The position numbers and the translations under genes were made by a program. This document shows positions 1 through 64,000 of a stretch of DNA of 64,000 nucleotides, piece by piece; within the stretch, counting starts at the first letter, position 1; each line of letters starts with the position of its first letter. The stretch is from Morinoia aosen (lineage: Eukaryota > Arthropoda > Malacostraca > Amphipoda > Talitridae). Location of the stretch: contig CM059558.1 in the NCBI GenBank assembly GCA_030386875.1, forward strand, positions 5,589,501 to 5,653,500, in the 5' to 3' direction. The notes beneath the pieces were generated by a model that was not told the DNA's origin, did not search any database, and worked only from the letters and a program-made list of their open reading frames with translations.

Positions 1-1562
1 ATTACCTCTTCCTGATACTTGTGGGGAATGCGATAAGGAGCTAAATTTAGTACAGGCGCATCAGTTTTCAACTGAATATGATGCTTCAAAATATTCGTAA
101 CACCTATTGTTTCTCCTTCTAAAGTCACTACATCACGGAACTTATTCAACAAATTAACTAAAGGTAATTGTACGTCATCTTCATTGCATGAAACGTGCTT
201 GTCCGTCAAAGCACGTCTTAACTCCTGATCTCCACCTTCTGACACACATACTTCTGCTATTAAATCTGCATTAATTTCTAAATTCTTGTCATCAACAATA
301 ATTTCACCTCTGCCACGAGTATCAGCATCCAACTCAAGTTTTCTATTGACAATGGCATTCCTTCCACCACCTGTCGATACAACTTTTACCGTATCTGACC
401 CCGCGACAGAATTTACTTCAACATCATTAGCGTCTCTGAGCGCTGTTTCCACACTTGTCAAGTACACTTCGCTCTCAATATCATTTGCTACTATTAATTC
501 AACATTGCATAGCATAGAATTCTCAGAGAGATACACAGTCTCTTCACTTGCATTTAAAAACATAACCGGTACCACACCGTCTTCATTTATTTGAACAATT
601 GAATCAGCTATTAGAGCACCATTATCAAGACATCTTTTCAGAATCAATTATTCTCCTGCAACTGGGTTCTTAAGGAAGCCGTAAACAACATTAAGTGAAT
701 TACCAGGCACTTCAGCTTGATTGCAATGTACGATTAACTGCTTCGTACTCATTGACTGTGCCTCCTCAGTCACCGCTGAGCTTTCTCTCTTTTTCTTGCA
801 GTCATCATTTTTTAATCTCCTGTTGCTCTTCCTCGCCACAGCAATCTCTGACAACAGACAGTCGCTGTTCACTATTTTTCTCATTACTATTTCTCTGCTT
901 AACAAAGGCTCCATATTTAAATCACGGAAGGGAATTGAAATATTCTCCCAAAGAAGTTTTTTATCTTTAAAGTTAATCACGGCATCTTTCAAAACATCTC
1001 GACCCAGTATCAGGTCATAATTAAATTTAGCCTCCTTCACGATAAGAGCACTTGTTTTAATTACTTTACTGGTGCCGGGAAGTTTAATTGACAACTCTAC
1101 TTCACCGGTTACATCACTCTTGCCGTTAATGCCTTTTACTCTCAATTTACTCGGCTTTACTTCTTCGCTCAAATTTTTAACCTGTCTGTAACTGATAAGA
1201 CATTTCTCTGACCCGCTGTCTAGCAAAGCACTTAAATACTGGTCATTATTTTTAATTATGATGGTCGGTTTGTTGCAATCTTTGAATGATACTAATCCAG
1301 CATTTATATTAACATTTTTTACAACGGATACCGAAAAATAGGATTCGACAGTCTTGCTTTGATAATGATCATTCTCAAGCTCTTCGTCTTGCAACAAGTT
1401 ATATCTATTTTTACAATTAAATAAAGGGTCAACAAACGATTTGGTTATCTCGGAGGTGGTATCTGGAATTGCCACGGTCGCTATATTAACGAGGTCGCCG
1501 CCTCCCTCTGGCTCAATCTGTTTCAAATCCCCATTACTACTTTCATTTAACTTAAAAAATCA
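1..1562 (-). pseudogene. Ty3/gypsy-like Pol, protease to start of RT (partial)
   Basis: Reading right to left, this frame carries a retropepsin-type aspartic protease with active-site triad DSG (about residue 103 of the open frame 1526-648) and the flap-side motif DLILGRDV. An in-frame TAA at 650-648 interrupts it. The same frame then stays open to the left edge and ends in PYRIPHKYQEEV, which resembles the entry to a gypsy-type reverse transcriptase. Pol is therefore cut by the window edge, and RT, RNase H and integrase are not visible. It sits one base back in frame from the preceding Gag, consistent with -1 frameshift expression. The single stop suggests a recently inactivated copy. The Ty3/gypsy superfamily is likely from domain order; the clade is not assigned. 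Confidence 0.85.
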
Positions 1563-2962
1563 CTCGACTCACTCTCTGCCCAATGGACTTCACTCCTTCC
1601 ACGATTTGAGCTACCTCTACCGCGCAAATACGCCTTATAATTTCTGATTTCCGCACCTGACGCTCTACAATTTTTCACGACATGAGTTCCACCGCACGCG
1701 AAACATCCTCTGGGAAATTGACCTCTTTGAGATCTCCACTCAAAGTTTCCTCCCATCGACTTTCCTCCTGAATTTCCTGAATTTCCTGAATTTCCTGCAA
1801 ATTGAACAGAACCAGAACTACTGCTGTCTGATTTCACCATGTTACATTCCAAAGAACCATTTGCTCGATCACCTACATAACTGCTTAACTCTCTTCCTCT
1901 AAATCGGGAATTTCTTAGCCAAGGTCTAGGAACAATCCTTCTCGTTCCTGGTCAGTAACTCCTACGGTAACCTCCTACACTCCCGTAGAATACCTCATTA
2001 TGCGGAAATTGATCTGGCTCTTCCAAAACTTCCTCAAATTCACTAGTCACCTCACCTACGTAACTCTCACTGTCTTGTCTGACACGATACTTTTGCGCGA
2101 GGATCTTTTTAGACTCGGACTGACTTCGCACTGCGGAAATTAACTTAGCTAACAGCTCCTCTGCAGTGGAAAATTGTGTTTCAAAAATTTTTCTAGCGAA
2201 CGACTCATCAAGAAGCGGACCTAAGATCGCTAACGCCAAACTGTACGACATGCTGTCGCCTACAAATTTTTTCAACTCTGCCTGCGTCGCACAGTTCTGA
2301 AAATACGGGTGTCTCTGCCACCCCAGTGAGGTTGAATTTAAAATACTCTCCGTAAGCTTCCTAATCTTTGAAAATGCGTTCACGAGCTGCGCCGCGAGGG
2401 CATTATTCTTTACTAACTGCAACTCGTTTAAGTCACAGGCTAGTGCATGATTACTTTTTTCACCACGCGAAATATAAATGTCCTCTAGAATCTTAACTAC
2501 TTCATCGAAGGAATAATTTAAATCGGCATTGACAAGTTTCGTTACAACGCTATTAAAATCTCCTACGTTCTTGTTTGCTGATCGAACCAGGAATTCCTTA
2601 CGTCGTTCGTCGCTTGTGGCGTCTGGCAACAAGGTCATGTATGCCTTTAGATTTTGTATATGAGTCGAGAAACTTTTGTTTTCGAGGAACTCCCCATCGT
2701 TCTGACGGCGTCTACCGCGGAACGTCGGAAGTTCGGCATTAGTCATAATCGTACCTACATTTGGAACACTCATATTTGCAGCAATGTCGCGTGCAAGCTG
2801 AGACGTGTTGACGTTACTATTACCACTAGAACCAGCAACTGCTGTGTTTGGGGTCGTCATGGTTGTTGCTGTCGTTACTCTGGGTTTGCTAACACGTCCG
2901 AATTTGGTTACAGTAGCTTCAGTTCGAACTACTTCGTCATCACTATCAAAATAATCCGACAT
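1547..2962 (-). pseudogene. Gypsy-like Gag with zinc knuckle, one internal TGA
   Basis: The frame starts at an ATG at 2962-2960 and encodes a Gag-like protein. It has an acidic N-terminus (MSDYFDSDDEV), a T/N/S-rich linker, and a helical capsid-like segment with the LPTFRG-type entry seen in many arthropod gypsy Gags. A TGA at 1954-1952 stops the first 336 codons. The identical frame continues through an arginine-rich stretch to a nucleocapsid motif CFACGGTHVVKNC (C-x2-C-x3-H-x4-C, one residue shorter than the usual C-x2-C-x4-H-x4-C). The frame ends at 1547, just after the slippery heptamer. The TGA could be a null mutation or a read-through site; the continuing frame shows the stop is recent. 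It lies immediately upstream of the protease/Pol frame. Confidence 0.85.
1553..1559 (-). promoter_or_regulatory. Candidate -1 ribosomal frameshift slippery heptamer
   Basis: On the minus strand the last sense codons of Gag contain T TTT TTA, in Gag phase X XXY YYZ, six bases before the Gag stop at 1549-1547. Slipping back one base enters the frame that continues into the protease. This is the classic heptamer form used by retroelements for Gag-Pol synthesis. I did not identify a downstream pseudoknot. Confidence 0.6.
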
Positions 2963-4334
2963 GTGTCGTATTTCCTAAAATCATTTAAAAATTCCCCTAT
3001 TTCACCAAAATTCAAAAATTCATATTTAAAATTCGATCAAAATTCAATCAACTCAATTCAACAATTTAATATCGTCCTCTCGAAACGAGAATATACACCT
3101 AAATGCAAGTAATACACACAAAAATTAATTAATTTCACACGTAAAATGATCACATCAATAATATCGATACGTTATCACCAAAACTTCCAATACGAGCAAT
3201 AAATAGCTTCTCTAATCCCAACAAAAATTAACTTTTTAAACACCACAATCAGAGGTAATTTTGGTGACTGATCAACAATATCGTGAATTGTGCACGTGAC
3301 GGCTGCAGATCACGACAAGCATCAGAAAAAATATTGCTGCTTCACAGCAAAAGGAATTTGCAGCTAGGAATTATATCGACGTTAAAGCTCCAAAAGTCAA
3401 ATCAAAATCTTTTTAGACACTTCCACTAACTCTCCTACTCAATTACTGTAAAATTTTACACTTACAATGGTTATTGAAGGTAAATATGTGGTAAACCGGC
3501 TACTTCCAGATACGTAGTACACAGCTGTGTCTTCGACAACTTTCACACAGAGACTGATCGCTATCGCCTGCCTACAGATTGCAGTACTCTCAGCTCTTCC
3601 GGATGGCACGGTAAAAAAATTCCCGTGGCAAGAAGTGCAACAAAAAGGAAAGCTGCTTGGAGACAGAGCGCGCTAGCAACTAACAAAAGAAAAAATTTCT
3701 TTTTAAAAAAGACTTAACTGTGAACAAGGGAGACAGCTGCAGCTCACGTCGCTTGCAGGCAATGGTGGGATGAGGTGCAGACAACGATATTGACTGATGC
3801 TGCACGTTGTTACTGGTGGATATTGTGCACCACGTTGATGTATTTATACTTGAAAAAATGGCAGTACGTGTCACTCCACTGGTACAGTTATGGATGCAAT
3901 TACACTAGAACAGTTATTGACACAATTTACACTGGTACAGTTAATTTTACACCGTCATAGTAAAATATCTCAACACAAATTAAATTGTTTGTAGCACTTG
4001 CAGATGTAGAAAATCGTTTCTTCACTGGATGGTTGCTGGGAATGCAGCGATTTTGACTTCGAACACCAGCTCGATGTCGTCTCCGGAGTCATACACCAAA
4101 ATCCTGGTTCGTAATGGTGAATCGTGGTGTAGAAAAATGTTAATCTGAGCGTATGCTTCTTGTAACACTTCTTTTGGTACACTTATTCCGAACACGATAG
4201 TTGTTTCTTGCGGCTGCCACAGTTGATTATTTCCGCCGGAACACATCGAGATTGTCAGTATTGGACATTTGATATCCACTTAACACTTATGCACGAGTTC
4301 AGTTCCGTTCACCACATACTTGGGCCACCACATA
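2963..4334 (-). other. Leader/5-prime region of the gypsy-like element, unresolved
   Basis: No convincing gene is present. On the minus strand a TATA-like ATAAATAC lies at about 3842-3849, so an LTR or promoter of the adjacent Gag-Pol element may lie at about 3450-3960, but I could not fix LTR borders. An 85-codon minus frame (4279-4022) shows no recognised domain. A tRNA-primer-like TGGTGGCCCA (minus strand) is at 4330-4321, just inside the LTR-like block to its right. Confidence 0.35.
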
Positions 4335-4497
4335 TGCGATCTACGCGGGTCGAGGTAAAACCAGAGTGAAGGCTTGGAGGATTTATTGTAAGATGTTGGT
4401 AGCAGGGTGGACAGAAGACAAATGAGCACCTAAGCCTCGACAAAACGGCTTATATATGTGCGGGTACGGCTCCAGCCGTTACAAACGTGCCCGTACA
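4335..4497 (-). repeat. Putative LTR (or LTR end) inserted into a duplicated Myb-gene exon
   Basis: On the minus strand this block starts TGTACGGGCACG exactly where similarity to the Myb exon copy stops (4498). It contains a TATA box (TATATAA, 4457-4450 region), then AATAAA (4387-4382), and ends in CA just before TGGTGGCCCA, which could be a primer binding site. A TG start, TATA box, polyadenylation signal, CA end and primer-like site in that order are typical of an LTR. At about 163 bp it is short. It may be the 5-prime LTR of the gypsy-like element to the left or of another element; the partner LTR is not in the window. Confidence 0.5.
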
Positions 4498-5112
4498 CTG
4501 CTGCCCACGATGCGCTCCAAGTTCTTGAAGTAGAACAATTCGCGTTGGCAGCTCGCCCCGGTTGCCTTACAATTGCTGACAAAAGTTTTGAAGGCGCGCA
4601 GCATATTCTTATATTTGTTGGAGCACTGCTCACTCGACACTCTTCCAACCGTAGACTGCTGTAAAATAATTTAATTTATTTTATTTTCCTACAATCGAAA
4701 AATTATTCCGTCTAAGTACAGCTGAGCTTGAGAAAAAAATAATCTCGCTGGCAGAATTAGCATATGTTAACACTTCCGGTAATGAATGACTTACTTTCAA
4801 TTACTTCAGCTCCTAAGCTTATTACTAAGTGAAAGTTCAATTAAGCAAGTTTGAGCATTGTGTTTCAACAAGCCTAAGGAACCCCTTTTGAGCGTAACTG
4901 ATGGAAAATGCAGCAATTTTTTCCTCAATAAAGCATTTGAAAATCAGTAAGAAATGAGACAAGCTTGATGCTCAGCAGTGTTCGGTTTCCAATTCACGTT
5001 CTTAAAATGCACTACTACAGTAAGGCTTCACTATTTATTCCTAATCCTCAAACATATACCAATACAATTTCAAACTACACAAGCGTTTTCAACTTGAAAT
5101 CTCAGCAGTTGA
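4498..5112 (-). pseudogene. Inverted partial copy of the Myb/SANT gene (intron 4 end plus start of exon 5)
   Basis: The reverse complement matches 9931-10552 almost base for base over about 615 bp. It includes the polypyrimidine/TTTTACAG splice acceptor (around 4660) and the first roughly 55 codons of the terminal exon, with the motif NKYKNMLRAFKTF. The copy keeps an open frame up to the junction at 4497, then reads into the LTR-like block and meets TAA at about 4481. It therefore cannot encode the C-terminal half. The main copy lies 4.8 kb away in opposite orientation. This is a segmental inverted duplication rather than a retrocopy, because intron sequence is included. Confidence 0.85.
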
Positions 5113-6358
5113 AAATTACTCAAAAAGAATTTTAGTTGACTGAAAAATAATGTCAAATGAAGCATTGTGAGGAACTACCTCTGCACAATTGACTCAACAG
5201 CCGGTTCGAAGCTGCAAAGATTAATAAAGACAAGGACACAAGTTTCCAAATTTAATATTTTTAATCAGTCGCCTAAACGCCAAGGAAGATTCATAATAGT
5301 AATAAGGCAACAAGTACTGAACAACCAATACGGCAAGTAGCCGATTTTCAAAGTATTAATTATTAAAAACTAAAGGACAATTCGCCCTCAAGTATCGCAT
5401 TTATTTATTCATTTATTTATTGATATATTTATATTTATTTAGGTTAAAATGCGCATCTAATTTTAAGGTCGGAAGTTAGGGTTTCAGGTAATGACAGACT
5501 ACAGGCGCAGGCACGAGGAGGCCGGATAGGCTCTCTGTTTCAGGGCTAACAGCGCCAGCTTAAACGGACGTCACGCGGTATCGACTGTGCTTCAACGTGC
5601 TAGCTTGCTACAAGCTCTTCAGGAAGACCGAAGTTGGCGCCAACTGACGCGCTACACGAAGGAAACAGGCACGGCGACGGCGGCACAACCAGGGCCAGAG
5701 CCGCTAAACCTTGACCAATGCCTCCAGTCCCTTCACAGCTGTACATAAAGATGAAGAAATGTACACAAGAAAAATAATTAACTGAGCAAATATTATGAAA
5801 CAGCGCTATACAAAGAATTTAGAATGAACAAAATAATTAATGGTCAACGTAATTACCTAGTTGCTGCTACTGCTGTCCCACAAGTTGGCTTAATTGGCTA
5901 TCAACGTTGTGAAGCACGAAGTGCGTAGTGCGACGAAGTGCCCGCTAGATACTGAAAAAATAGGTACCGGGTAAGACCAAAGTCAATCTCGTTGATATAG
6001 GTAAACAGAGATATAAAGTTTCAATAATCGGCAAATATTAGACACATGACTACCAACCTGAAGAATTTATCCTCCAGTGCGCATAGCGACTGTTAGACGA
6101 TGGCAGTAATGGCGATATAGAAGTCGCAATTCAGTGTCAATAGTAATGGAGGCAGAAGCCCAATAGTAGTTTATAGATAATAGGTAATGGTTAATAGTAA
6201 TAGTAATAGTTAATAAGGACGGCGGTTCACTGCGACAGGGTAAGGTTGGCCCCCTTTTAGAGCAGCGAACACGCCTAGTTAGAAGAAAGTTAATTGCGGT
6301 TCGCAACCCGCCTTAATCATGCAATTAATTAATGAAAAAGAACCTAAATTCAACGCTT
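5113..6358. other. No gene recognised; GC-rich block and palindrome
   Basis: Mostly AT-rich unique sequence, with a contrasting GC- and CpG-rich block at about 5480-5740. That block contains the perfect 14-bp palindrome AGTTGGCGCCAACT at 5632-5645. The block lies about 0.8 kb upstream of the first recognisable exon of the Myb/SANT gene, so it could hold that gene's promoter or first exon; nothing in the sequence proves it. 6060-6330 carries TAATAG-rich low complexity. Confidence 0.4.
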
Positions 6359-6437
6359 CTGACCATTGTATTAGACTTAAGAAACATTCTACCTCTGTAT
6401 CTCCTGTGGTAAATAAATTTTTTAAATTGTTTAAATG
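6359..6437 (+). repeat. 5-prime-truncated LINE B (CR1-like) 3-prime tail
   Basis: This segment matches 53186-53280, the extreme 3-prime end of LINE B. It runs from GACCATTGTA through TAAGAAA and CCTGTGGTAAATAAATT and ends in the ATTGTTTAAA repeat. A short 3-prime-anchored fragment ending in the same terminal repeat is the expected product of 5-prime-truncated target-primed insertion. Confidence 0.7.
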
Positions 6438-6516
6438 GAAATTTTAACTTAATCAGCTTGGTATCTAAGGCTATACCACTTTCTATTTCAGGTACTATCA
6501 GTGTTCAAGCTGTTAA

Positions 6517-9500
6517 TATATATCACAATCCATTGAAGAGGTCCAATGCCACCTGCTAGAGGTTCACAAGGATACTGAACAAGTAGCAAGTGGATATCTT
6601 GAAGTTGATGTATTAGGTAAGTGTTTTATATGGATTAAAGGATATATTCCATTGTTGTGTTTATGGAAAACTATTGCCCTTCAAGTGAAAAGGTTGTTAG
6701 TTTGATGTCAGAAGTTATACAAATCATTTATCATGACAAAGACAACAAACAGCCTTGAAATTGAGCATGTACGTGTGGCATAATTGGGCTGTAGTTAACA
6801 CTTCGTCAATTTCAGCTCAACAGAAGTTTTGACGACCAGATGAGAATAATAATAAAAATATCACTAGAAATATTAATTGCAACTGAATAATAATATCAAT
6901 TTGTAGTATTTCAAAGTTTTCTTTTTTGAGTCACCATTTTGAGAGTTCATTAATTTTGATTGCATCCACTTCTGAAAAGGAGTCCACTATTGATACATGA
7001 GCATAGAAGGGTTTTGATTATAGAAGTAGAGAAAGCAAATTTTATTGTTTAAATCATCAAAATTAGTATATGATAAAAAAATGTAAATTCGAGTAAACTT
7101 ATGCACTGCTATTTTTTACAGTCATGCAATGGTGCAAGTGCGTTGGTCTTTATCAGGATCAACCTAGAAGAATTGATTTGTCTCGGTCCTGAGTATGCCA
7201 CTTTCTCCTGAATATTATTCATTCTAAGTAATTTTTCCAGGGGAATCTACAGCAAGTTCATCTAGCAAACTCAAAAAAATTCATGCAGCAAAGGGTTCCA
7301 CACTCTCCACTTCAAAGCAACAGGGAATATCTGCGCAGCTTCAGGCTCAGCACTGCAGAGTAAACGCCCAACAGGCTGTACAGCAAAGAGGTTTGTTGCA
7401 AGGATAGGGTACAGAGTTGATGTGTTCTCTTGTTCATATTTTTGCTTGTGTTCATTTATTGCTCTTTGAGATTTAGACTTGATTATCATTTTACCTCATT
7501 TATGAATGTAATTAACCTTGCACTGTTTTTAAGATGCTATAATGAAGGAAAGTACCATACAGCAAATTATATAAATTTAGCAATATTTCAGGATTGATAA
7601 TATTCCTTATATGTGATGGGATGTACATATGCTTATTGTGAGTGTTGTTAACATCAATTTCCCTTCAAAAATAGATGCTTCTCATTTGCAGTTCCAGCAT
7701 ACCCCTTGTAGATTTGATAGTACATACTAGTACAAAGTTTTTCATGGGTTTCTTGTAATAAACCATGTTTTTAGTTGCTTATAAAAGGGCTTTTTTCAGT
7801 GCTGAAGGCCTGTCCTGTGTGACTGATGCCTGCATGTGATGGAATTGATACTAGGTAATTTATTCATTAATTTCTTGTTTTATTGAGCAGCTTGCCATCA
7901 CTGTTGAAAGAACTTCTTAAATCCGATTGGTCATTCAAGTTGTGTAATAGTATTCGATGGATATCCATAGCTGTGAAAGATATTCGACTGCTTTACAACA
8001 TACTATCTCTAAGATGTAAACAGAAAACCTTCATGTTTTTTCAGAATCTGTTTCCATGTCATCTCAGTCTCTATAAGTTCAAGTTGCTGAAGTATATGTT
8101 TCTTTATCACGCTACGTTTTCACCTTGGCGCTCCTAAGTGGTCACGAATCAGGTCCAATTTACGCACTCAAATGATCTTAATAAGCCCTCGTCTGAACAT
8201 GCATGCTCCTCCAACATGTTTCAATGAAACCTTTTGTTGGTTCTTTTACTGAGGTTTGTCTCAATTACTAGCGTTTGTTCTACTTTGGATGTAGAACATT
8301 TTTATTCAAGTACTTCTTCAGTTAAATAATACTTTTTAGATACCTTAGTTTGATGGGATAGATTACTCTTTTTTACTAAAAAAAATAGAAAGAACATGGT
8401 CTTTGTACTGTTGTATTACACTTCGCCATTACACTTTCTACTCTTGAATTCACTCTCACGTCGCATTTCTAATTTTCTTCATTTCTTGGGTACCAACTTC
8501 ATGTTATTGGGATTGATGTAAACTTAATTAATTTTTATTGTTCATTTTTTGCACCAATGATTATCGAGAATTACACCACCAGGAGCTGTTCTGATGGAGG
8601 AAAGCCTTCTAGCGCATGAGCTCCTGCCAGCATCTCAGGAGCTGCAGTTACAGTGTGGGGTCAATTCCCAGCCGTTCGATCATGACCTTCAAAGCCTTCA
8701 ATCCTCTAAAGGTGTGTTATTTGTTGTTATGCCAGAGGTAGGGTGATCTAATTATCCCCACTATGCATGGTAACAATTACTGTTTGTTATTCAATTTCAT
8801 TGAATGTGGCTACAGGGAGATTGGTAGGTTTTACTCAAGGACTAGGGAGCGCATGCAATGTACTGAATTTTTATATATGTATTGACACGTTGTGCTTTCA
8901 TTACTGATGTTAACCTTACTTTTCCAAATAATTTGAATTGTGCTTGTTCAAAGGCGATGCACTTGCTGCTGATGTAAGATTTCAACTGCATTTCTTGGGT
9001 CATTGTGTTCCTACAATTATTCTTTCAATGCAATGAAGATATTTTTCCTGCTCTTCAGTCTTTTCTTGTGAGAGATTTAAGCTAGTTGATCACGTGTACA
9101 TATGAAATTCCGGAATCTTAAGTGTCATGGACGGAAAGCCAGGTGAAAAGCCTTTGCATCTCAATAGAAGAACACAAGCATCTTCTAGATGACAAGAACA
9201 CCAAAAACAAGAAAGTATGGGAATACATAGCTCGCGATCTGAATCAAGTAAGTAGTTAAAATTCATTTTTTTATTCCTCTAGCTCTCATCTTGTCTGGCC
9301 GCAGCCTTAGTATGCGCCGATGTTCATGGTATAAAAAGTAGTCTTAGTGTACTGCAGAAGTGAGTGCTTAGGTAATTCTTGAACTATTCAACACATTTGC
9401 ATTTGAGGCTGGTCTAAATGACTGTCGAAACTATCGACTGTGTCATTCGCTGATGAGTGTAAAAGTGTACTTTTCTTACAACTTTCAGGTTGAACTTGCG

Positions 9501-11124
9501 ATTATAACTAGGGATAATCTTCCCGTAATTAAAGTGATACACCAGTGTTGATTGAATCGGCCATATGAGCATGAGCAGCTGTTTATAAGAGACATGTGTC
9601 CAGGGCCCACTCAGTGCTACTGTCGTAAAATATGTTGATGAAATTAATAAACTATCTTAGAAGCAAAGAGGGTACCAGTCAAAAAATATTTAAAAACACA
9701 TCTGAAATTTTTATGTAATCAAAGGGCAGTGTCGCAACAACATAGTTTAAACAATTGAACTAGCAAGATGTTTCTCAGTCTTCTTGCCCTTAGGTCAAGG
9801 TGTTAATTACGTTTTGAGTTAATGAGTTAAATGAATCACATGAACTTCGCTCGTAGAGACTTTCCTCTGCTCTTCCACAGTAGAAAATTTTCAGTAGCTA
9901 ATATGTTCAAACATTTCATGTCTTACATGCTTGAACTGCTGAGATTTCAAGTTGAAAAACGCTTGTGTAGTTTGAAATTGTATTGGTATATGTTTGAGGA
10001 TTAGGAATAAATAGTGAAGCCTTACTGTAGTAGTGCATTTTAAGAACGTGAATTGGAAACCGACACCGCTGAGCATCAAGCTTGTCTCATTTCTTACTGA
10101 TTTTCATATGCTTTATTGAAGAAAAAATTGCTGCATTTTCCATCAGTTACGCTCAAAAGGGGTTCCTTAGGCTTGTTGAAACACAATGCTCAAACTTGCT
10201 TAATTGAACTTTCACTTAGTAATAATCTTAGGAGCTGAAGTAATTGAAAGTAAGTCATTCATAACCGGAAGTGTTAACATATGCTAATTCTCCCAGCGAG
10301 ATTATTTTTTTTCTTAAGCTCAGCTGTACTTAGACGGAATAATTTTTCGATGGTAGTAAAATAAAATAAATTAAATTATTTTACAGCAGTCTACGGTTGG
10401 AAGCGTGTCGGGTGAGCAATGCTCCAACAAATATAAGAATATGCTGCGCGCCTTCAAAACTTTTGTCAGCAATTGTAAGGCAACCGGGGCCAGCAGCCAA
10501 CGGGAATTGTTCTACTTCAAGTACTTGGAGCGCATCGTGGGCAGCAGTCATGCTGTTCAGATGCCATTCCTCTACGACTCATCAAATCTATCAACCTCTA
10601 CTGCAGGAACTTCTGCTCGACCGGATGTCATCGACTTGGAGCGTCCAACAAAACGGAGTGTTACTCCAACGGCCTGCACGGTACAAGTTCCCACTTCTGT
10701 CGGTGGAAATGTTTTTAAGAAAATGCCTTCACTAACTGTTGCAGCATCTGCGAAAACCTCAATGCCAGTGGAATCGACATCATCTGCATCTGGCTCATCA
10801 GCAGGAGAGCCATCGACTGCTCCCGAGGATCTGGTGGAGGTGGAGGTGACTGATGTTGACGACGGAGAAAATTGGCCTGAGCAGACCTCAACTGCCTCGG
10901 AAAGATTGAATAAGAAAAAGTCTTTGAAACCAATGCGCCATAATGAATTTTTAAGAAATTATTTGGAGGGCCAAGCTGCTCGCCAGCAGAAAGTCATTGA
11001 AGTCTTTGACAAGGCTGTTGAGGTTCAAGCCAAATTTAATTCATTGGTGGAACAAATGGTAAAACATATGTCCGGTGAAAGCAAAGGCCAGAAACGAAAA
11101 AGAAATGAGAGCGAGAGTGATTAG
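6517..11124 (+). CDS. Myb/SANT-like (trihelix-type) DNA-binding protein, five exons
   Basis: I rebuilt this gene from splice signals. The exons are about 6517-6616 (5-prime end unsure), 7241-7390, 8583-8711, 9123-9247 and 10387-11124 (TAG stop). All introns are GT-AG and every junction is phase-compatible (phases 1, 1, 1, 0). Exon 2 is Ser/Gln-rich. Exon 4 opens the DNA-binding domain with SWTESQVKSL and VWEYIARDLNQ. Exon 5 completes it with EQCSNKYKNMLRAFKTF and ELFYFKYLERIVG, the helix pattern of Myb/SANT-like (Myb_DNA-bind_4-type) domains. The remainder is Ser/Thr-rich and acidic, then has a predicted helix (NYLEGQAARQQKVIEVFDKAV) and a basic tail KGQKRKRNE that could be a nuclear localisation signal. 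Such proteins act in the nucleus as DNA-binding partners; some are the accessory protein of Harbinger transposons. The initiator ATG is not identified; exon 1 is the weakest part. Confidence 0.8.
9931..10552 (+). repeat. Right arm of the inverted duplication (parent copy)
   Basis: This is the counterpart of 4498-5112 in reverse orientation, covering the last 456 bp of intron 4 and the beginning of exon 5 of the Myb/SANT-like gene. By eye only scattered substitutions and a few small indels separate the arms, so the duplication is young relative to most repeats here. Confidence 0.85.
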
Positions 11125-11309
11125 GTTTCCATCATGAATTTCTTTAACCGGGCATGTTTGTTACTTTCCATTCATTATAATGTATCGCAATTGCAAGAAA
11201 AGGAGTAATATTAGACATGAGTAACATTCATGTAACGGATTTTTAATTTTAAGAGAGGTTTTTTCCTGTGATTACTGGCATTTATTATAGTAGAAGTTAC
11301 AGCTGCTAC

Positions 11310-11545
11310 CAGGGTTGCGGAGTCGGAGTCGGGAGTCGGAGTCGCCGGAGTCGGATGTTTTAGGGTGGAGTCGGAGTCGGAGTCGCTTCTCTGAAGTGTG
11401 GTGGAGTCGGAGTCGGAGTCGCTACTCTGAAGTGTGATGGAGTCAGAGTCGGAGTCGGAGTCGCTTTTCCGAATGTGGTGGAGTCGGAGTCGGAGTCGGA
11501 GACGTTCATTCGGATGTGGTAGAGTCGTGGTTGGAGTCGCTATTT
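11310..11545 (+). repeat. GGAGTC hexamer array
   Basis: About 235 bp built from GGAGTCGGAGTCGG runs separated by short spacers (TTCTCTGAAGTGTGGT-like). It starts after CCAGGGTTGCGGAGTC, a junction that recurs inverted at the end of the second array at 18.8 kb. It sits about 190 bp past the stop codon of the Myb/SANT gene, possibly in its 3-prime UTR. Confidence 0.85.
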
Positions 11546-13139
11546 TTTGGTGTCTTCGATTCTAATTTTTGCTAAAAATTATTTATAATTCTTTAAAGCT
11601 AAAAGTAAACCGAAACAGAGTTAGAATGCTTTGCTGAAAAATCTAAAAAATACGCAATGTTTTTGTTGATTGTTTTGTTCTGAGTTTGAAACAGCGTATT
11701 TATTCCTATCGCCTAATACCGTAATGTTATCTAGTCATTGAGGGTTTGCACAGATATATATGAGAAACCTACGAGTGCGAAATATAATTTTTGTACCAAG
11801 CATTAATGTATATTTTGTAGTTAAAAGCAGGAATTAATAATTGAAAGCATCGCAAATTCATTCTGTATATTTCTGTTTTGTTTATTTTCCCTTCAATTAA
11901 TACATAAGAACTGGATAATAGTTGTAAATGTGTTGCAAGTTACTTGCAGAACATTTCAGCTGATGCAATACATTGTACTCACATAAAGAGTGGTAACTTT
12001 GTATGCTCAAAATGATGCATTGATTGATAATGATCATAAACATTTCTAGTCTTTAGGTTATGATTCATTGCCAATGAGTAGTCTTTGCCGAAACCTGAAG
12101 CTATGGTCTAGTGCACAAAGACTTCTAGTTTTCAAGTCATGTTATCAAAATTGATATGGATTCCGTGTTTTTAAGTCAAGTTAACATGTTTTAATAATAA
12201 AAATTTCTGCTCATTTCTCAAGTTATTCCTTGAATGTAATTTGGTTCTTTCAGAGTTATTATGTATTTCACTATATCATCATCATGTTTAATTTTTATCT
12301 TCGTATCACTCTCCAGTTTCTAAGCAAGTATACGCTGAAGTGGAGAATTTTATAATTATGTTTATACATCATTAAAAACTGAAATAGTATTCGATTTGCA
12401 GCATTATATAATTAATTACTTCTTGTTAAGGAAGATTTGGAAATGTTGTAAGGTTATCTATATCGGCATTGAGACACTTGAAAAAAAAATTAAAATACGA
12501 TGTAAACGAGCTGCAATGAAAATAATTACACACACCAGCAAAAACTTCACTTACAGTCACACACACATTGTAACTGAAAACAAAGCACTATCTCAGCTGC
12601 AATGGTTTTTGTATTTATGCGATAGTACAAATTCTCTTGCTGGAAACGTTTCAAATTGCTCCAAAAAACACGAAATGAGAAGAACCTGGGCGTTTATTAA
12701 AATAACAAAGTGTCCAATACAAAGTAAAAAATTAGACGAAAATAAGAGATAGTATCATATTACACGCAAAGAAGCTAGAAGTGACTTTTATTCGTAAAAA
12801 AAACGTTCCGAAAACGTCAGGCCCCTGCGATGAAAGCAGAACAACTTTTGCTTATTATAGCCGAAATGTAACATTGTGTTGAGCAATAATATGACACCTT
12901 TTCTGCATTGTTACCCTGCATAGTGTAGATACAAAGAAGAAAGGTAGTGTGCAAATTTGGCCTACCTTATCTACACGTATATCATCATTTTGGGGATTTG
13001 AAGCATAGTCATTGAATTAACTATTATAATTTCACTGAATTAGTGCATACTTAGTAATAAAAAACTGTTGATACATATCTATGCTTCTCAGTGTAGACAA
13101 TGCCTACATTAACTACTCAGAAAACACTTGTCAGTAATA
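11546..13139. other. No gene recognised
   Basis: AT-rich sequence without a supportable gene. The longest plus frame (12396-12752) starts at a non-ATG codon, is lysine-rich by composition and shows no domain. Confidence 0.5.
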
Positions 13140-13771
13140 TTTAGGGTGTTTCAGATTCAGATTAAGAGGCAAAAAATTGCACACCAAGTAGAAGATATCC
13201 AAATGAAAACTTTCTCTTCTATAAAATTTTCCAAAGAAAGAGACATTCAGATATTAGCAGTTTATTGTTTTAAAGGGTGAAATTTAATGAATAAACTACT
13301 CGCAATATTTATTTTGAATTTACGTTGATCGGGCGAAATGTGCTAGTTACATGACCTCCTAGATCTCCCGACATGACTCCACTCGATTTCAATTTTTGGT
13401 TACACGTGAAGAGCCTTGTCTATGCTACACCCATTGAGTCTGAGGAAGATCTTGTGGCCAGAATTGCAGTGGCTGCAGGTGAGATACCTTAATGCCAGAC
13501 GTGTTTCCTAATATTCGGCAGCTGTTAAGGCTAACATTCGAAAAGGGCATAGATGTAGGTGGAACACATTTCGAACAATTTTTGTAAAGTAAATTCAGAA
13601 TCAATATCGCGAGTAATTGTGCCATTAAATTTCAACCTTAAAAACAATAAACAGCTAATACCTCCCAACCCCGATTTTTTTGTGGAAAATTTCATAGGAC
13701 AAAAAGTGTTTATTTGGCCACTTTCTGCTTGATGTTCAATTTTGTACCTCGTGTTCTGAAACACTCAGTAT
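13140..13771 (+). mobile_element. Internally deleted mariner-type transposon remnant
   Basis: The termini are inverted repeats, with GGGTGTTTCAGA at the left and TCTGAAACACTC at the right. Similarity between the arms continues for about 180 bp (AAATTTTCCA and GTTTATTGTTTT blocks occur in both). Between them is a remnant of a transposase C-terminus. At about 13356-13480 the plus strand reads RSPDMTPLDFNFW followed by HVKSLVYATPIESEEDLVAR, which matches the conserved end of the mariner-like transposases whose last catalytic residue lies in the SPDLTPLD motif. Frames are broken and most of the catalytic core is missing, so it is non-autonomous. A TA dinucleotide adjoins the right end. Confidence 0.8.
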
Positions 13772-14589
13772 ACATAATTGTGTACACGACTCGTCATAAA
13801 TGATGGGATTCGATATTGTCTGTATAGAAATCTTCCAGATGTGGACTATGAAGAAATATTTCCATCCTAGTAGCACCCGCGATTAAAATATTCTAATACT
13901 TGTGCACTGGTGAAACTCGCATCACAGATACAGTAGTTAAGCATCTTTAAGAGCGTGAAATTGAGACAGATCAACCAACAAAGACGAACAGCCAATTTTG
14001 TTTGTTCAATGAAATTTCCTGTTGAATATTTTCCGTATTTCTGATGGCGGCTTTGTGGAAGAAAAAGTTTTCTTCAGTTGGCTTCTCTTAGTTCACAGAC
14101 AAGAATTTGAAACTGATGAAATTAGATCATTTTGTTCTTTGTTTTTTGTTTTGCAGCTGCATCTTTTCTTTTCGGTTTTTGTGTTTAAATTTAAATTTCT
14201 ATAAATAAGCATGTTTGCGCTTCTAGCAGACCTGCATTAACCTTAAATAGCTTTAATTAACATTACTTGTGACGCTTTGGCGTTCACTCATTAAATTATT
14301 TTTGAGCTTGCTCTGCTTGGGCAGCATGTCGTCCTTTTAATAAAAGTGGGTCTGGTACCTCTAACTTATTTCTCTTGCGTAAAAAGCAGTCTCTTTCTGC
14401 GACTTGAACTCCTTGACCCGGCTTTTGCAGCCTCTTCTGAATAGGCACTTATTATTCAAGGTAATTAATTGTCAATTAATTGTTAAAATCTTAGTGCTAT
14501 ATGCAATCTTACAATAAGATACGATATTCACCTAGTCGGCGACCAGACATCTTAAAACTCTGTATCTCTCTACTACTTAGATGGTAGGT
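13772..14589. other. No gene recognised
   Basis: AT-rich sequence with no domain-bearing frame. A 60-codon Phe-rich plus frame (14022-14204) looks like chance. Confidence 0.45.
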
Positions 14590-15700
14590 TGTTCCTATCT
14601 TTTATGTTATATATGTATTTTTTTTTTTTTTCTAATATTTTATTTTCAATAAGTATATAAATTAATATGTGTGTGTACGTGTGTAGGTATATATATGTAT
14701 CTACATAAATAGATATACATGTTTCTATTTCATTTCTTTACGCAAAAACCATTCGGTTAATAAATTTTATTGCAATTGCGAAATGATTCAAAAATAGATC
14801 TAGCACTTCCCCAGAGGGCGTTTCTGTGAATCGGATTAATGTCATATATAATTAATGAAATAAAGTGCAATTTGAGCATATGAATCGTAGTAAAATTATC
14901 TTTCTGTCCGTGTTTTGTACAAGCTATGAATTTTGATATTGAATATATGTTTGTTTACCCATTTCTACCAATATTTTGTAGATATTTGTCAATCATGAGT
15001 GGTAACCGGCTTACACTGTATCTCTATTTTATCCCATGTACCCATGTCCGCATGATGTGGTGAATATCGAGAAGATACGAAATATGTTTTTGGTGGTGAT
15101 AGGGCTTTGCATATTTTTTAGGGCATAGTTTTCATTTCTCATTCAACTACCCTTGACAGAGATAGAATATTGGCAAGCCACGTGTGGTTTGTCTATTAGT
15201 ACGCCTCGTATATTTTGTCTATTAATATGCCTCGTATGGTCTATCTATTTTGTACACCTCTGATAGCTTGTCTATTAGTACACCTCGTATAGTTTGCCTA
15301 TTATTATTATGCCTCGTATGGCTTATCTATTTGTACACCTCGGATGGTTTGTCAATTATTACTCCTTGTATAGAACTTTTGTTAGACTACTAGCACACCA
15401 CGAATGGGTCTGTCTATTAGTACGCCTCGTATATTTTGTCAATTAATATGCCTCGTATGGTCTATCTACTTGTACACCTCTGACAGTTTGTCTATTAGTA
15501 CACCTCGTATAGTTTGTCTATTATTATGCCTCGTATGGCTCATCTACTTGTACACCTCGGATGGTTTGTCAATTAGTACTCCTCGTATGGAACATTTGTT
15601 TTAGGATGCCCTATATTTAAGAAACTTTTAAAAGCCAATATGTTGGCATGTATCTCATGTGACAATTTGGAAATAAACATTTTTTCTTTTTTTCTTTTCT
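14590..15700 (+). repeat. Minisatellite-bearing 1.1-kb repeat, copy 1
   Basis: The head (T-rich run, TATATGTATCTACATAAATAG, TTTCTTTACGCAAAAACC) matches 54830-55330. The tail (TTCAACTACCCTTGACAGAG, then the minisatellite, then AAGCCAATATGTTGGCATGT and AATAAAC followed by T-rich sequence) matches 36.9-37.2 kb and 56.25-56.58 kb. The family has no coding capacity. The shared fixed 3-prime end, AATAAAC then polypyrimidine, argues for a defined non-autonomous element rather than chance similarity. Confidence 0.75.
15180..15600 (+). repeat. 26-bp minisatellite inside the 1.1-kb repeat
   Basis: Around fifteen degenerate units of about 26 bp with core TATTAGTACGCCTCGTAT followed by GGTTTGTC variants. 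The same array occurs in the copies at 36.94-37.14 kb and 56.28-56.50 kb. Apparent open frames with repeated STPR across it are a by-product of the period. Confidence 0.8.
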
Positions 15701-16145
15701 TTACTCAGAACGCCTCTAAAATTTCCTACCGGAGTACCGTGCTGATGACCGGCCGCGTCCATTGGGTGTCTTCTATTTTTAGCGAGTATCGTTTTAAAAA
15801 CTAACCTTACGTTAAAGAAGATCTTCGGTCTCCATTTTAAAGGAATTTTATAATAGAAAATATTACAGAGGACGCTGCTGAGAGTACTGTTGGAATCCTC
15901 AAGATCCGCCTAACTTGGGTACGGTTTCTCTTTTTGCGCATCTCGGGAAACGACTTGCTGTTGTTCCCTTGAAGTTCTTCTGTATTTGAAATAAATTTTT
16001 GAGCAGTTGCCCTTAAGTTTAAAATCCTAAAACTCCATTTTACTAACATAGGAGAGATTACGCTCACGAAATAGCTAAACCTATTTATTAATTTGTTCAA
16101 AGGAGACACTTGACCATTTATTGTATACGAACAATCAATACTATA
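15701..16145. other. No gene recognised
   Basis: Unassigned sequence between the minisatellite repeat and the MITE. A 107-codon minus frame (16160-15837) shows no domain and runs into the MITE. Confidence 0.4.
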
Positions 16146-16919
16146 CTGCGTGTCCCACAAAAATATCCCGGACTTTTTAATTGATAATATCTCCGCTTTA
16201 AATTAACATATTTTAATTGTCTTTTATTTACAATTTAGTCAATTTTGTTTCCTTTTGAAATACTTTAAGTTTTTAAAAATGAGTTGAATAAACTTTAAGA
16301 TGATCGATTTACTGAAAGGGGTAGAAAAATTGTTCAAAGGGAAAGTTTTAAAAACAACACTGGTGTTCTTCTTCATTCCTCAATACCTACTGTTAAGAAT
16401 AATTTCATAACGATGTATCGTACATACAACTAAGTATTTGAACCCTCTGAGAGGTTTCAAGTTTCAAGTGTTCTCAATAATAGTGTTTCAAGGACTGATA
16501 GAAAACGGTGTAATAATGGGTAAAACTCTTCGATCAATGGTGGCTAGAAGTAATACTTGCCTTGAGAGAAATGGAGGGTATGTCGTTGGATACTAAAATT
16601 ACTTTTATTTATTTAAACGTTATATAAGGTAATGCTTTGTTACTCCTTAAAATTTTTGTGTGTTCATTTTTATGGAAACTGCAAAAAAAGGAACAATATC
16701 AATATTGTTTTAAAACTTTTCCTTTGAACAATTAATTTTTCTACTCCTTTCAGTGAATTGGACATTGTAAAGTGGTTATTCAACCGATTTTCAAAAACTT
16801 AAATTATTCGAAAAGGAAACAAAATTTACTTCATTGTGAAAAAAGGCAATTCAAATATCTTAATTTAAAGCTGAGAAATAATTAATTAAAAATCGAGGAC
16901 ATTTTTACAGGACACCCGG
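16146..16919 (-). mobile_element. Mariner-type MITE, copy 1 (774 bp, TA target duplication)
   Basis: The ends read CTGCGTGTCCCACAAAAAT at the left and ATTTTTACAGGACACCCGG at the right, an imperfect terminal inverted repeat, with TA on both sides (16144-16145 and 16920-16921). The inverted similarity extends inward for over 200 bp. The reverse complement is collinear with 27146-27720, so the two copies are in opposite orientation. A central RSNTCLERNGGYV-like frame resembles the far C-terminus of a mariner-type transposase, suggesting derivation by internal deletion. Confidence 0.85.
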
Positions 16920-17234
16920 TATAATAAAAAGCCAGGTGTCCGTCAATGATAAGTATATGTTCTCGTGCGTAATCTCCCCTATCTCATTACAATGGGAATC
17001 TGCTTGCTTGGACAGTATCATAAATACCATCGAAATATGAAAAACCAGGCATCTGCCCACTTATGTTTATAAGTAAAAAACATTGCGTGAAAATCGAATC
17101 AACTGTCAAGAAAATGCGGCTCATCGCATTTAAATTTCAAAGGCATTTTAATTTTTAAAAGGTATGGCAAATTTTTTAAAAACCTCTTGCGAACAATAAT
17201 TTAAATTACAATTCAGATAGGTATTATGTTATAC

Positions 17235-17600
17235 AGTTTGCTTGGTTGTTGTGTGCGTCCCCTCAGGGGGATACAGGTATTGTATCTATGGGAATTAGCG
17301 CTCCCAGGGGGACTATGTGAGGGCCTGAGCTAAAAAATAGGTAGGCTTCCTGTTGTTGAAATAGAATAGCTTTTTGTTTTGTTACGGACCATCTTTTTTC
17401 GGTTCACTGCTGTCCTGTTTTTCATCACCTACTACTTTCTTCTTCAACTTTTTCTTGTTTCATGAACTTCTTTCTTAGCTTCCTGTTTCTGTGCACCTTG
17501 TGCATAGATTCCGCGTTCCCTCAACTCCATACTAAATGGTGCCGTCCTCCTTCCTCTCTTAGAACATCTATGTCGTGCAATTAAGGGAGGCTAAAACTTT
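17235..17600 (+). repeat. 0.35-kb dispersed repeat, copy 1
   Basis: Matches 19640-19955 in the same orientation. Shared blocks are ATGGGAATTA, CTCAGGGGG-like, TGTGAGGGCCTGAGCT, CTTGTGCATAGATTCCGC and CTAAATGGTGCC, ending in a GGAGGCT(T)AAA tail. There is no coding capacity. Ends are not sharply fixed; it could be a SINE-like or MITE-like family. Confidence 0.65.
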
Positions 17601-18484
17601 TTAAAATAATATAATAATAATGTTGTGTGCGTTTGTGACGTTTTTAAAGATGCTTAATGACCGTATCTGTGATACGAGTTTTACCAGTGCACAAGTACGA
17701 GAATACTGTATTTTAATCGCGGGTACTATTACAATGGATATATTTGTTTGCCATTTTTATCTTGAGATTTTTTTAAAACGATACCATTGGATCCCGTCAT
17801 TTTTTACCAATCATGTACACTAGTATCTTGATTATTAACAATCTGTAGTCAATTTAAAAGTCGTTCGCTAATAAAGAATATAATGAACATATGCACAGGT
17901 TTCAACACCTGCAACCGTTTACTACTAAGAATGACTGTCGTGTGTTTATTTATTCGTTTTGTATCACGCTGTTAAGATTAATTGATAGGAAAAAATTAGC
18001 ACTGGCGGTCTTGGTTCCAGTTCACGGTCAATTAATACACTCATTTTCGTTGTGCAAGAGCTCTATAATGAGTCACTTTCATCACAATTAGAGCGATCCA
18101 GAGCCTTATATACTCGAGTTTGTATCGTGAATACCGAGTTCGGCGGGGTATTGCATATTACAATATGCTGTATTGTATATTAAAATATACTGTATTGCAA
18201 TGTACCGTATTACATATTACAATATACATACACAAGTTCGCAGTTGCTTTCAGTAATGCTGAATTTCTGTATTTTGGATACGACACGAATGGCTATAACT
18301 ACTTCTCTTGCAGCTCAAAAATGCTGTGTTCTGAGTGTTTATTACTCTTATAAGATAATTAAGTTACCTTTGGAATAAGCTGAAAGCATGGAAACTCCAC
18401 TCAAACGAAAATTTGTTGAAGAAAGGTATTGAATCTTGTCATTTTTGACGGTCTGTGTACACTAGTTGTGAAATAAAATATTCA
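17601..18484. other. No gene recognised; TATTACAATATACTG-type low complexity
   Basis: AT-rich sequence. 18150-18230 holds imperfect repeats of TATTACAATATRCTGTATTG. Short frames lack domains. Confidence 0.45.
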
Positions 18485-18524
18485 TCTTATAAATTATGAA
18501 TAGGTGAAGTTGGAGTCACAAAAT

Positions 18525-18787
18525 TGTGAATAGGCGGAGTCGGTGTTGGAGTCGCCCAATTCTGCAGAAATGGAGTCGGAGTCGGAGTCGCCAAATTCTG
18601 AAAAGGTGGAGTCGGAGTCGGAGTCGCCAAATTCTGAAAAGGTGGAGTCGGAGTCGCCAAATTCTGAAAAGGTGGAGTCGGAGTCGGAGTCGGAGTCGGA
18701 GTCGCCAAATTCTGGAAAGGTGGAGTCGGAGTCGGAGTCGGAGTCGCAAATTTATTCCACCGACTCCGCAACCCTGGCTGCTACTGC
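18525..18787 (+). repeat. GGAGTC array with inverted terminal junction
   Basis: Units of GGAGTCGGAGTCGCC plus AAATTCTGAAAAGGT spacers are repeated six or more times. The array ends in TTCCACCGACTCCGCAACCCTGG, whose reverse complement is the left junction of the 11.3-kb array (CCAGGGTTGCGGAGTC). The array thus carries hexamers in one orientation and a terminal copy in the other. Long Glu/Ser and Arg/Ser frames here come from the repeat. Confidence 0.85.
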
Positions 18788-19639
18788 CAATTTTTTCTTT
18801 CATTTCGATGCAATGTATGGAAATAATTACCGTCAATGTCCAATCATTATAGTTGGTCATAAATTAAGCAGAATAATTTTGTTATAGTATTTTCACAATG
18901 AGTCATAATTTTAAGAACAGGAATTTCCTTTGAAGATGCGTAATTATTACAATGCTTCTTAAAATTAGAGCTCGTTGTTTTTAAAGAGCAAAAAATAACA
19001 GCAAATGTTTATTTTTAAAATATTTTGAAAAGGAAATTGCTGTGCTTCATTCTGTTAAACGATAGTGGTGTTCAGTTAGAGAAAGGGAAGGATGCTCTGA
19101 ATTTTTGAATTCATCATTTTGCGCCTCCAATGCAATAAATAAATTTACTATAATGCCTGGTATTTAGTAGAATGCATTAATAATGTATTGATAAATTATG
19201 AGGAATTGAGTACAAATGTTTATAACGAATTCAAAATTTTCTGTCTGGTAGGTTTAAACTATGAATTAATCTAAGCTATCTGACATCAACTTTGTGGCTT
19301 GCCTGTAAATTTATGGATGCGTTATTTCGAGTCGGAATTTTAAACAGAAACAATTTATATAGCATTTGAACAATTAATACAAAGCATCAAAGCAAAATTG
19401 AGAGGAACTCTGCTTTGATTATTTCCATTCTTTACCATGCATTATAATTATAAGAGAGGACCTGTGCTGTGATGCTGTGACCCAAGAAATAGTAATAAGA
19501 AAATGCTTCAGTAGGTCTTAGGAACAATGTATTTTTACTGATAGAGAGAAGTATAGCTTTAAAAAATTTGTTACTATATTGTGAGTTTAGAATATCACAA
19601 CGAAAAGTTAGCATTTTATTTCCAAATATGGATATATAT
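18788..19639. other. No gene recognised
   Basis: AT-rich, no domain-bearing frame and no repeat that I could match elsewhere in the window. Confidence 0.45.
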
Positions 19640-19960
19640 GTTTATACCCTAGCGTAGGACCACTCAGGGTTGTTGTATATATGGGAATTAACACTCTCAG
19701 GGGGAAATGTGTGAGGGCCTGAGCTGAGAGTTAGGTTGGCCTTTTTGTTGAAATGTGATGTATTTTTCTATCTTAAGGACTACCATTTTCGTTTCACTGG
19801 TGTCTTGTTTTTCAGCTCCTACTATTTTTTTCTCAACTTACTGTTTCCATGCATCTTGTGCATAGATTCCGCATTCCCATACATCCATTCTAAATGGTGC
19901 CTTCCTCTCTTCAATCTGCTCTATATTTTTTAGCGGTAATGGAGGCTTAAACTAACCTAT
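19640..19960 (+). repeat. 0.35-kb dispersed repeat, copy 2
   Basis: Direct-orientation partner of 17235-17600, about 2.4 kb away. It shares the TGTGAGGGCCTGAGCT and CTTGTGCATAGATTCCGC blocks and the same block order, with small indels. Confidence 0.65.
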
Positions 19961-22273
19961 AATCTAATCTGATAATCTAACCTAAGCGTAGGATGGGTAA
20001 CGAGCAAACGTTGATTTGGTTTGATCATCCCATGCGATGGACTGGCACCTTTAATTAAGTGTACAGTTGAACTTTGTGATAAAAAGCCCTAAAGGTCTAT
20101 TTTGTGTTCACTTAGCTTCTTTCGGTTCTGTTGCCTACCTCGCTATTTCTTCTTTGTCCTTTTCAAAATTATTTCGATGCGGAGGGTATCCTGTGCAAGA
20201 AAACACTTCGTGGGTTGACGGTGTTTTTTGGTCCATACTAGAAATTTCATTTTATTTACTTTGGTCAGATTGCCTTTATTGTAGATAATGAATCTTGAAT
20301 TAATAATGCTAGTACTAACAATATCATAACGAGTGATAATTCTGATCGTATAAGTTTCTTCTTCTATTCACAGAGGTTACAGTATCTGAAACAAAATTTA
20401 CACAGATTTCCAGCCGCATTGCCAGTTACAATGGACCCTCGAGTTATGCATGCATCATCTTTTGCGGACGTAAACTTGAATGAATAAATTTTAGTCTCAT
20501 TTAGACTACTAATGCTAGGCTCGTTTTATAATGTTTATAACGTGAACAGATTTTGTACATTAAAGCTGAGATTTTCTTGAAATTCATAACTTGAGGATCG
20601 ACTGCAATGATTCTATTGTTTCCATTCCTTTATGCATCGTTCAACCGATTGCTCTTCACCCACTGTTATTAGTTGTTCAATTATTCTTGCAGTAAATACT
20701 GGGAAGTCACATTTTCTTTTATTCCTTATGCATACTTCATTGCAACAGCGCGTTATGTCATGAAGTATGTTTCCACAATCACGGTCATAGTGAAGACCTA
20801 GCAGTTAGCTGGACCATAAAAAAAAATACACTATGATGAACTCCTTTATTGATAGGAAAACATGAGCATATGATAATCATTGATGCCAACAATCTTCTTT
20901 TTGAGAAAATGCATTCCAAATAACAAAAAGTACTTTGACAGAGATACGTAAAATCCTTAATAACTTTATTCCATTTGATTGCTAGAAGGTATTACGTATG
21001 GTTATTTTAATAATTGACAAAGAGTTAACGCTCCCCTCACTTCTATACTCAGAAAAAGAAAGCGAGAGGAGTTGCAACTTAATGATAAAACCCGCGCAAC
21101 ACTTTTCTGTGTGAAGCTTGCAATCTCTTTACATTAGAACCTTTGTATACCTTTACTGATATTTATGCAGGCCTGTAACATGTGATTTCATTTCTACGCT
21201 CACACTAATCAACAGTGTGACAAATGAGAAAGCACACTGCTGCTCATCAAACGGACTGATTCACACGTCCTTTATTCCATTAATATTCAAACTTGTACAA
21301 ATATAATAAACAGATCACATTAATACCACTGATCTTCATTTCAATCAATCTTTTCAATTTAAAAAATCAGTCTTACAAGTATCGCTTTTTTAAGGCGTAC
21401 ACAGACATTTTGTAACGCAATAAGTTTTCTACCAAAGCAGTCCTTGTACTCGAATTAAGTTACGACTGTTGTTGACATGACATGTTATTTAAATTTCGGA
21501 TTTTCACACTAATGAAGTCTCAACACCATTTAAAATTTTCAACCAGAAAATTTCCATTGATTTTTTGTATTTTTCCATCACTGTTGCGCAAACATTTGGT
21601 AGCTTGTTATCTTCTCCACATAGTACATATAATATTTCATGTGAAACCCAACTATCTGACATTACTCAAAATTTCTTAATCTCTGCACAAGTAACCTACT
21701 CTAACTCATCAACTTACAAAAATTCTACTTCTAGTTCACCCCAGTAATTTACACAGAACATTTCTCATGTCAAAATGGATAGTGTTATCCCCTACCAACA
21801 TGTGCAATTCCTTTATTCAGCATGTGTAATCAGACAAAGTGCCTGACTTTACTTGAATGACACTGTCATACACTCTACTCATATAAAGTCTATAACATTC
21901 AACTATACTACCAATCATACTGCTGTACATACTTGGAAAACCTGCTTCAATCCATAACTGTTCATGTTTACTTATTTGAAATATCAACTCCTTATTCACC
22001 AAATAATACTCATGTTGTACACACAACACAATCTGGTTTAATATTTAACGGTTTATGCATTGACAAATAGTAAATAAGTGGTACGCAACTTCAAAATTAA
22101 AGACAATACAAAGTAGCCATGGAAACGTTTTCAATTTTCTTAAACTTATATCAAATCTGATTTGCATAATTTATAAGTAGGTACTAAAAGTTGAGGAAAA
22201 ATTTGCTGCAATAAGAATGATGAGAATACATATACACATTAGACCTTGATGTCTATCCAAATTCATAGAATAA
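19961..22273. other. No gene recognised
   Basis: A 2.3-kb AT-rich stretch with no domain-bearing frame. Its right end is the downstream flank of the HARBI1-like gene and may include its 3-prime UTR. Confidence 0.45.
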
Positions 22274-23866
22274 TTACAAAGAATCAGCAATAAAATTTCG
22301 TTTTTGTCGCTCAGTCTCGCCTTCAATTACAAGTTCATCTCTCGGTTCATCATCACTTATACTTGGACAGTGACTTAATGAAAAATTGTGAAGGATGCAG
22401 CAAGCATGAATGATGGGTGCAGCATGTTCAATGTTGACTTCCAAGTACTGGAGAACTCTAAACCTGTTTCTCAGGTATCCAAATGCATTTTCAATTACTT
22501 GTCTGGATTGGGAAAGCTTAGTATTGAAATTTACCTCACGTTGTGTTAGGCGACCATTGTCTCTGAAAGGTGTCATCACATTCAAACACAATGAAAATGC
22601 AGAGTCACCAATGATGTGCAAATTTTTGCTAGGAAAGAAATCATTTGGATAGTTCTTTATGTTTTGACCAAAATTAGTCATATCCAATGCACGTTGGTCA
22701 TGTACACTTCCTGGGATGCCTGTAGCCACCATCGTGAATCGTTTTTCTGCATCACACACAGCAAGCAACAATACTGTGTGAACAAACTTCCGACTGTTGT
22801 AATCTTTCTGAACAGTTTCAGGCACTCTAACCTTAATATGCGTTCCATCAATGGCTCCAACAGTGCCTGGAAAATTTCCAATTGCTTCAAATCCTCTTCG
22901 TTTCTCTTCAAGATTCAGATGTTAAGACAGGTCCTTTGCCAAACAGGGCAAAGGCCCTGTCACAACATCTTTCTATTAATGAGAGCAACTGTTCATCATC
23001 CGTAAAAAAATAAATTTACTGAAAAAAGTGTGTATATTATGAATTTTGGTGATTTTTTTTACAATTATGAATTGGTTGCTTTATCTAGTATTCAATATGT
23101 TGTTTAGTATTTTCAGTATCAAGAACTTGAAACTTTTCCGAACCTTTTTTATTGCAATAATTATTGACTAAAACTACTCATTGTAGGCAGATTACTTACA
23201 TCTGGACATTTGGACAACATTCATAATATTAAAATTAGGTAGTAAATTTTTGCTGTTGAAGGTGGTAAAATGTGGAAGTGAAATATCAGTAGACATCTTT
23301 CTTTATTTCATACACTAATATATTACTAGCTTTCAATAGAATTGAGAGCTGTCAACTAGGTTATTCAATAGTTATTTGATGGCCTATAGGGTAACTCTAC
23401 TCAATTCCTTTACCAATAACAAAAGTAACCCTTTAAGGCCCACATTTTAACACTCATATTACTGTTATAACAACCACTATCACTAAACCGACACTGGCAT
23501 TATGTAGTCACTGTTATCAAGATGGGGAAGGAACTGCCACTCGGCAGTGAAGTTCAAAGGACACATTAGTGAACAAATTAAATAAGAAATACAATATATT
23601 TTTGTTATTTTTGAAAGAGGACTGTATAGTCCACTTGGGCGTTAAAGGGTTAAGTTCACTCAGGGTTAAAATATTTCTTTCAATTAACTTTCTAACAATT
23701 GCATATAACTGCCAATCTTGTATTACCTGTTAATCTCTCCATCATCAGCTGTAAAAAGCACTTCATTTACAACAGGAAAATTGTTCATGAGTGACTGTAG
23801 GTTCCTAAACATAACCGTTGAACCAGCAATGGCTGAGACTAGAATTTTATCTTGTTCATCTGTCAT
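22274..23866 (-). CDS. HARBI1-like PIF/Harbinger transposase (DDE_Tnp_4), intron-containing
   Basis: The main exon (from about 22912 down to TAA at 22274) reads GFEAIGNFPGTVGAIDGTHI, then GDSAFSLCLNVMTPF, then VIENAFGYLRNRFRVLQYL. These are the three catalytic acidic positions (D in AIDGTHI, D in GDSAF, E in VIENAFG) of the Harbinger/HARBI1 RNase H-like fold. The conserved HACCILHN motif near the end follows. The frame is open through the catalytic region, starting upstream of the first valine-proline. A likely first exon (23866-23727) starts MTDEQDKILVS and ends at a CAG|GTAATA donor in phase 2. The middle of the gene, including the helix-turn-helix region, is not resolved, so there may be a missing exon or damage near 22920-23000. 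Such transposases usually need a Myb/SANT partner; one is encoded 11 kb away, converging with this gene. It could be an active element, a relic or a domesticated gene. Confidence 0.8.
22926..22961. repeat. Short perfect-loop hairpin
   Basis: GACAGGTCCTTTGCC, loop AAACA, then GGGCAAAGGCCCTGTC form a 14- to 15-bp stem with one mismatch. It lies just upstream of the catalytic exon of the HARBI1-like gene, where the transposase frame is lost. Confidence 0.6.
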
Positions 23867-24419
23867 TTTCTAGGGAGAAAAAGACAATTTATGTTTTACA
23901 AAGAAAATGATCAACTGAATAAATTGCTTCACTGACATTAAACTATTGCTAGAATATAACAGAGTATTAATAAATTTATTCTTCATAATCTTTGGAATGA
24001 GATTCATACAGAATTCACCTAGTTAGAACACTAACAATCAAGGAATTGTCATCAAAGCTCACTTTTTCAATAAAAAGACATTTACTCAATAAAAAGCTGA
24101 TAATGTTGAATACAATATACACTGTGATATTTAAGGTGAAGCATTTTTTTCACAGAGTAAACACTCAGTACACCGTGAAGTTATACATAAGCGCTTTCAA
24201 TGGACGATCGGAAAAGTCACCTAACAATACCACTTCAACGCAACAATCATTACAAAATGCACTGTTTACGATATAATTTAATCATCGACAGGGATAAATG
24301 TCAGTGTAAAACAGAATGTTAATTATCACACACTTCAATTTAACATGCTTTATCAACTTTGATAAGAGGGAAAGCAAACAGCTGCTGATTCGATGTTTGT
24401 TTACAAACAAAGCCTAAGT
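23867..24419. other. No gene recognised (upstream of HARBI1-like gene)
   Basis: AT-rich sequence upstream of the putative first exon. It may contain the promoter or a further exon, but no motif could be fixed. Confidence 0.4.
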
Positions 24420-24627
24420 AACCCCAACATCGTGTTCACAGTTGCGTTTTCGGATCTGGTTAAGAGTTACTCCGGTGAGAGATACGCGGGTAACTCTCGG
24501 GGTTATGACTGGAAAACCGCCTCTATACTTCTATTCATTGTACTGTGGCGTAGCCGACACCTCTCCCGAAGCAAGCAGATCACTCTTACCCAGTTGCCGA
24601 GCACTCGCACCTCGGACAACTGCGCAG
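24420..24627 (+). repeat. LTR fragment of the 59.4-kb family, left half
   Basis: CCGACACCTCTCCCGAAGCAAG through CTTACCCAGTTGCCGAGC to GACAACTGCGCAG parallels 59515-59585 (CACCTCTTCCACGGAGCAAG, CTACCAGTTGCTCTC, GAACAACTGCGCAG). The homology resumes at 29553, showing that the 4.9 kb in between is an insertion. Confidence 0.65.
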
Positions 24628-24639
24628 TATAGACCGACC

Positions 24640-24780
24640 GGGGCCCCGGCCCCGGCCCCGGCCCCGGCCAACCCCGGCCATTTTGGCTGACCCCGGCCCC
24701 GGCCCCGGCAAGCCTCGAACATTTTTGCAGACCCTGGCCCCGGCCCCGGCCCCGGCAAAATAGTGCCCTAAACCGGGGTT
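24640..24780. repeat. GGCCCC hexamer array, left
   Basis: C-rich strand runs of GGCCCC in three blocks separated by CCATTTTGGCTGA and CTCGAACATTTTTGCAG. The array ends in AACCGGGGTTTTGGCCGGGG, where the strand bias flips. Confidence 0.9.
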
Positions 24781-24799
24781 TTGGCCGGGGTTTTTAGTT

Positions 24800-26278
24800 T
24801 TTACTACCCTTTTTTCACTTCAAATTAATCCAAGTCAAGGTCAATTTAATCCAAGATAAGTTCAGTTTAATCCAAGTCAGATTCAAATACATCCGAGTCA
24901 AGTTCAAATTAATCCGAGTCAAGTTCAAATTAATCAGAGTCAAGTTCAAATTAATCCGAGTCAAGTTCAAATTAATGCAAGTCAAATTCAAATTAAACGT
25001 AATGAGTATCCAGCATTAGGAGGCAGAGTGTGATGCAGATCTTTGAACGGAGTAACATATAGAAATCAATTATAAAAACTTCGTATTAACTATACATTAA
25101 AGTTGTTCTTCAATTCTACATTGATGGCAGTGCGCATCCATTCAAATATTTATGTTCAAAGACAATTTTATGTTACACATGCACATACACATAGTAGCAT
25201 CGAGGATTTAATTACTCATATAGAGATTGATATGCGTGAAATTTCGTTTTATCACATATATAGTCATATATGCATGCAACTACGAAAGATTACCATTGGA
25301 TGATATGTAGATTTAACCTCTACAATAAATATAGCAACGAAGTCTGTTTTTGCTTGTTCAAACGATTTTTGTAAAAACAGGTTTCATTTTTTTGCTGGTC
25401 GAGATGATATATTTGCCTAGGCCTATTCATTTGAAGGGATGGCACAATTTTTATTGCTATTGCAGGATTGTATCTGTGTAGTAATGTACTCATATAAATT
25501 GTTATCAAATGGTATCGTACATAAGTGCTCAGTGAATCGCATTTACTCATTTCTTTTAAAGGTTAAATCTACACATCGTCCAGTGGCAATCATTTGTAAT
25601 TGCATGCACATATGATTTCATAAATGTGATGAAGTGGAATTTCAGGCATGTAAATCTTCAAATGAGTGGAAATAAATCCTCGATACGATGTGTATCTGTA
25701 ACATAAAAGTACCTTTGAACATAACTATTTGAATGTATGCATACTGCCATTAATTTAGAATTATAAAACAACTTTAATGTGTAGTATAATACGAAGTTTT
25801 CATAATTGACTTCTAACTGTTACTCCGCTCAGAGATCTGAATCACACTCTGCCTCCTGATGCTGGATACTAAGGACATTTTATGACAGCTTGTTTTAACA
25901 CTGCAGAAATTTTATGTATTCCTTGCTGAAAGGAAAAACGTTTTTCTTGCTCATCACATCCAACAGATACATTTTTAATACAAAAAACGCTCAAATTAAC
26001 GAGAGATTTATTTCGATTCTTAACTCAACTTGGAGCTGGATTAATTTGAACTTGATTTGGATTAGTTTAAACTTGACTTGGATTAATTTGAACTTGACTT
26101 GGACTAATTTGAACTTGACTTGGATTGATATGAATTTGTTTTGGATTAATTTGAACTTGACTTGGATTAAATTGAAGTTGATTTGGATTAATTTGAACTT
26201 GACTTGGATTAATTTGAACTTGACTTGGATTGATCTGAACTTGACTTGGACTAATAGTTTGAAGTGAATAAAGCGTAG
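24800..26278. repeat. Foldback-like long palindrome with 21-bp tandem repeats in both arms
   Basis: Arm 1 (about 24800-25318) and arm 2 (about 25557-26278) are imperfect inverted copies around a loop of about 235 bp. Examples are GTTCAAAGACAATTTTATGTTACA against TGTAACATAAAAGTACCTTTGAAC, and GGCAGAGTGTGATGCAGAT against ATCTGAATCACACTCTGCC. Each outer arm carries 21-bp tandem units (CCGAGTCAAGTTCAAATTAAT), about 9 in arm 1 and 11 in arm 2. Long inverted arms with internal tandem repeats are the architecture of foldback elements. No coding frame is credible; NPSQVQI repeats are the translated unit. Confidence 0.8.
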
Positions 26279-27145
26279 TGTGCCCGGCTACCCGCACGTG
26301 AAAAATTCACGTGTCTTTTAAACAAATTTAAAACGATTTCTCAAGAGATTTGCGATTTCATTGCAACCCTGAAGAACATGCAGTTACTGAAAAGAAAAAG
26401 CAGTATCTATGCTACCATCCAGTGTAATTATAATCCGGTGCGCAGTTATTGACATGAAAGAATCTCGACTTGCAGAGGTCCTAATATCAGCAGTTATTGA
26501 GAAGACGCTCTTTTTGTTAACTTGCTTTTATATTTCCTCTGAAATAGCAAACTGAATTTGGATACTCAGGTCCGGAATTAGTCTTGTTGTAATTACCTTC
26601 TCTGATGGAACTTGAAACTTCTTATTCAAAAACCATACAAAATTAAAACAGTTTCCTTTTCCAAAGGGTCGTAAGGATTGAGCGCGTCACATAGCCAGTA
26701 AATTAACAATTTCTCTCTATGTGTGTATTTGGTCGGTATTGTTTGGCTCCCAGTTTTTAGATTGAGTAAATGTTTCTTTTGAAGTCAGCTGTTTGCCAGT
26801 AGACGAAGACGACTTGCTACAATAGGCAGTTTTGTCACTGCTGCAACCAAAACTGTCTTTGTTTGTTTTCAATACATAGACATTTGGTTTTTCTTCTTGT
26901 TCGTTTTGTTTCTATTTTTCAATTCTTTTTCGTTGTTTGCTTTTTCTTCAGCTTCCAGGAATTGATCATTTTGTGTCGATTTTAGATGGCCCCATAAATA
27001 TTTAGTTGAGAAAGTTTTCTAAGATGCCCCAGCAGCTCCTCGTCGTATATTTGCTTCACAAATGGTGCACCCTTCAATTTCTACACACTTCACCGATATG
27101 TTAAAGTAATCCCATATTGCTGACGCACTACTTTTAGTCATTGTA
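26279..27145. other. No gene recognised
   Basis: Unassigned interior of the 4.9-kb element. It begins with a small palindrome CACGTGAAAAATTCACGTG (26295-26313). Confidence 0.45.
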
Positions 27146-27732
27146 CCGGGTGTCCCACAAAAATGTCACTGAGTTTCAATTGGTTATATATCCACTTCAA
27201 ATTTACATAATTTAATTTTTATTTTTTCCCAATGTAGTAAATTTTATTTTATTTTCGAATAATTTATGTTTTTGAAAATCGTTTAATAACCACTTTAAAT
27301 TGATCGATTAACTGAAACGGATAGAAAAACTAAATTTTCGAAGGAAAACATTTCAAAACAATATTGATATTCTTCCTTATTTTGCACTTTCCAAAAAACC
27401 GAACAAACAAAAACTTAAAAGAGTAACAAATCAATTCATTAAAGAAATTTTAAATAAAGTAATTTAGCATCCTTCAACATACCCACCATTTCTCTCAAGG
27501 CAAGCATTACTTACTTCTAGCCACTATCAAACAATGAGTTTTGCGGATCATTTCACCGTTTTCTTTTAGTTCTTGAAACACTTCAACTCGTTGTCGAAGA
27601 ATTATTAATGATGGAGGTGATGTTTTGAAACGCGTTACTTCACAGTAGGTAATGAGAAATGAAGAAGATCACCACTGTTGTTTTTGAAACTTTTCCTTTG
27701 AACAAATAATTAATGGAGCATTCTTTTAATGG

Positions 27733-27765
27733 CAAACGTTTCGGAATCTCTGATTCCATCATCAG
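27733..27765 (-). ncRNA. Hammerhead-ribozyme-like core, left repeat
   Basis: On the minus strand, CTGATGA is followed by the hairpin GGAATC-AGA-GATTCC and then GAAAC. This is the order of the catalytic core, stem II and GAAA box of a hammerhead ribozyme, and such ribozymes are known from the terminal repeats of Penelope-like elements. One extra T lies between CTGATGA and stem II. Stems I and III and the cleavage triplet are not resolved. Confidence 0.45.
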
Positions 27766-28980
27766 TGCAGTAAAACAAGGAATAAAATACCTACTGTGAA
27801 ATACCTACTGCGAATGTATCGTTCACAGGAAGAAGCCCTAAAATTCTTTGACTACATAAATGGATATCAAGCCAAGATAAATTTCACAATGGAAACTGAG
27901 TAGAATGATAAATTGCCATTTTTAGACTTTCTCGTAAAGAAAACCAATTCAACGTTCACCCCCTCTGTTTAAAGAAAACCTACATTTACGAGATTATGTA
28001 CCAATTTCTTCAGTTGCATTTACATGGGTTATATTAAAACAAGTATCACTACATTATTGCATTGAGCATACCGTATTTCAATTTCATATAAAATATTTCA
28101 TGACGAAGTGAAATATATCACTAAGTTACTTGTACAAAATAAATACCCTGTAACTTTCATTAACAATCTGGTTAAAATTTTTTTAGACAAAAAACTTTTC
28201 CCTCCGTGTACAATTCTGACTGCACCAAAGCAAAAAGTTGTCGAGCTCTCTTTCTTGGGCTATCTTTCAAGGAGATGAGAAAAGATCTTTTATCTCTGAT
28301 ACACTCTCATTTTCCTTTCATTGACGTGTTATCATTTTTTAAAATAAGTTCATTTTTCATAAGAAATAGCGTTTAGAAGAGTGCCTGAGAAATGGTAGTT
28401 TCTACTTGTATAAATGTGATTGCTGCCTGCAGTCCTATGTTGGAATACCACACTCCTGCAATTGATTCGTCACAGCCAACACTCTGGTATCTCCCATGGA
28501 ATCGGCCGTCCATACTCATCTCCCTCCCAGTCAGCCATCAGAGATCATTGCCATAGTTCAAACCACCCTTTCAAAAGTTCCAATTTCTCCATACTTTGTA
28601 GAACTGCAAAGGAATTTGACCTTAGAATTTTGAAATCATTGTTCATTTTTACCCATAGACCTCAGCTAAATAATGATCAAAGTGCGATGAAATTAAATAT
28701 TGCCCCAACTGTGCAAATAAGAGTGAGTTGGAATGTATGTGTGTGTGTTTTGTGTGTGTGTATGCAGTTCTGTTACTTTGTGTATATGTTATTGTGTGTT
28801 GGTTTGATTGCTAGAATTTAGGTGTATGTGTACGTGTGGCTTCGAATGTTTAAGAGAAATTGTGTTTGTATTTTTAATGGTTAGCCATAGCTATTTTTCG
28901 ACGTAGGTATAGTGATATTAATTTCTTATAGCTTTTTCGCAATTTGTTCATTATCGTTTTTTATTCCTTGTTTTACAGCA

Positions 28981-29012
28981 CTGATGGTGGAATCAGAGAT
29001 TCCGAAACGTTT
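28981..29012 (+). ncRNA. Hammerhead-ribozyme-like core, right repeat (one core substitution)
   Basis: CTGATGG (final core A changed to G), then GGAATC-AGA-GATTCC and GAAAC, in inverted orientation to the left repeat. The core substitution would be expected to lower or abolish cleavage in this copy. Confidence 0.4.
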
Positions 29013-29399
29013 GCCATTAAAAGAATGTTCCCTTTTATATTGGTTCTTCTTTTCATTTTATGTATTAGATTTCCCAAATAATCGCCCTTTTAATTCTATT
29101 AAATTATTCGGAAAGGAAACAAGATTTACCACATTGTGAAAAAAAAATTCAAATATGTTAATTTAAAGTGAAGATAGAATCAATTAAAAAGTCGGAGACA
29201 TTTTTGTGGAACACCCGGTACATTTAATTACTATAATTGTTTCTATTTTAAGTAATTCAACAAGCACTGCAACTGCAAGTCTACAAACTTTATGACTCGA
29301 CATAAATACACACCCAACCGCAACCGTAATTCAACATGCATTGAGCCACTAACCGGCGTTATGCATTACGTCATCGTGATACCTCCTGACACGGTCTGA

Positions 29400-29540
29400 A
29401 CCCCAGCCCCGGCCCCGGCCCCGGCCCCGGCTGTGGTAAATTTGATAACCCCGGCCCCGGCCCGGCCCCGGCCCGGCCCCGGCCATGACAAATTTGTTGA
29501 CCCCGGCCCCGGCCTCGGCCCCGGCCAAATTTTCAACCCC
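29400..29540. repeat. GGCCCC hexamer array, right
   Basis: GGCCCC/GGCCC runs in blocks split by TGTGGTAAATTTGATAA, ATGACAAATTTGTTGA and AAATTTTCAA spacers. The C-rich strand is the plus strand, as in the left array, although the terminal TATAGACCGACC repeats are inverted. Confidence 0.9.
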
Positions 29541-29552
29541 GGTCGGTCTATA

Positions 29553-29700
29553 CTGCGCAGCTTCCCTACTGCAATAACTCTCGTTTCTCCGCAGAAACTA
29601 AACAGCTCAGTCACTGACTCACGATACAGAGCAGAAGCGCAACGCGAAAATCAGGTACGCAGTTTACGTCTTTACTCCACGACTGTCAACGACACACCTA
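29553..29700 (+). repeat. LTR fragment of the 59.4-kb family, right half
   Basis: CTGCGCAGCTTCCCTACTGCA, then ACTCTCGTTTCTCCGCAGAA, then CACGATACAGAGCAGAAGCGCAAC parallels 59577-59670 (ACTCTAGTTCTACCGCAGAA and CACGATAATAGGCAGAGGCGCAAC). It is the continuation of 24420-24627. Confidence 0.7.
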
Positions 29701-29779
29701 CTTTGGTTACTTTGGTCCAATTAGGCACATCACCAGTCACAGGGAAGAGTGCCAGATGTCATAGCAACTAGAACGTGGG

Positions 29780-32700
29780 GCATTTAGATTTGATTCATCA
29801 TCCCAGTATTGGTAATGAATTCAAGGACCAGCTCAGCACTGAATCCCTCACCAAGCACACTACTTGCATCAAAAGACACTTTTTGGTCCCTGGCAAGGTC
29901 TCTCATTGCCTTCCGCTGAAGTTCAAATGCGGGGCAATCAATCAATATATGACAAATATTCAAGTCACACCTACAGTTGCTACATTTAGGTTTTGTTGCT
30001 TTGGTAAATAAGTGTTAATGCGTTATTTCAGTGGTAAGTAGCCTTAACCTGGTCAGAATGACCTGCTTTCCCCTTGAGACCTCAGTGTTCACTGTAGGTT
30101 TTAGTATGGGTTTAATTTTGTGGTACAGGAATTGTTCCCTATCCCATTCTTTTTGCCATTGCCTTCTACAGTGCAAGTTTATGTATCCTCTCAGATCTGT
30201 GTATTGTATTAGGTTAGAACTATTTGTGTTTAGAAGACAAGCTGTTTTTGCCAACTGATCTGCTTTGTCATTTCCCATAATTCCAACATGGCTTGGTATC
30301 CATTCAATGACTAGTTTTCTGGGAGGAAGGCTTTGAAGTATATGTTTAATTTTGGAAACTAGATGTCGTTTAGATGGAAGCAGTTGATTTATAGCCTGAA
30401 TAGCGCTGAATGAATCTGTGTACAAAATAAAGTCTTCTATTTGGGTTTATGCAAACTTCAATGCGTAGTAAATAGCGGTAAGCTCTGCTGTGAGGATTGT
30501 AGACCTATCAGGAATTCTAGCCAGCATGCTAACGTGTTGGGACCAAATTCCTGCTCCAGCTTTAGGACCCTGAACTGAACCATCTGTGTACAATGCCCTT
30601 CTATCTTTGTATTCTTCGTGGAGTTGGTTGTATAGCTGTTTCCAAATGGTTTTCTGATATGCAATTTTTTTGATAGCACCCCAGATTGACTTTACAATTT
30701 CCACTGATATTTTGGGATTTACATTTGTTTGGGATGAGGCCAATGTCTTCCATTTTAACCCGTATCTCTTGAAAGAAGTTATATATTCGACCAGTAACTG
30801 GGAGAGGCTTGTTACTGTTTTGGAACAGCTGGTATGGGTAGTAGTCCAAACATATTGATCGGACTGGATGGTTTGGAACACTAAGTACTCTCAATCCATA
30901 TTGACACAGTTGGATTTTCCTTGCATGTTTAAGTGGTAGTAAATTTGCTTCTGCTTCCACGTTACTAACTTTTGTACACCTCAGTGCACCCAGCATCAGG
31001 CGAGCAGCAGCATACTGGACTCTGTCCTAGGACAACAGGTGGGTTGCACAGGCCGTATCAAAAAGAAAACTTCCATATTCTAGTTTTGGCAATATAATGG
31101 TATAGTAAATAGTTTTTAGTATGTTATATTCTGCTGACCATTTCAGATTGGATAAAATGCGCAGAAGCCTTAGATCTTTTTGGCACTTTTGTGTTACTTC
31201 TTTGATGTGTAAACTCCATCTCAGTTGCGAGTCGAGGGTAAGTCCTAAGAACTTGAACTTCTTTACATATTCTATCTTTGTGTTGTTATATTTTAGTTGG
31301 AAGGAAGGTTTTGTATGTTTATGAGTAAACACCATGCACTTGGTTTTTTTCAGCAGATATTTGAAAGCCCCAGCGTTGCGACCCACTTAAAAGAATGTCA
31401 AAAGCTTCCTGTAAGATACTGAGTATCCTGAGCCAAGTTTGGGTGTATAATCCAAAAGGCTCCATCATCTGCATAAAGAGATGATTCCAGCATTGGGGGA
31501 AAGTCATGAAATATATCATTTATCATTACATTGAAAAGTGTAGGGCTTATGACTGATCCTTGAGGAACACCAGTGTTCAATGTGCATATCTTAGATAAAG
31601 CATTATTTATCCTCACCCTGATGTTGCGATTTTTTATAAAGGATGCAATCGTTTTTGGTAGATTTCCCTGAAGACCCATAATTTCCAGTTTTTTATCAGT
31701 CCATGATGCCACACCGTATCAAAAGCACGCTTGATATCGATAAATATAACAATGCAAAAGTCCTGAAGCATGAGGGCTTTACGAATTGAGTTTTCTAGCC
31801 GAGACATTCCATCTAGAGTGGAGTGACTGGCTCTAAAGCCACTTTGGTTTCTATCAATTAAATTTTTATCCTCCAGATAAAAAGACGAGTCTCCAATTAA
31901 TGATTTTTTCAAATAATTTGCACAATGTATTTGTGAGGGCAACTTGCCTGTAGGACTTTGGGTCTGTAGGATCTTTACCCGGTTTTAAAATTGGGCAAAT
32001 TACTGCTTCTTTTCAAGGCATGGGAATTTTTGTGTTCCCTACTATGTTGAATAGGCGTAAAACTGTGTTTTTTGGCTTTCATTCATACTTTTAATGAATT
32101 CTATTGGGATTGTATCAGGGCTTGGTGTTTTGGTCTTGGAGCTTTTTAGTGCCCTGTCAAGTTCAGCATAGGTAATTGGATGGTTGTATTGATGATGAGG
32201 AGCAGGAGTGAAATGTATAGGCGACAGTTCGCTGGTAACCGTATTTTCAGAAAATAAAGGATCCTGAGTCTCACTAGAGCTAAACGATTTGTATTGTTCT
32301 ACTAGAATGTCAGCCACATCTTTAGGACATGTGACCACCTCGTTGCGGATTTTCAATGTTATTTGACTTCGGTTTTGTTTTCCATTTATTGCTCTGATTT
32401 TTCTCCATGCTTCTGCTGACGAGCTTTTATCATTTAGACTGGCTACATAATTTTTCCAACTTTCCGCTTTTGCTTCAACGACTGTTTTTCTGAAAATGGC
32501 TCGAGCCCTTTTAAATGCAATCCATTTTTGCAGGTTTCCACGGTGATTTTTATGTTGATTGTAAGCCCTACGATATTCCCTGTGACTTTCTTTACATTTT
32601 TCATTCCACCAACAGTTCACTCTCCGTCTAGTTTGGCCCATGCTACTCTTTTTTACACTGTCCTCTGTTGCACTAATAATTGACTGTGTGACCTCTCTAC

Positions 32701-33469
32701 AAGCTTCATTGGATGTTAGTTTCCTAAGAATGAGGCAGACCATGTTTTCTCTAAACTTGGACCAGTTGGCTGATTTCAAGAGCCATCTACCTGGACAATC
32801 AACCTGCAATATTTCTATGTTTGAGTCCATGTACACTGGGAAGTGGTCCGACATCATGGTGTCTGGGTGCGTTTCCCATGTTAGGAGAGCGTGCAAATCT
32901 TCTGTCACTAGTGCCAAATCAATGTGAGTATAGTTTCCATTTGGTGATAAAAACGTTGGGGCTGTGTTGTTTAATAAAATAAGATTGTTGCCTGTAATCC
33001 AATTCTCTATAATTTTGCCTCTTCTATCTATAAAGTCTGAGCCCCAGGAATAGCCGTGGGCATTTGAATCCACCACAATGATGCTGGATCCCCTGTTCAA
33101 ATTGCTAATCTCTAGTAGGTTTTGACCTACCAAATCGTTATCAAGTGTTGCTGGCAGATACATATTAATAATGTTGATAGGTTTCTTGTTTATGAATACT
33201 CTACAAACTACAACTTCAAAAGGAGTGTTGATTTGGATAGGTATACAAGGTATAGTATTATGAACATAGGTCATTACCCCACCTCCTCTATTATCTCTAT
33301 CTTTTCTGTAGGGTAAAACATAGTTATTTAGCTTAGTTTGGTTGTGATTTTGTAAGTGGGTTTCTTGTAGGCAAATAATTTTTTGTTCATATTGATTAAT
33401 GAGCAACTGCAGGAAGGGAAGTTTAGAGAAATATCCTCTCATATTCCATTTCAACATTGATAGATTCAT
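29780..33469 (-). pseudogene. LINE C ORF2: APE endonuclease, RT, RNase H, C-terminal zinc motif
   Basis: The frame starts at ATG 33469. The intact first 475 codons form an APE-type endonuclease (LQETHLQN, VVDSNAHGYSWGS, SDHFPVYMD). After 32042 the frame is broken by several indels. Conserved blocks remain in order: RT FIDIKRAFDTVWH (about 31740), GVPQGSVISPTLF and YADDGAFW (about 31470). RNase H follows with YTDGSVQGPKAGAGIW, ILTAELTAIYYAL and YTDSFSAIQAI, then IPSHVGIMGNDKADQLA. A C-terminal CSNCRCDLNICHIL zinc-knuckle-like motif lies near 29960. EN-RT-RNase H with a gag-like ORF1 fits the I/Jockey-type lineages; the clade is not fixed. It overlaps ORF1 by one base (TAATG). Confidence 0.85.
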
Positions 33470-35336
33470 TATGGGCTTATTAAAGAGGTGACATTTATTT
33501 TAGTTAGCACTTCTGTTATAAGATCTTCTGCATTCAGGATGTTACCAAGTTCTGTTAGTAGTTCAATGCGCTCAGTGATTGAATTGGAGATTAGCATTTT
33601 GACAATTGTAGGAAGAAGTTTAAATATTATGGTCTCGAGTGATATTTCAATGTCCTTTTCTGAGATACTTTTATGGCTTTGCTGGTTTTTAGAGGCAGGA
33701 GGGTTCCTTTCTTTCAATGGAGCATTTGTTGTGTCACAATTAGCAGTCATTAAGTTGTAAGTTTCTTCTGTGTTCAGTAGGGTTGGTGTATTCTGGTTCA
33801 TAAGTTGACTGTGTTCTATGGCTTTATTTTCCATTGCTTTGTTTTGAGTAGGCGCTTCTGCAGTTATAGCCTCTTATGAGCATGCATAGGGTTGCCAAGA
33901 TTCTGTATTGGTATACCATGTCTGCGATGTGAGCTATCTGAATTAATTGCATTTGCGTATGTTTTTTGGGTCAAATTTTGATATTCTGTTTGGGTTCTTG
34001 ACAGTACAAGTGGGGGGAAGGAGTGTCTTGATTCTAATTCTGGAAGAGTGTCTTGCTGCTGGTGGACTTGGGTTTGGTTTTGAACTATTTTCCTTGCATC
34101 TACAAATGAGATATTTTGTCTTGCTTGGAGTTTACTAACATTGTGTTCTTGAATATAAATGGGACACTTTTTTTAGGCAGCTGTATGGTTTCCCTTGCAT
34201 ATTGTGCACACTAAGTTTTCAGCGGTGCAGTTGTTTTCATCATGTTCTCGAGATGCGCAATTCTTACAAACTTTCCGGTTTCGGCAGACCGAGGTAGTGT
34301 GTCCCCATCGCCAGCATTTGGTACATCGAATGGGATTGTTTTAGAAAGGGTCCACTTTGTAATTTGAATAGCCTGCTTTCAGCTCTGTAGGGCAAGTTCC
34401 AAGGAAGGTAAGTACAAACAAGGGTGAATTGGCACGGTTTGGATCCATATACATTTTGCGAATGCCTACTACACCAGAGGAGGCAAGTTGCTGCAACAAA
34501 TCTTCTAATGAGTCTGACAAGAATTCTGGGGCATAAATTTTTCCATAGGAGGTGTAAGCCCCCATACTATTTGAGTTTTGACTAAAATTTTACCAAACTT
34601 TTTTAGGTTCATCAAGGTTTTTACTTGGCTTTCTGTTTTAGCTTTAATAATGAGATTCCTGATCTTTTATACTCTACTTTTTCCACTTCAACATAAATTT
34701 GGTTTATTGTAGCTTGTACTTTAAATGGATTTAGTTTTGTCAAGTTTTGGTTATCATCTTGTGCAGTTATTTGCACAAGCCTAACTGTATTTGGGATTTT
34801 ATCTGCATTTTCTGTCAAGTTGAGGTCTATTTTAGCGGATTTTACCCCTGCAGGGCATTTCCGATTTTGTTTTAGTTCTTCTTGATTGTTTGGAATTACC
34901 AAAGTTGATTCAGAAAGAGAGTCATTGCTAGAAAGAACTCCTGAGGGATCTGACTCACTGAGCAATGACATATTGTGCTGAGACATTTCTGAGTCAGAGA
35001 CATTATGGGTTTCCCTCTTTTTTTGCTTTGCAGGTCCAAAAATTCTTGGCTACTCTCTAATGTTCTTTCAGAAGTTTTGTTATAAAATTCTTTGTTCTTT
35101 TGCTTTGGGCTCCCATTTTTAGGGTTTGCCCTTGGGGTTTCTTGTCTTAGAGCTGGTTGTGATTTACTCTTAGGAGTAGAGGTTGTCATGGAGCAATTTT
35201 TGTTAAGTTTCCTTGCATTATTGAATTCAAATTTCTCTGACTCTGAGATGGGTTGAGTGTAGGTGCGAGTAACTTTTCCCTTGACACCGCTTTTACTTCC
35301 CCCGGGGTCGTCAGGAAATTTGCTTTTGGGAGGCAT
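33469..35336 (-). pseudogene. LINE C ORF1: Gag-like nucleic-acid-binding protein
   Basis: The frame starts at an ATG at 35336 with a basic, Pro/Ser-rich N-terminus (MPPKSKFPDDPGGSKSGVKG). A central Jockey/I-type RNA-binding segment lies at about 34340-34620. Then come three consecutive CCHC-type zinc knuckles at 34330-34190 (CTKCWRWGHTTSVC, CKNCASREHDENNC and the start of CTICKGNH). At least three frameshifts or stops break it. The last segment (33834-33469) is open and ends TAATG, sharing its final base with the ORF2 start. ORF1 products of this type package the element RNA. Confidence 0.8.
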
Positions 35337-35744
35337 TGTTTTGTCAAGTCTGTTGATAATGTTCAGGAGTTTATCCTTGATAGTATCTATTGCTTGATTT
35401 TACTTTAGTCCTTATTTATTACCTTTATCAAAAAAATTACCAAATATTGTTATTTTATGTTATTTGTAGGACAGTATCCTTTTAAATATCAGTGTTATCA
35501 AATTTCCGGCAAAACAAAAATACTAATTTAGGGTTACTGGGGGCCTAAGGCCCCAGTAGAAGTTTACCTAGAAAGAAGGCAAACCAATTTGATTTGAATC
35601 GATTTCCGACTTGTACCCACGTTTTAACTGAAACACTTGCCAATAATAGGTAAATTTTTCAGGAAGTTCCGTTTTATAAGCCACCACGTTCTAACGCCAC
35701 AACATCCGCACTCCAAACAAGAGACGAACTCTTGTCGAATTGTC
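35337..35744. other. Probable 5-prime UTR of LINE C and junction
   Basis: No coding frame. Contains the inverted pair GGGGCCTAAGGCCCC (35529-35543). The LINE C 5-prime end is likely here but not fixed. Confidence 0.4.
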
Positions 35745-36135
35745 AAAACGATACACTGAAGCCGGCCGGCGGCCGCCCGCAGCCGCCCGGCAGCGGCGGC
35801 ATGATCTGCATCTCCCGGTGGCGGAGCGCACACCGTTCAAGCGCCCTCTTGCGGCGGCAAACACCACAACACCACATCTCTCCCAGTTTCTCACGAAACT
35901 CGCATTGTTTAGTGCCTAGCACTCGTACTCATTCAAGTATGTGGGACGCCGTTGCTCACGGAATGACCGCCTCAATGGTTCAGGCTCCCCCGCTGCTCCT
36001 CCGCATCACTGCCAACAGCTTCTCGCTCGTCGTCCTTTTCTTCCGGGGACTCATCAGTCGACTCGCGATCTGCCGCCGGCTCAACGAGCACCTTGTTTAA
36101 GGCGTCAACTACAACTCCCTCTGGCAACGCAAAAG
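35745..36135 (-). repeat. 3-prime Pol end plus LTR fragment, same family as 59.4-63.4 kb
   Basis: Matches 59725-60090 closely. Shared blocks include GCGCCCTCTTGCGGCGGCAAACAC, CACGAAACTCGCA, CCTAGCACTCGTACTCATTCAAG, CTTCCGGGGACTC and GCGATCTGCCGCCGGCTCAAC. Read on the minus strand, it covers the Glu/Asp-rich C-terminus of Pol (EPAADRESTDESPEEK) and the start of the LTR. Confidence 0.8.
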
Positions 36136-37240
36136 GAGCTTGACTGTCATTTTAGTTGTAGCAAGAGCAAGATTGTTTTTTATGTGTATTAGTATTTTTC
36201 TTATTTTCATTTTAAATTTGTATATAAATGAATATGTGTGTGGAAGAGTGTGCATGTATGTGTGCGCACGCATATATATATATATGTCTATGTACTATTG
36301 TACCTGTATGCACATGTACATGTTCGCCATATACTTACTCACACATATATATATGTTTCTATTTCTATTTTTTGCGTAAAAGCAAAACCCAAAGACACAT
36401 TACATTTTACCTAAAGCTCTGCGATCAGGTAACACCGAGCCAAATTCCAGAAATAAATATATTTATTGCGCTTGCTTAATGATTCAAAAATAGATCTATC
36501 ACGACCCCAGAGGGCATTTCTGTGAATAGAAGAAACTAAAAATACAAACAGACAAATGAAATGAAGCGCTCGTGAAAAAATTATCTCCATGTGCATATGA
36601 TGAACAAGTCATGAATTTCATTTTTGCGTGTAAGTTTGTTTACGTATTTCTAGATGTGCGTGCTGCATGTGTTGCGCGATGTTCATTATAAATTACTTTG
36701 TGACTAACCTTTTCTCAATACTTGATTGTCATTTACGATGGTGTTTCAATCTGCTCCGGTATGGCGTTTTTTGTGTTTTTCTTACTTCGATTCAACTAAT
36801 AACTTAGGAGTTTCAAAGAATTCTTTAGTAGTATTTGAATTATTTATAAGTTGTTAGCCATCTCTTGGAGTATAAAATATCCAACAGATGATATTTTTCA
36901 TTTTTATTCAACTATCCCTTGACAGAGTTAAATTATTAGCACGCCACGAATGGTTTGTCTATTAGTACCCCTCGTATAGTTTCTCTATCAGTACGCCTCG
37001 TATGGTCTATCTAATTGTACACCTCTGATAGTTTGTCTATTAGTATACCTCGTATACTTTGTCTATTAGTATGCCTTGGATGGTTTATTTATTTGTACAC
37101 ATCGGATAGTTTGTCTTTTAGTACTCCTCGTGTGGAACGTTTGTCTAAGGACGTCTTATATTAAGAAATTTTTAAAAAGCCAATTTGTTGGCATGTATCT
37201 CAAGTGGCAACGTCGTTGAAAATAAACGGTTTTCTTTTTT
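36136..37240 (+). repeat. Minisatellite-bearing 1.1-kb repeat, copy 2
   Basis: Closely matches 55490-56590: the GTGTGCGCACGCA block, the TATATATGTTTCTATTTCTA block, AAATTACTTxxTGACTxACCTTTTCTCAATACTTG, TTAGCCATCTCTTGGA, then the 26-bp minisatellite (36940-37140) and AAGCCAATxTGTTGGCATGT followed by AAATAAACG plus T-rich sequence. No credible gene. Confidence 0.8.
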
Positions 37241-37244
37241 TAGA

Positions 37245-38360
37245 GATCTTTATCTAACGAAAGAGTCTGTTGAACTGTTGGCTTCAAGACTATGAGAAAA
37301 TCGAATGATGAAAACCAGCACAAGTGTCTCATTTTATCGTAACAGGGAAGCAAAACTACTGAAGTACTTCTGTGCAGATGGCCAGCTTGTCTATTGTATT
37401 GATGTAGCAGGGCTACTTCTCTTTATGGGACTTCCAGCAAATGAGTAAAGGGATTGGAGGCTTTTTATTACCAGTTCTAAATAATTTTGAAGACTGTTCT
37501 GTTACACAATGGAAGTAAGTATGGCTCTATACCAGCAGGTCATTCTGTAAAACCAATAAAATTATAACAACGTCAAGATTGTTCTAGAGAGGTTGCAATA
37601 TCATGTTCATGGGTGGATAATTTATGTTGATTCAAAAATTAGTAACTTTTTTAGATAAGTGAGGAGGGTTCTAAAATACCCCTGTTTTCTGTGTTATTAG
37701 GACAGTAAAGCTACAACAAAGCATTAGGTGAAAAATGAATGGCCTCAGCGTCAGAGTTTGGTATCTGACGATAGGAATGTCATCAACGATCCTCTACATT
37801 GTCTATACTCCCATGCACATAAAACTTGAATTGATGAAGCAGTTCATCAAAGCTCTTGATCACAGTGGAGAATAAATGGAGATATATATGTACAACTCTT
37901 TCTGGTCTTAAGGAATGAGAAGAAAAAGGCTGGAACATTTTATGGACCTCAAACACGAACACTTATGAGCGATCCAAATTTTATCACAACAATGAATGTG
38001 ACAGAAGAAAGAGTTTAGAATGCACTTTGTAACGTGGTGCAAAATTTTCTAGGGAATAAGGAAGCACACAACTATAAAGAAATTGTGGACAAGCTACTTA
38101 TGAGCCGGCGAGATCTTGGATGTAAAATAAGTCTCAAAATCAACTATTTACTCTGCCATTTGGACAATTTTCAGGAGAACCTTAGGAATGTGGGTGAGGA
38201 ACTAGGGACGCGTTTTCATAAGGACATTAAAACGATTGAATAACGATACCAAGGCTGGTGGGACTCACAAATGGTGGCAGATCATTGCTGGAGCGTGGTG
38301 ACAGACAACCCAGAAGCTGTACATCAGAAGCCAGCCAGGAATAGAAAGTTTGGATAACTG
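37245..38360 (+). pseudogene. Decayed copy of a repetitive arthropod protein family of unknown function
   Basis: Translating across frames gives ordered blocks of one protein. These are FLTKESVELLASRL, TSVSFYRNREAKLLKYF, LVYCIDVAGLLLFMGLP, KYPCFLCYWDSKAT, FYGPQTRTLMSDPNF, NFLGNKEAHNYKEIVDKLL, GTRFHKDIKTIE and RYQGWWDSQMVADHCW. I recognise this order from uncharacterised proteins repeated in arthropod genomes. Many stops and frameshifts separate the blocks; the longest clean piece is 38034-38243. It abuts the minisatellite repeat at its left. No catalytic function is assigned; its repetitiveness suggests it is transposon-encoded. Confidence 0.6.
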
Positions 38361-40430
38361 GTATTTGCAATTAATCTCTGCACCATATTTGTATTTTCAA
38401 TTTTCTTTTTGAATTTTGTCGCTGTATTTGATATGCTGTACATGGACTGTGTAATCTTATTTCTTGATTAAGAATATAGAAAATGAATTATTAAAAATTA
38501 CGTGTTTTTATCATTGAACTTTCGATACATAGGCTCATGCGTAATTTTCATCATGTATTGAAAAATGTTATATCTCGAAAACCTGATGTGATAGACAAAA
38601 ACTGGGTTCATATTTGTAATTAGCAGCCCAAAATTACTTGGAATTTGATAGAAACCCATTACCAGAAATATAATGTTGACTCGCGATACTTTCAAAATTA
38701 TTTCCAAATATCCCAAAGCCAGAGCCCAAATTTCAAGGTAGCGGAGCCTTAGTTTAATGTTTTACATCGATGAGTCAATGTTTATGAATTTTTTTTGTAA
38801 TTGAACGTATTTACATACGACCATTATCTGCTATATTTAACTTTTTGAATGATATTGTGAAATGTACAATACAAAATATTTTATTCCAATGAAGAAGGAT
38901 ACGTTTCATAATAAATATTAGTTTCTCACGTAACATATAAGTAACACTGGGTACGATTGGGGTATAGTTCTGTTTTTCTTTGTCTCTTGTGGAAATGTTA
39001 TCTCATCGTTGCAGCATCATTCGTTTATATTCCAAGGGCAGACGAAAGTTTCATTTTCAGTTTTCGTCATCAGATTACTCAGGATTTTTTTCATAGATCA
39101 AAAGTTTATTTTCTCAGTCTAATATTTTAATTATGGCAATCATCAGATCAATCAGAAAATTACCTATCAAATACATATACGTACATGTGAGTTGTTTTTA
39201 TGATTGTATTATTCTTTGGCAATGAAGTAATTTGATAAATTCAGGAAAGCAACGTATTCTTATGAGTAAAAATCATCTCTCTTTTCAAAACGAACAGGAA
39301 TTGATGCATTTGGGAATATTTACTGGAGATTTTACTTCTAGTAAGTTGTTAAATCATGCATAACATTTCAGTGAATGCTTCGCGATTGTCCTAAAACCGC
39401 TCTACGACCTAAGAGAAATACATTTGAGTTCATGCAAATGAAACTAAATGAAATGAGACCTCTCAACTTTGATTCGAAGAGCAGCAACAGACGAGTCTGG
39501 CGGAAGTGGATGAATGAGCTTATGGTAAATTCTGGTTGGCCGTCTCGCAGCCATGTGTATTATTTCTGCGATGTCAAGCAGTTATTACTGACTCGATAAT
39601 AATAACTATAAACATCTTTACACATCCCTTTGGAGTCTAGAAAGTTCTCATTCCAGTTGTATAAAATTCGTGGCTCCTATTTTATAAACGAAGAAAATTA
39701 TAAAGGGATTTTTTGTAAGGCAGCCCAGATCCCAACGGTGGTTCGTTTGGAATTATTTTCTAAATGACCAGCTTTGACAACTCGCTGGCGTACAGTTTGA
39801 GCTGAACCACACGATGAGGGGACTTGTATTTTAACCACAAGGAGCTAAACAAACTCGTCTGATCGAGGTATGAGATAATTTATAAATATTCCCAACGTGT
39901 ATGAAAATATGTTTTCAGTAAATGAATCCAGTTACCTTCAATCTAAAATCCTGTAATAAATGCTAGTTTTTGCGATCAATAAAGGAAAGTGACGCTTGAC
40001 AATGTTTTGAAGAGCAGTTGCTGGAGCCCTACTTAGTAAAGCGTGGTTACAGCGAACACGTATTCAAACGCACATGCTACGCCTTTGGACCCCGTTCCTG
40101 AGCTAATGGTATAATTAGATATAACTTTGTTGTGAGGGAAGAACATCTAGGACACTCGAACTATGAGCGTAGACAGGATCGTAATAAACTAGTAATGAAT
40201 GCATTATCAAGTACAATCGATGGAGATATTCTTGATTCATGAAGTTATTACGCAGGCTTGAATCACCACTTTTTCTGTAGAGCAAAATATTCATGACTAG
40301 ACGCGGATGTGATGATACCTGTTGTATTGTTTCTTTTTAACACGACATGAGGTTTATTTAGCTGTAGCTGCAAACTAAAGTTTCAGTAGCTTTAGACTAC
40401 AAAGGCAGGAGTAAGGAAAAACTGGAAAGC
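38361..40430. other. No gene recognised
   Basis: A 2-kb AT-rich stretch. Short frames such as 39375-39599 show no domain. The 3-prime part may hold the 5-prime UTR of LINE A. Confidence 0.45.
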
Positions 40431-41541
40431 ACGTATCAGTGTATTGGGCGGCTGTCGGTTACAGACTTCCTCTCAAAACCAGCCGTGCCTGGATGTTAGG
40501 CAAGAAGCGCGTAACAATACCTTCCGGAACTTGCAAGAGGAGAGTAACAACAGCTTCCGGAGCCCTTCAGGAGATACATCCAGTGGATCAGGTCTACTCA
40601 TATTGTAATGGAAGGTGGAACAGGATGAATGGAAAGTTGTCAGAGAAAAAATGAAGAATGTCGTGAATTGTCCAATAGTGTTGAGAGGTTTAGATGTGTA
40701 AATGTGCGTGGATGGAATGCTGGAAAGTTGGATCACCTTGTAGCAAAATTTGAGAATAGAAAGTTGGATTGTGTTGGTGTAGTAGAGACCCAAATGCATG
40801 ATAGAGTCAGTTTAACATGTAAGGTGAGTCAGTACCATATAATAGGAAAAGGGCGTGTGTGTTGGCAAAAAAGAGGTGGGGGAGTTGGTCTCTTTATAAA
40901 AAAATGCTCTAAATTGGAAGTTAGAAGAAATTCCTGTTGGAAATGAACCTGAGAGTGAAGATTTGTTAGTAATGAAATGTGAAGGAATGCATGACAGAGA
41001 ATGTGTTATTGTGATTGTATGCTATATGACAACTGATGGGATTTTAGCTCATCAAGAGAATGTAAAAAAGTATGAAATATTAACAAAAATTGTGCGAGAA
41101 CATTGCAGATGCCCTCGGATTGTGATGGGGGACATGAATGGTCATGTTGGTATACTTGGTGAGCCTGTGAATGCAAATGGACAAAAATTTAATGATTTCT
41201 GTGATGAAAATGAACTTGAGAAGCTGAATGTCACATTAGGAAATGGCTTGCATGTATGGCAAAGCAGGGAATATAAAACTGCAATTGACTATATGATAGT
41301 GAATAGTAGAGCAAGAGTATGTGACAAAGAAATGTTTGTAGATTAAGATGATTTTGATATTGACAGTGACCATAAAATGCCTGTGCTTGAATTTAACTGG
41401 GGTGGAAAGGAGTCATTGCTAAAGGTCAGCAGTGTAAAAGAAAATTGCTGTATAAAAATGGCAAGCTGGGAAAAATTTAGGAATGAATTGAGTAGACGTA
41501 ACTGTAACAGATGTGGAAATGTAAATGACTTAAATGGTGAG
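40431..41541 (+). pseudogene. LINE A part 1: 5-prime end and APE endonuclease
   Basis: A non-LTR retrotransposon ORF2 begins near 40620. It shows the APE endonuclease blocks FRCVNVRGWNAGKLD, VGVVETQMHD, RGGGVGLFI, IVMGDMNGHVG, TAIDYMIVN and SDHKMPVLEF in order. These provide the nicking activity for target-primed reverse transcription. Breaks include a frameshift near 40945 and TAA at 41344-41346. The part ends exactly at 41541, where a gypsy element inserted, and resumes at 46678. The clade is unassigned. Confidence 0.8.
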
Positions 41542-41945
41542 TGTAATATAGCGAGTAGTGTAAGTTCTAGTTAGACAGACCTTAAGTTGGCCACGCTCGT
41601 GAGAGCAACACTCACAGCCAGTTTCCGATTGGTCGTAGCCAGCTAAACAGTTCATTCTGACTGCAAGTGTATATATAGATTACCTCAGACGGCTAAGTAC
41701 TACTTCTAAGTACTTCTCTAACTACCTACTACTAACTCTATTCTAATCTATCCTGCTATTTCAATCTATCTCCGCTCTACTCTCACTAGCCACATGTCTG
41801 GTAATTGAGTATTTGAATTGTAAGGTATCTAAGAGGTGAGTGACTTATTTACCTCATGTGATGTGTCATTGCATTTGTCTATTGATATGTTATTTGTGTC
41901 TTGATGGGGTGTACTAATATTATATCTCCGTATAGGTATATAACA
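41542..41945 (+). repeat. 5-prime LTR of the gypsy element
   Basis: 404 bp, TG...CA. It contains a TATATATAG promoter-like motif near 41671, and is matched base for base in length by 46269-46672. Confidence 0.95.
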
Positions 41946-42179
41946 CAAATTGGCCACGAGGATTTGGTAGAACTGCTGGGAGTGGCTCAGTAGTAGTGAC
42001 TAGTGAGGGAACATAGAATTTGCCTAGTGAATTTTTTTTGTTGTTGTTCTGCTCACTGGTGTTGCTAGACTGGCTAGACTAGTGAAGAAACTCAGAATTG
42101 ATCAAGTGATTGTACTATTTGTGCTGTGAAATTTTTTTCTTTACTTTTCACAGTGTGTTTGACTTACTAAAAATTCAAT

Positions 42180-42854
42180 ATGCCATTGATAGGTTCAGTG
42201 GGAGAATTTAATCCTTTGGAGGAAGAATTTGGAGACTATGAAACTAGATTACACTGATATTTTTTAATAAACAAAATAGGGGAAAAAGAAAAAGCCCCCA
42301 CACTAATTTCACTAGTGGGTCCAAAAATTGCTAGGCTTATAAAAGACCTAGTGTCTCCTAAAAGAACCATTGATGCTACTTATGACGAGATTGTGGAAGC
42401 GTTGAGACGGCATTTTAAGCCAACAAGAAATCAGATCTTTGAGAGGTTTAGGTTCCATAAGCGGAACCAGAGACAAGGAGAAAGCATTGCTGATTTTGTG
42501 GCTAGCTTGAAAGCCCTTTCTCATACCTGTAATTTCAAACAGGAAGTGCTAGAAGAAACCATACTGGACAGATTCATTTTGGGTGTGTCCAGTAATGAAA
42601 TTCAAAATTGCTTGCTGAATGAAGCTGGCCTGACATGGCAAAAGGCCATGGATCTAGCTACTGCTAATGAAACCACACTGAGAGAAACAGTGGGGTTTAG
42701 GCAATCAAATTCAATTTTAAACGTAGGTCAGAGCAGAGTTAAGCAAACTGCGTACAAGCCTCAGGGCAAGACTCAGGTACAAGCTAGCCCTAAATCAGCA
42801 TGCAGCGGCTGTGGTGGTTTGCACTGGCGTAGAGATTGCCCCTTTAAAGACTAA
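42180..42854 (+). pseudogene. Gypsy Gag, one internal TGA
   Basis: The ATG at 42180 opens MPLIGSVGEFNPLEEEFG. A TGA at about 42255 replaces a codon expected to be Trp (RLH-stop-YFLINKIG), after which the same frame continues to 42854. The C-terminal half has the retrotransposon Gag signature (RRHFKPTRNQIFERFRFH, GESIADFVASLKAL, LDRFILGV) and ends with one zinc knuckle CSGCGGLHWRRDC. The Pol frame overlaps the end by 44 bases in +1 phase and contains a second knuckle, CHGCGQKGHLKKC. Either a natural frameshift or a one-base indel joins them. Confidence 0.9.
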
Positions 42855-45810
42855 TTGTCATGGTTGTGGCCAAAAAGGTCATCTAAAAAAATGCTGTTTC
42901 AAACTAACACAAGGGCAGAAATCTGCTAAAGGCAACAAAAATAATTTTGTGCATGCTATGCATGAAAAAAGGGGGAGGGAACACCACCCTAACCCTAATG
43001 GAACTAGCAATGGAACCAGTGCAGACTACCCAGCCCCCAATCATGGGTGTTATGGGGAAATATTTTCTTTAGCCGAGGAAATGAAACCCCCATTCAAAAT
43101 AAAATTGTTACTAAATGGTGTGCCATTAGAGATGGAGGTAGATACAAGTGCTGCCAGGTCTATCCTTTCAATGGCCACCTACTCTAAAATACCAGCTAAG
43201 TCAAGACCCGAGCTGAGACCTTCTGATGTTAAGCTTAGGACTTATGGGGGAGCCACACTAGTGGTTTGTGGGGATATTAGGGCTAACTTCCAGCGTGAAT
43301 CTAGTGGTATGGTTCCTCAGCTAGCAACTATTGTGGTTGTAGACAGGGAGGGGCCAGCCTTGCTGGGTACTGACCTGATTGATTTCCTTGGGCTAACTAT
43401 AGTAGCAAATAATGTCAACAAATTGACTACTTGCCCTGAAGAGTTAGCAAATAAATGCCCCGACCTTTTTCAACCAGGTCTAGGTTGCTTTAAGGGCGGG
43501 AAGTTTAGAATCGAGATTGATCCCACCATAGTACCTAAGTTTTGCAAAGCCAGGAATGTGCCTTACTCACTCAGACCTAAGGTGGAGGCAGAACTAGATA
43601 GACTTGTGCAGGAAGGTATCCTCACTCCTGTACAATACTCTAGGTGGGCAGCGGCTATTGTTCCTGTGCTCAAGGCTGATCAAAGCATCCGCATCTGTGG
43701 GGACTAAAAACTAACCGTCAACAGAGCCACTAGGCTTGATACATTCCCCATACCCAGAGTGGAAGATTTATTTAGCGGGTTAGCCGGAGGAGTTATATAC
43801 TCCAAGCTAGACATGTCTCAAGCGTACGCCCAACTTCCGTTGGATGATGAATCCAAGGAGCTCACCGTGATCAACACCCATAGAGGTCTGTTTGCTTATA
43901 ATAGGCTAAGCTTTGGCATAGCCTCGGCACCTGGAATATTTCAGCGTGCCATGGAAGGACTATTGCAGGGCCTCCCAGGAGTGTTCTGCTACCTGGATGA
44001 CGTCCTGGTGAGTGCCACTAATGAGAAAGAGCACAACAAGCGTCTCCATCAAGTCTTATCTAAACTACAGGAGGCAGGGCTAAAACTGAAAATGGATAAA
44101 TGCCAAATTGGAGTGCCACGGGTATCCTACCTTGGATACCAAATCGACAAGGATGGATTGTACCCCACGGCCGAGAAGGTAGCTGCTATTCGGAATGCCC
44201 CAGCTCCTACTAATGTGACTCAGCTGAGGGCGTACCTGGGGCTATTGAACTTCTACAGGAAATTTCTAAGATCTTCCGCAACTATGCTGGAGCCCCTAAA
44301 TGCCTTACTGCGGGATAAAACTCCTTGGAAGTGAGATGCAAGTCAGGAGAGAGCATTTCAGAAATCTAAACAAGCACTCCTGGACTCCCAGACCCTGGTC
44401 CATTTCGACCCTCAGAAACCCATAGTGGTAGTGGCTGACAGTAGTGCGTATGGTGTGGGAGCGGTGCTGTGTCACCTTATTGATGGAATTGAACGCCCCG
44501 CCTATTTTGCCTCCCGAACTCTGACAGCAGCAGAACGCAACTACTCCCAAACTGAGAAAGAAGCCCTAGCTATGGTGTTCGCACTTCGAAAATTTCATTG
44601 CTACCTGTGGGGACAGGACTTCACTGTGGTTACGGACCACAAACCTTTGTTAGGACTATTTGATCCGGGTATAAGCATTCCTCCGATGGCATCCGGGCGC
44701 ATTCAAAGGTGGGCTCTTCTACTGCAATCCTACAAGTTCACCTTGCGTCACCGGTCTGGCGTGCTGTTGGGCACGGCTGATGCTCTCAGTCGTCTACCCT
44801 TGACAACTCCCGAGGAAGCCACACCCATTCCTGCGGAATGGACGTCCTTAGTAAACTTCCTTCAGTCAGCTCCAGTCACCAGCACCCACATTCGCGACGG
44901 CACCCTAAGGGACCCAGTACTTTCAAAGGTATACAAATACTGCCAAGTAGGCTGGCCTTCGACGGTAATTGGTGACCCTGATCTCGCTCCGTATACTAGG
45001 AGGCGAGACGAATTGTCCACACAAAATGGCTGTGTGCTCTGGGGAGCAAGAATTATTGTACCCCAAGCTCTCAGACAAGCCATTGTGGATGAACTTCACT
45101 CTGGACATGCAGGATCATCCAGGATGAAGGAATTAGCCCGCAGCTACGTGTGATGGCCCCTTCTGGATAAAGATCTAGAAGAAACAACTAAGTCATGCAG
45201 CGAGTGCCTGAGCACTCGAACCGCACCGACGAAAGCTGAACTCCATCCGTGGGAATGGCTGGCGAAGCCTTGGCATCGCATACACATCGACTACGCGGGC
45301 CCAATGGATGGAAAACACTATCTAGTGATCGTGGACGCACACTCTAAGTGGGTTGAAATTTTTCTCACAACTACTAAAACCTCTAGCGAAACGATCTCAT
45401 GCCTGAAACACACTTTTGCAACATTTGGATTTCCGGTAACAATTGTTTCTGACAATGCAACGTGTTTCACATCGGCGGAATTCCAAGAATTCATAAAGGC
45501 ATGTGGTATGCGGCATATTACAAGTGCACCATATCATCCTTCAACAAATGGACAAGCAGAGCGTATGGTACAAACGTTCAAGAAGAATATACGGAAGTCA
45601 ACGGAACCCCTACGCCTAGCACTAGACAGGTTTCTGTTCAACTATCGGCTGACACCCCACTCGACAACAGGTGTTACGCCGGCCGAGCTGATGCTAGGCA
45701 GGAAAGTTCGCTCCCGTCTTGATCTACTTTGGCCATCAGAAGCAATCGCAGAAGGTCGCTCAACGCCAGGACGCTCAGAAAAGATACCACCCTGGGTCTC
45801 GCGCGGTTGA
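42811..45810 (+). pseudogene. Gypsy Pol (PR-RT-RNase H-IN), three in-frame stops
   Basis: One continuous frame carries the whole enzyme set. After a zinc knuckle comes a protease with VDTSAARS (expected DTG/DSG; here DTS), then RT with VYSKLDMSQAY-type and YLDDVLV motifs. RNase H shows VVVADSSAYGVGAVL. Integrase has HSGH...CSECL zinc ligands and the DDE set (HIDYAGP, VSDNATCF, GQAERMVQT). Stops lie at 43705-43707 (TAA after ICGD, where Tyr is expected), 44332-44334 (TGA after TPWK) and 45151-45153 (TGA after SYV, where Trp is expected). Apart from these the frame is unbroken for 3 kb. The domain content and wording resemble K02A2.6-type/Mag-like gypsy elements. Confidence 0.92.
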
Positions 45811-46268
45811 CATTCCACCTGAGGCACCTGTGATGGTCCGTCAATACACACCGGGTTCCCCAAAATGAACCCCTGCTACCACCATTGAGAAAACGGGCCC
45901 GGTATCCTACAAGTGCCAACTGAAGGGATTCGACACCAGGACCAAGTTCGTCGACACCAGGACCAAGTCATTACCTGCTCGAACACCATCCCTGAACCCT
46001 TGTAACAACCTACGGAGGAAACCGTTGTGTTTCCACAACCTGCTCAAAATCCATACCCACCACCTTCGACTAGTGAACCTGACCCAGAATTACCTGGCTA
46101 CTCGATTCCCACCCAGGAGGCCATGTTGCACGAGCCTCCAAGTGCTAGCATCTCACGCAGGTCTAGCCGGGCTCGGAAACCTGTGGTGAGATTAGACCTT
46201 TAGGATTGACTAGGTACAATAAGGGGGTAGGGTTTACAAAGGGGGGTTTCTAATTAAGGAGGGAGGGG
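45811..46268 (+). other. Gypsy Pol C-terminal tail and polypurine tract
   Basis: Frame-shifted remnant of the Pol tail (GPVSYKCQL, then a C-terminal SRRSSRARKPVVRL-like end near 46150-46205). A non-coding stretch follows, then AAGGAGGGAGGGG directly before the 3-prime LTR. The tail contains a short tandem duplication (GACACCAGGACCAAGT twice near 45930-45970). Confidence 0.7.
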
Positions 46269-46672
46269 TGTAATATAGCGAATAGTGTAAGTTCTAGTTA
46301 GACAGACCCTAAGTTGGCAACGCTCGTGAGAGCAACACTCACAGCCAGTTTCCGATTGGCCGTAGCCAGCTAAACAGTTCATGCTGACTGCAAGTGTATA
46401 TATAGATTACCTCAGACGGCTAAGTACTACTTCTAAGTACTTCTCTAACTACCTGCTACTAACTCTATTCTAATCTATCCTGTTATTTCAATCTATCTCC
46501 GCTCTACTCTTACTAGCCACATGTCTGGTAATTGAGTATTTGAATTGTAAGGTACCTAAGAGGTGAGTGACTTATTTACCTCATGTGATGTGTCATTGCA
46601 TTTGTCTATTGATATGTTATTTGTGTCTTGATGGGGTGTACTAATATTATACCTCCGTCTAGGTATATAACA
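46269..46672 (+). repeat. 3-prime LTR of the gypsy element
   Basis: 404 bp, same ends as the 5-prime LTR, followed by the target duplication GTGAG. Confidence 0.95.
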
Positions 46673-47065
46673 GTGAGATTGCAAGAACTTTGTATGATGT
46701 GGCAGTGCAAAAGTTTGGTAGAATAAAATGCAGGAAAAGTACAGGGAATGCTAGGTGGTTTACAAGTGAAATAAAGGAAGAACGAATGAGAAGAAAGACT
46801 TTAAATAAGAAACAAAGAAATATGAGTAAAATGTATGAAAGACGCAGAATTACTGAGGATGAATGGGAGAGTGCATGGATTGAGTACAAGGACCAGCAGA
46901 ATAAAGTAAAGAGAATGATTAATGAGGCTAGAGTTAAAGAGGAGAGGCATCAAGTTGAAAATCTAAGAAAGAAATGTCCGGACGGAATAAAAGATTGCTA
47001 TAAGTTTATACAAGGTAATGATAGAGGTAGTGAAGTTCAAGTCGATGAATTAGTAGTCAATGGTT
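46673..47065 (+). pseudogene. LINE A part 2: ORF2 linker between EN and RT
   Basis: Directly after the gypsy target duplication the LINE A frame resumes with EIARTLYDVAVQKFGRIK and continues to DELVVNG, a Lys/Arg-rich linker typical between endonuclease and RT. It is cut at 47059-47065 (AATGGTT) by LINE B and resumes at 53277. Confidence 0.75.
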
Positions 47066-47780
47066 ATTAACCAGTCTCTCTTGCTAGGCCCTTTCCCGAA
47101 CTCCCTAAAATTTGCTAGAGTAACCCCTATCTTTAAGAGTGGTGAAAAAAACTGTGTAAACAATTATCGACCTATCTCCGTACTACCAATTATTAGCAAA
47201 GTATTCGAAAAGATTGTGTATAAAAAAGTGTACTCTTATCTTGAACAGAAATCATTTCTTTACGATAAACAATACGGCTTTCGCTCTAAAAAATCAACAA
47301 CACAGGCTATATTAAATCATTTACAATTCCTCTATTCTAATAAAGATGAAGGAAAGCCTGTCTCCTCTGTATTTCTTGACTTTCGAAAAGCATTTGATTG
47401 TGCGGACCATAAAATACTACTCTCGAAACTACACTGTTATGACATTCGAGGGATCGCCCATGATTGGTTCAGGTCATACCTAACAAATCGCAAGCAATAC
47501 GTTGTCATTGACGACGCAAAATCAGACCCACAGACAATTAGCCATGGAGTTCCACAAGGATCTGTTCTTGGGCCTCTCATGTTTCTGAATTTTATCAATG
47601 GTATTGTAAAATCTACATCATTCTTCAAATTCATACTTTTTGCCGATGACATTACATTCTCATACAAGAAAAAAAAAGATGTATCTCTCCCATACAATAA
47701 AATTGGCGAAGGTGAAATCGAAGAAACCAACTCATGTAAGTTTCTGGGCATCATAATAGATAAACATCTGACCTTCAAAG

Positions 47781-48041
47781 TGTTGAAACCTTTATTGTAG
47801 CACCTTGAATGTATATGTGTATAATACTGATAATGTTGCAGTGCTCTTGTGTTATAATGTGTTTAGACAGTACTCTGCGTTGAGAACTGCGCTCATGGTT
47901 CTTGTGGAACTGAGCTCATGGTTCTCGGGCTTGGCTGGAGTCCACTCCACCGCTACCCTTCGTGATGTAAAGTGTGTCCTGCTGTGTGTACTGATTATAC
48001 AAACTCCAAGTGTCTCGTCTTACTTAACCTAAATTCCATTA
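47781..48041 (+). repeat. 5-prime LTR of copia
   Basis: 261 bp, beginning TGTTGAAACC and ending ATTCCATTA. The primer-binding site starts at the next base. Confidence 0.92.
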
Positions 48042-48189
48042 GGTTATGGGCCCAGTAAACCTTCCGATAAAGCAATATAAAGTGAGGTTATCCTAAGTCC
48101 CGAAGCGAAAAATAGCCCGGGACAGCGAGAACAGACATTGGTGATTTGTTAGTGCTGTGTGAGACAGAAACGGTGAAAGAGAAAGAAAC

Positions 48190-51100
48190 ATGACAGGCTC
48201 CGTAAGTGAAAGTGCAAAGTACTGCCTCACGGCTCTAATGATAAAAACTATCCTACGTGGAAGCTGCAAATGAAGATGCTCCTAATGAAGGAAAAGCTCT
48301 GGAACTTGGTTCGAGGAACGGAAACCATGCCACAGACTACGGACGAGACTGCTCGAAGAAAATTTGAAGAAAGACGTGACAGTGCACTTGCAACAATTGT
48401 GCTTGGTGTAGAAACGAGTCAACTGTATTTACTGGGTGATCCTACAGACCCTGTGCAACTGTGGCACAAAATTGAAGATACATTCCAAAAGAAAACTTGG
48501 TCTAACAAGTTCAGACTACGCAAAAGACTCTACAACATGAAACTAAAAGAAGACCAAGACTTACAAACTCATCTCAAAGCATTTGTCGAAATATTTGAGT
48601 CCTTGAGTGTGATTGATGACGCTGTTGATGAAGAAAGTCGTGCAATAATCTTGCTGTCGTCACTTCCCGACCACTTTTCCACACTCGTGACTGCACTGGA
48701 AGCTCATGAAAAACTACCGTCATGGGACATTGTGACAGAGCGTCTTCTGAATGAAGAAGCAAAACTGAAAAACCAAAGTGCTTCAGATTTCAGTGAAAAA
48801 TCCCTTGTGACCTCCAAATTGAAAAACTCAAGATGTTTCGAATGTGGAAAAACGGGACACCTACGCACCAAGTGCTGGATCTATCAAGAAAAGTTGAAGA
48901 AAGAAGATGGGAACCACACAGAAGACCAGAAAAATTTTGTAGCGGGTAAAACCAATTATATCAGTGCATTGTCTGTGATAAATATCAATGATTGTTGGGT
49001 AATTGATTCCGGTGCAACAGCACACATGTGTAATAATAGGAATGATTTTTCTTGTATGAATGAGCTATCTAGTCCAATTAACATTGAAGTTGGTGATGGT
49101 AGAAACTTGCAAGGTGTTGGTGTAGGTGATGTTGAAGTTATGGTGTTGTTGCCTAAAGGTCTAGTAGATACCTGTGTTGTTAAGAATGTTCTATATGTAC
49201 CTGGTTTAGCCTACAATTTACTATCTGTGCCTCAGATTACAGAAAGTGGAAACTTAGTTTGCTTTGACAAAAGCTCATGTAAGATTGTAAATAAAGACAA
49301 CAAATTGATTGCCTTAGGCAGTAAAGTAGGAAAATTGTATAAACTTAATTGCACCCTTAATTCAGCTGCTAAATGTATGAACGTTTCCTCTGATGAAATT
49401 CTGTGGCATAAACGATTCTGTCATCTAGGATTCAATAATCTTAAGAAATTAGCCACTAAGAATCTTGTTAAAGGTTTTGATTGCTCTGTGAGTGGAGATA
49501 ACATTTTTTGTGAAAACTGTTGTGATGGTAAAAATCATAGGCTTCCGTTCCCCAAAACAAACCACAAAAGGGAACGCCAACCCTTAGAACTTATCCACAG
49601 TGATGTGTGTGGCAAGCTTAATCCCATATCACTTGGGAGTGGAAGGTACTTTGTAACCTTCATAGACGACCACTCCAGGTATACCTGGGTGTACATTATC
49701 AAACATAAGAGTGATGTTTCTAAAGTGTTTCAGGAGTTCAAATCTTTGGTAGAAAATCACTATGATCACAAAATTAAAATCCTGCGCTCCGATAACGGTG
49801 GGGAATACATCTCTAATGACTTTGAACAATTCCTAAAAAGGGAAGGAATTATCCATGAAAAAACTGTGCCTAAGACACCTGAACAAAGTGGAGTTGCAGA
49901 AAGAATGAATAGAACTCTTCTTGACTCTGTCAGAGCTATGCTGTCTGGCTCAAAGTTACCAAAATCATTCTGGGGTGAAGCTATATCAACTGCCGTGTAT
50001 GTCAAAAATAGGAGCCCTGCTAGTGCATTGAATGATATGACCCCTTATCAGGCCCTTAATGGACACAAGCCCAATGTACAGCAACTCAAAACCTTTGGCT
50101 GCAGTGCGTACGCTCATGTCCCCAAAGATGAGAGGGAAAAACTTGATCCAAAATCTAAACCGTGTGTTCTTGTAGGATATGGAAGTGGATCTAAGGGATA
50201 TCGTCTGTATGACATAAGCAGCAGAAGGATATTTTTGAGTAGAGACGTTACGTTCAATGAATCTCAGCAGATGCCAATTGAGAAGGAGCTTTCAGAAGTA
50301 AATGATGGTAATTTTACTCTTCTTCCTCAGGATCCAGAACCAGAAGACTCTGAGGGAGGAGTGGAGCATAGACAGTCAGATGCTGGGATGGAGGGAGTGG
50401 AGCCTAGACAATCAGCCAGGTATCGACGGGCTCCTGATAGGTTTGGTGAATGGGTGTATTTAATGAAAAATGAGCTTGATATACCATCTTGTGTTCAAGA
50501 AGCACTCAGTGGACCAGAAGCAAAACTATGGGAAACAGCTATGGAGAATGAGATGGAGTCTATAAATCAAAACAAAGTATGGTCTCTTGTAGAGTGTCCT
50601 AATGACAAAAACCTATCAAATCAAAGTGGATCTTTAAAAGAAAAACCGGACCCGACGGGAGCATTTGCTCTTACAAAGCTCGCCTTGTGGCTCAGGGCTA
50701 CTCACAAAAATATGGCATTGACTACGACGAGACCTTCAGTCCCGTGGTTCGATTTGAGTCTGTCAGGACAGTACTAGCTTTGGCTGCCAAATGCAACATG
50801 CAAGTCCATCACATGGACGTTGCAACAGCCTTTCTTAATATAGAACTGATGGAAGAACTTTACCTGGTTCAACCTGACGGGTTTATTGTCAAAGGCAAAG
50901 AAAATCTTGTGTGTAAACTACAAAAATCGCTCTACGGACTAAAACAAGCTCCTAAGTGTTGGAATACTACACTAGATAGCTATTTGAAGAAATTGGGTTT
51001 GGTACAATCTAAGAGTGATGCTTGTATATACACTCGTGTTCAACAGAAGAAACTGTGTTTTGTGGCGGTGTATGTAGACGATCTAATAATTGCTTCTGAG

Positions 51101-52029
51101 TCTGGTGACGAAATAAATCAAATAAAGATGAGTCTTTCTTCCCAATACCAAATGAAAGATCTTGGTGTGCTGAGTTACTTCCTAGGTGTAAGTGTTGTAC
51201 AATCTAAAAACAATGTTGTCTTAAATCAAACTGCGTACACTGAGGCTTTGTTGTCAAAATTTGGCTTCGATAATTGTAAACCTGTTGCAACTCCCGCTGA
51301 CGTAAATGTAAATCCGATATGTTCCCCAAATGATGTCGAATTTGACCCTGCCACTTATCAAAGTGCTGTAGGTAGCCTTTTGTATTTATCAACCAGAACT
51401 CGACCTGACATTGCATTCGCTGTGAATAATGTTGCTAAATACAGCTCCAAACCTCTTGAACAGCATTGGATGTGTGTTAAGAGAATTTTCAGGTACCTCA
51501 GAGGCACCTCTAAACTAGGTCTCTTGTATAGCAAATGTTCTGATACTTGCATTGGTTATTCAGATGCTGACTGGGCTGGTGATAAAATGACCGCAAGTCT
51601 ACCTCTGGTTACTGTTTCACCCTCAGTAATTCGGTAATTACGTGGAGATCTAAGAAACAAACTTGTGTAGCCCTTTCAACGGCTGAAGCCGAATACGTTG
51701 CTCTTGCCGGTGCGGCTCAAGAGGCTGTCTGGTTGAAGCACTTACTCAGTGATCTAAATTTTGGTGCTATGGAACCAATGGTTATAAACGAAGACAACCA
51801 GTCAGCCATCTGTCTTGCCAACAATCCCAAATATCATGGGAGGAGCAAGCACATCGATATTAAGTTTCACTATGTACGGGATCTTGCGAGTAACAAAGAC
51901 ATAGACGTAGTGTATTGCCCTACCGACCAAATGCTCGCCGACATATTTACCAAAAACCTGCCCATAGAAAAGTTCTCTAGACTGAGAACGAAGTTAGGAA
52001 TGGTCTCATCTGACACACATTCAATGTGA
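48190..52029 (+). pseudogene. Copia Gag-Pol polyprotein with about three 1-nt frameshifts
   Basis: Starts at ATG 48190 (MTGSVSESAK), with a one-base shift near 48220 into the long frame 48270-50777. Domains in order: UBN2/Gag region; zinc knuckle CFECGKTGHLRTKC; protease IDSGATAHM; integrase zinc ligands HKRFCHLG...CENCCDGK; integrase DDE (HSDVCG, RSDNGGEY, QSGVAERMNR). A second shift near 50610 moves RT into 50687-51637 (AQGYSQKYGIDYDETFSPVV, FLNIELMEELYL, YVDDLIIAS). A third near 51590 leads to RNase H (ALSTAEAEYVAL, HIDIKFHYVRD) ending at 52027-52029. Single Gag-Pol organisation with integrase before RT defines copia. Confidence 0.93.
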
Positions 52030-52036
52030 GAAGGAG

Positions 52037-52297
52037 TGTTGAAACCTTTATTGTAGCACCTTGAATGTATATGTGTATAATACTGATAATGTTGCAGTGC
52101 TCTTGTGTTAGAATATGTTTAGACAGCACTCTGCGTTGAGAACTGCGCTCATGGTTCTTGCGGAACTGAGCTCATGGTTCTCGGGCTTGGCTGGATTCCA
52201 CTCCACCGCTACCCTTCGTGATGTAAAGTGTGTCCTGCTGTGTGTACTGATTATACAAACTCCAAGTGTCTCGTCTTACTTAACCTAAATTCCACTA
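52037..52297 (+). repeat. 3-prime LTR of copia
   Basis: 261 bp. Ends ATTCCACTA, then CAAAG target duplication and the resumption of LINE B. Confidence 0.92.
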
Positions 52298-52856
52298 CAA
52301 AGAGCACATCACTCATATTAGTTCTAAATTATCAAAATCCATCGGAATCCTAAATAAAGTTAAAAATTTTCTGCCAGAAACAGCTTCACAAATGCTCTAC
52401 CGAACGCTCATTATTTCATATTTGCAATACGGAATAGAAGCATGGCACGGAACTGATAAAACCAACAAAATTTTTACTCTGCAGAAAAGAGCTGTCAGAG
52501 CGGTAAAGAACCTAGAATTTAATGCTCACACAAATGATTCTTTCAAAAATTTAAAAATACTCAAACTTTCGGATCTCTACAAAATCTCCATCTGTAATTT
52601 CATTTTCAAAACATTAAGAAATGATGGCGACAATAGCCTAAGACAATTATTGACTGCGCAAACTGGTCATCACGACCATTTAACCCGAAATAGAAGTAAA
52701 TTCAAGCTTCCTTATTATTCAAAGGCCCGGTCGCAACACAGTATCCTCTTCGTTGGAACCAAAAGTTGGAACTCTATACCTGCAGAGATCCGTGAATGTA
52801 ATTCGTACAAAGTATTCAAAAGACATCTTGAGTCTCACTTCCTATCAGAATACTAG

Positions 52857-53276
52857 TCGTGTAAGATCACCGTGTCAAAATCTTGCCTCCTACATGTAAC
52901 TAATGATAATGTAATAATGTAACTTGCCTTGGGTACCATAACCAATATTCTGTCTTCTCTTAAATCGTTTTATCAAACATACTATTAAATATAGCCGATT
53001 TGACCTATATTGTAAAATACAGCATAAAATATCGAGTTAATTATCTCAATGATCAGTCTAATGCGAAACTAGGTTAAGTGAACTAGGTTAAACATTTTGT
53101 ACACTCCAGAATAACATGATGGTAGGATGCCCTAGAAGTCGCTGAACTTGTTCGGGCCCACAGGTAGCTATACTCAAATTTGACCATTGTACTAGACTTA
53201 AGAAAAATTCTACCTCTGTATCACCTGTGGTAAATAAATTGTTTAAATAAATTGTTTAAATTGTTTAAATTGTTTA
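52857..53276 (+). other. LINE B 3-prime UTR with terminal ATTGTTTAAA repeats
   Basis: Non-coding, AT-rich. The end (GACCATTGTACTAGACTTAAG to CCTGTGGTAAATAAATT and four ATTGTTTAAA-like units) is shared with 6359-6437. Confidence 0.75.
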
Positions 53277-53413
53277 AATGGTTGCTGTGTGTGAGATAGG
53301 GTGCAAATGGTGAAAGCAGTTGAAGAATTCTGGGAGGGCGTTGGTGGAATGAATGAGCACGTAACAGATGATGAACCCGTGAATTTTCTAATTGATGAAC
53401 ATGAGTGCAAATG
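53277..53413 (+). pseudogene. LINE A part 3: ORF2 linker
   Basis: Resumes after LINE B: VKAVEEFWEGVGGMNEHVTDD-like sequence, through EPVNFLIDEHECK. One TGA near the start breaks the frame. It is interrupted at AAATG (53409-53413) by a solo LTR. Confidence 0.7.
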
Positions 53414-53942
53414 TATTCCATATCCTACCTAGGATATTATTAGTAGTAGTAGTGGTAATAAGGTATCCAATTTATGATAGCCTATGCCCATACACACAGC
53501 AATCCTACATTAGACACAGTATAGGTTAGACACCATATAGATAGACACAACACAGTAATAGCAATAGTGCTGATATCAATAGTAATACATAGATCAATGA
53601 CAATATTGATACATCAATAATATATAAGCAAATAGGCACTCACCTCTTGGATATCTCTAAGCTATGAATATGCTCAATTTACTAATCATGTGGCCAGTGA
53701 AAGAAGAGCAGAGATAGAGTGGAATTATAGAATAGGGTAGAATAGAACTAGTAGTAGGTAGTTATAAAAACTTAAGTGTAGGCACTTAGCCACATGGGGT
53801 AATCTCTATATACACACAAGCAGTTAACATTTACTGTTTAGCTGATTACGACCAATAGGGAACTAACTGCGGTTGTTGCCGTCACGAGCGTTGCCAACTT
53901 TTGGACTTTCTAACTAGAACTTACATTACTCGCTATATTACA
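53414..53942 (-). repeat. Inverted solo LTR related to the 41.5-kb gypsy LTR
   Basis: The reverse complement begins TGTAATATAGCGAGTAATGTAAGTTCTAG, and shares TTGGCAACGCTCGTGA, AGCTAAACAGT, GATTACC and AACTACCTACTACTA with the 404-bp LTRs. It is about 125 bp longer and clearly diverged, so it belongs to a sister subfamily. AAATG occurs at both borders (53409-53413 and 53943-53947), consistent with a 5-bp target duplication. No internal element remains, which suggests LTR-LTR recombination. Confidence 0.8.
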
Positions 53943-54190
53943 AAATGGAAGACGAAATCACTTGTGAAGAGATTGTGAGTTTTTTGAAGAAAGTTAAAAA
54001 TGAAAAGGCATGTGGCCCTGATAGGATCCCATATGAGTTCTATAAATGTGGAGGAGAGAATGTAGTCAATATGTTGAAGTGTTTATTTGGTAAGATATGG
54101 AAGAGTGAGAGAGTACCGGATGACTGGAACATGTGTAATGTAGTTCTGTTGCATAAGGGTGGGCATATGAGTATGAAAGAACTTAAGACA
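53943..54190 (+). pseudogene. LINE A part 4: start of reverse transcriptase
   Basis: EDEITCEEIVSFLKKVKN, then ACGPDRIPYEFYKCGG and VPDDWNMCNVVLLHKGG are the opening RT blocks (fingers region). The frame is one base off part 3, so an indel lies nearby. It breaks off at MSMKELK (about 54190) and resumes at 58214 (NYRPIAL-equivalent). Confidence 0.8.
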
Positions 54191-54799
54191 AAAACTCTAA
54201 AACTGTAAAAGAATTTAGAGTAAATCTGTCACGTCATTTTGCATCTCTGTCATAGGACAGGCAGCATTTCGGTGTGAATTTCCCATCTACCAGAAATTTT
54301 AATTTTCCTGTAATTTCTGTTAGAAAATCAGAAACTATTTCATTTTACGTTTGCTAAGCCATTCGTATATTCATCTTACTTATTTCTGTCGACAATAATG
54401 AGCCATAAGTAATGAGCCCGTAGCACCATAAAATTTTAGGACCGAATAGTCCTCCCCCCTAAGGGTCCTTTTCCAACAAAAACATGCAAAATTCCCATCA
54501 AATCGACAGGGTCTGGCAAGGGCCCCGGATGATCGCCTTAATCTACCTATATGTGCCAAATTTTATAAATATTCGCCACTCAGATGTGATATCCGGCCAC
54601 AATGTTACTCCATTTTATCCCATGTACACATGTCCGTATAATGCTGAAGAGTTGTGTTGTTTCCTGACTGTAACCTGAGCTTTCTTAAAAATTTCTATGA
54701 AGAAATTCAAAACCAGTTCATTTTTTCGTTTTTAGAAGTCTTCTTTTCCTTTTAATTATTTTTTTCCGAATAATTTCTTAGGGTTACTGTGAGCTCAAC
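54191..54799. other. No gene recognised; left part of the 4-kb insertion cluster
   Basis: Unassigned sequence inserted in LINE A. It contains ACCGAATAGTCCTCCCCCCTAAGG. No frame with a domain. Confidence 0.45.
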
Positions 54800-55489
54800 T
54801 GTCATTTTCGGTGTAGTGGATGGTAAGTTGTTTTTATCTTTTTATTTTATGTTTGTATTTTTTTTTCTTATATTTCATTTTCAATAAGTATATATATTAA
54901 TATGTGTGTGCACGTATGTATGTATATATATATATATATATCTACATAAATAGATATACATGTTTCTATTTCATTTCTTTACGCAAAAACCATTCGGTTA
55001 ATACATTTATTGCACTAGCAAAATGATTCAAAAATAGATCTATCACTTCCCCAGAGGGCGTTTCTGTGAATCGGATTAATGACAAATACAATTAATGAAA
55101 TAAAGCGTATTTTGAGCAAATGAATTGTGGTAAAATTATCTTTCTGGCCGTATGTTGTACAAGCTATGAATTTTGATATTGAGTTGATGTTTGTTTACGC
55201 ATTTCTGCCAAAATTGTGTAGATATTTGTCAATCATGAGTGGTAACCTGCTTACACTGTATCTCCATTTTACCCCATGTACCCATGTCCGCATGATGTTG
55301 CAGAGAATATCGAGAAGATATGAAATATGTTTTTTTTGTTGATGTTGTTGTTGTTGTTCCTCGGCGGTGACTTGAGTTTTCTTAAAAATTTCTTTTAGGA
55401 AATTAAAAAACGATTCCATTAATACGTTTTTCGAAGTCCTTTCTCTATTCCTTATTTTTCCTCAGGTTATTTATTACGATTCATCAGAG
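54800..55489 (+). repeat. Minisatellite-bearing repeat, copy 3 (5-prime part only)
   Basis: Closely matches 14600-15100: GATGGTAAGTTGT, T-run, TATCTACATAAATAGATATACATG, CCCAGAGGGCGTTTCTGTGAATCGG and GAATATCGAGAAGATAxGAAATATG. It lacks the minisatellite, and is followed at 55490 by a second, longer copy in tandem. Confidence 0.75.
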
Positions 55490-56590
55490 CTTTGGCTGTC
55501 ATTTCAAATATAGAAAGATCAAAATTATTTTTCATGTTTATTAGCATTTCTCTTATATTCATTTTCAATACGTATAAATATGAATATGTGTGTTAGTATG
55601 TGCATGGGTGTGTATGTGTGCGCACGCAAACATGAATGTCTATGTATCAGTGTACACATGCACACGTTTCGCACATATATATATATACACAGGTACATAT
55701 ATATGTTTCTATTTCTACTTTTTGCGTAAAAAGCAAAACCTCATGACACATTACATTTTACCTAGAGCTCTGCAATCAGTTAACACTAAACAAAATTACA
55801 GAAATAAACAAATTGATTGCGCTTGCTTAATGATTTATAGATCGATCTATCACGGCCCCGAAGGGCATTTCTGTGAATAGAAGAAATTAAAAGTATAAAC
55901 AGATAAATGAAATAAAGCGCTCGTGCAAAAATCATCTCTATATTTGTATGCCGAACAAGCCATGCATTCGATTTTGAGTGTAAGTTTGCTTACGCATTTC
56001 TAGATGTGCGTGCTGTGTTGCGCGGTGTTCTTTTATAAATTACTTCATGACTTACCTTTTCTCAATACTTGACTGTCATTTATGATGGTGTTTCAATCTG
56101 CTCCGGTATAGGGGTTTTTGTCTTTTTCATATTTCGATAATTTCAACTAAGAACTTGGGAGTTTCGAAGAATTCTTTAGTAGTATTCGAATTATTTATAA
56201 GCTGTTAGCCATCTCTTGGAATATAAAATATTCAAGAGATAATATTTTTCATTTCTCATTCAACTACCCTTGACAGAGTATGACTATTAGCACGCCACGT
56301 ATGGTTTGTCTATTAGTACGCCTCGTATATTTTGTCTATTAATATGCCTCGTATGGTCTATCTATTTGTACACCTCTGATAGTTGGTCTATTAGTACACC
56401 TCGTATAGTTTGTCTATTATTATGCCTCGTACGGCTTATCTATTTGTACACCTCTGATGGTTTGTCAATTAGTACTCCTCGTATGGAACTTTTGTTTCAG
56501 GACGCCTTATGTTAAGAAACTTTTAAAAGCCAATATGTTGGCATGTATCTCATGTGGCAACTTGGGAAATAAACGTTTTTTTTTTCTTTT
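55490..56590 (+). repeat. Minisatellite-bearing repeat, copy 4
   Basis: Close match to 36136-37240, with the full 26-bp minisatellite at 56280-56505 and the same end (AAGCCAATATGTTGGCATGT, AATAAACG, T-rich). Confidence 0.8.
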
Positions 56591-57519
56591 TCTTTTTAAG
56601 AGGACGGTCCGGGGGAGGCCAAACGACCGTCGGTTCTCGACGGATTTTTCTAAGATTTTTACATAGGTGTCGAATGATGCGGCATTTCTTTTTGAACGTA
56701 TTTGTTTTTTTCGTAAATTCATAAAAAATATGATTTTATTTAAAAACCTTAAAAAGTGGGTGTTACGGAAAAGTGTCCATCGCCCACAATTTTAAAGTTT
56801 CAGAACTGGATAAAGGTTTTCTAGGTAGCTAATTGTCTTGTATTGAGATCCGATGGTAAAGTTTTTCGATAATTTGATTTTTTAAATTATGAGAATTTTT
56901 TCCCAAAAATCGACTACTTTTTCCGTTTTTTCAAATTGGTCTGCTTATAATTTTCAACATGATTTGATATTCGAATAACTATACCACCGTCTCTTTCGGA
57001 TATTTTAATCGCTATCGATAGATATATTTGCTATTCCTGTACCTTCAAAACTGTGGGAGAAGGGCCTCATCAAAAATCAAAAAGTTAAGTTATCAATAGA
57101 GCCATTTTTCTAAAACTTTTCTTTTTTTCGTATTATTCTGAACTAGGCATTTTTTTCTAACAAATACTACACCCAATGTAGATCTTTCTAAGCTTTATCG
57201 ATTGGTATATTGGCTATTCCTGTACCTTCCAACCGTGGAAAAGGATCCAAATCAAAAAACAATGAATGCAATTTTCAGAACACCAGTCTTTTTTTAGAAA
57301 AAAAAAATTTAAATTAAAACAAATTTTTCTTTTTCCACTCTTTCGCTTGGTAGCTCTTTTTGAGCCCTTTCGAATGATATATTTGTCATTCTTGTGCCTT
57401 CAAAACTGCGGGAGAAGACGAATATATGTTTATACAACAGCTAATTCGCTGATGACTCAGAGCAGCCGGACTCAAAATAAACACTCAGTTTCATCATCAT
57501 AATTAACACTGAGAGTTAG
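56591..57519. other. No gene recognised
   Basis: AT-rich sequence with recurring TATATTTGCTATTCCTGTACCTTCAAAACTG phrases (near 57025, 57210 and 57375), about 165-185 bp apart. This suggests an old diverged tandem repeat. Confidence 0.45.
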
Positions 57520-57818
57520 AATGCTTCGTTTGCTCGTCGTAGCTGTGAGACTAGCGAACTTGCCTCCGTCCAGGCAGACCCTGGTTCGAGTCCCGGCGCT
57601 GGTGGCGATTTTCTCTGTTGGGTAGAGGGGAAAAATTCCAAGCACAATACCCCACTCTACCCAGGTGTCTGAAATGGGTACCGGTCTTGACCGGGGAAAG
57701 CGTAATGGCGTCCTGGCGTTAGTTATAAGGCATTTGAAAATCCAATGTATAAGGTGATATGTATCAGGCTTGAAATTGGAAATAAAGCATCCGTAGATGC
57801 CCACATTATTAAAAAAAA
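57520..57818 (+). mobile_element. tRNA-derived SINE
   Basis: A degenerate tRNA head (57530-57608) has a box A-like TAGCTGTGAGACTAG and a perfect box B GGTTCGAGTCC (57583-57593), the internal RNA polymerase III promoter. A body follows with CCCCACTCTACCCAGGTG and AAATGGGTACCGG, ending AAATAAAGCATC...ATTAAAAAAAA. Length of about 300 bp, tRNA head, unrelated body and A-rich tail define a SINE. It lies within the cluster that interrupts LINE A. Target duplications were not fixed. Confidence 0.75.
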
Positions 57819-58060
57819 GTACTAAAACATTTCAAGCAAGGCCATGAATGAACTCTCTTGCTATTGACGTCGATGAACGCCCAAAACTGATTCGTAATTA
57901 GGGCCGGCTTACACTGTAAGCCGGCCCAAATGCGTATGTCGAAATGATACGGCAGATGAGCCGTCCATATGGCATCCTCGAGACTCTCTCCAGTGGCACG
58001 CACAGCAGACACCACAGGATGGGGGAAATCACTCATACAGTGGCGCGCCAAGGTCATGTT
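57819..58060 (-). pseudogene. Pol fragment (RNase H/integrase junction) of the 59.4-kb LTR family
   Basis: Minus-strand VSAVRATGESLEDAIWTAHLP parallels SAVLATGESLEDAIWAAHLP at about 61069-61010 of the larger element. The rest is unrelated or diverged. It contains the inverted pair GGGCCGGCTTACA/TGTAAGCCGGCCC at 57901-57929. Confidence 0.7.
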
Positions 58061-58213
58061 ATTGCGCGTCTTCTACTCCTTCTAGGAGCAAACTAATGTA
58101 TGTACTTGAGAGCAAATTATACCGTTGGAAGCACAAGAAAATTCTCTATAAGATGATTTTATAAACAGAAAACCTACCATTATCCAAATTCGACCCAGAC
58201 CGTGCCCTTTAAA

Positions 58214-59415
58214 ATTACAGACCAATCGCCCTGGCTGACACTGTATGTAAATTATTTTGTGGTGTATTGAATGATAGATTGAAACATTTAGTAGAAGAAT
58301 TAGGAGTCCTAGGTGAAGAACAGAATGGGTTTAGGAAAGATAGACGTGGCGAGGATAATCTGTTTGTAGTGAGTGAAATAACTGAGCGAATGAGGAAGGA
58401 TGAAAAGAAGCTATATTTAGCATTCCTGGATATTGAGAAAGCGTATGACAGAGTGGATCGGGTTAGGCTGTTTGAAATTCTGAGAAAAGTTGGATTTAGA
58501 AGAAAAATAGTGAACATTGTACAAAGTCAGTATGAGAACACAAGTGCTCTCTACAGGTTAGGAAATTTGGAAACAGGACAAGTGAGGAGTGTTAAAGGAG
58601 TGAGACAGGGCTGTACTCTGTCTCCCCTGTTGTTTGGATTGTGCACAGAAGAATTAGCAGTTCGACTGAGAGTGAGTGGCTTTGGACTGAAAGTTGGTAA
58701 TGAGAGACTGAGCTGTTTGTTGTATGCTGATGCTGTGGGTGTGGTTAGTGAATGTGGACATGAACTACAAAGGATGCGTGACATTGTGAATGAATATAGT
58801 ACAGATTTCAAGATGAACTTTGGTGCCGATAAAAGTAAGGTTATGGTCATAAATAGTGATGATACTGATAGAGACAGACTGTGGAATATTGGAGAAATCA
58901 GAATAGGTAGAACAAAAGAATACAAATATCTAAGTTGTTTGATAAGTGAAAATGGATGCACTAGAACTAAGGGTGAGAAAATGGCAAAAGCAATGCAGTG
59001 GAGTGGACGGTTAAGTAGTGTGGCCAGATTTAGAGCAAACAAGTATGAATGTGTGAGAGGAATGTGGAAGTATGTTGCTGTACCTGGTGTCATGTATGGT
59101 ATGAGTACTCTTGCTTGGAATGGAAGTGACCTTGATAAGCTGGATGTGATACAAAATAGGGCAGGACGTTTAGCATTGGGTGCTCCAAAATTGACAGCCA
59201 ATGAAGCCATTAGAGGTGACCTAGTGTGGAGCCTATTTTTAGAAAGAATCATGAAAGCTGTGCTGAATTACAAGGTAAGGATTAAGAGAATGCAGAATAG
59301 CAGATGGGTAGAGCAAATTTTTGAATGGAATCTGAGTGTAAGCTATTGGGAGAAAATATGTTTGGGGCATTCAAGGAAACTAAGTGTGGGCTTTTGCCGG
59401 AAAAAAAGTCGTGAG
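58214..59415 (+). pseudogene. LINE A part 5: reverse transcriptase core and C-terminus
   Basis: An open frame of about 400 codons continues the RT. It shows YRPIALADTVCKLF, LGEEQNGFRKDRRGEDNL, LAFLDIEKAYDRVD, GVRQGCTLSPLLFGL and then LLYADAVGVVSE. The second Asp of the YADD active site is Ala here (GCT for GAT). The thumb and C-terminal region follow (CLISENGCTRTKGEKM, VMYGMSTLAW, LDVIQNRAGRLALGAPK). It ends at the LTR that starts at 59416. The long intact frame suggests late decay, but the enzyme as encoded should be inactive. Confidence 0.88.
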
Positions 59416-59880
59416 TGTTACGGTAGCGCCTACCAGCACTCGGACTCACCTTCCACTCAGTCATTCTCACTCGGTGCCAGTCAAGCCGCCACCTGGTTCG
59501 ACTGTACAGAGGTGCACCGTCACCTCTTCCACGGAGCAAGATGATCACTCCTACCAGTTGCTCTCACCCAGGAACAACTGCGCAGCTTCCCTACTGCATC
59601 AACTCTAGTTCTACCGCAGAACTAGACAACACGAATGTCAGCCTCACGATAATAGGCAGAGGCGCAACTAGAAACCAGAATAAGCACACCACGTCTGCAC
59701 AATACCGCTGTCTAATGCATACAGAAGCCGGCCCGCCGCAGCCATCCGCCAGCGGCGGCAAGATCTTCGTCTCTCGGGGGTGGAGCGCACATCGTTACAG
59801 CGCCCTCTTGCGGCGGCAAACACTTCAACACCACATCACCCCAGTTTCTCACGAAACTCGCAGTGCTTAGTACCTAGCAC
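59416..59880 (-). repeat. 3-prime LTR of the minus-strand element
   Basis: The plus strand starts TGTTACGGTAGCG next to LINE A. The other end is close to the Pol stop; TGCTAG (minus strand) at about 59879-59874 could be both the Pol stop context and the LTR start. Matching segments at 24420-24627, 29553-29700 and 35745-35940 support the extent. Confidence 0.6.
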
Positions 59881-61069
59881 TCGTACTCATTCAAGTACGT
59901 GGGACATCGTCGCTCACGGCGGGACCACCTCAATGGTTCGGGCTCCCCTCGCTGCTCCTCAGCTTCGTTGGCAAAAGCGTCTCGCTCGTCACCCTTTTCT
60001 TCCGGGGACTCGTCAGTCGACTCGCGATCTGCCGCCGGCTCAACGGGCGCCTTGTTTAAGGCGTCAACTACAACTCCCTCTGGAAACGCTAAGGGAGTTG
60101 CACCGCAGCCGCCCCCTCCACCGAAGACCATTGCTTCGGGCTCCGCGGCACCAGCGACACCACCATGGTTCTCAGGAACCCTGCCCTACTCACCACTAAA
60201 CCGACGTTTCCAAACGTCGCGCACATGCCTAGGCATGCCGTCTACGCACACTACGTGCTTAGACACGACGCTGGTGACCTCACCTGACGTCCACTGCTTC
60301 GTGCATGAGGGCAGTGGGGGTTTCACCCACACCTCATCACCAACGGCATAGCTGTTGTTCTCGCAGCCATCAATCACCCGAAGATTGACATCAAACGGCA
60401 CTCGCTACCGATACATGAAAATATCGCTCGACGGGATCGAGCCAGCCTCTATTTCCTTTCGAGGCGTCACATTGTACCAAAATGTGGCCTCCTCAGGAGA
60501 GATGCCTCCTCTAGTGGCGATCCTTTTGATCGTCCGGTGATTTCTCTCAACGATCCCGTTGCCACTCGGGGCGTAGGCCGCACGGAATCGCAGAGAAATC
60601 CCCCACGCATCAGCGAACTGCTCAACAGTCGCTGATCGAAACGCCGTCGAATTGTCCAACAACAATTCGTCACGCGGTTCTCGCTCAATTACGACCTCAC
60701 ACAAATGGACGACAATGCTCGCTGCTGACTCATTCAGCAACCGTCGCCAGATGGCGAACCGCGAGGGTCCACAGTCAACCATAGACAGGTTGAGATTTTC
60801 ACCATAGTGGGTCACGTCAACCGCAATCCGGCGCCAGCTCTCCTCCACAGAAAAAACCCCTCGCCCCACGAGATTTTCCTCCCGCAACGTGGGATCATCC
60901 GCTGACAGGCCTCGCATCCAGCCAGCTCACGCTTCACCTGCTCTCGTGACAGATCACTGCGGATCTGGCGAGCCAAGTAAAACGTCCGATCGATGCCCAA
61001 ATGATGCGGCAGATGAGCCGCCCATATGGCATCCTCGAGACTCTCTCCAGTGGCAAGCACAGCAGACAC
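59874..61069 (-). pseudogene. Integrase and Pol C-terminus
   Basis: The zinc-ligand region shows GCEACQRM. The catalytic core has AVDVTHYGENLNLSMVDCG (first D), ELLLDNSTAFRSATVEQFAD (second D) and GNGIVERNHRTIKR (E). 60401-60186 encodes an SH3-like C-terminal domain (GDEVWVKPPLPSC, WTSGEVTSVVS). 60131-59874 is an acidic tail ending in RWSRRERRCPTYLNEYEC. Frameshifts separate the pieces. Confidence 0.85.
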
Positions 61070-61861
61070 CTCTGCGACAGCTTCACCAGCGTCGCTTTAA
61101 CTAAGCGACCTCTTAGGTACCCTGGTGATCTGATCGGCTCTGTTCTCGATCGTCGAAACGAAGCGAACAGACACGACCAGACCATGCTCAGCGATCGTCT
61201 CACGCATGACCCCAAGACGTCGCTTCACGAGCATCTCCGCCGCGCCCTTCGTGCGAACACGACTGCGGCCATCGACAGTGCTGTCCATTCAGGTGACGAC
61301 TGTCCGGGAATCACTGGCGACCGTAAAGGTTTTAAAACACCACGTAATCGCCAAGTTGATACCTCGCGCAACCGCCTCCAACTCAGCCACATTGATATGA
61401 AGGTGGTCTGACTCTTTTCGGAGCCAAGACGCATCTTCAACAATGCGGCCATCGACCTCAAAGGCCACACCGACCCCGAGGGAGCTGGCATCAGCCCACA
61501 CGGTAAACGTACCATGCGGATTGACACCCCAAGCGCCCCCAACAGGGTCCTCCCGACGAGCTCGCGCCAACAGCTCCCCAGCCAACAAGCTGACAGAACT
61601 GTCAACCGAGTCGTCCCAAGAGCCGCTGCATCCCAGCCGTTTCAAGAAACTCCAACATGGACGCAGCCACGCCGCCACGGGGTAATGGCCGACTAACCCA
61701 CCACACAAGAAAAACAGCCCTCTCTTCGTTAAGCCGGCATTTACCGAACCGAACTCAGAGAGAGCAGTCCCACTCGACATCCGAAGATGTCCATTGGAAT
61801 CTTTCCGTAAAGAAATTCCCAATAACCGGCCTCCATCCAGGCTCTCATGTTCCTTCGTCAT
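61070..61861 (-). pseudogene. RNase H domain and linker
   Basis: FTVWADASSLGVGVAFEVDG, then NVAELEAVARGINLAI and FTVASDSRTV give the D-E-D core of a retroelement RNase H. The linker continues in other frames to ENRADQITRVPKRSL and then the integrase. At its start MTKEHESLDGGRLLG directly follows the MITE target duplication. Confidence 0.85.
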
Positions 61862-61891
61862 AAGTCCGTACCTCGCCAGATGCTCCCGGAG

Positions 61892-62420
61892 GCACTGGGT
61901 CCAGTCTCGCGAATTTCTACACCGCCCAACCCTCTCCCTCCACCTACAAGCAGCTACATAAAGTTGCCATTCGCGCCAATTATTGAACTATGTAGTACTA
62001 GTGACGTTTATTAACCTATCTGTTCGTTATACATTTATTATTAATCACTGCATTATAACCACTACAAGTACTTAGTGAGTAGATACTTGAGCGGAATGCC
62101 AAAGTTAACCTATATTAAATCATTATAATAAGTCTTGACAACGACCGCTGGTGTTTGGCTATTCGACCCTCCATCTCGGCACGCAAAAACATGCGTTTTT
62201 AAACTTTTTTAAGTTAACCTTAAACTAACTGAACTTGGCCTAACCTAACCCAACCTAACCTAACTTAACCTAACCTCTTAACCTAACTAACTTAACTTAA
62301 CCTAACCTAAATTAATTTAACCTGACATTTCTGTAGCTGTTTGGAGGTGGTGCTGTAGCTGCTTGGAGGCGAATGGAGAGGGTTGGGCGGTGCAGAAATT
62401 CGCGAGATTGGACCCTGTGC
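61892..62420. mobile_element. 529-bp MITE with 46-bp inverted termini and 9-bp TSD
   Basis: Both sides carry CTCCCGGAG (61883-61891, 62421-62429). The ends GCACTGGGTCC and GGACCCTGTGC are inverted, and the match runs on through CTCGCGAATTTCT and CCGCCCAACCCTCTCC. It splits the Pol frame between RT (ELRE) and RNase H (HLARYGL). A 9-bp duplication with long inverted termini fits Mutator-like elements. No transposase inside. Confidence 0.88.
62225..62325 (+). repeat. Degenerate CCTAA/AACCTAACC tract
   Basis: Runs of CTAACC, TTAACC and CCTAACCTAACC inside the MITE. CCTAA is the complement of the arthropod telomere repeat TTAGG, but the tract is irregular and internal. Confidence 0.8.
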
Positions 62421-63447
62421 CTCCCGGAGCTCCTGAGCACTGAGAACGGACTCACAAACCACTATATCATCGATATAGTGGTCTGTCCCTTGACGAACTC
62501 GGTCGTTCAACGACAGACCTTTGACGAGAATCACCGTCATGATTCGAGGCGCACACGAGAAGCCGAAGCCTAATCGCGTCAAAGCGTAAGGCACACCCTT
62601 AAACTTTACGATCTGGTATCGCCACAGATCCTCGGAAACGTGGATTTGCAGGTACGCAAACTTAAGGTCGACGACCTTAAGCTCGCCTCGCAGCTGCTGC
62701 CATTTCCGAATCTTGTCCCCACACATAGCGACCATGTCATCACTAGTATGACACTCGACAAAGCCGTTCAACTCACGATAATCCATGACCGGACGGACTT
62801 TGTCCTTTGTTGGTTGCACGACGGCCAGCAACAGAATGACGCCCTGAATGGAGCCATGCCACCGCCTCAACCAACCCTTCGAGATCCAACTCTGAATCTC
62901 CGCGTCATAGCGCTCACGTACGTGAGGCGCCCGAGTACATCCGCACTCCGCGATCCGAGTCTGCAACCCATCGGGCGGCTTCTCGGACGACCGCCAACTG
63001 ACGGTCCACCGACCGTCAGCGAACCAAGCAACAAAGTCAGGGTCGACAATCTCGATCGGCGCTGGCGCACCTCTCGACTCCACCGACCCCGCCCCTGCTA
63101 CCAGGCCGGCTCCCAACTTGGCACAGGCGAATCCATTGCTGGACTCCCTACAGCATCCAGCTGACCAGGATCTCCCCCACTCGACTGCATACTTCGATTC
63201 AGGGCCTCTCCTGACGGTGACGCCCCCCATGTGATCAGTAACATCACTCCCTAGGAGACAGTCAACGCCAAGATTTCCCAACTCCGGCATGACGAGTGCA
63301 GTGACACCGAAACAATGCCCCTGCAACCCGACTACCACACGACAGTGCTTCCCCTCACAGGAAGTTCGGCCGTCTGCCGTTAGCAACGGCCGCCCCACTC
63401 GGAGGCGTTGGCCTGAGGTGATTCTAATGTGTGGGGGCTTCGTTTAG
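62421..63447 (-). pseudogene. Protease end and reverse transcriptase
   Basis: The protease C-terminal half (LGNLGVDCLLGSDVTDHMGG) is followed by RT with VRPVMDYRELNGFV, LKVVDLKFAYLQIHV, LGFGFSCAPRIMTVIL and the active site YIDDIVV. The open frame 63398-62307 is intact until it enters the MITE. The protease active-site Asp is not visible. A stop precedes the frame near 63447. Confidence 0.88.
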
Positions 63448-64000
63448 AATCTCCTACACAATAATTATTCAAGCAACGACTAGAAAGGGATAAAGACTAG
63501 TCGAAAACAATTATCATTTATTGTGGCCCGTGGAATTATGCAGGACAAAAGACTAGGGAGCATCGTAACGTACGACGATCCGAATAATAAGAGGATATAC
63601 TAACTGTCGTAGGATTCTAAGTACGGTGTATCACGAAATGGTTAAAATAAAGAACGACCATTTAGTCAAAATGGGGTAGAGATATGGGAGGTAGCTTTTG
63701 TTTTGTTGATCCTGCAATTAACACAAAAAATAGAACAAGGTTAACACGGCAATTTGAGGATCTCTAAATTACGTAATTACAACAGGTAAAAATGACATAC
63801 TCCATCACAGAACCTAGATTATCGACTATCGAACTGTAATTCGAATATTCAAAGAGCTGATCCCATCTACTTTAGGATTAATTTATCATTGGCAAAATCA
63901 ACACTTTGAACCTAAGTTATGCTTTAAAATTGCTACTAATCTATCACTCACTAAAGTAACGAATGACAAACTAAAACACATCTAACTTAACGACCGTAGT
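63448..64000. other. No gene recognised
   Basis: AT-rich sequence at the right edge. Neither Gag nor a matching 5-prime LTR of the adjacent element can be seen. Confidence 0.45.

What the first reader, a model, noticed from the sequence alone, without database searches (positions are those of the whole stretch)
27717..29099. Penelope-like remnant flanked by inverted hammerhead-ribozyme-like repeats
A 70-bp repeat carrying CTGATGA, stem GGAATC/GATTCC and GAAAC occurs in opposite orientations on either side of PLE RT and GIY-YIG remnants. Hammerhead ribozymes are known in PLE terminal repeats, which can be direct or inverted. AAACGTTT after the core is self-complementary, as expected for minimal ribozymes that act as dimers. 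One extra T and one core substitution make function uncertain.
Basis: partly seen in the sequence, partly recalled or inferred. Interest (0 to 1): 0.75.

Follow-up and report, generated by a model that had tools for sequence, protein, structure and literature searches.

The report
Decayed Penelope retrotransposon with hammerhead-ribozyme repeats
A worn-out copy of what looks like a Penelope-type jumping gene sits inside another transposon, with a small self-cutting-RNA motif at each end in opposite directions, an arrangement already known for this kind of element.

Summary
Two inverted arms (27711-27790 minus, 28956-29035 plus; 80 nt, 6 mismatches) each carry a minimal type I hammerhead layout: stem I GCA/UGC, CUGAUGA (CUGAUGG on the right), an extra U, 6-bp stem II, GAA, self-complementary ACGU. 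My descriptor finds no other site in the window. The arms end a ~1.36-kb insert (27711-29074) of decayed ORF, nested in a short-TIR transposon whose uninterrupted paralogue lies at 16146-16919. An 8-bp repeat brackets the insert; only the right arm has a ~39-nt extension. Inverted pLTR, short TSD, one-sided tail and a hammerhead over the ORF start match published Penelope anatomy. The extra U is not in itself a defect: full hammerhead architecture occurs in 81 of 126 viral-contig matches with U, 2 of 42 with A, 0 of 30 with C. Rfam found no hammerhead, but also missed 40 of 40 control candidates at gathering. Limits: no library confirmed the decayed protein, no genome copies were available, cleavage is untested, the right arm has lost core A9. 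A new copy of a known kind.

The parts
27146..29218 (.). Host element: TA-flanked short-TIR (mariner-like by its ends) DNA transposon, interrupted by the Penelope-like insert
   Evidence: TIRs CCGGGTGTCCCACAAAAATG at 27146 (+) and CCGGGTGTTCCACAAAAATG at 29199 (-); nested inverted repeats
16146..16919 (-). Paralogous copy of the host element without the insert (empty site)
   Evidence: blastn hits of both halves and none of the arms; alignment with the joined flanks, 580 identical of 812 columns, 102 of them gaps; ends
27703..27710 (.). Probable target-site duplication, left copy, CAAATAAT
   Evidence: an 8-nt match arose in 81 of 3000 shuffles and in 80 of at most 3000 random genomic draws
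29075..29082 (.). Probable target-site duplication, right copy, CAAATAAT
   Evidence: right boundary uncertain between 29047 and 29099, because 29075-29102 shows no significant match to the paralogue (150 of 300 shuffles as good)
27711..29074 (+). Penelope-like insert, truncated at its 5' side
   Evidence: boundaries from the paralogue and the direct repeat
27711..27790 (-). Inverted pLTR (left arm), without tail; open 17 codons from the first ATG
28956..29035 (+). Direct 3' pLTR (right arm)
29036..29074 (+). Tail: ~39-nt extension of the right pLTR, reading frame stays open; not recognisably host transposon
   Evidence: open frame; tail against transposon score 26, reached by 71 of 300 shuffles
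27732..27768 (-). Hammerhead motif, left arm: GCA / CTGATGA / T / GGAATC-AGA-GATTCC / GAA / ACGT / T (predicted cleavage after this T) / TGC
   Evidence: sequence, descriptor scan
28978..29014 (+). Hammerhead motif, right arm; core CTGATGG (A9 to G), otherwise as the left arm
   Evidence: sequence, descriptor scan
27820..28275 (+). Decayed RT-like part (NDKLPFLDFLV...RKPTFT...), three in-frame stops inside
   Evidence: translation; family by recalled motifs only
28343..28704 (+). Decayed GIY-YIG-like endonuclease, split over two frames
   Evidence: translation (frames 28262 and 28261); recalled motifs only, no Pfam hit
27785..27814 (+). Filler at the junction of the inverted pLTR (overlaps its last 6 nt) and the ORF remnant: a 14-bp unit about twice, 13 nt of it matching the transposon flank at 27639-27651 in inverse
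   Evidence: a 13-nt match was reached by 2 of 3000 shuffles and 2 of at most 1500 random draws

Best explanation
This is a dead, 5'-truncated copy of an endonuclease-bearing Penelope-like element (PLE) of an animal, perhaps an arthropod, inserted into an older nonautonomous TIR transposon. Its pLTR carries the minimal type I hammerhead of PLEs, laid over the start of the ORF. Inferred formation: the element's enzyme cut both target strands 8 nt apart, and each 3' end primed reverse transcription on tandem PLE RNA, one end starting near ORF position 91 (giving the tail) and the other near 52 (no tail). The right cDNA ran through pLTR, 3' UTR, endonuclease and RT parts; the left one stopped after about 80 nt; the two were joined through filler copied from the target flank. 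Inferred function while alive: hammerheads of neighbouring copies in one transcript, or of two transcripts, pair by ACGU/ACGU into dimers and cleave after the U ahead of UGC. Shown: anatomy, nesting, repeats, motif. Inferred: family of the ORF, priming, cleavage, dimerisation. The left motif could still be active in RNA; the right one is probably weak.
For: Nesting with an uninterrupted paralogue in the same window. 8-bp direct repeat at the break. Inverted arms, extension on one side only, open frame from the ATG through the tail. Published PLE anatomy: inverted pLTR, TSDs of 8, 9 and 10 bp in three cases (other copies had none), 31-bp tail at one of the inverted pLTRs, pLTR holding the first codons (PMC3846280, passages); a PLE enzyme that cuts and extends both strands, starts reverse transcription inside the ORF start at two sites, and whose ORF begins at stem II with the cut site 26 bp downstream (PMC11167929, section 3). 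Here the cut would fall after nucleotide 25 counted from the second ATG of the left arm. Only two descriptor sites in 64 kb, both arms. PLE hammerheads are described as minimal type I motifs in tandem that may self-cleave as dimers (PMC7761336, passages).
Against: No Rfam hammerhead hit at any threshold tried. No significant protein-family, PDB, plasmid, phage, viral-contig or prokaryote-genome hit for the ORF remnant; the best was an unrelated Pfam domain below its cut-off (PF25094, E 0.017). The 8-bp repeat alone is not decisive (about 2.7% by chance), and the sequence just after it does not align significantly with the paralogue. Arm energies are ordinary over 101 nt (z 0.56 and -0.23) and only modest over 50 nt (z -2.15, -1.63); unconstrained two-strand folds do not show the hammerhead. 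No covariation can be tested: both copies have the same stems.
Confidence: 0.85

Rival explanations
1. The inverted arms are part of the host TIR transposon (its subterminal inverted repeats) and the hammerhead resemblance is accidental.
For: The arms lie inside nested inverted repeats of that transposon.
Against: The paralogue at 16146-16919 has the outer repeats but not the arms, which match nothing else in the window; none of 200 shuffles gives a strict site.
Confidence: 0.03
2. The element is Penelope-like, but the hammerhead-like sequence is only coding sequence for the first residues (M-M/V-ESEIPKRLPLKEC) and never or no longer cleaves.
For: The motif overlaps an open frame in both arms; A9 is lost on the right; the PAc hammerhead showed no cleavage without protein, and cleavage was dispensable for insertion in vitro (PMC11167929).
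Against: The other core positions, stem II, the palindromic ACGU and stem I are kept in the left arm, and the extra U is one that other hammerhead-like sequences carry.
Confidence: 0.3
3. A retrozyme or another nonautonomous hammerhead element inserted next to an unrelated RT remnant.
For: Animal retrozymes also carry type I hammerheads (PMC7229834, passages).
Against: Those are short tandem repeats (150-450 bp), with a stable helix III in most invertebrates; here the arms are single, inverted, continuous with an ORF start, and end one insert.
Confidence: 0.04

Closest known systems
Penelope-type EN-containing PLEs of Adineta vaga (Pen2/Pen2a, PMC3846280)
   Same: Inverted pLTR at one end and direct pLTR at the other, 5' truncation in some copies, short TSD in some, tail on one side, first codons inside the pLTR (passages)
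   Different: Shared pLTR part here is 80 nt against 181-218 bp there; heavy decay; not placed in a tree
PAc hammerhead of the Anolis Poseidon element (PMC11167929)
   Same: Hammerhead over the ORF start; C3 and G8 before the start codon (true here for the second ATG of the left arm); cut site about 25-26 nt downstream; two reverse-transcription start sites explain a tail
   Different: PAc sequence not seen, so the extra U cannot be compared; activity untested here; right arm has A9 to G and keeps only the first ATG
Minimal type I hammerheads of PLEs (Cervera and De la Pena 2014; Lunse et al. 2017; titles seen in reference lists; papers not held)
   Same: No helix III loop, palindromic ACGU suited to dimers
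   Different: Extra U between A9 and stem II; whether their collections contain it could not be read
Hammerheads with an extra nucleotide after A9 (De la Pena and Flores 2001; title seen, content recalled, not held)
   Same: Insertion recalled to be at the same position, with U there raising the rate
   Different: Recalled as a viroid ribozyme study, not a retroelement

Membership tests
EN-containing Penelope-like element | ORF with telomerase-like RT and GIY-YIG endonuclease | tested here: inconclusive
   Motif-level remnants in the right order, by recall; no significant library hit; Pfam gave no match for the recalled RT consensus either
EN-containing Penelope-like element | pLTRs in direct and/or inverted orientation including the first codons of the ORF | tested here: met
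   only one direct and one inverted copy, body of the ORF lost
EN-containing Penelope-like element | Short TSD and optional 30-40-bp tail at one end | tested here: met
   CAAATAAT at 27703 and 29075, about 2.7% by chance; 39-nt extension on the right only; the tail rests on the right boundary being at the repeat
Type I hammerhead ribozyme | Core CUGAUGA ... GAAA with NUH cleavage site, stems I and II | tested here: met
   Left arm complete with one inserted U; right arm departs at A9
Type I hammerhead ribozyme | Match to the Rfam hammerhead models | tested here: not met
   the test is insensitive: 0 of 20 and 0 of 20 candidates reached at their places at gathering; with RF00008 alone, sub-threshold at 4 of 5 no-insert places and 0 of 4 U-insert places
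Type I hammerhead ribozyme | Compensatory changes in stems among copies | not testable with these tools
   Both copies have identical stems; no genome held
Type I hammerhead ribozyme | Self-cleavage | not testable with these tools
   Needs an RNA assay

The most novel reading that the evidence does not exclude
The extra U is kept because it is the middle base of an initiator AUG made of A9, the inserted U and G10.1: the ribozyme core and the start codon are one object, so cleavage 25 nt later cuts the start codon off the ORF. Each PLE transcript would then be either a message or a cleaved replication intermediate, and, since the PAc hammerhead needed the element's protein to cleave in vitro, the protein would switch its own message off. 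Against it: the right arm has lost this AUG and keeps only the one before it, and the same U is common in viral contigs where I did not look for a start codon.
Probability: 0.2. Interest if true: 0.6.

Novelty: new member of a known kind. Interest (0 to 1): 0.3.

Why it matters
As a locus it is an ordinary fossil of a known kind of retroelement. It is useful because an uninterrupted paralogue in the same window lets both ends be read: the two ends differ by 39 nt, as expected if the two reverse-transcription start sites of a Penelope enzyme were used one on each strand, and the inner join carries filler matching the target flank. It also shows that the inserted U that looked like damage is common in other hammerhead-like sequences, and that Rfam gathering scores are a poor refutation test for such motifs.

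Tried and rejected
Rfam at gathering on the whole window and at E <= 10 on the region and each arm: no hammerhead. Controls on viral contigs: at gathering, no hammerhead in 6 loci and none at the places of 20 U-bearing and 20 no-insert candidates (the shortest 20 loci of those behind 81 and 69 matches, chosen); one Hammerhead_II hit (L218:1587-1663) lies away from the candidate place. I first thought the models were blind only to the extra U, but they missed the no-insert set too at gathering, so I dropped that claim; the single-family search still favours the no-insert places (4 of 5 against 0 of 4). In some searches single families gave sub-threshold matches in 1 of 6 and 4 of 6 records, which I did not map to the candidate places; the same searches also ring at E <= 10 in 13 and 10 of 14 control genomes, so such matches alone mean little. 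Protein homology: stretches matched seeds but none was a relative by tblastn in viral contigs (21, 123) or prokaryote genomes (305); a DNA motif pattern gave two genome loci, not relatives judged by eye on their translation, and none in viral contigs; plasmids and phages gave no match; PDB gave only chance-level matches (E 1.1). A scan for the exact stem found nothing in viral contigs. Folding did not decide. The idea that 29036-29074 is transposon sequence found no support (71 of 300 shuffles score as well).

Literature: Cervera 2014, Lunse 2017 and De la Pena 2001 are not held. A search for Penelope with LPFLD gave no paper. PMC3088659 (passages and section 8) discusses insertions in hammerhead cores, but the text that I saw does not name this position. 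PMC10085705: one passage, in its reference list. Of the listings I opened nothing further.

Swap controls passed 13.8% (U), 0.6% (A), 0% (C) and 5.7% (none).

Full report
What is there. No genome is held for the window. It holds several transposon genes and a degenerate CCTAA array, which hints at an arthropod (inference). In 26500-30500 the longest inverted repeat is 27700-27790 / 28956-29046, 91 nt at 90%. Outside it lie further inverted pairs, 27142-27176 / 29188-29222 and 27219-27266 / 29100-29147, which are the ends of a TA-flanked short-TIR transposon: CCGGGTGTCCCACAAAAATG at 27146 (+) and its near-copy at 29199 (-). A second copy of this transposon lies at 16146-16919 in the opposite direction and matches both halves.

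Nesting. The paralogue matches, with gaps, up to about 27707 and again from about 29099. The joined flanks align to it with 580 identical of 812 columns, 102 of them gaps. So about 1.36 kb was inserted into the transposon. The direct repeat CAAATAAT occurs at 27703-27710 and 29075-29082; a match of 8 nt between such stretches arises in 81 of 3000 shuffles and in 80 of at most 3000 random draws (near pairs skipped), so it is supportive, not proof. The stretch 29075-29102 does not match the paralogue significantly (150 of 300 shuffles as good), so the right boundary could lie anywhere from 29047 to 29099.

The insert. From left to right: an inverted arm (27711-27790, minus), a filler (27785-27814, overlapping the arm by 6 nt), a decayed ORF in the plus direction, an A+T-rich 3' region, a direct arm (28956-29035) and a 39-nt extension to 29074. 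The arms share 80 nt with 6 mismatches. The ORF remnant shows an RT-like stretch (27820-28275) and a GIY-YIG-like stretch split over two frames (28343-28704). I recognise these from recalled Penelope motifs. No tool confirmed it: Pfam, NCBIfam, PDB, plasmids, phages, viral contigs and prokaryote genomes gave no significant relative (the best was an unrelated Pfam domain at E 0.017, below its cut-off). Pfam gave no match for the recalled consensus either, and the only strong match (39% over 122 residues) is to that recalled consensus, typed after reading the remnant, so it has little weight.

The ribozyme motif. On the minus strand of the left arm: GCA / CTGATGA / T / GGAATC-AGA-GATTCC / GAA / ACGT / T / TGC (27768 down to 27732). 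The right arm is the same at 28978-29014 except that A9 is G. Stem III would be the self-complementary ACGU, possible only between two hammerhead copies. A scan of both strands finds these two places only; shuffles give 0.100 loose sites per shuffle and no strict one in 200. The motif overlaps an ORF start: MMESEIPKRLPLKECSI on the left, MVESEIPKRLPLKECSLLYWFFFSFYVLDF on the right.

The extra U. I scanned viral contigs for CTGATGA-x-GG...CCGAAACG with x = U, A, C or nothing and asked in how many matches stem II >= 4, stem III >= 3, a UH site and stem I >= 4 all form: U 81 of 126, A 2 of 42, C 0 of 30, nothing 70 of 122; swap-control rates 13.8%, 0.6%, 0% and 5.7%. Thus an inserted U at this place is common in hammerhead-like sequences and A or C is not. 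This agrees with the recalled content of De la Pena and Flores 2001 (title seen; paper not held). None of these candidates was tested for cleavage.

Rfam. No hammerhead model matched the arms. As controls, cmscan at gathering reached none of 20 U-bearing and none of 20 no-insert candidates at their places (one Hammerhead_II hit elsewhere in L218). One U-bearing candidate gave no hammerhead match even at E <= 10. Searched with RF00008 alone, 4 of 5 no-insert places scored 14.8-17.1 bits and 0 of 4 U-insert places scored; with RF00163 none of the 9 places scored, though two other places in those records did. In those two searches 8 and 13 of 14 control genomes also ring at E <= 10, so only the agreement of place is informative. 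So the negative is weak evidence.

Mechanism. In the Anolis element PAc the enzyme cuts and extends both target strands, starts reverse transcription at two sites inside the ORF start, and the sequence between them is the tail; [quoted passage not shown] In rotifer elements inverted pLTRs, TSDs of 8, 9 and 10 bp (none in some copies), a 31-bp tail on one of the inverted pLTRs and 5' truncation are described (PMC3846280, passages). At this locus both ends of the insert read as cDNA starts near the ORF start: position 91 on the right, 52 on the left, counted from the first ATG. I infer two strand-primed syntheses from an 8-nt staggered cut, joined inside. The join carries 13 nt matching the transposon flank at 27639-27651 in inverse, reached in 2 of 3000 shuffles and 2 of at most 1500 random draws, which suggests that the join was made at the target by templated repair. 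Self-priming on antisense RNA, proposed in PMC3846280, is the alternative.

Known or new. A review states that PLEs carry minimal type I hammerheads, in tandem in pLTRs, which may cleave as dimers, with role unknown (PMC7761336, passages; similarly PMC6155905, passages). This locus is one more such copy. Its age can be guessed only roughly: 6 of 80 arm positions differ, while the transposon copies are about 82% identical over ungapped columns. The boldest open reading is that A9, the inserted U and G10.1 form the start codon, so that cleavage and translation exclude each other; in the left arm the cut would fall after nucleotide 25 of such an ORF, close to the 26 bp reported for PAc. The right arm keeps only the first ATG, which speaks against it or is decay.

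Noticed in passing
window 24803-26279: Foldback-like element: arrays of a 21-bp repeat (TTCAAATTAATCCAAGTCAAG) in opposite orientation near both ends, arms 83-85% complementary over about 180 nt, with further inner inverted repeats.
   Followed up: partly
window 24620-24643 and 29537-29560: A perfect 24-nt inverted repeat (CTGCGCAGTATAGACCGACCGGGG) beside GC-rich CCCCGG arrays frames a 4.9-kb stretch that contains the foldback-like element and the transposon with its Penelope-like insert.
   Followed up: partly
window 15187-15590, 36934-37131, 56284-56486: The same 26-bp tandem repeat with a 78-bp higher-order period (GTTTGTCTATTAGTACACCTCGTATA) at three separate places.
   Followed up: no
IMG/VR loci L001-L120 and L193-L311: Many hammerhead-like sequences with full architecture, with and without a U after CUGAUGA; of 40 loci tried, Rfam at gathering reported none at the candidate place. 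Some records hold two pattern matches (L032, L035, L048; L212, L228, L254).
   Followed up: partly
L055:1960-3439 and L089:799-2631: Viral contigs in which the candidate hammerhead shares the record with Twister-P5 (L055, two copies) or Pistol (L089) ribozymes.
   Followed up: no
window 48210-50774: Long copia-type gag-pol frame with gag, BBD, pre-integrase, integrase and SH3-like domains; a further open frame with copia-like RT motifs (recalled) follows at 50606-51637.
   Followed up: no
window 22277-22921, minus: DDE_Tnp_4 transposase frame, E 3.5e-36.
   Followed up: no
window 62219-62323: Degenerate CCTAA (TTAGG-type) array inside the sequence, a hint at an arthropod source (inference).
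   Followed up: no
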